DNA of 39,717 nucleotides from assembly GCA_017622505.1 (NCBI GenBank), contig JAGAQZ010000038.1, positions 1 through 39,717 on the forward strand. Direction: 5' to 3'. The notes under the pieces are model-generated. The model saw only the letters and a program-made list of their open reading frames with translations. It searched no databases and had not been told where the DNA came from. Position 1 is the first letter of the stretch; each line of letters begins with the position of its first letter. Source of the DNA: Lachnospiraceae bacterium (GTDB lineage Bacteria > Bacillota > Clostridia > Lachnospirales > Lachnospiraceae). Of this stretch, positions 1 to 39,717 are shown piece by piece. A program made the translations under genes and the position numbers.

Positions 1-1
1 C

Positions 2-1894
2 GTAAAAGAGGACTTAATCCGTAACAACAACACCATTAACTGGATTCCCGAGTCTATCGGTAAGGGACGTTTCGGTGACTGGTTGGAAAATATCCAGGAT
101 TGGGGTATTTCTCGTAACCGTTACTGGGGTACACCGCTTAACATTTGGGAATGTAGCGAATGCGGACATATGCACTCCATCGGAAGTCGCGCTGAATTAC
201 AGGAATTAAGCGACAATTATCCCGAGGGCGGTGTGGAATTACACAGACCTTTCATTGATGAAGTGACCTTCCCCTGTGAGAAGTGTGGCGGTACAATGAA
301 GCGTGTTTCTGAAGTAATTGACTGCTGGTTTGACTCAGGTGCAATGCCTTTTGCACAGCACCACTATCCGTTTGAAAACAAGGATAAGTTTGAGGCACAG
401 TTCCCGGCTCAGTTTATTTCTGAAGCAGTTGACCAGACAAGAGGGTGGTTCTACTCACTTTTAGCAGAATCTACACTTTTATTTAATAAGGCACCTTACG
501 AGAACGTAATCGTTTTGGGCCACGTACAGGATGAAAACGGACAGAAGATGAGTAAGTCTAAGGGTAATGCGGTTGATCCTTTCGACGCATTGGAGACTTA
601 CGGCGCAGATGCAATCCGTTGGTACTTCTACATTAACTCTGCTCCCTGGTTACCCAACCGTTTCCACGGCAAGGCAGTACAGGAAGGCCAGCGTAAGTTT
701 ATGGGTACTCTTTGGAATACCTATGCATTCTTCGTTCTGTATGCGAACATTGACAATTTTGATGCAACCAAATATACATTGGAATACGATAAATTACCGG
801 TTATGGACAAGTGGCTCCTTTCCAAGATGAATTCCGTAATCAAGGAAGTGGACGACGACTTGGCTAATTACCGCATTCCCGAAGCTGCAAGAGCACTTCA
901 GGAGTTTGTGGATGAAATGAGTAACTGGTATGTGCGCCGCGGTCGTGAGCGTTTCTGGGCTAAGGGAATGGAGCAGGATAAAATCAATGCTTACATGACA
1001 CTTTATACTGCCCTTGTAACCATCTCTAAGGTTGCAGCGCCTATGATTCCTTTTATGACAGAGCAGATTTATCGCAATCTGGTTTGCAGCATCGATGCAA
1101 ATGCACCGGAGAGCGTTCACTTATGTGATTTCCCTGTTGCGGATGAGTCTATGATTGACAAGAAGCTGGAAGAGGATATGGAAGCAGTATTAAAGACCGT
1201 AGTTTTAGGTCGTGCCTGCAGAAATACCGCAAACATCAAGAATCGCCAGCCCATCGCAACCATGTTTGTAAAAGCACCTTTTACCTTGGGTGAATTTTAT
1301 CAGGAAATCATCGAAGATGAATTAAATGTGAAAAAGGTTGTCTTTACCGATGAGGTAAGAGATTTTACCACCTATACTTTTAAGCCTCAGCTTCGTACCG
1401 TAGGACCTAAGTACGGTAAGCAGTTGGGCGGTATCCAGAAGTACCTCGGCAGCGTTGACGGCAATGATGCTATGGATATTTTAAAAGAAAAGGGTGCATT
1501 AACCTTTGATGTAGACGGAACCGAAGTATCTCTTGCAGAAGAAGATCTTCTTATCGATATGAAGCAGAAGGAAGGCTATGTAACAGAAGCGGACAATACA
1601 GTAACCGTAATTCTTGATACCAACCTTACTGATGAATTAATCGAAGAAGGATTTATGTATGAGGTAATCAGCAAGGTCCAGACCATGCGTAAGGATTCCG
1701 GCTTTGAAGTTATGGACCACATCAAGGTCTACATTAGCGGAAATGACAGAGTAGCTGACGTTGTGAAGAAGAACGAAAATGCAATCTCTGTAAAAGTACT
1801 GGCAGACGAAATTGTCTACGGTGCAAGCTGCGACGGCGCTAAGAACTGGAATGTCAACGGGGAAGACGTAACCATCGGCGTGCAGAAGCAGTAA
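2..1894 (+). CDS. ileS: Isoleucyl-tRNA synthetase, type 2 (3' part, 5' end outside window)
   Basis: This is the C-terminal ~630 residues of isoleucyl-tRNA synthetase, which charges tRNA-Ile in the cytoplasm. The frame is open from base 2, so the start lies upstream of the window; the TTG at 83 is internal. Visible: the WGISRNRYWGTPL block, a CxxC pair (CSECG) followed by a CEKC pair, the WFDSG block and the class I signature KMSKS at 545-559, then the anticodon-binding helical domain. The RNRYWGTPLNIW wording and the Cys pairs before WFDSG match the eukaryote-like IleRS2 group rather than IleRS1 of E. coli; many IleRS2 enzymes tolerate mupirocin (family knowledge, not shown here). The 164-bp gap to glgP has no clear U-rich terminator. 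Confidence 0.96.
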   Translation, partial: VKEDLIRNNNTINWIPESIGKGRFGDWLENIQDWGISRNRYWGTPLNIWECSECGHMHSIGSRAELQELSDNYPEGGVELHRPFIDEVTFPCEKCGGTMKRVSEVIDCWFDSGAMPFAQHHYPFENKDKFEAQFPAQFISEAVDQTRGWFYSLLAESTLLFNKAPYENVIVLGHVQDENGQKMSKSKGNAVDPFDALETYGADAIRWYFYINSAPWLPNRFHGKAVQEGQRKFMGTLWNTYAFFVLYANIDNFDATKYTLEYDKLPVMDKWLLSKMNSVIKEVDDDLANYRIPEAARALQEFVDEMSNWYVRRGRERFWAKGMEQDKINAYMTLYTALVTISKVAAPMIPFMTEQIYRNLVCSIDANAPESVHLCDFPVADESMIDKKLEEDMEAVLKTVVLGRACRNTANIKNRQPIATMFVKAPFTLGEFYQEIIEDELNVKKVVFTDEVRDFTTYTFKPQLRTVGPKYGKQLGGIQKYLGSVDGNDAMDILKEKGALTFDVDGTEVSLAEEDLLIDMKQKEGYVTEADNTVTVILDTNLTDELIEEGFMYEVISKVQTMRKDSGFEVMDHIKVYISGNDRVADVVKKNENAISVKVLADEIVYGASCDGAKNWNVNGEDVTIGVQKQ

Positions 1895-1906
1895 TATAAG
1901 TAAATA

Positions 1907-2036
1907 GTGTTTTGGGGAAAACATTTTTTCACCGGAAACTCCGGTGAAGCAAAATTTAGTGCGCACCTCGCGGAGATGAAATTAGTTGCTTTGCAACACC
2001 GCTCGGGCGCGAAGAATGTGGCAAGCACATTCTTTA
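1907..2036. other. Hairpin-rich intergenic spacer between ileS and glgP
   Basis: Several short perfect hairpins lie in a row: CACCGGA/TCCGGTG at 1930-1946 (3-nt loop), GTTGC/GCAAC at 1985-1997 (3-nt loop) and AAGAATGTG/CACATTCTT at 2012-2034 (5-nt loop), with a weaker GTTTT/AAAAC hairpin near 1910. None is followed by a good T-run. They may act in mRNA processing or attenuation ahead of glgP, or be the remains of a small repeat element. The 10-mer CGCTCGGGCG here also occurs in the giant hairpin at 36654-36799. Confidence 0.5.
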
Positions 2037-2058
2037 TCAAAACAATGGAGGAAAGAAA

Positions 2059-4569
2059 ATGGCAGCAGCAAAGAAAACAGCACCTGCAAAAAAAGAAACA
2101 AAAGCAGCAAATGCAGTGTTTAAGTTTGACAAAGAATTGTTCAAGCGCAGCGTTTTATACAACGTGAAAACATTGTATCGTAAGAACATGGATGAAGCGA
2201 CAGAACAGCAGATTTTCCAGGCTGTATCTTACGCAATCAAGGACCAGATTGTTGACAACTGGTTAAAGACCCAGGAAGCCTACGAGAAAGAAGATCCTAA
2301 GACCGTTTACTACTTGTCAATGGAATTCTTAATGGGTCGTGCTTTGGGTAACAACATGATTAATCTTATGGCATACAAGGATGCTAAGGATGCTTTGGAA
2401 GAGCTTGGTGTTGATATCAATATCGTAGAAGATCAGGAACCCGATGCAGCGCTCGGTAACGGTGGTTTGGGCCGTTTGGCAGCATGTTTCCTTGATTCCC
2501 TTGCAACTTTAGGATACTCTGCATACGGCTGCGGTATCCGTTACCGTTACGGTATGTTCAAGCAGGAAATCAGAGACGGATATCAGGTTGAGGTTCCCGA
2601 TAACTGGCTTGCTGACGGTAATCCTTTTGAATTACGTCGTCCCGAATACACTAAAGAAGTTCGTTTCGGCGGATATGTAAACGTAAGAGTAGATGAAAAC
2701 GGCAGAAACAACTACTATCAGGAAGGCTACCAGGCTGTAAAGGCTGTTCCTTATGACCTTCCTATCGTAGGTTACGGCAACGGTATCGTAAATACACTTC
2801 GTATTTGGGATGCACAGCCTATCGACTGCTTCCGTCTTGACTCTTTTGATAAGGGCGATTACCAGAAGGCTGTTGAGCAGGAAAACCTTGCAAGAAATAT
2901 CGTTGAAGTACTTTACCCCAACGATAACCACTATGCAGGTAAGGAATTAAGATTAAAACAGCAGTATTTCTTCATTTCTGCATCTGTTCAGGAAGCAGTT
3001 GCAAAATATATGAGAAATCACGATGATATTAAGAAGTTACACGAAAAAGTAACTTTCCAGTTAAACGATACACATCCTACCGTAGCAATTGCGGAATTAA
3101 TGCGTATCCTTATGGACGAATATTATCTTACATGGGATGAAGCATGGTATGTAACAACCAATACCTGTGCTTACACCAACCATACAATTATGTCAGAAGC
3201 TTTGGAGAAATGGCCTATCGAATTGTTCAGCCGTCTTCTTCCCAGAATCTACCAGATTGTAGAAGAAATCAACCGCAGATTTATCTGTGAAATCGAGTCA
3301 AAATATCCCGGAAACCAGGAAAAAATCCGTAAAATGGCTATCATTTATGATGGTCAGGTTAAAATGGCTCACCTTGCAATCGTTGCAGGCTACTCTGTAA
3401 ATGGTGTTGCAAGACTTCACACCGAAATCTTAAAGAACCAGGAATTAAGAGATTTCTACGAGATGATGCCTGAGAAGTTTAACAACAAGACCAACGGTAT
3501 CACACAGAGAAGATTCCTTCTTCACGGAAATCCCCTTCTTGCAGATTGGGTAACAGATCACATCGGTGACGAATGGATTACAGATCTTCCCAAGATGGAA
3601 GGCCTTAAGGTTTATGCCAAAGATAAAAAGGCTCAGGCTGAGTTCATGAACATTAAGTATCAGAACAAGGTCCGCCTTGCAAAATATATTTTAGAGCACA
3701 ACGGTATCGAAGTAGACCCTCGTTCTATTTTTGACGTACAGGTTAAGAGATTACATGAGTACAAGAGACAGTTACTCAACATCCTTCATGTAATGTACCT
3801 TTACAACGAATTAAAAGAACATCCTGATATGGAATTCTATCCCAGAACTTTCATCTTCGGTGCTAAGGCAGCAGCAGGATACCGTAACGCTAAGCTTACA
3901 ATTAAGTTAATCAACGCAGTTGCTGATGTAATCAACAATGATGCATCTATCAACGGTAAGATTAAGGTTGTATTTATCGAAAACTATCGTGTATCTAACG
4001 CAGAGTGGATTTTTGCGGCAGCAGATGTTTCTGAACAGATTTCTACTGCTTCTAAGGAAGCTTCCGGTACAGGTAACATGAAGTTTATGTTAAACGGTGC
4101 TCTTACATTAGGTACTATGGACGGCGCTAACGTGGAAATCGTAGAAGAAGTTGGTGAAGACCATGCATTTATTTTCGGCCTTTCTTCAGACGAGGTTATC
4201 AACTTTGAGAACAACGGTGGCTACGATCCTATGGAAATCTTCAACAACGATCAGGACGTACGTAAGGTATTGATGCAGTTAATCAACGGAACATATTCTC
4301 CCGATGATACAGAGAGATTCCGTCACCTTTATAACTCGCTTCTTAATACCGAAAGTACTTCTAAGGCTGACACATACTTCATTTTGAAGGACTTTAAGTC
4401 ATATGCGGCAGCACAGAAGAGAGTAGAAGAAGCATACCAGGACGAGGCACGTTGGGCAGAAAGCGCTATTTTAAATGTAGCATGCTCAGGTAAGTTTACA
4501 TCTGACAGAACCATTCAGCAGTATGTAGATGAAATCTGGAAGCTTGATAAGGTTGTATTAAAGAAATAA
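2059..4569 (+). CDS. glgP: Glycogen/starch phosphorylase
   Basis: GT35 phosphorylase (836 aa), which releases glucose-1-phosphate from glycogen or maltodextrin using pyridoxal phosphate; cytoplasmic. Family blocks seen include YYLSMEFLMGR, the glycine-rich LGNGGLGRLAACFLDS, VKRLHEYKRQ, and the PLP-lysine region SGTGNMKFMLNGA. The length is close to the family norm (~800-840). The first ~18 residues are an unusual Lys/Ala-rich stretch (AAAKKTAPAKKE) before the core. ATG 2059 has a good GGAGGA site about 9 nt upstream. The next gene's ATG overlaps this TAA stop by one base, so the two are probably translationally coupled. Confidence 0.97.
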   Translation: MAAAKKTAPAKKETKAANAVFKFDKELFKRSVLYNVKTLYRKNMDEATEQQIFQAVSYAIKDQIVDNWLKTQEAYEKEDPKTVYYLSMEFLMGRALGNNMINLMAYKDAKDALEELGVDINIVEDQEPDAALGNGGLGRLAACFLDSLATLGYSAYGCGIRYRYGMFKQEIRDGYQVEVPDNWLADGNPFELRRPEYTKEVRFGGYVNVRVDENGRNNYYQEGYQAVKAVPYDLPIVGYGNGIVNTLRIWDAQPIDCFRLDSFDKGDYQKAVEQENLARNIVEVLYPNDNHYAGKELRLKQQYFFISASVQEAVAKYMRNHDDIKKLHEKVTFQLNDTHPTVAIAELMRILMDEYYLTWDEAWYVTTNTCAYTNHTIMSEALEKWPIELFSRLLPRIYQIVEEINRRFICEIESKYPGNQEKIRKMAIIYDGQVKMAHLAIVAGYSVNGVARLHTEILKNQELRDFYEMMPEKFNNKTNGITQRRFLLHGNPLLADWVTDHIGDEWITDLPKMEGLKVYAKDKKAQAEFMNIKYQNKVRLAKYILEHNGIEVDPRSIFDVQVKRLHEYKRQLLNILHVMYLYNELKEHPDMEFYPRTFIFGAKAAAGYRNAKLTIKLINAVADVINNDASINGKIKVVFIENYRVSNAEWIFAAADVSEQISTASKEASGTGNMKFMLNGALTLGTMDGANVEIVEEVGEDHAFIFGLSSDEVINFENNGGYDPMEIFNNDQDVRKVLMQLINGTYSPDDTERFRHLYNSLLNTESTSKADTYFILKDFKSYAAAQKRVEEAYQDEARWAESAILNVACSGKFTSDRTIQQYVDEIWKLDKVVLKK

Positions 4570-5555
4570 TGAAAAAAAATTCAAAGACAATATGCATATT
4601 ACTGGGCATTGCAGTAATGTGCATATTGCTTTGCTTATTAGTGGCAAAGCTTTATAAAAAACAAGTAAATACCGTAGATTATATTCAACCGGACCATGTC
4701 AGGGAAGAATATCTTGTGATTGAAGGTTTGGAAAAAGAGTATGAATTGCTTTTTCTTACGGATACGCATGTGATTGTGCAGTCGGAAGAAGATGATGCAC
4801 AGGTAACTGCCAACGCAGATGGAAGATACCCTGTTTTTATGGATGCGATAGGTGTTTCGGCGGCAGAGCAGTTTCCTTATTGGATGAAGTATGCCAACGA
4901 ACGGGAAGTGGATGCTGTACTGTTTGGCGGGGATATTATTGATTACCCGTCATCTGCCAATATAGATTTCTTAAATGAAAATGTATCCAAATTGGATATG
5001 CCCTACCTGTATACGTTAGGTAATCACGATTGGACTTACCCTTGGGAATACATGACCGACAAGGCAAAGCAGGAATATATTCCGATGTTACAGCCTGTGA
5101 TTGCGGAGAACGGAACCATAGAAATTATGGATATGGAAGATTTTCTTGTGGTATCGGTAGACAATAGTTCCGGACAGGTACATCCGGATGCTTTGGAGCA
5201 GTATTTACAGGTTTTAGAGCAGGGGAAACCGGTCATTGTATTGGTTCATGTGCCTTTTATGACCCAATCCGTGCTTGGAAAAGCCAAAGAAGTTTGGGAT
5301 TCGCCCGTAGTAATAGGTGCAGGAAACTATGGCGGTATTTATCCATCAGAGGAGTCGACGGCTTTTATAGAGGCGACAACGGCAGAGGACAGCCCGGTCA
5401 TAGCGGTTTTGGCAGGGCATGTTCACTTTTATGATAAAGATTATATAGACGGCGAGAAACCGGTAATTCAAATTGTAGGTAACGCGGGTTTTGTGCGAAG
5501 CGGAATTGTTTTACACATAACCGGTGATGAAATAAAAGAGGAGGACTCAGAATGA
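4569..5555 (+). CDS. Membrane-anchored calcineurin-like metallophosphoesterase
   Basis: A 328-aa protein with one N-terminal hydrophobic segment (residues ~8-27) and a calcineurin-like metallophosphoesterase domain likely on the outer face of the membrane. Metal-binding blocks appear in the right order: LTDTH (~65), GGDIID (~117), GNHDW (~150), VHVPF (~227) and AGHVHFYD (~282). The substrate cannot be told from sequence. It overlaps glgP by 1 nt upstream and the hydratase gene by 4 nt (ATGA) downstream, so the three genes form one transcription unit, although no shared pathway is obvious. It could be a phosphodiesterase or a nucleotidase. Confidence 0.85.
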
Positions 5556-7840
5556 TTCAGTTAAGCAACAGCGGTGCATATCTTATTAACGGTACCGAGC
5601 TTGTGTATGACAATGCCGATGCGGCAGCAATCATTGCGCAGCAAACCGGTAAGAATGTAACCGAGGCAGAAGCAAGAAAAGAAACTATCGCTTATGGAAT
5701 TTTAGAAAGCCATAATACTTCAGGTAATATGGATAAGTTAAAAATCAAATTCGATAAGCTTACATCCCACGATATTACTTTCGTAGGTATTATCCAGACC
5801 GCAAGAGCGTCAGGACTTGAAAAGTTCCCCATTCCTTACGTACTTACCAACTGCCACAATTCACTTTGTGCAGTAGGCGGTACGATCAATGAAGATGACC
5901 ACATGTTTGGTCTTTCTTGTGCAAAGAAGTACGGCGGTGTTTATGTACCCCCTCATCAGGCAGTTATCCATCAGTTTGCCCGAGAAATGATGGCAGGCGG
6001 CGGCAAGATGATTCTTGGTTCCGACTCTCATACACGTTACGGTGCTTTGGGTACTATGGCTATGGGCGAAGGCGGTCCCGAGCTTGTAAAACAGCTTTTA
6101 AACCAGACATATGATATTAACATGCCGGGCGTTGTTGCAGTTTATATGACAGGCGCACCTGCGAAGGGCGTTGGTCCTCAGGACGTAGCTCTTGCAATTA
6201 TCGGTGCGGTATTTGCAAACGGTTATGTTAAAAATAAAGTAATGGAATTCGTAGGCCCCGGTGTAGCATCATTAACACCTGACTTCCGTATCGGTATTGA
6301 CGTAATGACTACCGAAACAACCTGTCTTTCATCTATCTGGCAGACAGATGCCCAGGTAGAAGAATTCTATGAGATTCACGGACGTAAGGAAGAATACAAG
6401 GAGTTAAATCCCGGAGCAGTGGCATACTATGACGGCGTAATTACCGTTGATTTGTCTGCAATCAAGCCTATGATTGCTATGCCTTTCCATCCCAGCAATA
6501 CCTACACCATTGATGAATTAAATGCTAACCTTATGGACATTTTAGATGATGTTGAGAAGCGTGCGGCAGTAAGCCTTGATGGCGCTGTTGATTACACCTT
6601 AAAAGATAAGGTTCGTAACGGAAAGCTTTACGTAGATCAGGGTATTATCGCTGGTTGTGCCGGCGGCGGATTTGAGAATATCTGCGCGGCTGCGGACATT
6701 TTAAAAGGCAAGTTTATCGGTTCTGACGAATTTACCTTAAGCGTATATCCCGCATCTATGCCCGTATATATGGAATTGGTGAAAAACGGTTGTGCTGCAA
6801 CCATTATGCAGTCCGGTGCCATTATGAAGACTGCATTCTGTGGGCCTTGCTTCGGTGCAGGGGATACACCCGCAAACAATGCACTCAGTATCAGACATTC
6901 AACCCGTAACTTCCCGAACCGTGAAGGTTCTAAGCTTCAGAACGGCCAGATTTCTTCTGTTGCTCTTATGGATGCACGTTCTATCGCAGCAACAGCGGCT
7001 AACAAGGGTATCCTTACTTCTGCAGCTGAATTTGACGGTGATTTAAGCAAGTATAAATACTACTTTGACAGCAGCATTTATGCAAATCGTGTATACGATT
7101 CCAAGGGTGTGGCTGATCCTTCAGTGGACATTAAGTTTGGTCCCAATATCAAGGACTGGCCTGCAATGTGTGAATTAACAGATGACTTACTTCTTAAAGT
7201 AGTATCTGAAATTCACGACCCCGTAACAACAACGGATGAGTTAATTCCTTCCGGAGAAACTTCATCTTTCCGTTCCAATCCTTTGGGCTTGGCTGAGTTC
7301 ACACTTTCCAGAAAAGACCCTGCTTATGTAGGCAGAGCCAAAGAAGTGCAGAAGGCTGAGAAGGCAAGAGAAGACGGAAAGTGCCCCGTAGAAGAAATTG
7401 CTGAGTTAAAAGTAGTATACGATACGATTGAAGCAAACTTCCCCGGCGTGGAGAAGAAGAACATCGGTATCGGTAGCACAATCTTTGCGGTAAAACCCGG
7501 CGACGGTTCTGCCCGTGAACAGGCTGCAAGTTGCCAGAAGGTACTTGGCGGATGGGCAAACATTGCAAACGAATATGCAACCAAGAGATATCGTTCCAAT
7601 TTGATTAACTGGGGTATGCTTCCCTTCTTAATTCCCGAAGGCGAGCTTCCTTTCAAGAACTTGGATTACATCTATGTACCCGGCATCCGCAAGGCAATCG
7701 AAGATAAGACCGAGATTATCAAGGCTTATACAATTGCTGACGGCAAGACCACAGAATTCGAACTTAAGGTTGGCGAATTAACCAACGAAGAACGTGAAAT
7801 CATTCTGAAAGGTTGCTTGATTAACTACAATAGAATTTAA
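5552..7840 (+). CDS. Aconitase-family hydratase (YbhJ-like)
   Basis: A 762-aa member of the aconitase superfamily, predicted to carry a [4Fe-4S] cluster. The three cluster cysteines can be placed in [11 protein letters not shown] (equivalent to the usual GSCTNS) and in the CGPC motif of [11 protein letters not shown]. The swivel domain follows at the C terminus, with SAREQAA where canonical aconitases read SSREHAA. This length and the diverged blocks fit the YbhJ-like 'hydratase' group rather than AcnA or AcnB, so the substrate is uncertain. Citrate/aconitate is possible but unproven. ATG 5552 follows GAGGAGG and overlaps the previous stop by 4 nt. A rho-independent terminator follows. Confidence 0.85.
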
Positions 7841-7848
7841 GATGATAG

Positions 7849-7887
7849 AAAGTGCAATGCATCATATAAAATGTGTTGCACTTTTTT
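7849..7887 (+). terminator. Rho-independent terminator after hydratase gene
   Basis: AAAGTGCAA (7849-7857) pairs with TTGCACTTT (7876-7884); further GCAT/ATGT pairing lies inside, and a run of six T ends at 7887. It closes the glgP-phosphoesterase-hydratase unit. Confidence 0.9.
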
Positions 7888-7959
7888 ATTGAATTAACAA
7901 CTGTTTTGTAGTAAGAGTTGATGAAATTACATATATTTATCACGCATTTTTATCGAAGC

Positions 7960-8106
7960 ACAAGAGCAAATCGTCTTATATTTTGTTCGAGCGGCTTTTG
8001 TGCCCGTCGGTACTTAGATTGCATTTTTTGCAATCTTATGTACCGTTACGTGGCACAATTAAGCGGAAGCGTCCGCGAGAACATATATAAGACAATTTGC
8101 TCTGTC
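7960..8106. repeat. Giant imperfect inverted repeat (147-nt hairpin)
   Basis: The two arms are nearly complementary over their whole length. Perfect outer blocks are AGAGCAAA (7963-7970) with TTTGCTCT (8096-8103) and GTCTTATAT with ATATAAGAC; TTGTGCC/GGCACAA and GGTAC/GTACC follow, and the apex is AGATTGCA (8016-8023) with TGCAATCT (8029-8036) around a loop of five T. The right arm carries an extra small hairpin (GCGGA/TCCGC, ~8063-8076). No transposase is nearby. It could be a MITE-like element, a cruciform site or part of a structured transcript. The 87-aa reading frame crossing it has no homology that I recognise and is not called. Confidence 0.85.
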
Positions 8107-8169
8107 CACTATATAAAACCGCCACTTTTTTATTTCGTGTCAATCTGTTTATTATTGGTAAAAACCTAT

Positions 8170-8197
8170 TTGTTTTTATAAAAAAGTGTGCTATCTT
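8170..8197 (+). promoter_or_regulatory. Extended -10 promoter for structured RNA
   Basis: TTGTTT (8170-8175), a 16-nt spacer, then TATCTT (8192-8197) preceded by the extended -10 TG at 8189-8190. The start would be near 8204, about 19 nt before the closing helix of the predicted RNA. Confidence 0.65.
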
Positions 8198-8203
8198 AAA
8201 CTT

Positions 8204-8600
8204 ACAAAAAATCTAAACGCAACAAGGTAGCGGATGTGTTCAAGGGGATACATACTATTAGACATGGATGCGACTTTGTTAAGTCGATAATCCGCTTCGG
8301 GTGGAGGTCAATTTTTTAAGGGACCGATGGAGCGGTGTCACTTTCAACTGTTGAGGTTTCTGTTGTAACCAATAACAAAGAAAGTGACATTTCTGTGAAT
8401 TCTGTAGCAGGAGCAACAATAGGGCGAAGTTGACATTGTGACGGACGTTTCTTAGAGGCTTGGGGTTCATTCGAAGTAGGGATAAACGGCTAAAGATTAT
8501 ATGTTTGTTACAGGGGTGAGTAATCAGTAATGTAGCGAACACCAAATGCATATATTATAGTGTTGACAGACAGATAGCTACCTTGGTGTAGCGAATGCGA
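8204..8600 (+). ncRNA. Candidate large structured RNA or long leader upstream of spoIID
   Basis: This stretch has no credible ORF but many nested helices. The ends pair through CAAGGTAGC (8223-8231) and GCTACCTTG (8577-8585), giving a closed ~363-nt domain. Inside are GCGGAT/ATCCGC (8230-8235/8290-8295, competing for two bases with the closing helix), CGACTT/AAGTCG (8271-8286, loop TGTT), TGTCACTTTC/GAAAGTGACA (8336-8345/8380-8389, perfect 10 bp, with GGTT/AACC further in) and GTTTGTTAC/GTAGCGAAC (8503-8511/8532-8540, two wobbles). A promoter lies just upstream and no terminator follows, so it could be a free RNA processed from, or a long 5' leader of, spoIID. I do not see the hallmarks of tmRNA, RNase P RNA or SRP RNA. 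The clostridial raiA-motif RNA is one class to compare, but I cannot confirm a match by eye. Confidence 0.6.
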
Positions 8601-8639
8601 GTTAATTGATAATATGTGGATTTGGAAAGAAGGATAAAA

Positions 8640-9554
8640 TTGAAAAAGTTGGAAAAGGAAGCGGTATTGAAAGAACGTGTGATTCTAGTCGGTGCAGTTT
8701 CCTTTTTCATTTTTATTTTACCTTATATATTGCACTTGGCGATAAACGGAATTCAGCCGGCGATGAATGTGGGATTCGAAGAAATTGATCAAACAATTCA
8801 GGTAGAGGTGGACGGAAGAACGGTGAGTATCCGTTTGGAGTCTTATTTGGTAGGGGCACTGGCGAGAAGTACGGAAAATAGGTATCAGGATGAAACCCTG
8901 AAAGCAGTGGCGGTTATTTTGCGAAGCAATGCCGTGTGCGCCATTATGGAAGAGCGTGCAGTGGACAGAGACAGCTTTTATACGGATGAAGAACTTCGGA
9001 TTCTCTGGGGTGAAGAATACGAAAAGAATTTACAACGATATCAGGACGCGGTGAAAGCCACGGAAGGTATCGTTATTTTTTATAATGGGGAGATTGCGGA
9101 GGTGCCTTTTCACAAGATAAGCGCAGGGGAAACGCGGGATGGTGAAATCTTGGCGCAAAACCTGCCTTATGTGCAGTCTGTGCCTTCTGCGGAGGATATG
9201 TATGCGGACGGATATTATGTGACAATGGAAATTGCAGGGGAGACGCTGGGCGGGGATTTCGCAATTGTATCCCGGGACCCTTGGGGTTATGTTCTGACTG
9301 TGAAAGTAAAAGGCGAGGAACTGTCCGGCGAAGAATTTCGCAGAAAATACGGCCTGCCTTCCGCTTGTTTTGAATATGATAAAAAAGAAGATTCTTACGT
9401 TTTTTATGTGCGGGGAAAAGGTCATGGTTTCGGGTTAAGCATATATGGTGCAGACGCTTTGGCCGGCAAAGGACGAAGTTTTTCGGAAATTTTACAGTAT
9501 TATTATCCCGGCATTGAAATTCGAAAAGAAAATCGCGAAGACATTCACGCGTAG
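8640..9554 (+). CDS. spoIID: Stage II sporulation protein D (SpoIID) family
   Basis: SpoIID/LytB-domain protein (304 aa from this start), a membrane-anchored peptidoglycan-cleaving protein used in engulfment of the forespore. An N-terminal membrane segment lies at about residues 13-33. The SpoIID domain includes the start block VDGRTVSIRLESYL and the C-terminal signature GKGHGFGLS-YGADALAGKG followed by YYPG. I chose TTG 8640 because AAGAAGGA lies 6-7 nt upstream; the in-frame GTG at 8616 would give 8 extra residues but has no ribosome site. The next gene is spoIIQ-like, the same order as spoIID-spoIIQ in C. difficile. Sigma-E control is expected from family knowledge; I found no convincing sigma-E box. 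Confidence 0.9.
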   Translation: MKKLEKEAVLKERVILVGAVSFFIFILPYILHLAINGIQPAMNVGFEEIDQTIQVEVDGRTVSIRLESYLVGALARSTENRYQDETLKAVAVILRSNAVCAIMEERAVDRDSFYTDEELRILWGEEYEKNLQRYQDAVKATEGIVIFYNGEIAEVPFHKISAGETRDGEILAQNLPYVQSVPSAEDMYADGYYVTMEIAGETLGGDFAIVSRDPWGYVLTVKVKGEELSGEEFRRKYGLPSACFEYDKKEDSYVFYVRGKGHGFGLSIYGADALAGKGRSFSEILQYYYPGIEIRKENREDIHA

Positions 9555-9570
9555 TTTTTTCTTTTACAAT

Positions 9571-9599
9571 GTATAATCGTTTCCAAAACGGAAAAAATA
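9571..9599 (+). promoter_or_regulatory. Sigma-F-type promoter for spoIIQ-like gene
   Basis: GTATA (9571-9575), a 14-nt spacer and GGAAAAAATA (9590-9599) match the sporulation sigma-F pattern GYATA ... GGnnAnAnTR, with a spacer one base shorter than the commonest. SpoIIQ is a known sigma-F target in B. subtilis and C. difficile, which makes the match more credible. Confidence 0.6.
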
Positions 9600-9641
9600 C
9601 TTTTATCTTAAGTGTTTTTATGACACGGAAACGAGGTTCCC

Positions 9642-10508
9642 ATGAGAAGAAAAAAGAATAGTTTAAGAAAAGAAAAAATAATTATGATTTCCGCATCTGC
9701 TTTTGTGTTGACTGCATTGACCATGGCGGGTGTCTATGTAAGAGAGCAAAGCAAGGACAACGGAGAGTATCGCGTAGACTTAAGCGAGCTGGACGGACAA
9801 AGCGTAGCGGATAAAACCAGTGAAATCGCGGAGAATATTGGCGTGAATCAGCAGGATTTGATTGTAGCGGATGATTTGGACGCAGATCCTGATTTCTGGG
9901 AGGTGGATTCCCACGGAGTGGAGGCTGAACTTGCCGGGAAAACCGACGAAAAAGTAACTGCCGAGGAAGCCGGCGAAAATAACATTAACATATCAGAAAA
10001 TGTAATTTCGGACGATGATGCAACGCTTGCCGAAGGCGGTGAAGTGCAGACGCAGGAAGCGGGCGCAGAGCAGGTAATTATCGCAAATTATAATTTCCCG
10101 GCAGAACAGGCGCTTACCTGGCCTTTGTATGGGGATTTGATTATGAACTACAGTATGGACAAGACCGTTTATTTTAAAACGCTTGGACAGTATCGTTATA
10201 ATCCTGCATTGGTAATTAAGGCAGAAGTCGGTACTAATGTCATTTCTTCTGCAAACGGCGTTGTAAAAGAAGTTTACAGCAATAAAGAATTAGGTAATGG
10301 AATTGTCTTAGAAATCGGTGAAGGCTATGAAATTACCTATGGCCAGATGGATAATATCGCCGTTAATGCTGGAGATGTGGTGGAAACAGGTACTTTCTTA
10401 GGAACTGTGGCAGAGCCCAGCGTATATTATAGCAGTGAAGGAAGTAACCTTTACATGAAGATGACAAAAGACGGGGTGCCTGTGAATCCCATGGACGTTT
10501 TGCCTTAG
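9642..10508 (+). CDS. spoIIQ: SpoIIQ-like protein with degenerate LytM (M23) domain
   Basis: A 288-aa bitopic membrane protein: basic N terminus, TM at ~12-32, an acidic low-complexity linker (~50-150) and a C-terminal LytM/M23 fold (~158-288). SpoIIQ sits in the forespore membrane and pairs with SpoIIIAH to form the engulfment channel. All zinc ligands of active M23 peptidases are replaced: at the HxxxD position it reads NPALV (N187, V191), the YGH position is YGQ (Q235), and the second histidine of the HxH site is Y271. It is therefore very probably catalytically dead. ATG 9642 has GAGG 5 nt upstream. Position directly after spoIID and the sigma-F-type promoter support the SpoIIQ assignment over a generic M23 protein; spoIIID, which follows in C. 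difficile, is absent here. Confidence 0.8.
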   Translation: MRRKKNSLRKEKIIMISASAFVLTALTMAGVYVREQSKDNGEYRVDLSELDGQSVADKTSEIAENIGVNQQDLIVADDLDADPDFWEVDSHGVEAELAGKTDEKVTAEEAGENNINISENVISDDDATLAEGGEVQTQEAGAEQVIIANYNFPAEQALTWPLYGDLIMNYSMDKTVYFKTLGQYRYNPALVIKAEVGTNVISSANGVVKEVYSNKELGNGIVLEIGEGYEITYGQMDNIAVNAGDVVETGTFLGTVAEPSVYYSSEGSNLYMKMTKDGVPVNPMDVLP

Positions 10509-10553
10509 ATGTGAAAAGGATAAATCAAAGTATATTTATTGTTTGAACTGGGA

Positions 10554-12152
<1,599 letters not shown>

Positions 12153-12165
12153 TAAGAATAGAATT

Positions 12166-12197
12166 GCCCCGAAACGCTTATGTTTCGGGGCTTTTTT
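12166..12197 (+). terminator. Rho-independent terminator of gdhA
   Basis: GCCCCGAAAC (12166-12175) pairs perfectly with GTTTCGGGGC (12182-12191), followed by six T. Confidence 0.95.
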
Positions 12198-12254
12198 GTA
12201 TTTTCATAAGTAATAAGCTTAATATATTATAAAATATCCGAATATAGGTGAAGG

Positions 12255-12283
12255 TTGTAAAGAATTCTTAAGCATAGTATAAT
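12255..12283 (+). promoter_or_regulatory. Promoter of DUF6020-like gene
   Basis: TTGTAA (12255-12260), a 17-nt spacer and consensus TATAAT (12278-12283), about 37 nt before the start codon. Confidence 0.75.
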
Positions 12284-12319
12284 ATTTTTGTTTAAATAGT
12301 AATAAATGGAGATACGAAA

Positions 12320-14095
12320 TTGAAGACAAAAATCACAAACATTTTAGGGATAAAAGAAGTACAGTGGATGTTAATAGTTGTACAAGCGATTGTTGCAACT
12401 ATGTCCGTTTTCTTAACAATGAATTTTAATTTACGTACGGGATTTCCTTCTGTTATTTTCATTTTATGCTTATTGACTTTTTGCTTAGAAAATAAATTAA
12501 AAATTCAGGCAAAGGCACCCAAAACCACATGGATTTTAGCTGTAATCTACGCATTGTTCAGCACAATGGGAACTTATAATACCTGGGAAGTGTATGCAAT
12601 AGCCGGGAAAGTTAATGTTTTAGTGAACGGCTTACTTGTGTTCTGCGGCGCACTTTTCATTTACAGGGCTATTGCGACAATCATCATTGTTTTATTAGAA
12701 TTAAAAGAGAACAAGGCCGCAAGTAAATTAAAACAGTGCAAAAGAATTGGGTTGGTATCCTGGGGGATTATTTTTGGAGTATGGTTAGTTTATTTTCTGG
12801 CATTTACACCGGGAATCTTGACCGTGGATTCGATAGATCATTATAGGCAGGTTGTGGGTGTGATGGAATACAGCAACCACCATCCCTTTGTATATACGTT
12901 GTTTTTGAAGGTTATATATGATGTTTTTTATGCGATATCGCACTCTGCCAATGTTGCCGTAGGCGCAGGTGCTATGGCGCAAATGTTAATAGTATCCGCT
13001 GTGTATGCGTATATGATTTCGGTTTTAAATAAAATTAAAATCAAAAAAGCATATATATATTTATGCATTGCTTACGCGGCATTGTTACCGGTTAATGCGA
13101 TGTATTCTTTTACAATTTGGAAAGATGTATTGTTTGGTGCTTTTGCGTTGCTTTTCACAATTGCAATATGGAAGTTTGCAAAGACGGACTGGTCACAAAT
13201 GACAGCAAAACAGAAGGTTGTTCTTTTGGCAGAATTTTTGGCGGTAGGGATATTATTCAGCCTGTGGCGCAGCAACGGATTTTATGCATATATTATTTGC
13301 ATCCCCTTCTTGTTAATTGCAAAGTCTTTTTCTAAGAAACGTATACCGATTTCCGTTGTGATGGTATTAACAATCGCAATCGTAATTATAGTAAAAGGTC
13401 CGATTATGAATGCGGCAGGAGTGCAACAGCCGGATTTTGTAGAGAATATTTCAGTCCCGCTTCAGCACGTAGGAAGGGTTATTACAGAGAGAGGATGCGA
13501 TAATTTACCTTCAGAAGACATCGAAAAACTTAATTATGTAATGGATGTTAATGCCGTGTCTTCGGTCTACACACCGCACATTGCGGACCCGATGAAAGTG
13601 TTACTCAGGGCCGGAGATTGGGAGTATCTGGAAGAAAACAAATCAGAATATTTGAGTTTATGGTTCAGATGGGCAATAAAGTATCCGAAGGACTATTTGA
13701 AGGCACAAATCGATGTGACGAAAGGATTTTGGTTCCCTAACACGGATTATTGGGTAAATGCATATGTGATTGTCGGAAATGAATTAGGCATTCAACAGAA
13801 TCCGATATTACCCCAAAAGGTCTGGACCCGTTTGGTGGAATTTGACAATTTATGTACCTATATTCCTTTTGTTGAATTATTCTGGGAAATCGGATTTTAT
13901 ATTTGGGTAGAAATCTTTTCTGTTGTATATGCAGTGTATAAAAAGAAAGTGAAAGTGCATATGATACCGATAATGGCGATTTGGGCGACATTGATGATTG
14001 CTACTCCGGTCGCATATGAGTTCAGATACGGATTTGCTTTTGTAACCTGCCTGCCGTTTATAGTAGGTACCTGTTTGTTGAAAAGGAACGGCTAA
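12320..14095 (+). CDS. Polytopic membrane protein, DUF6020-like
   Basis: A 591-aa protein with roughly 10-12 hydrophobic segments throughout, two of them close to the C terminus. The first-half pattern TPGILTVDSIDHYRQ followed by NHHPFVYTLF resembles the DUF6020 group of Firmicute membrane proteins, which look like membrane glycosyltransferases of the GT-C fold, with an acidic loop after an early TM. This resemblance is from memory and not secure. The start is TTG 12320, with GGAG about 8 nt upstream. It has its own promoter and stands between two terminated or separately promoted genes, so the context gives no functional clue. A role in cell-surface polysaccharide or lipid glycosylation is possible but unproven. 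Confidence 0.6.
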   Translation: MKTKITNILGIKEVQWMLIVVQAIVATMSVFLTMNFNLRTGFPSVIFILCLLTFCLENKLKIQAKAPKTTWILAVIYALFSTMGTYNTWEVYAIAGKVNVLVNGLLVFCGALFIYRAIATIIIVLLELKENKAASKLKQCKRIGLVSWGIIFGVWLVYFLAFTPGILTVDSIDHYRQVVGVMEYSNHHPFVYTLFLKVIYDVFYAISHSANVAVGAGAMAQMLIVSAVYAYMISVLNKIKIKKAYIYLCIAYAALLPVNAMYSFTIWKDVLFGAFALLFTIAIWKFAKTDWSQMTAKQKVVLLAEFLAVGILFSLWRSNGFYAYIICIPFLLIAKSFSKKRIPISVVMVLTIAIVIIVKGPIMNAAGVQQPDFVENISVPLQHVGRVITERGCDNLPSEDIEKLNYVMDVNAVSSVYTPHIADPMKVLLRAGDWEYLEENKSEYLSLWFRWAIKYPKDYLKAQIDVTKGFWFPNTDYWVNAYVIVGNELGIQQNPILPQKVWTRLVEFDNLCTYIPFVELFWEIGFYIWVEIFSVVYAVYKKKVKVHMIPIMAIWATLMIATPVAYEFRYGFAFVTCLPFIVGTCLLKRNG

Positions 14096-14215
14096 GTGTT
14101 AATTTACTTTTCAATATAATTCAACTGTAGTATAATTATTTTTATAGATTCCATAGGGGAAAGCGGAACCATATAATTTATTATCGGGAAATATAGTGTA
14201 AAGGAGAGGGGAACT

Positions 14216-15928
14216 ATGAAAGTACGTAAAATCAGTATTTTTAACCAGTTGTTTATTTGGCTTGCTATTCTGTTGCTTGCAGGAAATGCCGTGCTGGGCA
14301 TTGCGGCTTATAAGCGTTCCGAATCTGCGCTATTTGGACAGATTCAAACCAATGTAAAGAATATCGCCCAGTGCGCAGCAATGAATGTCAGCGGAGACTT
14401 ATTAAAAGACATTCAGGCAGGTGATGAAGGAAGCGATGCTTACAATACAATTATTGATGAATTGGCATTGTTTAGAGATAATGCAGAAATCGAATACATA
14501 TATACCTTACGTCAGGTGGGTGAAGAACAGTTTATTTTTGTTGTAGATTCCGACCCGGAAGAACCGGCGGCTATCGGTGATGAATGTGAGGCAACGGAAG
14601 GGCTTGTTATTGCTTTCTCTGAAGCGGTTACGGCAGCGGATGATGAACCGTTTACGGACGAGTGGGGTAGCCACGTGTCTGCATACAGTCCGGTTTTTGA
14701 CGGCGATACTGTTGTAGGTGCGGTTGGTGTTGATATCAGTGCTAATTGGATTGATGAGCAGATGACGGCGCTTCGTAACCTGGTTATCATTGTATTTGTT
14801 GGAACCTATGCGGTAAGTCTTCTTCTTTTGGGCCTTTTGATGGGCAAGTTTAAACGCGGAATGAAGAAGTTGAATAATAAGGTAAAAGAGTTGTCAGGCG
14901 GTTCCGGTGACTTAACTAAGGAGATTGATATCTACAGCGGCGATGAATTGGAAGTAATTGCAGGCAATATGAATGCATTTATTCGACAGATTCGCGAGCT
15001 TGTAAAAGAAGTCGCGACTTCAACGGAAGAGATTCTGGTTACCGGTGATGAGTTAAAAACCACAGTGGACGAAAATACCCGCATTATGTCAGATATGAAC
15101 ACTGAAATTGAAGATATCAGCGTCAATATGGAGAAAAGTGCTACGTCCAGTAAAATTCTTTCAGAAAGTCTTTCCGAAAGTGCAGAGCAGGTGGCTGCTT
15201 TTGCAAGGAATGTAGACGCTATTTGCCGGATGGTACAGCAGGCAAATTCCAATGCACAGGTGACTTCCGCACAGGCGGTTGCCAATCGTCAGAATGCAAT
15301 GAATTCCATCAGCGAGTTGCAGGGCAGAATGGAGCAGGCCGGTGAAGATGCACAGCAGATTATGCGTGTAAAACAGATTGCGGAAGAAATCGGTCTTATT
15401 GCAAATCAGACCAGAATGCTAAGTTTAAATGCGCAGATTGAAGCGGCAAGAGCAGGTGATGCAGGTCGTGGTTTTGCGGTAGTTGCAACAGAAGTTGAGA
15501 ACTTAAGTGATCAGATTGACCGTGCGGTTGCGGAAATTAATGAAATTAACGGTCAGGTGCAGTCGGCAGTAGGCGAACTTACTGCTGTCTTGGAAGAAAT
15601 GGTTCGCTTTGTATCTGAAGATGTTGCTGCAGACTATGATTCCTTTGCAGCCTTGGGCGAAGAATACGGAGCAACTACGGAAACCATCGGTACTCAGATG
15701 ACTGAAATTGGAAATCAAAGCGCATATATTTCGCAGAACATTGCAGGTATCAATGCTGATGTTCAGAATATTGCAACCACTATTTTTACAACGGCAGAAG
15801 AGGCAAATGACCTTGCACGTTCTACCGGTGTGATTGCGGAAAGCTTTGAGAACTTAAGCGAGACTTCACGTCAGAATTCCGAGCATTCCGAGAAACTCAG
15901 TGCGCAGGTAAAGAAATACACGTTTTAA
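14216..15928 (+). CDS. Methyl-accepting chemotaxis protein
   Basis: A 570-aa transmembrane chemoreceptor. TM1 is at ~11-31, an extracellular sensor of ~155 residues follows (Cache-like, judging by length and the EYIYTLR...FIFVVDSDP stretch), TM2 is at ~188-209, HAMP at ~210-262, and the cytoplasmic signalling helices fill the rest. The conserved hairpin tip [16 protein letters not shown] is at ~409-424, which binds CheA/CheW. It implies a motile or at least chemosensory organism. ATG 14216 has GGAGAGGGG just upstream. A possible promoter is TATAAT at 14131-14136 with a poor -35. A structured RNA/terminator lies 62 nt after the stop. The ligand is unknown. Confidence 0.95.
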
Positions 15929-15990
15929 TTGTGCTACGGAGTTTTAGAAGCAATATGATTTTATACAATATTTTAATATGATTTATTAAG

Positions 15991-16054
15991 GCCCTTGCGG
16001 AAAGGACAGATGCCCGAGATTCGGGTGGAGGTCGGTTTCTTGCAAGGGCTTTTT
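15991..16054 (+). ncRNA. Compact structured RNA with terminator-like end
   Basis: GCCCTTGC (15991-15998) pairs with GCAAGGGC (16042-16049) and is followed by five T, so it can end transcription after the chemoreceptor gene. Unlike a simple terminator it has a ~43-nt organised interior: GAAA/TTTC and GAC/GTC helices and an apical CCCGA/TCGGG hairpin (16013-16025), separated by purine-rich internal loops. Its 3' strand holds TTCGGGTGGAGGTC (16020-16033), identical to 8296-8309 in the large RNA candidate upstream of spoIID. It may be a small RNA that uses its own outer stem as terminator. I do not recognise its family. Confidence 0.5.
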
Positions 16055-16086
16055 AATTTAGTTCCAATTGATTTAATTTATAAAAA

Positions 16087-16108
16087 CCTGATACAATCCT
16101 GATACATT
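16087..16108 (+). promoter_or_regulatory. Tandem 11-bp direct repeats upstream of response regulator
   Basis: CCTGATACAAT (16087-16097) and CCTGATACATT (16098-16108) are direct repeats with an exact 11-bp period, the arrangement bound by OmpR/PhoB-type regulators. They lie ~50 bp upstream of a -10-like TATACT (16158-16163), so autoregulation by the regulator encoded at 16240 is likely. A single CTGATAC also occurs at 19509-19515, next to the -10 of the receiver gene. Confidence 0.55.
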
Positions 16109-16239
16109 TTTATAGCAGAATTAGGATGAAAAAGACTTCTTTTATGCAGAAAAGTGATATACTGAACGAGAGGTAAAACGTTGACTTCATAAATGCCTGA
16201 TGATAAAGGTACGAAGAACGAAACCGGAGAGGAAACACT

Positions 16240-16893
16240 ATGTTAAAAATACTCATTGCCGAAGACGAAGAACCCATTGCAAATCTTGTAAAAGTGAATT
16301 TAACCAAAGCCGGCTATGCCTGTGTCTGGGCGCAGAACGGTATGGAGGCAGCAGATTATATGATGAATGAAAGCTTTGATCTGGTGCTTTTGGATATTAT
16401 GCTTCCGGGCATCGATGGATATGAGTTGCTGGACTATGCGAAAAAACTTAATTTCCCGGTGATTTTTTTGACAGCCTTGGGAAGTACGGAGCATAAGGTT
16501 AAGGGACTGCGCATGGGCGCTGACGACTATCTTCCCAAGCCTTTTGAAATTGTGGAGTTGTTGGCAAGAGTGGAAGCGGTTTTACGGCGATATAATAAGT
16601 CGCAACAGGTTATTGAGGTACACGACATTGTAATCAATGAAACTTCCCGGTCTGTACGAAAAGGGGACGAGGAAATTGCACTAACGATGAAAGAGTTCGA
16701 CTTACTTCTTTTATTTGTGCGAAACCGGAACATTGCCCTGTACCGCGATGCCATCTATGAGAGCGTCTGGGGCGGTGAATACGGCGAACAGAGCCGTACG
16801 GTGGATTTACATGTGCAACGACTGAAAAAGAAACTGAAGTGGGAAGATAAAATTGTTGCGGTGTACAAGGTAGGATATCGTTTGAAGGTGTAG
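16240..16893 (+). CDS. OmpR-family DNA-binding response regulator
   Basis: A 217-aa two-component regulator with an N-terminal receiver (acidic pocket EDEE, phosphoacceptor D52 in LLDIMLPGIDG, T78, K100 in LPKPF) and a C-terminal winged-helix domain (~125-217) ending in the usual RTVDLHVQRLKKKL and YKVGYRL blocks. It is followed after 81 nt by its probable partner kinase. ATG 16240 has GAGAGGAA upstream. The upstream 11-bp repeats fit self-binding. The signal sensed is unknown. Confidence 0.93.
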   Translation: MLKILIAEDEEPIANLVKVNLTKAGYACVWAQNGMEAADYMMNESFDLVLLDIMLPGIDGYELLDYAKKLNFPVIFLTALGSTEHKVKGLRMGADDYLPKPFEIVELLARVEAVLRRYNKSQQVIEVHDIVINETSRSVRKGDEEIALTMKEFDLLLLFVRNRNIALYRDAIYESVWGGEYGEQSRTVDLHVQRLKKKLKWEDKIVAVYKVGYRLKV

Positions 16894-16974
16894 TATGAAC
16901 GGTTCAAAACGAAGTGAATCCGCGAAAATTAGGATTATCCTTTTGAGAAACGTATTTCTGACGGAGATAAAAGA

Positions 16975-18564
16975 ATGAAATTTGCAAATAAACTGTTTAT
17001 AATAATGACAGCCCTGCTGACCGTGATTTTTACGGTGTTTGGCATCTGGATGCTTTCGTCTTATTTTACCAAGGCGATTGCAAGGGAGAAAGACCGCGCC
17101 AACGCGGAAAGCAGTATGTTCCAGTTGATGTTTGAGAGTGCCTATGCGCCTATGGAAAGCTATGGTGTGGATTACGCCACCCGCAGTGTAATGGAAAACA
17201 TTGCTTTTGGTATTGAGCGGAATGGGAGTCTTTGTTTGGTCTGGGATGACCGAAGCGACTATTATTGTAACGCGGGCATCAACAGCGGACTTGCCGATGC
17301 AATCAGAAAGGTAGGAAACCGCTTACATCCGCAGGTAATAAACAGCGAGGCCAAAATGGATATCTACTCTCAGCAGTATGAGTATACATATGTGGCGGAG
17401 ATAGAGTTGCAGGAAGAGGCAATGATGTATTTGCCGAATGAAAGTCCTATCTATGTGGAAGAGCAAAAAGGTGATGTGACAGTCTATCGTGAGATGGGAA
17501 ACTACGCAGTTGCCATCGAGAAGATAGGGGAAGAGTATTATATCATAACCGTCTGCAAATCCGATGTGAGTGAGGACGGCATCTATCTTGGAATGTGCCG
17601 GAATATAACGGCGGTATATCAGGAGCGACAGGATTTGGTTGTCAGATACTGCATTTCCTTGGGAATTCTTCTCTTGGTGGGAAGTACAATTATTTTCCTT
17701 TTATCCCGCTATATTACCAAGCCGATCCGTAACCTGAACACCGTGGTAAACCAGATTACCGGCGGAAATTTCGAGAAGCGTTGTGAGGTAAAATCCAACG
17801 ATGAAATCGGTACCCTGGCGGAGAATTTTAACCAAATGACCGATGCAATCGTGGACCATATGCACCAAAAGGAATTGGAGGCAAAGCAGAAAGAAAGCTT
17901 TACCACGGCTTTTGCCCATGAGTTAAAAACCCCGCTTACTTCCATCATCGGATATGCGGATATGTTAAACACCGTGGATATGACGGAAGAGGAACGCAGT
18001 GAAGCATATTATTACATATATTCCCAGGGGAAGCGTTTGGAAAGCCTGTCCCATAAACTTTTGAAACTCGCTGAAGTAGATAAAAATCCTATTAAAACCA
18101 AAGCGATTTCCACCAAGGAATTGGAAGAGAATATCAAAACAACTATGCGCCCTGTGTTTGAAAAGAAAAAAATCAAGTATAAAATCACAATGGAAAAAGG
18201 GTGGTTACACGCAGACAAGGATTTGATTTTATCCGTATTTTACAATCTGCTGGATAATGCGGTAAAAGCCGTGGAAGAGGGCGGAACGGTTAAATTAAGC
18301 GGTGTGAGACTGGCAAACGACAGTTATGAAATTAAGGTTTCGGATAACGGAAGAGGCATTCCGGAGGAGGAAATCAGCCGCATTACGGAAGCCTTTTATA
18401 TGGTGGATAAGTCCCGTTCCCGCAAAGAGGGCGGAGCAGGCATCGGTATGGCCTTGTGCCAGAAAATCATCAGCCTGCACAATGCAGAAATGCATATTCA
18501 CAGTAAAATCGGCGAAGGGTGCGTAGTACAGCTACTGTTCCCGAAACCGCAGGAGGAAGTATGA
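16975..18564 (+). CDS. Sensor histidine kinase, two TM segments, HAMP
   Basis: A 529-aa kinase that should phosphorylate the regulator encoded just upstream. TM1 is at ~7-28, the extracellular sensor at ~30-222, TM2 at ~225-245, HAMP at ~246-297, HisKA with H315 in AFAHELKTP, and HATPase with N box NLLDNA (424-429), DNGRGIP (457-463) and GGAGIGMAL (486-494). ATG 16975 follows GGAG. The stop overlaps the ATG of the next gene (ATGA at 18561-18564), so the downstream membrane protein belongs to the same unit. The sensor domain shows no family that I can name. Confidence 0.95.
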   Translation: MKFANKLFIIMTALLTVIFTVFGIWMLSSYFTKAIAREKDRANAESSMFQLMFESAYAPMESYGVDYATRSVMENIAFGIERNGSLCLVWDDRSDYYCNAGINSGLADAIRKVGNRLHPQVINSEAKMDIYSQQYEYTYVAEIELQEEAMMYLPNESPIYVEEQKGDVTVYREMGNYAVAIEKIGEEYYIITVCKSDVSEDGIYLGMCRNITAVYQERQDLVVRYCISLGILLLVGSTIIFLLSRYITKPIRNLNTVVNQITGGNFEKRCEVKSNDEIGTLAENFNQMTDAIVDHMHQKELEAKQKESFTTAFAHELKTPLTSIIGYADMLNTVDMTEEERSEAYYYIYSQGKRLESLSHKLLKLAEVDKNPIKTKAISTKELEENIKTTMRPVFEKKKIKYKITMEKGWLHADKDLILSVFYNLLDNAVKAVEEGGTVKLSGVRLANDSYEIKVSDNGRGIPEEEISRITEAFYMVDKSRSRKEGGAGIGMALCQKIISLHNAEMHIHSKIGEGCVVQLLFPKPQEEV

Positions 18565-19490
18565 AGCGAAAGAAGAAAAGTTCAGTCTGGGGAGTGCTTG
18601 GATTGATTCTGATTATCAGTGTTGCAATGGTTCTGCCACAGGTGATTTTCATTATTCAGGATTACAGGCAGATGACAACGGTTGATGTGATGAGTCGCGA
18701 TACCTATGAAGTACTTGCAACAGATACGGCGTATCCCCGGGATATTAATACAAGGATGAGCAGATTGGCCGGTGTGGGATATGGAAATATTACAATCTCG
18801 CAAATTGCCAACAGTATCGATGTAAACGAATTGAATGAGATGCTGGACGGTGTGAAAAAACAAGGCTATATGACGAATTTGGCAGAGTTGTTTCCTACCA
18901 CGTTCGGATACATAACAGAGACTATGAATGCAACTGCCCTTGACGTTTGCGACTGTTATATTGTCTACGGGGATGAGTATCACAGCGGTGTGATTCTCAT
19001 GTTCTGGTATATGGAATTTGATTTTCCGGAGTTAAACAGTCGTATGGAATTGTTGGTGGATTCAGAGACAAACACTATTTACTATGTGCGTCTGTGCGAA
19101 AATGATATTAATACGTCTCAGAGCAACGGTTCACTCGTAAGCGGTACGGATTTTTATTATGATTCCAAAACCGTTAATGCGGAATTGATGTATATGGAGC
19201 CGGAAATCAAGGCCGTGGCAGAGATGCAACCGTCACAGGTGAGTGATTATTACAGCAGTTACTATGGAATTTATATGCCGGATTCGGAACTTCTGTCCTT
19301 AGCGTCTTCGTCATTTTGGGGCGAGCATACTTCGATCAGTGAGAATTCCTATACCTTGGCCTTTGCGTTGCCTTATAGTGCAGGCGGGGAACGCAGTCTG
19401 TTCTTCCGTTTTCACGCGGAAGTGGGGGAGGAAACGGGGACGGATATATCCATCGGTATTCCGATTATTCGTCAAATGGTACAATCCTAA
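18561..19490 (+). CDS. Membrane-anchored extracytoplasmic protein coupled to the kinase
   Basis: A 309-aa protein of unknown family. It has a basic N terminus (MKRKKKSS) and one hydrophobic segment at ~8-28, then ~280 polar residues likely outside the membrane, rich in Tyr, Ser and acidic residues. The true start is ATG 18561, with AGGAGGA 3-9 nt upstream; a longer frame from 18519 lies inside the kinase gene. The four-base overlap with the kinase stop indicates translational coupling and suggests an accessory part in signal sensing or a target at the cell surface. No catalytic motif was seen. Confidence 0.75.
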   Translation: MKRKKKSSVWGVLGLILIISVAMVLPQVIFIIQDYRQMTTVDVMSRDTYEVLATDTAYPRDINTRMSRLAGVGYGNITISQIANSIDVNELNEMLDGVKKQGYMTNLAELFPTTFGYITETMNATALDVCDCYIVYGDEYHSGVILMFWYMEFDFPELNSRMELLVDSETNTIYYVRLCENDINTSQSNGSLVSGTDFYYDSKTVNAELMYMEPEIKAVAEMQPSQVSDYYSSYYGIYMPDSELLSLASSSFWGEHTSISENSYTLAFALPYSAGGERSLFFRFHAEVGEETGTDISIGIPIIRQMVQS

Positions 19491-19499
19491 AATATGTAT

Positions 19500-19527
19500 T
19501 TTACTTTTCTGATACTTTTGTTATAAT
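19500..19527 (+). promoter_or_regulatory. Promoter of the receiver/hybrid kinase pair
   Basis: Consensus TATAAT at 19522-19527 with TTTACT (19500-19505), a 4/6 match to TTGACA, 16 nt upstream. CTGATAC, the half-motif repeated at 16087-16108, sits in the spacer at 19509-19515. Confidence 0.5.
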
Positions 19528-19582
19528 AGGGTTTAGTGGGGAACGATTTTGATAAATGTTACCCACTGAATCGGGGGAAGAC

Positions 19583-19978
19583 ATGGCAAATACATATACT
19601 TTTTATAAAACCAACAGTGCACATATTTTAATTATTGATGACAACGCATTGGTGTTAAGAAACATGAAGGTCCTTTTGGACGAAAGATATTCCGTATCCG
19701 TGGCTGCGTCTGCAACGCAGGCATATATGGCTATGGAGAAGCGAAAACCGAACCTAATCCTTTTGGATTATGATATGCCTGAAATCAACGGCAGGGATTT
19801 GTATGTTCAGCTTAAGGCAAATGAAGAGTACAAGGATATCCCCATTGTATTTTTAACCAGTGCGGCAGAGGCCGATATAGTTCAGCAGTTGTTAAGCTTA
19901 AGACCGGCAGGTTATATTTTAAAGCCGGTAAATGCCATGAACATGATGGGAGTTATTGAAAATGCACTGAGAGGATAG
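19583..19978 (+). CDS. Single-domain (CheY-like) response regulator
   Basis: A 131-aa protein that is only a receiver domain: acidic pair DD19-20, phosphoacceptor D62 in LLDYDMPEING, T92 in FLTSA and K114 in ILKPV. There is no output domain, so it must act by binding partners or as a phosphate relay. ATG 19583 has GGGGGAAG upstream; the in-frame TTG at 19556 has none. It lies 5 nt upstream of a hybrid kinase gene with its own REC and HPt domains, so the likely relay is kinase REC to HPt to this protein. Confidence 0.9.
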   Translation: MANTYTFYKTNSAHILIIDDNALVLRNMKVLLDERYSVSVAASATQAYMAMEKRKPNLILLDYDMPEINGRDLYVQLKANEEYKDIPIVFLTSAAEADIVQQLLSLRPAGYILKPVNAMNMMGVIENALRG

Positions 19979-19983
19979 TTAAT

Positions 19984-22455
19984 ATGATAATGTGTAAAAC
20001 CCAGATCATATGCTGTATTATCGTATTCTTTATCGCGGTATTTTATTTTGTGTCGGCGAAGGAAAGAACCAGTTCCCATAAGTGGTATTCTGCGCTTTTG
20101 ATTCTTTCTTTTTTTCAGCTGATTATGGACGTGATATCCGTAATTACCGTGAATAATCTTGATACGGTGGAACCATGGATGAATCGCCTGGTGCATCAGG
20201 GTTTTATGGCGCTTATGTTAGCGATTTTTTTTGTTGTATATAAATATATTGAGACTGTAATTATAGAAGAGATTGGTGAGCGGTATCGCAAGATGCGTTT
20301 GGTTTATATTCCGCTTGTCATCTCTTTTTTGTGTATGATTTTTCTGCCCATTTATTATATGGAGACGCCAAAGGGCAACTATTCTTACGGTCCGGGCCCC
20401 ATTAATATTTATATCAGTATTGCAATTTATGTAGTGCTGATTATTGTGATGCTGATTCGGTACGGACGCCTTCTTCCGAAAAGAAAAAGCCGTGCCATGC
20501 TGGTAGTAATGCTGAGCGAGGCTTTGATTGCGGGTTATCAGGCATTTGTTCCTACGGCATTGATTTCATGCCTTGGCATTACCCTGCTTAATTTAAGTTT
20601 TTATCTAATGGTTGAGAATCCCGATGCAATCCTTGTGGATTTGCTGAAAAAGGAGACCAGACGCGCAGACATTGCCAATCGCGCCAAAACGGACTTCCTT
20701 GCAAATATGTCCCATGAAATCCGTACTCCCATTAACTCTATGGTGGGTATGACAGAGATGATTCTTAGGGAAGATGACCCGGTCAAGGTGAAGGAATATG
20801 CATCTGATGTGCAGAGTGCGACAAAGTCGCTTTTAACCATCATCAATGAAATTTTGGATATAACCAAGATTGAGGCAGGTAAAATGGCCATTGTGCCGGT
20901 GGAATACAGCTTCAGCACCATGCTGGATGAAGTTACGGGCATGATGGATTTTAAGGCAAAAGAGAAGAATCTGGACTTTTATGTAGAAATTGACCAGGAG
21001 ATTCCGGACAAGCTATACGGCGATGACATTCATATTAAGCAGGTGCTTGTGAATTTGCTTGGCAATGCTTTCAAATATACGGCGGAAGGCTGTGTTTCCA
21101 TGCGTGTCAGTTTGTTGTCGGAAAGCAATGAGCAACAGGTTAAAATTCTTTTTGAAGTAAAAGATACGGGGCAGGGAATTAAGCAGGAAGACATTGACCG
21201 TATTATGATTCCCTATGAGCGTATTGACGTAAACAAAAACCGTAATATTGAGGGTAGCGGTTTGGGACTTCCCATTACTTTCCGCTTGCTTGCCGAGATG
21301 GGCAGTAAAATGAAGGTGGACAGCGAATACGGCAAGGGTTCAGTCTTTTCTTTCGTATTGCAACAGGGCGTTGTTGACCCTGCAATGATTAAAGAAGTGA
21401 AAAAGAACGCCGACAAAGAACAGCCGGAAGATTATAAGTATGTGCCCATGTTTGAGGCACCGGGAGCCCGTGTTCTTGTGGTAGATGACAATATGATGAA
21501 CCGTAAGGTGTTTAAGGCGCTTTTATCCAAGACCAAGATACAGGTGGATGAGGCGTCAAGCGGTAAAGAGTGTCTTCTTATGGTTCGCGAGAAGTATTAC
21601 GACATCATTTTTATGGACCATATGATGCCTGAGATGGACGGTTTGGAAACGTATCAGGCGATGAAAGAGATGGAAGATTATCCTTGTAAAAAGACGCCTG
21701 TGGTGGTGGTTACCGCCAATGCGGTTATCGGTTCCAAGGACCGATACATTATTAAAGAGGGATTCCGCGCATACCTTTCCAAGCCCCTTGATTATCACAA
21801 GCTGGAGAAGGTAATTAAAAATCTTTTGAAGAAAGATTTGATTCAGTCGGTGGAAGAGGTTGAAGAAGTAAAAGAAACAGAAGAAGAACTGCCGATTGTT
21901 AACGGTCTTGACTGGGGATATGCCGAGAAGCATTTTAACAGTAGGGAAGATATGCTTCAGACGCTGGCCTTTTTCAGAACGTCGCTGGAAGCAGATGCGG
22001 CGGAATTGCAGAGTCTGTATGAGAGAATCGAAGAACCGGATGGTTTTAAAAATTACTGCACCAAGATTCACAGTATGAAGAACTCAGCAGCTACGGTGGG
22101 AATCATTCCGCTGGCAGGAACCGCTAAAGTGATGGAAGATGCGGCAAGAAGTAATCAAAGAGCGCCCATCGATGCCATGATGCCTATTTTTACGGAGAAG
22201 TGGTTGTCTTACAAAGAGATGCTGAAAGACTTCGACGGAAGTGACGCGGACGGTGCGGAAGAAGTAGACACCGTAAAATGGCAGGCGTTAGTGGACCAAA
22301 TCCGCAAAGCGGCCGAGGATATGGATATTTCGGCATTGGACGATTTGGCAGCAGAATTAAGCGGCTATAAGGTTCCGCAGGAATTGGAAGAGAAGATGCA
22401 AAGCATTCAGGCGGCGATTGTGCGCTTTGATGTGGAGTATCTGATGAAGATATAA
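19984..22455 (+). CDS. Hybrid histidine kinase: 7-TM sensor, HisKA-HATPase-REC-HPt
   Basis: An 823-aa phosphorelay kinase. The N terminus (1-210) has about seven hydrophobic segments with short loops, i.e. the sensor is in or near the membrane. HisKA follows with H244 in NMSHEIRTP, HATPase with NLLGNAFKYT (~357-366), DTGQG (~394) and GSGLGLP (~424-430), a receiver (~495-615) with D545 in FMDHMMPEMDG and K600, and an HPt domain (~645-745) with H696 in KIHSMKNSAATVG. No PAS domain is seen. It is of the tripartite ArcB/BarA plan but with a polytopic sensor. The 5-nt gap to the lone receiver makes that protein its probable final acceptor. Confidence 0.93.
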   Translation: MIMCKTQIICCIIVFFIAVFYFVSAKERTSSHKWYSALLILSFFQLIMDVISVITVNNLDTVEPWMNRLVHQGFMALMLAIFFVVYKYIETVIIEEIGERYRKMRLVYIPLVISFLCMIFLPIYYMETPKGNYSYGPGPINIYISIAIYVVLIIVMLIRYGRLLPKRKSRAMLVVMLSEALIAGYQAFVPTALISCLGITLLNLSFYLMVENPDAILVDLLKKETRRADIANRAKTDFLANMSHEIRTPINSMVGMTEMILREDDPVKVKEYASDVQSATKSLLTIINEILDITKIEAGKMAIVPVEYSFSTMLDEVTGMMDFKAKEKNLDFYVEIDQEIPDKLYGDDIHIKQVLVNLLGNAFKYTAEGCVSMRVSLLSESNEQQVKILFEVKDTGQGIKQEDIDRIMIPYERIDVNKNRNIEGSGLGLPITFRLLAEMGSKMKVDSEYGKGSVFSFVLQQGVVDPAMIKEVKKNADKEQPEDYKYVPMFEAPGARVLVVDDNMMNRKVFKALLSKTKIQVDEASSGKECLLMVREKYYDIIFMDHMMPEMDGLETYQAMKEMEDYPCKKTPVVVVTANAVIGSKDRYIIKEGFRAYLSKPLDYHKLEKVIKNLLKKDLIQSVEEVEEVKETEEELPIVNGLDWGYAEKHFNSREDMLQTLAFFRTSLEADAAELQSLYERIEEPDGFKNYCTKIHSMKNSAATVGIIPLAGTAKVMEDAARSNQRAPIDAMMPIFTEKWLSYKEMLKDFDGSDADGAEEVDTVKWQALVDQIRKAAEDMDISALDDLAAELSGYKVPQELEEKMQSIQAAIVRFDVEYLMKI

Positions 22456-22465
22456 AAATGTATAG

Positions 22466-22516
22466 AAAACTCCCACGGATAAACCGGTAAAACGGCTTAT
22501 TTAGGGAGTTTTTTAT
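22466..22516 (+). terminator. Terminator after hybrid kinase
   Basis: AAAACTCCC (22466-22474) pairs with GGGAGTTTT (22504-22512) and the T-run continues to about 22514. The loop holds a small CCG/CGG pairing. Confidence 0.85.
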
Positions 22517-22625
22517 AATTATTTTAGAAAGTCGTAATTTTCTTTATAAAAATATAATTTGATTTATACTACGGATTGCGGTTAAACTGTTATATGGAGA
22601 AAAACAACGGCAAGGAGTAGTATAA

Positions 22626-23504
22626 ATGGCAAATTTTGAGATTTTTACGGATTCGTCCTGTGATCTTCCCAAAGCGGTGGTTGAGCAGTTTGACTTAAAG
22701 GTAATGCAGTTGGAGGTTATTATTGATGATAAGCCTCCTGTGTTGAATAGAGACATTGACATTAAAGATTTTTATGATCAGTTAAGAAACGGAGCCAATG
22801 CCAAAACTTCAGCAGTTACATTAGGACATTTTGAAGAGAATATGACTGCGGTGCTGGAAGCGGGCAAGGATATTTTATATTTGGGATTCTCATCAGGACT
22901 TTCTGTTACATATAACAACGGTGCTTTGGTGCTTGAAGAATTAAAAGAGAAGTATCCCGAGAGAACGATTCTTTATACTGATACTTTATGTGGTTCAATA
23001 GGACAGGGTCTTGTGGTATATTATGCTGCGAAGCTTCGTGAAGAAGGCAAGAGTATTGAAGAAACGTTGGAAGCGGTGGTTGCAATGAAAGATCGCGTGC
23101 ATCATCACGTAACCGTAAATGACTTGTTCTTCTTAAAGCGCGGCGGACGTATCAGTGCGGCATCTGCGGTTGCAGGTACGGTTCTGCAGTTTAAGCCCAT
23201 CATCATTGTGGATGAGAATGGTAAACTTTCTAACATCGGTAAGGTAAGAGGCCGTAAGACTTCCATCAATGAATTATTTAGTATGTTAAAGAAGGTTCAG
23301 AAGTTTGAAGAATTGCCCTATGTATTTATTTCCCACAGTGATTGTCTTGATGACGTCAATCATCTTGCGGATATGATTAAGGCTGAATTCCCCAACACCG
23401 AAATTCTAATCGGCGATATCGGCCCTGTAATCGGTGCTCACACCGGCCCCGGCGCAATTGCCCTTTGCCATTTGGGAACCACAACCAAGGGTGTGTTGGA
23501 GTAA
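22626..23504 (+). CDS. DegV family fatty-acid-binding protein
   Basis: A 292-aa DegV-family protein. DegV/FakB proteins bind a fatty acid and present it to the FakA kinase for phospholipid synthesis. The opening FTDSSCDLP, the TSAVTLGHF motif, SSGLSVTYN and the DTLCGSIGQG and HTGPGAIA blocks are all typical. ATG 22626 follows AAGGAG. It has its own terminator. The next gene on the opposite strand, plsY, also belongs to phospholipid synthesis; the two are convergent, so this is proximity and not an operon. No fakA is in the window. Confidence 0.93.
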   Translation: MANFEIFTDSSCDLPKAVVEQFDLKVMQLEVIIDDKPPVLNRDIDIKDFYDQLRNGANAKTSAVTLGHFEENMTAVLEAGKDILYLGFSSGLSVTYNNGALVLEELKEKYPERTILYTDTLCGSIGQGLVVYYAAKLREEGKSIEETLEAVVAMKDRVHHHVTVNDLFFLKRGGRISAASAVAGTVLQFKPIIIVDENGKLSNIGKVRGRKTSINELFSMLKKVQKFEELPYVFISHSDCLDDVNHLADMIKAEFPNTEILIGDIGPVIGAHTGPGAIALCHLGTTTKGVLE

Positions 23505-23533
23505 ATTAATTACATAGAAATACGAATAAAAAT

Positions 23534-23579
23534 AACGTCTCAGCGAAGGGTAATGCTACCGCGTAACTGAGACGTTTTT
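23534..23579. terminator. Terminator between degV and plsY, probably bidirectional
   Basis: AACGTCTCAG (23534-23543) pairs with CTGAGACGTT (23567-23576), ending in TTTTT on the + strand. On the - strand the reverse arm is followed by a mixed T/A stretch, so it may also serve plsY. Confidence 0.85.
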
Positions 23580-23623
23580 GTATTGTGTTACAGGTTTAAT
23601 AGTGTCATTTTTTACATCATATT

Positions 23624-24244
23624 TTACGATGCCTTCTTTTTCTTAAAAGAGGCCCTCAAGCCAAGTTCTTCTTTCTTAATCATACGCTTGATGTTCTCAA
23701 AATGCTTCACAATGATAATCAGCGAAGCAATAACCGGTATGAGAAACGCCCATTTGATAGGGCACATAAAGAATAACCAAACCGGGAACGTGGTTACCGT
23801 TGTAAAAGTCGCCAGCGCGATGTAATCGGTAATCAGCGTGATTAAAATAATGCCGATGCCCATAATGATAAAGAAGCGCCAGTCAAGTCCCAACATAATG
23901 CCTACGTAGGTTGCAAAACCCTTGCCGCCCTTGCCCTTGAGATAAAAGGGGAAGATGTGTCCGAGAACAGCTGCTGTCGCCACGCAGAAGGGAAGGTAAC
24001 TGTATTCCGAAAAAATCCACTTGGCAAGCAAAACTACGATGGTTCCTTTTAAAATATCACAAACGCCTACGATTAAACCATATTTCCAACCCATTAAAAG
24101 GGTGGTATTGGAGGCACCCAAATTTTTGGAACCGCCGGCGCGCAAGTCCTTATTTTTGATTTTGGAAACAATCAGGGAAGTACTGATGCTACCCACCATG
24201 TAAGCAATGAGAACGCCTACGATATAAACGATGTAAATCTTCAT
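23624..24244 (-). CDS. plsY: Acyl-phosphate:glycerol-3-phosphate acyltransferase PlsY
   Basis: A 206-aa integral membrane enzyme that transfers an acyl group from acyl-phosphate to glycerol-3-phosphate, the first step of phospholipid synthesis in most Gram-positives. Five or so TM segments and the family blocks are present: GSISTSLIVSK, RAGGSKNLGASN (the RGxGSxNxGATN motif), GHIFPFYLKGKGGKG and its glycine-rich continuation. I start it at ATG 24244, which has GGAGGA 6-7 nt upstream; the longer frame to 24469 adds a non-homologous extension that overlaps the divergent transporter gene. The spacer to that gene is about 120 bp and must hold both promoters. Confidence 0.93.
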   Translation of the reverse strand: MKIYIVYIVGVLIAYMVGSISTSLIVSKIKNKDLRAGGSKNLGASNTTLLMGWKYGLIVGVCDILKGTIVVLLAKWIFSEYSYLPFCVATAAVLGHIFPFYLKGKGGKGFATYVGIMLGLDWRFFIIMGIGIILITLITDYIALATFTTVTTFPVWLFFMCPIKWAFLIPVIASLIIIVKHFENIKRMIKKEELGLRASFKKKKAS

Positions 24245-24364
24245 TTTTCCTCCGTAAGGCCCATTTCTTAAAAAAACATAAAATGGACAAAAAAGTTTCT
24301 TTTTTCCTTCTTTTATGGTACTCTTTTTTATAGAAAAACGCAATGTTTTTTGACGGAGGTTGAT

Positions 24365-25663
24365 ATGAAACTCAATTACAGGAGAACGATTCTGACAGGC
24401 CTTGCTTTTATGGCAATTTATTCTTTCTGGCAGACCTATGACAATATTGTGCCGTTGATTCTGAAACACAGCTTTGGAATGAATGAAATCATCACAGGTG
24501 CAGTGATGGCAGCCGATAATGTATTGGCGCTGTTTTTGTTGCCCTTGTTCGGTACGCTGTCTGATAAGGTTGATACTAAATGGGGCAAGAGAAAGCCTTT
24601 TATCTTAATCGGTACTGCCCTTACTGTGGTAGCAATTGCTTTTATGCCTATTGGTGATAATGCAAGAAATCTTCCGTTGTTTTTGATTTCTACGGGGCTG
24701 GTTTTGCTTTTTATGGCATTCTTCCGTTCGCCGGCGGTGGCACTGATGCCTGATGTGACGCCGAGACCTTTGCGTAGTAAGGGTAACGCCATTATTAATT
24801 TGATGGGTACCGTGGGTGCCATTTATGCCCTTTTGATGACAGGACTTGTGGTTGGAGACGGTAAAACACCGGATTACACGGCGCTGTTCTGGTCAGTTAT
24901 TATTTTTATGGTTATCAGCATTTGTGTGATGATGCTTACCGTAAATGAGAAGAAGTGGGGCAATGAAGCCCGCGAGCTTGAGAAGGCTCATCCCGAGCTT
25001 ATGCAGGATGCGGAGGAAGAAGCACCGGCAGAGGGCGTGAAAAGAAAACTTAGCGGCCCGAAAAAGAAGAGCCTTATCTTTCTTCTTCTGTCCGTAGCAT
25101 TCTGGTATATGGCGTATAACGCGGTTACAAGTGCATTTTCGCGTTATGCGACGGAAGTTTGGGCGCTGGAGAACGGCGGTTATGCGGATTGCCTGATGGT
25201 GGCAACGGTTGCGGCGGTGATAAGCTACATTCCCCTGGGATTCCTTGCAAGTAAAATCGGCCGTAAGAAGAGTATCCTTATGGGTATTGTGGGCCTGTTT
25301 ATCGGGTTCTTTTATGTCGGTTTCTTTATGCAGTATCATTTTATGATTAATTTAGGATTTGTGCTTATAGGCGTGTCCTGGGGTGCGATTAATGTCAACT
25401 CTTTCCCTATGGTTGTAGAGATTGCAAACGACGGCGATGTAGGAAAGTATACAGGATATTATTATGTATTCTCTATGGCGGCACAGATTTTAACACCGGT
25501 GTTGTCGGGTATCCTTCTGCAGAAGGTAAGCTACATTACCTTGTTCCCCTACGCCTGCGTTTTCTCAGTGCTTGCGTTCTTGACAATGATGATGGTAAAA
25601 CACGGCGATACAAGACCGGTTGCAAAGAAATCCGTATTGGAAAATTTCGATATTGATGACTAA
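24365..25663 (+). CDS. MFS sugar transporter, GPH/SLC45-like
   Basis: A 432-aa transporter with about 12 TM segments. The loop 2-3 motif LFGTLSDKVDTKWGKRKPFILIG and the phrase NSFPMVVEIANDG in the second half match the glycoside-cation symporter (GPH) and SLC45/sucrose-porter branch of the major facilitator superfamily. The likely job is uptake of a sugar or glycoside driven by a cation gradient. ATG 24365 follows GGAGG. It lies 148 bp upstream of the GH5 cellulase gene on the same strand, so uptake of cellobiose or short glucans is a reasonable guess, not shown by the sequence. Confidence 0.85.
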   Translation: MKLNYRRTILTGLAFMAIYSFWQTYDNIVPLILKHSFGMNEIITGAVMAADNVLALFLLPLFGTLSDKVDTKWGKRKPFILIGTALTVVAIAFMPIGDNARNLPLFLISTGLVLLFMAFFRSPAVALMPDVTPRPLRSKGNAIINLMGTVGAIYALLMTGLVVGDGKTPDYTALFWSVIIFMVISICVMMLTVNEKKWGNEARELEKAHPELMQDAEEEAPAEGVKRKLSGPKKKSLIFLLLSVAFWYMAYNAVTSAFSRYATEVWALENGGYADCLMVATVAAVISYIPLGFLASKIGRKKSILMGIVGLFIGFFYVGFFMQYHFMINLGFVLIGVSWGAINVNSFPMVVEIANDGDVGKYTGYYYVFSMAAQILTPVLSGILLQKVSYITLFPYACVFSVLAFLTMMMVKHGDTRPVAKKSVLENFDIDD

Positions 25664-25811
25664 AGGGCACTTGTGGGAAGTGTTTAGTTGTGATACACTT
25701 TAAAATACTTGCGGTGTTTTATAATGTGTGAAATGTGGAAAAACCGTAAAATGAAAGCGGTTTGTAGCAGCAGGGCAAGCGAAGTATTTTATGAATATAT
25801 ATGAGGATAAA

Positions 25812-27455
25812 ATGAAAAAATCAGTTAAATTTGGGGTAATAACAATCATAGCGGTAGCAATGTTTGCGTTGATTGCATGTAAAAGCGCAACCGGCGTTGC
25901 AGAGATTATTTCGGGCGATGACTCCGGTGCATCGGAGGTTGTAAGCGAAGAGAACAGCGCTTCGGAAGTGACATCGGAAACGGATTCAGAAGAAAAGGAA
26001 GATTCTGAGGAAGCAAGTTCGGAAGAAGAACCTGTGGCGGAAGACGGTACACCTTTTGAAATGCACGGGGCATTGAAGGTAGAAGGTACCAATATCGTGG
26101 ATGCAAACGGCGAACCTTTCCAGATTGCGGGTGTAAGTACCCACGGTCTTGCCTGGTTTCCTGATTATGTGAATAAGGATGCGTTCCTTTCCATTCGCGA
26201 TGACTGGGGCGCAAATACCATTCGTCTTGCCATGTATACGGCTGAAAACGGCGGATACTGCGAAGGTGGTAATAAGGACCAGTTGAAGGCACTTGTAAAA
26301 GACGGTGTAAAATATGCCACGGAATTGGGCATGTATGTGATTGTGGACTGGCATATTCTTCACGATTTGGATCCGAACAAATATAAAAGCGATTCCATTG
26401 CATTCTTTGATGAAATGTCTAAGGAATTTAAAGATCAGGACAATGTTATTTACGAAATCTGTAACGAACCTAACGGCGGTACAAGCTGGAGTCAGGTCAA
26501 AAGCTATGCTTTGGAAGTGATTCCCGTAATCCGTGCCAATGACCCGGATGCGATTATTATTGTAGGTACTCCTAACTGGTGTCAGTATGTGGATGATGCG
26601 GCAAACGACCCTATCACGGAATATGATAATATTGTGTATGCGGTTCACTTTTATGCAGAGACACATCGTGATGATATCCGTAACAGAATGACCACGGCGA
26701 TTAACAAAGGAATCCCTGTTATTATTTCAGAGTTCAGTATTTGTGATGCTTCCGGTAACGGACGAAACAATATCGACCAGGCAAATGTTTGGATTGATTT
26801 ATTGGATCAGAACAATGTAGGTTTCGTGGCATGGAACTTATCCAATAAGGCAGAATCGTCTTCGTTGATTTCCAGCGGTTGCCAGAAGAAATCCGGCTGG
26901 ACTTATGATGAGTTGTCAGAGTCCGGTAAGTGGTATATAGGTGTATTAAACGAGCATTCCGACCACGGCGCTGGCTTGTTAAACGGCCAGGCACCGGCCA
27001 CATCGGGCAATAACGGTAACGGAAACAACAATACCGGCAATAATGCAAATGCCGGCAATAACCAGGCAAATAACAATCAGTCTAACAATAATCAAGCGAA
27101 CAATAGCCAGCAGACTACGTTACCTAGCGGAAGCGGTAGCGGCAATAACTTATATGCCAGTGTGACAGCAGCAAACAGCTGGAGTAGCGGTGATAAGCAG
27201 TGTACGCAGTTGAATCTTACCATTGAGAATAAGGGAACTTCTGCCGTAAGCGGCTGGACCGTGGAAATTGATTTGGGTCAGTCGGCAACCATTGACCAGA
27301 TTTGGTGTGCGGTTGGTAAGGTAGAAGGCAATAAGCTGATTATTACGCCGGAATCTTTTAACGGCACCATTGACAGCGGTAAGACTGTTTCGGACATCGG
27401 TTTGATTGTATCGACTTCAGGACAGGTGAATTCCACAAGCGTATCGGTGAGATAG
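25812..27455 (+). CDS. Lipoprotein GH5 endoglucanase with CBM2-like domain
   Basis: A 547-aa exported cellulase. A lipoprotein signal ends in LIAC with C23 as the anchor; an acidic Ser/Glu-rich spacer covers ~35-80. The GH5 catalytic domain (~85-385) resembles subfamily 2 and has the acid/base E219 in ICNEPNG and the nucleophile E307 in PVIISEFS, with HGLAWFPDYVN early in the domain. An Asn/Gly/Gln-rich linker covers ~395-445, and a CBM2-like cellulose-binding domain (~447-547) has WSSG, NKGTSAVSGWTV and FNGTIDSG. ATG 25812 has GAGG 5 nt upstream; the ATG at 25791 is unlikely. The enzyme should be tethered to the outer face of the cell membrane and cut beta-1,4-glucan. The linker DNA is a low-complexity AAY-rich tract. 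Confidence 0.93.
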   Translation: MKKSVKFGVITIIAVAMFALIACKSATGVAEIISGDDSGASEVVSEENSASEVTSETDSEEKEDSEEASSEEEPVAEDGTPFEMHGALKVEGTNIVDANGEPFQIAGVSTHGLAWFPDYVNKDAFLSIRDDWGANTIRLAMYTAENGGYCEGGNKDQLKALVKDGVKYATELGMYVIVDWHILHDLDPNKYKSDSIAFFDEMSKEFKDQDNVIYEICNEPNGGTSWSQVKSYALEVIPVIRANDPDAIIIVGTPNWCQYVDDAANDPITEYDNIVYAVHFYAETHRDDIRNRMTTAINKGIPVIISEFSICDASGNGRNNIDQANVWIDLLDQNNVGFVAWNLSNKAESSSLISSGCQKKSGWTYDELSESGKWYIGVLNEHSDHGAGLLNGQAPATSGNNGNGNNNTGNNANAGNNQANNNQSNNNQANNSQQTTLPSGSGSGNNLYASVTAANSWSSGDKQCTQLNLTIENKGTSAVSGWTVEIDLGQSATIDQIWCAVGKVEGNKLIITPESFNGTIDSGKTVSDIGLIVSTSGQVNSTSVSVR

Positions 27456-27511
27456 GAAAGATGCATATAGATAGTGTAATGTACAATTTTACATATCTTT
27501 TATAGAAAGAA

Positions 27512-27545
27512 AGGCAATCCGTTTTATACGGATTGCCTGTTTTGA
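27512..27545. terminator. Bidirectional terminator between cellulase and dtxR-like gene
   Basis: AGGCAATCCGT (27512-27522) pairs with ACGGATTGCCT (27528-27538) around a short loop, followed by GTTTTGATTTT on the + strand and by TTCTTTCT on the - strand. It serves two convergent genes. Confidence 0.85.
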
Positions 27546-27586
27546 TTTTATTCCTATTAAAATTTAAAAAAAGTTTTAACGCCGGT

Positions 27587-27949
27587 CTACTTCTCAATAA
27601 ACTTCTTAATTGCTTCCATGGATTCATCGCTGATGACATGCTCAATTTTGCAGGCATCATCTACAGCCGTTTCTTCGCTGATACCGAGCTTTGTAAAGAA
27701 TTCCGTAAGCGCGGTGTGTCTGTCATAAATCTTGGTTGCAACGTTTAAACCCTTCTGCGTTAAGGTGATGCGGCCGTTGCCTTCCATCTCAATATAGCCG
27801 TCCGTCTTCAGCAATTTCATTGCACGGCTGACGCTGGGCTTAGAGAACCCCATCTCTTCACAAATGTCAATGGAGCGTACGAAGTCGCTTTGCTTTGACA
27901 AAGTATAAATTGTTTCCAAATACATCTCGCCGGATTCTAATAAATTCAT
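27587..27949 (-). CDS. DtxR/IdeR-type iron-dependent repressor (short form)
   Basis: A 120-aa metal-dependent repressor with a winged helix (~5-65) and the metal-binding/dimer domain (~66-115), without the C-terminal SH3-like domain. Ligand positions match iron-type DtxR rather than manganese-type MntR: M9 (in GEMYLETIY), C100, E103 and H104 (in DDACKIEHV) correspond to DtxR M10, C102, E105 and H106; H78 and E83 match the ancillary site. ATG 27949 has AAGGGG upstream; the longer frame to 27988 runs through the -10. It diverges from feoAB, and inverted repeats of DtxR type lie in the shared region, so it is the likely Fe(II) sensor controlling feo. Confidence 0.88.
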   Translation of the reverse strand: MNLLESGEMYLETIYTLSKQSDFVRSIDICEEMGFSKPSVSRAMKLLKTDGYIEMEGNGRITLTQKGLNVATKIYDRHTALTEFFTKLGISEETAVDDACKIEHVISDESMEAIKKFIEK

Positions 27950-27978
27950 AGTCGTAAACCCCTTTACATCTTTGTCAC

Positions 27979-28007
27979 AGAATACCATAAAAACATAAAA
28001 AATTCAA
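27979..28007 (-). promoter_or_regulatory. Promoter of dtxR-like gene
   Basis: On the - strand: TTGAAT (28007-28002), a 17-nt spacer and TATTCT (27984-27979). The start would be near 27972. No GTTAG-N6-CTAAC operator overlaps it. Confidence 0.65.
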
Positions 28008-28064
28008 CCGTACACACAGGGTTTTGACGATAACCTTATCAATCACAGTACGTATATACACCAG

Positions 28065-28082
28065 AGTTAGCTAAAACTAACT
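28065..28082. promoter_or_regulatory. Predicted iron-repressor operator, site 1
   Basis: AGTTAGCTAAAACTAACT, a perfect inverted repeat AGTTAG-N6-CTAACT. TTAG-N6-CTAA is the half-site arrangement found in the DtxR consensus. It lies ~90 nt upstream of both mapped promoters, so it may serve a second, weaker promoter or aid looping. Confidence 0.65.
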
Positions 28083-28151
28083 TAATAACATATATTTGAT
28101 AAAAATATCATAAAATATGGTAAAATTACCCATTTTATTCGAAATAACCCC

Positions 28152-28206
28152 TTTACAAACCATTTGGAATATGGTATTAAATTATAGGGAGTTAGCACAA
28201 ACTAAC
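28152..28206 (+). promoter_or_regulatory. feo promoter with iron-repressor operator, site 2
   Basis: TTTACA (28152-28157), a 17-nt spacer and TATTAA (28175-28180), with the inverted repeat GTTAG-CACAAA-CTAAC at 28191-28206 covering the expected start site. A bound repressor there would block initiation of feoAB. Confidence 0.75.
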
Positions 28207-28225
28207 CGAAAGGCAGGAACATTTT

Positions 28226-28441
28226 ATGAATCTGAACGAAGTAAAGTTAGAAGAGGAATATATCGTTGACGCAGTCGAAACCGATGATGAAGAATTGAAT
28301 TCTTTTCTGTTTTCACTCGGGTGTTACAGCGGAGAACCCATAACCGTAATCGCACGCAAGAGAAGAGGTTGTGTGGTTTCCATCAAGGACGGACGATATC
28401 ATATTGACCGCAGATTAGCGGATGCAATTAAGGTGAAATAG
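28226..28441 (+). CDS. feoA: FeoA ferrous iron transport accessory protein
   Basis: A 71-aa SH3-like FeoA protein; FeoA works at the cytoplasmic face with FeoB in Fe(II) uptake. The order (acidic N-terminal strand, then SLGCYSGEPITVIARKRRG, ending with a DRRLADAIKV helix) and the position 35 nt before feoB fit the family. A GGAA-type ribosome site precedes ATG 28226. Part of the feoA-feoB-FeoB-associated operon behind operator site 2. Confidence 0.92.
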   Translation: MNLNEVKLEEEYIVDAVETDDEELNSFLFSLGCYSGEPITVIARKRRGCVVSIKDGRYHIDRRLADAIKVK

Positions 28442-28476
28442 TTTTTACATATAAAATCGGAACAGGAGACAATCGT

Positions 28477-30486
28477 ATGAGAATCGCTTTGGCAGGTAAT
28501 CCAAACAGTGGAAAAACTACAATGTATAATGCCCTTACCGGCAGTAAAGAAAGTGTTGGAAACTGGGCGGGTGTAACCGTTGATAAAAAAGAAAGTCCTA
28601 TAAAAAGAAGCATATATGAGGGCGAGAATGAACTGATTGCCGTGGATTTGCCCGGTGCATATTCCATGTCGCCTTTTACTTCGGAAGAAAGTATTACCCG
28701 TGATTATATTCAGACTGAGAATCCGGACGTAATCGTAAATATCGTGGATGCCACGAATTTGAGCCGTAGTTTGTTTTTTACAACCCAGCTTATGGAGCTT
28801 GGGATTCCTGTAGTCGTTGCATTGAATAAAAGTGACGTAAATGATAAAAAAGGAAACGAAATTGACGAAGATGCTTTGGCAAAGAAACTTGGTTGCCCTG
28901 TTTTTGAAACGGTGTCCACTGTTTCGGGGGAACACAATGGCTTGGCGGAAGTAATTCAGGCGGCTGTTGACAGAGCCGGCAAGGAACAAAAGGCGCCCTA
29001 TAGCCAGGCAATTGTTGATTTGACCGATAAAGACGCAGTAGAAGCGGAAGACAGAAAGCGTTTCGAGTTTGTAAACAGCATAGTAAAGGAAGTAGAAAAA
29101 AGAAAAGTACGTACCAATCAATTTAATAAGCAGGATAAATTCGATGAATTTATCACGCATCCGTTGTTAGGAATTCCGGTTTTTGCAGTAGTGATGTGGA
29201 TGGTATTTTTTATCTCACAGTCGACTGTAGGTACTTGGATTGCAGACTGGCTGGTTGGCTGGATTGAAGTATTCCAGGAATGGGTAGCAGGGCTTGTAGT
29301 TAATGCGCATCCTTTCCTGCAGTCACTTTTGGTTGATGGTATTATCGGCGGTGTAGGTGCCGTAGTTGGTTTCCTCCCCTTGGTAATGGTAATGTACTTC
29401 CTGATTGCGTTGTTGGAAGACTGCGGTTATATGGCACGTGCAACGGTTGTACTTGACCCGATTTTTAAGAAGGTAGGTCTTTCGGGCAAGTCCGTGATCC
29501 CTATGGTAATCGGCACGGGATGCTCTATTCCGGGCGTTATGGCCTGCCGTACCATCCGTAATGAAAGAGAGCGCAGAGCAACCGCAATGTTAACACCTTT
29601 TATGCCTTGCGGTGCAAAGCTTCCCGTCATTGCATTGTTTGCAGGTGCCTTTTTCTCGGATGCAAAGTGGGTTGGTGTGTTGATGTATTTTACCGGTATT
29701 CTTTTAATTTTAATCGGTGCCTTGCTTGTCAATAAAATTGCCGGCCATAAACTGAAAAACTCATATTTTATCATTGAGTTGCCGGAATATAAGTTCCCCA
29801 GCTTTAAGACCGCGTTCCGCTCTATGTGTTCACGTGGTTGGGCATACATTGTGAAAGCAGGTACAATTATCCTTGTTTGTAACGCAGTGGTTCAGATTAT
29901 GCAGAGCTTTAACTGGCAATTCCAGTTGGTGGAAGAAGGTATGGAAAATACATCCATCCTTGCAACCATCGCAACACCCGCAGCATACCTTTTGGTTCCT
30001 ATCGTTGGTTTTGCGGCTTGGCAGTTGGCTGCGGCAGCAATCACAGGTTTCATTGCAAAAGAAAACGTTGTTGGTACATTGGCAGTTTGCTATGCATTAA
30101 CAAACTTCATTGATACAGAAGAATTGGCATTGACAGGAGGCGCAAACGAAGTTGCGGTTGCTATGGGTCTTACTAAGGTTGCAGCCCTTGCTTACCTTAT
30201 GTTTAACCTTTATACACCGCCCTGCTTCGCAGCTATGGGTGCCATGAATTCTGAAATCAAGGATAAGAAGTGGCTCTTCGGCGGTATTATGTTACAGTTT
30301 GCTACCGGTTATACCATCGGCTATCTTGTATATCAGGTAGGTACTTTGATTACAACAGGTGCTTTGGGCGCAGGATTCTTCCCCGGTCTTATCGCTGTAG
30401 TTGCAATCGTAGCAATCGTTGTTCTTCTTATCATTAACACGGAACGTAAGATGAAAAAAGAGTACGCTTTAAAGAAAGTAGCATAA
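28477..30486 (+). CDS. feoB: FeoB ferrous iron transporter
   Basis: A 669-aa Fe(II) transporter with an N-terminal G domain and a polytopic membrane part. G1 is GNPNSGKTT (7-15), G3 is DLPGAYSM (~53), G4 is NKSD (~117). The helical GDI-like insertion follows, then the gate repeats from ~210, including GYMARA and the CSIPGVMACRTI and YTPPCFAA segments with conserved cysteines. The length is at the short end for FeoB (~660-770). ATG 28477 has CAGGAG 8 nt upstream. It sits in the inner membrane and should import ferrous iron under anaerobic conditions. Confidence 0.97.
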   Translation: MRIALAGNPNSGKTTMYNALTGSKESVGNWAGVTVDKKESPIKRSIYEGENELIAVDLPGAYSMSPFTSEESITRDYIQTENPDVIVNIVDATNLSRSLFFTTQLMELGIPVVVALNKSDVNDKKGNEIDEDALAKKLGCPVFETVSTVSGEHNGLAEVIQAAVDRAGKEQKAPYSQAIVDLTDKDAVEAEDRKRFEFVNSIVKEVEKRKVRTNQFNKQDKFDEFITHPLLGIPVFAVVMWMVFFISQSTVGTWIADWLVGWIEVFQEWVAGLVVNAHPFLQSLLVDGIIGGVGAVVGFLPLVMVMYFLIALLEDCGYMARATVVLDPIFKKVGLSGKSVIPMVIGTGCSIPGVMACRTIRNERERRATAMLTPFMPCGAKLPVIALFAGAFFSDAKWVGVLMYFTGILLILIGALLVNKIAGHKLKNSYFIIELPEYKFPSFKTAFRSMCSRGWAYIVKAGTIILVCNAVVQIMQSFNWQFQLVEEGMENTSILATIATPAAYLLVPIVGFAAWQLAAAAITGFIAKENVVGTLAVCYALTNFIDTEELALTGGANEVAVAMGLTKVAALAYLMFNLYTPPCFAAMGAMNSEIKDKKWLFGGIMLQFATGYTIGYLVYQVGTLITTGALGAGFFPGLIAVVAIVAIVVLLIINTERKMKKEYALKKVA

Positions 30487-30524
30487 TGTAAATTGTGTAA
30501 AAGAATATTATAATGAGGTATGGT

Positions 30525-30704
30525 ATGGAGAATTTTATTATCGTGGCGGTTATCCTCCTGATTGTAGGCGGAGCAGTGGCATACATAATAAAAGAGAAGA
30601 AAAAAGGAGCGGTTTGTGTGGGGTGTCCCCACGCCGGTGAATGTGCAAAGAAGCGTCAAGGCGCTTGCAATTGCGGTACCGGTGCTGAACAAACCAAAGA
30701 TTAA
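30525..30704 (+). CDS. FeoB-associated Cys-rich membrane protein
   Basis: A 59-aa protein with one TM segment (~4-22), a Lys-rich stop-transfer patch and five Cys (C31, C34, C40, C48, C50) in a CxxC and CxC-rich tail. This is the layout of the FeoB-associated Cys-rich family found at the end of feo operons. ATG 30525 is preferred over 30513, because the GAGG at 30515-30518 is then the ribosome site with a 6-nt spacer. Its opening (MENFII) is very like that of the HMA protein at 36981. Confidence 0.85.
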   Translation: MENFIIVAVILLIVGGAVAYIIKEKKKGAVCVGCPHAGECAKKRQGACNCGTGAEQTKD

Positions 30705-30747
30705 CTTGGTTGACCAACATACTTAAATCATAATCTCAAAGACAGAG

Positions 30748-30776
30748 CCTTCGCCTTGGTGCGGGGGTTTTGTTTT
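30748..30776 (+). terminator. Terminator of the feo operon
   Basis: CCTTCGC (30748-30754) pairs with GCGGGGG bases at 30761-30767 using two G-T wobbles, followed by TTTTGTTTTT. Confidence 0.7.
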
Positions 30777-30796
30777 TGGGTGGAAATGTTTTACCA

Positions 30797-30825
30797 TTGA
30801 TCTCGTATAAAAAGAATGATAAAAT
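30797..30825 (+). promoter_or_regulatory. Promoter of HD-GYP gene
   Basis: TTGATC (30797-30802), a 17-nt spacer and TAAAAT (30820-30825). It gives a leader of ~84 nt to the chosen ATG at 30916. Confidence 0.65.
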
Positions 30826-30915
30826 GTGCTGTCAATTATAGTATTTTAAATGGTGAAAGCCGGATACAAAAAAGATAAGACATTCACCACATCAAGAAGG
30901 AATGAGGAAATAAAG

Positions 30916-31539
30916 ATGCATGAGTGTGATTTTTGTTCCAATGAAATAGATTTTCATGAGATTGTAGAGTGTATCGCATCGGCACTGGACGCTAAGGACC
31001 CGTATACCGCAGGCCATTCCCACAGAGTAAGTGATATGGCGTTGGTTGTATGTCGTCTTATGGGGCTTAAGGACCATGATACCGAGAAGATACACATTGC
31101 AGGGCATTTGCATGATATCGGTAAAATAGGCGTGCCTGACGCGGTTTTAAACAAAGAAGGACGCTTGTCGGATGAAGAGTTTGAACGTATCAAGAAACAT
31201 CCGCAGATCGGCGCAGATATTTTAAATAAGTCCCATCGTTTGAGTGAATTATCTAACATTGTTTTAATGCATCATGAGCGATATGACAGCAAAGGATATC
31301 CTACAGGTGCTAAGGGCGCAGAAATCCCGGTGGGCGCGAGAATTCTGGCTATTTGTGACAGTATTGATGCCATGACTTCCAACAGATGCTATCGAAAGGC
31401 TTTAAGCTTTGAATACTGCTATAATGAAATTGAGAAGAATTTGGGAACTATGTATGACCCGATTATCGGAAGATATGTATTAGATAACTGGGAAGAGGTA
31501 ATCAGCGTGGTAAAAAACGGTAACGCCTGTGATCAGTAG
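30916..31539 (+). CDS. HD-GYP domain protein (probable cyclic di-nucleotide phosphodiesterase)
   Basis: A 207-aa soluble protein that is essentially one HD-GYP domain: GHSHRVS (~34), the HDIGKIGVPD motif (~68-77), KKHPQIGADIL, HHERYDSKGYPTG (~118-130, the HHE...GYP signature) and the final ARILAICDSIDAM helix. All metal-ligand motifs look intact, so it is probably active on c-di-GMP or a related dinucleotide. A small N-terminal CxxC (C4, C7) may bind metal. The start ATG 30916 has GAGG 8 nt upstream; the in-frame ATG at 30850 has no ribosome site. No receiver or sensor domain is attached. It is monocistronic. Confidence 0.92.
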   Translation: MHECDFCSNEIDFHEIVECIASALDAKDPYTAGHSHRVSDMALVVCRLMGLKDHDTEKIHIAGHLHDIGKIGVPDAVLNKEGRLSDEEFERIKKHPQIGADILNKSHRLSELSNIVLMHHERYDSKGYPTGAKGAEIPVGARILAICDSIDAMTSNRCYRKALSFEYCYNEIEKNLGTMYDPIIGRYVLDNWEEVISVVKNGNACDQ

Positions 31540-31546
31540 TTATAAG

Positions 31547-31589
31547 AAAAGACACCGTCTGTCGAATTGTATCGACTTAGGTGTCTTTT
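31547..31589. terminator. Bidirectional terminator between HD-GYP gene and Bat-like operon
   Basis: AAAAGACACC (31547-31556) pairs with GGTGTCTTTT (31580-31589), with an inner GTCGA/TCGAC hairpin (31561-31576). T-rich ends occur on both strands and the flanking genes converge. Confidence 0.88.
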
Positions 31590-31613
31590 ATCATTTAGGT
31601 CACATCAATTGTT

Positions 31614-32234
31614 TTACCAAATTTTCATGTCATAATCGAAATTCATATCTGCATCCCAATCTTCCATCATTTGCTGTTCTTCCTGACGTTCGTTGAAAGC
31701 ATCATTCTGGATGTTCTGCATTTCTTCTTGGATGCCCTGTTCGGTTTCTTCGTCAATGGGGGGAGGGGCACCGGTGCCACCGTCACTTTCATCTTCAGAG
31801 TCATCGGGATTGGATTGAGGCGGTTGTTGCAACTGCTCCAGCATCTTGTCAATTTCTTCTTTTAACTGCTGTGCCGGCTCGCTGTGGCCGTCACCTTCTT
31901 CTGTTGCGCAACCGTCTTCCAGAAGAATATCCCTGGCTTCCAGCAGTGTCTGAATACTGCTGTCCACATTTTCGGGCTCAGCCCAGTTCGGTCCCATATT
32001 GTAAATCATGGAAAGTGCCAGATTTACGCGCACGGAGCATTCCTTGAAATGGGGCGGATTCGCGTTCAATGCATGCTGGTAAGATTCAATTGCACCGGCG
32101 TAATCCAAACGTTCATAGCGGTCGTTTCCCTGGTTGTAAAAGTAAATATACCGGAAGAAGAGAAAGCAACATAAGACAACCAATAGGATAAAAACGGCTG
32201 CAATTATTTTTCTTATTGTTTTTGCAGAGTTCAT
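31614..32234 (-). CDS. Membrane-anchored TPR protein, last gene of MoxR/VWA operon (BatC-like)
   Basis: A 206-aa protein with one TM (~8-28), a short TPR-like helical region (~35-115, including the YAGAIESYQHALNANP repeat) and a long acidic, Gln/Glu-rich C-terminal tail containing PPQSNPDDSEDES. The position and TM-plus-TPR layout correspond to BatC-type proteins of Bat operons. It begins 3 nt after the upstream VWA gene. No catalytic motif was seen. It probably scaffolds the VWA membrane proteins. Confidence 0.75.
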   Translation of the reverse strand: MNSAKTIRKIIAAVFILLVVLCCFLFFRYIYFYNQGNDRYERLDYAGAIESYQHALNANPPHFKECSVRVNLALSMIYNMGPNWAEPENVDSSIQTLLEARDILLEDGCATEEGDGHSEPAQQLKEEIDKMLEQLQQPPQSNPDDSEDESDGGTGAPPPIDEETEQGIQEEMQNIQNDAFNERQEEQQMMEDWDADMNFDYDMKIW

Positions 32235-32237
32235 AGT

Positions 32238-33191
32238 TTAAAAACTTACCTTTCTCTTGTAATAAATAAAATCGAAAACAAGTAACGGAATGAAAATAAT
32301 CAATACATAAAAGAATGTATCCGAATAACCTGTAATGTTATCGCCTTCCTGTTCATCGCCTGCTGTCTCAATTTGGTGTAAGACCTTGTTAATGGTCTGG
32401 TTAATCTGAGACTGGCTTGTCATATGAACGTAATCCACACCCATATCGGAAGCGATGCTTTGCAGGTTTTCTTCATCAATAACGGAGAGAGCAGTTTGCT
32501 GATCGAAGTTATCATCATAATAGTAAAGTTCTTCCACTTCGTCATCACCGAAAAATGCTACCGCATGCATGGGGCCGCCCTTTTCGGTGCCATACCCGAG
32601 AACCGCACCGCCGTCGATAAAATCTTTTAACTTGGGATGTGATTTCAAATCCGCTTCCTGGGTGATTTCACCGTCACTGATAAAAAATACAATCTGAACA
32701 TTGTCGCTTTCGCGGTCAAGTGCAGTTTCCATATAATTCAACACATCTTCAAAACCTGTACCTGTGGCATATAAAGTTGCCTGCCCCTGTAAGCTGTTAA
32801 ACGCCTGGGTGACATTTGTGGTATCAATGGTGTAGGGCATCAGTGTTGTTACATTGTTATCAAAGGAAATTACGGAAAACTGCGCGCCGGGGAGTTTCTC
32901 CATAATGTAGGCACAGTCGCTTCTTACTGCTTCCATTCGGGGGCTTTTATCACTGCCGTAGTCTTCGGCCTGCATGCTGATGGTGTTATCAACCACGAAG
33001 AGCACGTCGATTTTACGCTTGATGGTTTCGGCGTCGTAGTCCGGAACCATAATACGCAGATTAATGATAAAAAGCAGTACGATAATTGCGAGCTGTCTTA
33101 TATAATTAAAAGTCCCTTTTCGTCTAAAAAAAGCAAGCGCTATGCATATAATTGCCATAAGCCAAATCGGGATAATAGGATTTACAGTCAT
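32238..33191 (-). CDS. VWA-domain membrane protein (BatB-like)
   Basis: A 317-aa protein with two N-terminal TM segments (~5-20, ~30-46), a von Willebrand factor A domain (~60-260) and a C-terminal TM (~293-310). The metal-dependent adhesion site reads DNTIS (~72-76) in place of the usual DxSxS, with Thr for the first Ser; later positions are YATGTGFED and ISDGE. Metal binding is still plausible. It overlaps the upstream VWA gene by 4 nt. Confidence 0.85.
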   Translation of the reverse strand: MTVNPIIPIWLMAIICIALAFFRRKGTFNYIRQLAIIVLLFIINLRIMVPDYDAETIKRKIDVLFVVDNTISMQAEDYGSDKSPRMEAVRSDCAYIMEKLPGAQFSVISFDNNVTTLMPYTIDTTNVTQAFNSLQGQATLYATGTGFEDVLNYMETALDRESDNVQIVFFISDGEITQEADLKSHPKLKDFIDGGAVLGYGTEKGGPMHAVAFFGDDEVEELYYYDDNFDQQTALSVIDEENLQSIASDMGVDYVHMTSQSQINQTINKVLHQIETAGDEQEGDNITGYSDTFFYVLIIFIPLLVFDFIYYKRKVSF

Positions 33192-34192
33192 AGCTTAACC
33201 TTTCTGCTGAGTATAAAATAGGTTCCGATAAAAATCAGCATAAATACAAAGAGTACTTCCGGCTTGTCGGTCACAATGATTTTGGTATCGGTCATTACCG
33301 CGGTACCGGTCAGTCGGATATCGGAAACCAATTCGTCGAATACCTTCTTGGAAGTTACTTCATAGTGTTTACCGCCGGTATTGACGATTGCCTGGCGGAA
33401 GCTTTGTTCATCTACAATGTCTTCCGGCGTAACCGCAAATACTTTAACGTCATTTGCAGCACAGAGGGCAGCAGCATCTTCCACGGTTACAAAAGAAGTA
33501 GCGGTGATTTCGTTTAACTCGTTGTCCGTAACGAAAATAATCATTCGGCTTCTTTCGTCATTCTCTTTCAAATCGGGGAAGTTGTAAAGGCAGGATGCCA
33601 AACCGTCACCGATAAAAGAACTACCGCGTCCGTCGTCCCAGAGGGTGCCGTCGTATTTGTATTCACAAATCTGGCACAAGGGATCGCTGTGGCCGTTTAA
33701 GCTGTGTTTGATGGATTCTTCCAAGTCGTCCAGTACTTGCAAAACGTAGTCGTAGTCAGTAGTTAAGGGCACCAAAACTACGGATTTACCGTTAAAAATG
33801 CTGATGCCGAAACGTTCGCCGTCCAATTCTTTTACCACATCTTTTAAGTTATTACAGATTTCCAGGTTCACTTCATCAATCGAATAAGATGTATCCATAC
33901 AGATGAAAATATCGCGGTTTCGAAGTTCTGTATTTACCACATCGATTTTCGCAGGACGCGAAAGCATAATGATGGCGAACACCAGGCCAATCCATAAGCA
34001 GGAGAGGGACGCAATGCTGAAAATCTTGTACTGCAACAACAATTTCTTATACAGTGGTGTATCTTCTATAAAATTCGTATTGGCAACCTTTTTACCCTTC
34101 TCGAAGGTATCTTTTCTTTTAATCGTGATAAAAGTTAAGATGATTGCGAGGGGGATACCGATAAAGATTGCAGCAGGAAACATTAATTCCAT
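33188..34192 (-). CDS. VWA-domain membrane protein (BatA-like)
   Basis: A 334-aa protein with TM segments at ~6-24, ~56-77 and a C-terminal one at ~311-329, and a VWA domain between (~90-300). The MIDAS motif DTSYS is intact, followed by FVTDNE. BatA-like proteins are partners of MoxR AAA+ ATPases in envelope maintenance or complex assembly. The start overlaps the end of the upstream gene by 10 nt and the stop overlaps the next VWA gene by 4 nt. Confidence 0.87.
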   Translation of the reverse strand: MELMFPAAIFIGIPLAIILTFITIKRKDTFEKGKKVANTNFIEDTPLYKKLLLQYKIFSIASLSCLWIGLVFAIIMLSRPAKIDVVNTELRNRDIFICMDTSYSIDEVNLEICNNLKDVVKELDGERFGISIFNGKSVVLVPLTTDYDYVLQVLDDLEESIKHSLNGHSDPLCQICEYKYDGTLWDDGRGSSFIGDGLASCLYNFPDLKENDERSRMIIFVTDNELNEITATSFVTVEDAAALCAANDVKVFAVTPEDIVDEQSFRQAIVNTGGKHYEVTSKKVFDELVSDIRLTGTAVMTDTKIIVTDKPEVLFVFMLIFIGTYFILSRKVKL

Positions 34193-34647
34193 TCTGAGAT
34201 TACCGTCCTTGCTTTGTTAATTACTTCATATACGTTTACCTGGGTGTTGACTGCAAATTCCGGCATATAGCACTGGGAAATCAGTTCGTACAGGCGGGGA
34301 AGCTTTGCCGCGTGAATTTCCATCAGGGTGTAGTTCTGCACTTTAATGCCTGTGGATGCATACACGAAATCACGCACAACACGGCTGACAGCCTGGGCTG
34401 CCTTACGGTCGTCGATTTTATCCGCAGAACGCTTCTTTTCGATATCGGTAAGCGCACGTATATATTTTTCTTTCAATGTAAAAATGTTCTTCGGTGCCAC
34501 GGGTTTGGCTACGGGCACACGAGGTTTCTTTCTCTTGGGTTTGCGAAGAAAGAGGATTAAAAGAGTACCTATAATGCCGGCGATAATAAATAAAATAGCG
34601 GGCAGATAAGAGAAGGACTCTTGTAACTCAACGGTTATTGCTTGCAT
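34183..34647 (-). CDS. Single-TM protein, DUF4381-like, of MoxR/VWA operon
   Basis: A 154-aa protein: one TM at ~15-34, then a very basic patch (RKPKRKKPR), and a cytoplasmic helical domain (~60-154). The position between the DUF58 gene and the first VWA gene is where DUF4381-type proteins occur in Bat operons; the sequence assignment is by context and layout. It overlaps the DUF58 gene by 20 nt and the VWA gene by 10 nt, implying tight coupling. Confidence 0.7.
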   Translation of the reverse strand: MQAITVELQESFSYLPAILFIIAGIIGTLLILFLRKPKRKKPRVPVAKPVAPKNIFTLKEKYIRALTDIEKKRSADKIDDRKAAQAVSRVVRDFVYASTGIKVQNYTLMEIHAAKLPRLYELISQCYMPEFAVNTQVNVYEVINKARTVISEWN

Positions 34648-35503
34648 ATTTATGCCTTTCTAATAAATCCATACTTTTGTCTACAATGTCATATTCGCCA
34701 TCGATTTCTACGCTGACAATCTGATTGCGGAGGAGTTTGTGAGAGTTCTCGTGAGAGATTTTCTCGCGTGTCTTCTGCTCTAAGGCCATCAGTTCTTTGT
34801 TACCGGTTAAGAATTCTGAGACGTAACGTGATTTGCGCACGTCAAAGGCCTGGTGGCCGGTGAGGGACGCATCGCTTATGCTGACAAACAGCAAGTCGTG
34901 CTGTACGCATAACTTCTTGATGGTATTATCGCTGATGCGATGAATGCCGCCTGCGTCTGTGATGACAAAAATAATCATTTTCTGACGTATGTTTTTGATG
35001 ATGTAATCCAAAGATTTGTTTATGTCGCTGTCATAATCGGCGAAATCTTCCTTTTCATAGGTGGTAAGAATCCATTCCAAATGGTTCATGCCCATGCGGA
35101 GAGGGAAGTACTGTATCATGCCGTTTCGGTTGTAGATGGCGCCTACGTTGTCACGGTTGTTAGCTGCTAAGTAAGCAAGCGTACCGCCGGCTGTGAGGGC
35201 AACATCTTTCTTGGTTTCCAATGTACGGGTATCCGCCATAAAATTTTTGCCGGTGTCGAAGACAAGCATAACATTGTGCTTTTTCTCAGCGATATACTGC
35301 TTGATAAGCAGGTTTTTATTTCGTGCGGATGCTTTCCAGTCAATATCGCGGATGTTATCGCCGGGAATGTATTCCCGGAGATTCTCAAAGTCCAAACCAT
35401 TTCCGGTGTAGATGGATTTGTAGGAGCCGTCGAAAATATTGCTGGTCTTTTTCTTAGCATAAACACTGACTTTGGCTTTTATTTTTATAATATGGTTCGT
35501 CAT
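34628..35503 (-). CDS. DUF58 domain protein of MoxR operon
   Basis: A 291-aa DUF58 protein. It has the signature PGDNIRDIDWKASARNKNLL (~48-67) and a VWA-like core starting at VMLVFDTGKNF. Most DUF58 proteins have an N-terminal membrane part; this is a short soluble form beginning close to the domain. DUF58 proteins almost always follow moxR, as here, with a 4-nt ATGA overlap (35500-35503). The role is inferred as adaptor or substrate of the MoxR ATPase. Confidence 0.9.
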   Translation of the reverse strand: MTNHIIKIKAKVSVYAKKKTSNIFDGSYKSIYTGNGLDFENLREYIPGDNIRDIDWKASARNKNLLIKQYIAEKKHNVMLVFDTGKNFMADTRTLETKKDVALTAGGTLAYLAANNRDNVGAIYNRNGMIQYFPLRMGMNHLEWILTTYEKEDFADYDSDINKSLDYIIKNIRQKMIIFVITDAGGIHRISDNTIKKLCVQHDLLFVSISDASLTGHQAFDVRKSRYVSEFLTGNKELMALEQKTREKISHENSHKLLRNQIVSVEIDGEYDIVDKSMDLLERHKYASNNR

Positions 35504-36489
35504 GGTGTAGGGATTGCTCCTAAAATATTGTTGATAATAGTTTCAGAGGTAATGTTGTCGGCAATTGCCGCGTAGTTTAACGTAATACGATGTCTTAACA
35601 CGCTGTAGATTACGTTCTTAACGTCTTCGGGGATTACAAAGTCTCTGCCGCCGATTAAAGCAAGTGCCTTAGATGCTTCCATCAATGCGATGGCACCACG
35701 GGTACTTGAGCCTAAAGTGATGTACTGGGCAAGCTGAGGTCCGATGTAAGCCGAAGGATTTCTGGTAGCATCGATAATCTGGATGATGTAGTGCTTGATT
35801 ACGTCGTCCAAATATACGCGCTTGGTAAGATCCTGGATAAATTTCACGTCTTCAATGCTTGCTACAGACTGGCGTGAAGAAAAGATATCTTTTTCAATGC
35901 GGTTTAAGATTTCAAATTCTTCATTTTTATTGGGATAATATAATTTTTCCTTAATTAAGAAACGGTCCAACTGCGCTTCTGCGAGTAAATAGGTACCTTC
36001 CTGCTCGATAGGGTTCTGGGTTGCGATTACGGTGAAGACTTCAGGCATTTCAAAGCATTCGCCGCCGATGGTAACCTGACGCTCCTGCATTACTTCAAGC
36101 ATGGCTGACTGAGTCTTGGCACTGGAACGGTTGATTTCGTCCAATAAAAGGAAGTTTGCCATAACGGGACCGATTTTGGTCTCAAAGCTGTTGGTAGAAT
36201 AATTAAAAATCTGGCTACCGATGATATCGCTGGGCAGAAGGTCCGGCGTACACTGGATTCGTGAGAAACTGCCGTTTACCGCTTCTGTCATGATTTTGGC
36301 AGCAGTTGTTTTGGCAAGACCGGGAACGGACTCTACCAAAATGTGTCCGTTACACATAAGCGTAACCAGTAATGAGGTGCCCAGCTGGAACTGGCCTACC
36401 ATTTTAGAATAATAGTAGTTGTTGATGTTTTGGATAATGTTTTTTCCTTTTTCCATATCCTCCGGGCTGATTCGTGTGTAGTTATTCAT
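35500..36489 (-). CDS. MoxR-family AAA+ ATPase
   Basis: A 329-aa MoxR ATPase, first gene of a six-gene - strand operon. Walker A is ESVPGLAKTT (53-62), Walker B LLLDE (114-118) followed by INRSSAKTQSA, sensor 1 region ATQNPIEQEGTYLLAEAQLDRF, and a C-terminal lid. MoxR ATPases act as chaperones that activate or insert cofactors into partner complexes together with VWA proteins. ATG 36489 has GGAG about 9 nt upstream. The operon order MoxR-DUF58-DUF4381-like-VWA-VWA-TPR is that of Bat (aerotolerance-type) clusters, a name that need not reflect function in an anaerobe. Confidence 0.95.
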   Translation of the reverse strand: MNNYTRISPEDMEKGKNIIQNINNYYYSKMVGQFQLGTSLLVTLMCNGHILVESVPGLAKTTAAKIMTEAVNGSFSRIQCTPDLLPSDIIGSQIFNYSTNSFETKIGPVMANFLLLDEINRSSAKTQSAMLEVMQERQVTIGGECFEMPEVFTVIATQNPIEQEGTYLLAEAQLDRFLIKEKLYYPNKNEEFEILNRIEKDIFSSRQSVASIEDVKFIQDLTKRVYLDDVIKHYIIQIIDATRNPSAYIGPQLAQYITLGSSTRGAIALMEASKALALIGGRDFVIPEDVKNVIYSVLRHRITLNYAAIADNITSETIINNILGAIPTP

Positions 36490-36606
36490 GTTTTTTCTCC
36501 AATCTGAATGAATCTAAAATAATGCTTACCGCGCTGCTGAAAATGCGCAGAGTTTTTTTGCTTTCCTACTTATAAAACAAAGTATAATGCAAAAAGGTTG
36601 CAAAAG

Positions 36607-36627
36607 AAAGTATTTTTTTAATACTTT
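36607..36627. other. AT-rich hairpin in moxR-HMA spacer
   Basis: AAAGTATT (36607-36614) pairs with AATACTTT (36620-36627) around five T, with T-rich flanks. It could be a weak terminator or the edge of the moxR promoter region, which I could not define clearly. Confidence 0.4.
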
Positions 36628-36653
36628 TTATAAAATCTTGTTTTTTATGTGGG

Positions 36654-36799
36654 GTGTGAATATTTTTATTCCAACAGAACACGCTCTCGCTCGGGCGAAA
36701 ACGTAGCGGACACTAAACTCACTAAACGAATGGAATTCGTTAGTTCGTTAAGTGCCGACGTTTTCACACGGTTCTTTATGGAATATAAAATATTCACAC
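36654..36799. repeat. Second giant imperfect inverted repeat (146-nt hairpin)
   Basis: Arms pair nearly end to end: GTGTGAATATTTT (36654-36666) with AAAATATTCACAC (36787-36799), TATTCCA with TGGAATA (36667-36673/36779-36785), AGAAC with GTTCT, GAAAACGT (36697-36704) with ACGTTTTC (36758-36765), CGG-CACT with AGTG-CCG, and the apical AACGAA/TTCGTT around TGGAA. A GC-rich bulge (~36681-36696) is unpaired on the left. Length and plan (AT-rich outer stem, GC-rich unequal middle, tight apex) match the element at 7960-8106, although the sequences differ. The 61-aa frame inside is not a credible gene. Confidence 0.85.
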
Positions 36800-36852
36800 A
36801 ACAATATAGAAAAGTAAGTAAAAGATTTTTATAAAAAGTATGAAAAGATTGG

Positions 36853-36905
36853 TTGACTTCTTGGAGTATGGGGGATAAAATGGAATTGAGTTAGCAAAAG
36901 CTAAC
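36853..36905 (+). promoter_or_regulatory. Promoter of HMA gene with iron-repressor operator, site 3
   Basis: TTGACT (36853-36858), a 17-nt spacer and TAAAAT (36876-36881), then GTTAG-CAAAAG-CTAAC at 36890-36905, starting 8 nt after the -10. The feo promoter has the same arrangement with a 10-nt gap. This gene is therefore a predicted target of the DtxR-type repressor at 27587-27949. Confidence 0.75.
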
Positions 36906-36980
36906 CAAGGAAGCTATACAAGTTGTGTAAAATCGTGTGACAAGTAAATCGTAATATAAATTACAGGGAGAGAATATAAA

Positions 36981-37334
36981 ATGGAGAACATTATTATTAT
37001 AGGTATTTTGGTAATTGCGGTTGTAATCGGCGTAATCTATACCGTGAAGCATTTCAAGGGAGAGAGCAGTTGTTGCGGTGGCGGTTCATCTGTGAAAGCG
37101 AAGAAAAAGAAGTTAAAGAATGTCATTGCCCGTAAAACCGTTACGATTGAGGGGATGACCTGTGACCATTGTAAAAATAGGGTAGAGCGTGTTTTAAATG
37201 AAATGGAGGGCGTTGCCGGTAAGGTGAACTTAAGTAAGAAGCAGGCGATTGCATCCATGGAGAGGGAAGTCAGTGATGAAGAACTTAAGGCTGTCGTAGA
37301 GAAGGCAGGGTATAAGGTAGTGGAGATTCGATAA
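36981..37334 (+). CDS. Membrane-anchored heavy-metal-associated (HMA) protein with FeoB-associated-like N terminus
   Basis: A 117-aa protein with a TM segment (~3-22), a CC pair (C31-C32) in a Gly-rich turn, a Lys-rich linker (~39-47) and a C-terminal HMA domain (~50-117) with the metal motif GMTCDHC (58-64). The first ~35 residues (MENIIIIGILV..., then KHFKGESSCCGGG) resemble the FeoB-associated Cys-rich protein at 30525 (MENFIIVAVIL...), so it looks like that small protein fused to a metallochaperone domain. The HMA domain should face the cytoplasm. HMA domains normally bind Cu(I) or Zn(II), yet the promoter carries an iron-type operator. ATG 36981 has AGGGAGAG upstream. Confidence 0.85.
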   Translation: MENIIIIGILVIAVVIGVIYTVKHFKGESSCCGGGSSVKAKKKKLKNVIARKTVTIEGMTCDHCKNRVERVLNEMEGVAGKVNLSKKQAIASMEREVSDEELKAVVEKAGYKVVEIR

Positions 37335-37432
37335 AACAATTGGTGAAGTGTATTTCAGGAAGGCAAATAGTATTCGAAGGAATATAAGACTGCAAGAATT
37401 GATATTGATGACAAAATAACCATAAATCTTTC

Positions 37433-37461
37433 TTGCTACATAACGCCTGTTATGTTAGAAT
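37433..37461 (+). promoter_or_regulatory. TetR-gene promoter with palindromic operator in the spacer
   Basis: TTGCTA (37433-37438), a 17-nt spacer and TAGAAT (37456-37461). The perfect inverted repeat ACATAAC-GCCT-GTTATGT (37438-37455) fills the spacer, an ideal place for autorepression by the TetR protein encoded 27 nt downstream. Confidence 0.75.
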
Positions 37462-37487
37462 AACTCTATCTTTGGAGAGTGATAAGT

Positions 37488-38093
37488 ATGTACGAAGAAA
37501 ACAGTGATGTAAAACAACGATTAATAGCAATAGGAAGAAAAGAATTTCTTGAGCAGGGTTATGTGAAGGCGTCTATGAGAAATATCAGTGCGGCCGCCAA
37601 TGTCACAACCGGTGCGATTTACTTTTTCTTTCATAACAAGGAAGATTTCTTTCGGGCAATATTGGATGAGACCGCCACGGATTGGAAGCGGCATTTGCAG
37701 GATTATGCGGAGAGTGAAATCGACGGCAGTAAATCCAGCGCAGAGAATGACAGGGAATTGATTACCTTTCTTTTTAATCATAAGGAAGAGGTAAGGATTC
37801 TTTTTGAAAAGTCGGAAGATACTGTTTACGAAGGATATCGGGAAGAATTATGTGAAATTCTGGAAAATGCTTTTATGGTGTTTTATAAGCGTTTCGGCGG
37901 TCGGGAGGAAGACAGTAGCATTGTTAAAATTGTGGTTCGAATGAGACTGCAGGGGTATTACGAATTGCTTCATGGAGATTATACAATGGAACAGGCAATA
38001 AAATATACGGAACTGCTGGCCTTTTATGGGGATAGTGGTTTTGCGGGAATGATGAAAAAATATAATGAAATGCAAGGAAGCTCGGTCGGATAG
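37488..38093 (+). CDS. TetR/AcrR-family transcriptional regulator
   Basis: A 201-aa regulator with an N-terminal TetR helix-turn-helix (~8-55: FLEQGYVKASMRNISAAANVT, then TGAIYFFFHNKEDFF) and a helical ligand domain that I cannot assign. ATG 37488 has GGAGAG 8 nt upstream; the GTG at 37479 is less likely. A palindrome in its promoter suggests autoregulation. The alpha/beta hydrolase 57 nt downstream may be a regulated target, although a terminator separates them. Confidence 0.92.
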   Translation: MYEENSDVKQRLIAIGRKEFLEQGYVKASMRNISAAANVTTGAIYFFFHNKEDFFRAILDETATDWKRHLQDYAESEIDGSKSSAENDRELITFLFNHKEEVRILFEKSEDTVYEGYREELCEILENAFMVFYKRFGGREEDSSIVKIVVRMRLQGYYELLHGDYTMEQAIKYTELLAFYGDSGFAGMMKKYNEMQGSSVG

Positions 38094-38105
38094 ACCGGGC
38101 TTTTT
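38079..38105 (+). terminator. Terminator overlapping the TetR stop codon
   Basis: AGCTCGGTC (38079-38087) pairs with GACCGGGCT (38093-38101) with one wobble, followed by TTTT. The TAG stop (38091-38093) lies in the loop and right arm, so terminating ribosomes could partly block the hairpin. Confidence 0.75.
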
Positions 38106-38149
38106 AAATAACGAAAATCAATAAGTGTTATCTAACAGGAGGAAGGACT

Positions 38150-38896
38150 ATGTTATTTACTGAATTTGGTTCCAAGGAAAATCCGCCGATGCTTTTGTTG
38201 CACGGTATGATGCAGGACTGGCATACGGAGTATGAGATGCTAAAAGGTTTGGAAGAACATTACCGGCTTGTTATTCCTGCGCAGGACGGTTTTTATGACG
38301 GAGGCGGTGATTTTACATCTTTCGCGGATCAGGCAAGACAGATTGAAGAGTATGTGCAGGCGAATCACGGCGGTAAAGTCATCGGGGCTTACGGATGTTC
38401 CCAGGGAGGGCTTATGCTGACGGAGTTGCTTACCCGAAATAAAATTGATTTTGGGACCGTGATTATGGATGGTTGTTATGTGGCGCATCAGGGTAAAATC
38501 GCCGGCCGGGTGACCTATGAAATGTTTTGTAAGTTCAAGAATACAGGGAAATTTCCGGCATTGATTATGGTTATGATGAAGCTTATGGGATTGAAAGCGG
38601 AAGATATGGGAATGATGGATTCTTTGTATATGGATGCAAGTGACGAAACCGTAAAGAGAAATTTTATGGAGAATTACACCTATCGTACCCGCCCCGAAAT
38701 AGCGCAAAATGAAACAATGGTACATATGTGGTGCGGAAGCAAGGAACCTTATGCAATCAAGTCTCATAAGGAATTAAAAAAGTATCTTAAAAATTATAAG
38801 GAAGAGATTATGGAAGGATTGGGTCATGGGGAGTTTCTTATGAAGCATTCTAAGGAATGTTGTGAGAAAATACATGCGACAATTCAAAGGATGTAA
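38150..38896 (+). CDS. Alpha/beta hydrolase
   Basis: A 248-aa alpha/beta-hydrolase-fold protein. The oxyanion-region LLLHGMMQDW comes early, the nucleophile elbow is GCSQGG (~82-87, Ser at ~84), and the catalytic His is in GLGHGEFL (~226-233). There is no signal peptide, so it is cytoplasmic. The cap region (~110-190) is Met-rich. The substrate is unknown; esterase or lipase-like activity is the default guess. ATG 38150 has a strong AGGAGGAAGG site. It lies just after the TetR gene on the same strand. Confidence 0.88.
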   Translation: MLFTEFGSKENPPMLLLHGMMQDWHTEYEMLKGLEEHYRLVIPAQDGFYDGGGDFTSFADQARQIEEYVQANHGGKVIGAYGCSQGGLMLTELLTRNKIDFGTVIMDGCYVAHQGKIAGRVTYEMFCKFKNTGKFPALIMVMMKLMGLKAEDMGMMDSLYMDASDETVKRNFMENYTYRTRPEIAQNETMVHMWCGSKEPYAIKSHKELKKYLKNYKEEIMEGLGHGEFLMKHSKECCEKIHATIQRM

Positions 38897-38929
38897 GGAT
38901 AAAAAAGGTTAATATTTAGAAAGCTGATT

Positions 38930-38960
38930 AAAAGGTGCTGTTTTAAATAGTGCCTTTTTT
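38930..38960 (+). terminator. Terminator after hydrolase gene
   Basis: AAAAGGTGCT (38930-38939) pairs with AGTGCCTTTT (38949-38958) with two wobbles, with the T-run continuing to 38960. Confidence 0.8.
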
Positions 38961-38972
38961 ATAAACAACATA

Positions 38973-39000
38973 TTGACAAATTTCGATATATCAATATAAT
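38973..39000 (+). promoter_or_regulatory. Promoter of arsR with palindromic spacer
   Basis: Perfect TTGACA (38973-38978), a 16-nt spacer and perfect TATAAT (38995-39000), the best -35/-10 pair in the window. The palindrome GATATATC (38985-38992) lies in the spacer and is a likely ArsR binding site. Confidence 0.8.
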
Positions 39001-39023
39001 AAAAGAAAAAGGAAGGTGATTTT

Positions 39024-39305
39024 ATGGATTACAAAAAAACAGCTAACTTATTCAAGGCGCTTGCCGATGAGAACAGATTACAGATTATGGAAATCTTAAA
39101 AGACGGGGAGAAATGCGCCTGCAAATTATTGGAGGCATTGCAAATCAGCCAGCCTACATTATCCCATCATATGAAAATTCTTTGCGATGCGGAACTGGTA
39201 AGCGGTCGTAAGGAAGGAAAGTGGATGTATTATTCGATTTCCAAGGCGGGAATCAAGAACGCGAAAACATATTTAAAAGAACTAAAGATAAGTGAGGGTA
39301 AATAG
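39024..39305 (+). CDS. ArsR/SmtB-family metal(loid)-responsive repressor
   Basis: A 93-aa winged-helix repressor. The recognition region QISQPTLSHHMKIL is typical, and the metal-binding helix reads DGEKCACKLLEAL with two cysteines (C32, C34) at the place of the CxC motif of arsenite-sensing ArsR (ELCVCDL). It probably senses As(III)/Sb(III) or a related thiophilic ion. ATG 39024 follows GGAAGGTGAT. The next gene starts one base after its stop, so they form an operon. No arsenic pump or reductase is seen before the window ends. Confidence 0.92.
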   Translation: MDYKKTANLFKALADENRLQIMEILKDGEKCACKLLEALQISQPTLSHHMKILCDAELVSGRKEGKWMYYSISKAGIKNAKTYLKELKISEGK

Positions 39306-39306
39306 T

Positions 39307-39717
39307 ATGAATCATGAAGAGACAGCAGTAACATTTTTCGGAAATAATTTTAACTGTTCCCAAGCCGTTTTTGCTACTTTTGCGGAAGAACTTGGAATGG
39401 ATGTTGAAACCGCGTTGAAAATTGGCACGCCTTTCGGCAGCGGAGCGCGTAGGGGTGAAATCTGCGGTGCCGTTTCCGGCGCGTTGATGGTATTGGGTTT
39501 AAAATATGGCCATTGCCACAGCGAAAATAAGGAAGAAAAGGCGAGAGCATATCAGGTAGCGGATGACTTTTTAAATCGTTTTACAGAGGCTAAAGGAACT
39601 GTGGTTTGCAGGGAACTTTTGAACTATGACTTGACCAAAGAAGAGGACATGAAAGAAATTATGAGTCAGAATTTGTTCAGAACAGTCTGTCCGGAAATGG
39701 TTCGCTGCGCAGCTGCA
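39307..39717 (+). CDS. C_GCAxxG_C_C family protein (3' end cut by window)
   Basis: An open frame of 137 codons with no stop before the window end, starting at ATG 39307, one base after arsR. It has the family's spaced cysteines: FNCSQAV (C17), EICGAVSGALMVLGL (C52, the GCAxxG block), C70, CREL (C101), and C128 and C134 near the end. This is a small Cys-rich redox-like family (C_GCAxxG_C_C) of uncertain function, usually ~130-150 aa, so little is missing. Coupling with ArsR suggests it is induced by the metal(loid). Confidence 0.85.
   Translation, partial: MNHEETAVTFFGNNFNCSQAVFATFAEELGMDVETALKIGTPFGSGARRGEICGAVSGALMVLGLKYGHCHSENKEEKARAYQVADDFLNRFTEAKGTVVCRELLNYDLTKEEDMKEIMSQNLFRTVCPEMVRCAAA

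Follow-up and report, generated by a model that had tools for sequence, protein, structure and literature searches.

What occupies the stretch between the genes for aconitase and SpoIID in a Lachnospiraceae contig of 39,717 nucleotides (the window), where no credible gene was found? An earlier note on this DNA took the stretch for a large structured RNA with its own promoter and placed its end near 8600. We compared the window genome with 30 genomes of the same genus (31 in total). The features that define the locus are as follows.

5552-7840, + strand: aconitase gene (PF00330, 306 bits), the usual upstream neighbour of the RNA
8134-8143, + strand: upstream promoter box TTCGTGTCAA; the same box and spacing were seen by eye 5' of homologous RNAs
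8154-8166, + strand: promoter box ATTGGTAAAAACC (genus consensus AGTTGGTGNAAAACCCCTTTT), from a pattern search of 31 genomes
8189-8197, + strand: extended -10 element TGCTATCTT, read in the sequence, with TG-N-TATANT retained in homologues
8204-8716, + strand: noncoding RNA gene, predicted transcript (promoter and terminator; 27 of 31 genus genomes; folding z -8.48)
8628-9554, + strand: spoIID (ribosome site AGAAGGA at 8628-8634, likely TTG start at 8640; PF08486, 43.5 bits)
8650-8719, + strand: predicted intrinsic terminator inside the spoIID reading frame (hairpin 8650-8709, U-rich tract 8710-8719)
9642-10508, + strand: spoIIQ-like M23 peptidase gene, 3' of spoIID (PF01551, 61.6 bits)

Promoter, terminator and limits of the RNA gene

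The open reading frames of the window left 8204 to about 8616 free of credible genes, as had been claimed, and none was found anywhere between aconitase and the spoIID start at about 8640. The spoIID product scored 155.7 bits against TIGR02870, under that model's cut-off of 234.75, and the product of 9642-10508 weakly matched the SpoIIQ model. Given the extended -10 element, the start of the RNA is predicted near 8204. The pattern of the promoter box at 8154-8166 gave 29 matches in the 31 genus genomes, against 10 for a reversed-pattern control, and 20 of the 29 stood directly 5' of the RNA; the box is probably an activator site or an upstream promoter element. The second box, TTCGTGTCAA, occurred exactly once in the window, and its one-mismatch matches were no commoner than chance.

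The earlier note had reported that no terminator was present. We found a terminator hairpin and U-tract at 8650-8719, just beyond the limit considered there, which had been overlooked because it lies inside the first spoIID codons. The end of the RNA is therefore to be placed at about 8716 and not at about 8600, giving an RNA gene of about 510 nt. None of 60 synonymous recodings of spoIID equalled the window terminator (dG -23.6). A predicted promoter and a predicted terminator of its own are what is expected of an independent small RNA gene. The claim of a structured RNA was upheld by folding: the + strand of 8215-8600 folded better than shuffled sequences, with z -5.85 versus z -2.50 for the - strand, and the whole window transcript (8203-8725) gave z -8.48 with 40 shuffles.

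Close to the RNA gene lies a dispersed element, a hairpin of 150 nt at 7958-8107 (z -8.8), with 43 matches in 7 of the 31 genus genomes, 13 of them in the window's genome, and no Rfam match. In 15 folded copies the centre was conserved, and the outer arms differed between most copies and paired within each.

Distribution of the RNA

A first DNA search of 61 relatives gave syntenic, near-identical copies in four genomes, the window's among them, as well as three diverged genomes and two matches due to chance; L008 and L009, from the same search, were rejected as coding sequence. The aligned homologues have the promoter box, the core and the terminator in common, and their sequences split into three subtypes, A (that of the window), B and C. 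A covariance model built from 20 core sequences (R2) detected the RNA in 27 of the 31 genus genomes, the weakest best match having E 8.8e-6, and in 12 of the 13 genomes of best quality. The four genomes in which R2 had no match are 73-91% complete, and two weak extra matches in the genus (G030 C1, E 0.003; G008 C92, E 0.049) were left out of the copy count. A sequence-only model, R1, reached 14 of 31 genomes, fewer than the structure model, and its loci L037 and L042-L045 were rejected on reading as coding or unrelated sequence. The RNA gene occurs twice in tandem in G018; these two genes (L007, 500-1720) lie about 520 nt apart, with a promoter and a terminator on each.

When R2 was run on 327 genomes from other genera of the family, no match was obtained under stricter filters, which can lose weak matches. 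Among 391 genomes drawn from the class, five matched, namely the window's genome and four with weak matches (E 0.0008-0.0074) that we judged to be chance, a promoter of this kind being absent on reading. A family-wide search for the core pattern matched 16 of 299 genomes and its reversed control 15, which is chance level outside the genus. Phage and plasmid collections held no match to the RNA; three exact core patterns matched 0, 0 and 1 viral contigs, and the single match was inside a viral reading frame. Within the genomes searched, the RNA is a family of one Lachnospiraceae genus.

No Rfam family matched the whole window at gathering thresholds. A permissive scan of 7900-8900 (E up to 5) gave six weak matches, none near the cut-off, and a scan of ten homologous loci (E up to 0.5) gave no match in the RNA itself. 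These scans bear out the opinion that the RNA is not tmRNA, RNase P or SRP RNA. The raiA motif had also been raised, without confirmation of identity. Rfam contains the raiA-motif family, the window and the ten homologous loci had no raiA match, and raiA and comFC were not among the neighbours of the RNA in 27 genomes, as had been said for the window. Our literature search was limited and brought up no report of this RNA or of a spoIID terminator, which is not to be taken as absence from print; the available part of PMC11109978 mentions spoIID once, in a reference title.

The neighbours of the RNA in the 27 carrier genomes include aconitase, a ddl-like gene, spoIID, an M23 peptidase gene and others (names partly by eye). 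Aconitase was immediately 5' of the RNA in 19 of them. Downstream, spoIID was found in 4 of 27 and a ddl-like gene, named by eye, lay nearby in 13, with other genes elsewhere. A domain search detected SpoIID domains in 6 of the 31 genus genomes. Since the RNA is present in 27 of 31 genomes, SpoIID domains in only 6, and spoIID 3' of the RNA in only 4 of 27, the RNA is not primarily a spoIID leader. No SpoIID domain was detected in the other 25 genus genomes. Four genomes seem to have kept spoIID itself, and the genus gives the impression of losing sporulation.

Structure of the RNA

The following structural features were recognized in the window.

8356-8414, + strand: conserved core, from covariation, with helix P1 (8356-8362/8408-8414) around hairpin P2 (8379-8383/8390-8394)
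8384-8405, + strand: within the core, P2 loop GUGACA at 8384-8389 (GUGAC(A/G) in the family), then UUCUGU at 8400-8405
8332-8439, + strand: helix 8332-8340/8431-8439 of subtype A, seen in G000, G027 and G019, by which the rod continues outward beyond the core
8503-8540, + strand: hairpin in the fast-evolving 3' part, with two-sided changes in G027

In 20 sequences, 93.7% of the P1 and P2 cells were paired, versus 44-60% with slid partners, and the covariation score was 0.568, versus 0.086-0.155 slid and 0.241 shuffled. In an alignment of 28 matches (25 distinct rows) that was fitted to the model, 95.0% were paired and the score was 0.580, versus 0.075-0.144 slid. Two of five pair measures (pairs with two-sided changes, and further pair types) were not clearly above shuffles in either alignment. 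P1 and P2, as predicted helices, are supported by compensatory change, and the RNA is a new covariation-supported family missing from the Rfam release searched.

All 27 full-length copies, which come from 26 genomes (G009, found later, was left out), folded better than their shuffles, with z from -1.92 to -8.67 and 26 of the 27 below -2. When sequences were folded singly, P1 had a probability of at least 0.70 in 22 of 27 copies and P2 of at least 0.6 in 24; two subtype-C copies showed neither P1 nor P2. The helix at 8332-8340/8431-8439 has changed pairs in G019. Subtypes B and C are predicted to have additional helices, which build a long rod that carries the core at its tip, and side hairpins too.

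Identity to the window in three relatives was 91-97% over 8206-8480 versus 43-74% over 8490-8625. The three helices quoted in the earlier note are all present in the window (9/9, 10/10 and 9/9 standard pairs). The end-to-end helix (8223-8231/8577-8585) does not hold as a domain-closing element: G027 has lost 2 of its 9 pairs, G005 3 and G019 7, and with 43-74% identity in the 3' part it falls in a fast-evolving region. Across the four syntenic relatives the 10-bp stem (8336-8345/8380-8389) does not vary and is thus uninformative there; it is not supported as a conserved fold, its 5' arm being missing in subtypes B and C and its pairing making use of P2 bases. The 9-bp stem (8503-8511/8532-8540) is supported, with 9/9 pairs in G027, three of them with two-sided changes, 8/9 in G005 and 6/9 in G019.

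A terminator in the first codons of spoIID

Homologues without spoIID close with the same kind of terminator hairpin (GGAAACYG...CRGTTTCCTTTTTC). In the genomes compared, the predicted terminator was shown to sit in the first spoIID codons where spoIID is present and to be retained where spoIID is gone. Of 12 subtype-B RNAs, 11 have GAGGTGTC and ATGAATTTA 5' of the terminator, a combination similar to the ribosome site and start of spoIID in other genera (L131, L135 and L142 among them). A domain search gave no SpoIID match in the subtype-B genomes, several of whose assemblies are incomplete. We read the sequence before the subtype-B terminator as a remnant of the ribosome site and start codon of spoIID, retained because the RNA needs the terminator.

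The best 80 loci of an aconitase search yielded 17 spoIID genes of other genera, which with 4 of the window genus made 21. In twenty of the 21, the first 48 codons contain a hairpin with a U-rich tract after it (dG -19.5 to -34.2), and in 19 at most 2 of 60 synonymous recodings were as strong, the exceptions being L141 (15 of 60 recodings as strong) and L096 (no embedded terminator). As a control from the same 80 loci, 18 of 118 frames with a hydrophobic N-terminus reached a strength of -19, 15 of them being spoIID; only 2 of 200 sampled frames without a hydrophobic N-terminus were as strong. The control frames were chosen mechanically, and because starts were picked in this way the spoIID genes of L110 and L120, strong in the recoding test, are missing from the control. 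The U-rich tract codes for part of the SpoIID membrane helix, and embedded hairpins that differ in sequence between subgroups have two-sided changes. Judged from recoding, the predicted terminator in the spoIID 5' coding region exceeds what the protein requires.

At 15 of the 17 other-genus loci no terminator was seen between the upstream gene and spoIID. L096, which has no embedded terminator, has one in the upstream gap instead (dG -22.0), and L098 has a doubtful one in an 836-nt gap that probably stems from a missed upstream gene. At most outgroup loci (e.g. L142), the gene 5' of spoIID encodes a protein with the shared C-terminus GIFLYENG...QHLD; the one such protein tested had no Pfam match.

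We also looked upstream of spoIID for a promoter and for masking of the ribosome site. The element CATACAAT, which we take to be a sigma-E-like -10, was found at -23 or -24 in nine spoIID genes of other genera that were used for training. In eight further spoIID genes, five outscored at least 98 of 100 shuffles, L114 outscored 94 and L096 95, and L141 did not stand out. The ribosome site was less accessible by at least 0.08 with 60 nt of upstream context than with shuffled upstream sequence in 12 of 17 genes; accessibility was higher in L109 and L096 and equal within 0.03 in three. In the window's clade, a sigma-E-like site was not found upstream of spoIID (26 to 71 of 100 shuffles were as good, with a model trained on other genera), and upstream-context folding did not clearly mask the spoIID ribosome site.

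A proposed model for spoIID and the RNA

The spoIID product degrades the cell wall and is required by the mother cell alone. The data can be arranged into a double lock on spoIID across Lachnospiraceae, combined with one genus's reuse of the terminator as the 3' end of a trans-acting RNA; we regard this scheme as a real possibility that falls short of being probable. The terminator in the first spoIID codons would halt untranslated transcription coming from the upstream gene, and in long transcripts an arm 5' of the sigma-E start would fold the spoIID ribosome site away. Transcripts from the sigma-E promoter would lack this arm and be translated at once; the ribosome, in translating spoIID, would cover the 5' arm of the terminator and melt it, so that RNA polymerase passes. 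Because the window's clade lacks a sigma-E-like site and clear masking of the ribosome site, the double lock is proposed for other genera only; in the window's clade, the predicted embedded terminator is the one part of it that was shown. In this one genus, the RNA may have taken over the terminator that insulates spoIID from upstream transcription in other Lachnospiraceae, so that the built-in terminator became the 3' end of a trans-acting RNA gene and was retained after spoIID was lost. The RNA would be made in growing cells, and its invariant GUGAC loop and UUCUGU internal loop could be the place where a protein or a second RNA docks.

If so, a protein gene can lose its terminator to an RNA gene next to it, which then outlasts its neighbour. 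The terminator in spoIID would also explain, in a concrete and testable way, how a dangerous wall hydrolase is silenced in growing cells where it follows another gene by 49-188 nt without a terminator in between.

Alternative explanations

On the sequence evidence, we consider it likely that the region is a stand-alone noncoding RNA gene with the limits given above, independent of spoIID. That this RNA acts in trans is our best guess at its function, though one that we hold to be doubtful; the one basis for it is conservation without a fixed downstream gene, and no target or partner was found in this analysis. The earlier note had offered a choice between a processed RNA and a spoIID leader, and with its own terminator the RNA is for the most part neither. 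The second half of that choice survives in 4 of the 27 genomes, the window included, since there the RNA would also be the 5' end of any spoIID transcript made by read-through. One can picture a cis-acting leader of about 430 nt, the fold of which would determine whether transcription continues through the terminator into spoIID-spoIIQ. The promoter of the RNA is the only recognizable one 5' of spoIID in the window and three relatives, and the terminator overlaps the spoIID start, both of which fit a leader. We nevertheless find it unlikely, because 23 of the 27 genomes retain the RNA where the next gene is not spoIID, mostly without a SpoIID domain, because conservation is lowest next to spoIID (8490-8625), and because no antiterminator helix was identified.

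A small mRNA for a short conserved peptide is very improbable. Subtype B does have a ribosome site, an ATG and a 7-codon frame beside the terminator, and some subtype-C copies have GGAGG-ATG, but on reading the alignments no frame was common to subtypes A, B and C, and the core spacers vary by lengths not divisible by three. We give still less credence to a CsrB-like sponge whose GGA motifs would titrate CsrA. Such motifs are mildly enriched in most copies (14 in the window versus 10.9 expected); however, CsrA was found in 14 of 31 genomes, 15 of the 27 RNA carriers had no CsrA match, two CsrA carriers lack the RNA, and several GGA motifs of the window are paired in the predicted fold. It is just as hard to believe that the RNA body is a functionless untranslated spacer between a real vegetative promoter and a real terminator. 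No partner, target or phenotype is known that would speak against this, but P1 and P2 covary, and in the same three relatives the 5' part is kept far better than the 3' part. The stand-alone RNA gene remains the reading that we prefer.

Comparison with known systems

The raiA-motif RNA (ModT) is described, in the part of the source available, as a stand-alone structured RNA of Clostridia that acts in trans, affects sporulation and is reported from more than 2,500 species (PMC11706538). The RNA described here is likewise a stand-alone structured RNA of Clostridia, but unlike the raiA-motif RNA it is confined to one genus within what was searched, and it has no raiA match in Rfam. 6S RNA is also stand-alone and structured. 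The window had no RF00013 match, and 6S RNA was found separately in 28 of the 31 genus genomes; thus, the present RNA is neither 6S RNA nor its replacement. In G018 (C39) and G030 (C24), no more than about 1 kb separates 6S RNA from a gene whose product is a SpoIID-domain protein of 510-512 aa. OLE, ROOL and GOLLD are large orphan structured RNAs; like them, this RNA is long, structured and noncoding and forms its own transcription unit, whereas it is shorter, confined to a genus and without an Rfam match.

The pyrBI and trp leaders are cases of ribosome-mediated attenuation, as the BmrC/BmrD leader reportedly is. As in these systems, the formation of an intrinsic terminator at spoIID would depend on a translating ribosome, but this terminator occupies the opening codons of the very gene under control and not a leader peptide region. 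In the phage T4 lysozyme gene, a hairpin masks the ribosome site only in read-through transcripts. The arrangement proposed for spoIID differs in being combined with an in-frame terminator, and the masking arm is absent from the window's clade; by analogy with T4 lysozyme, the arm that would mask the spoIID ribosome site in several other genera lies 5' of the predicted sigma-E transcript start.
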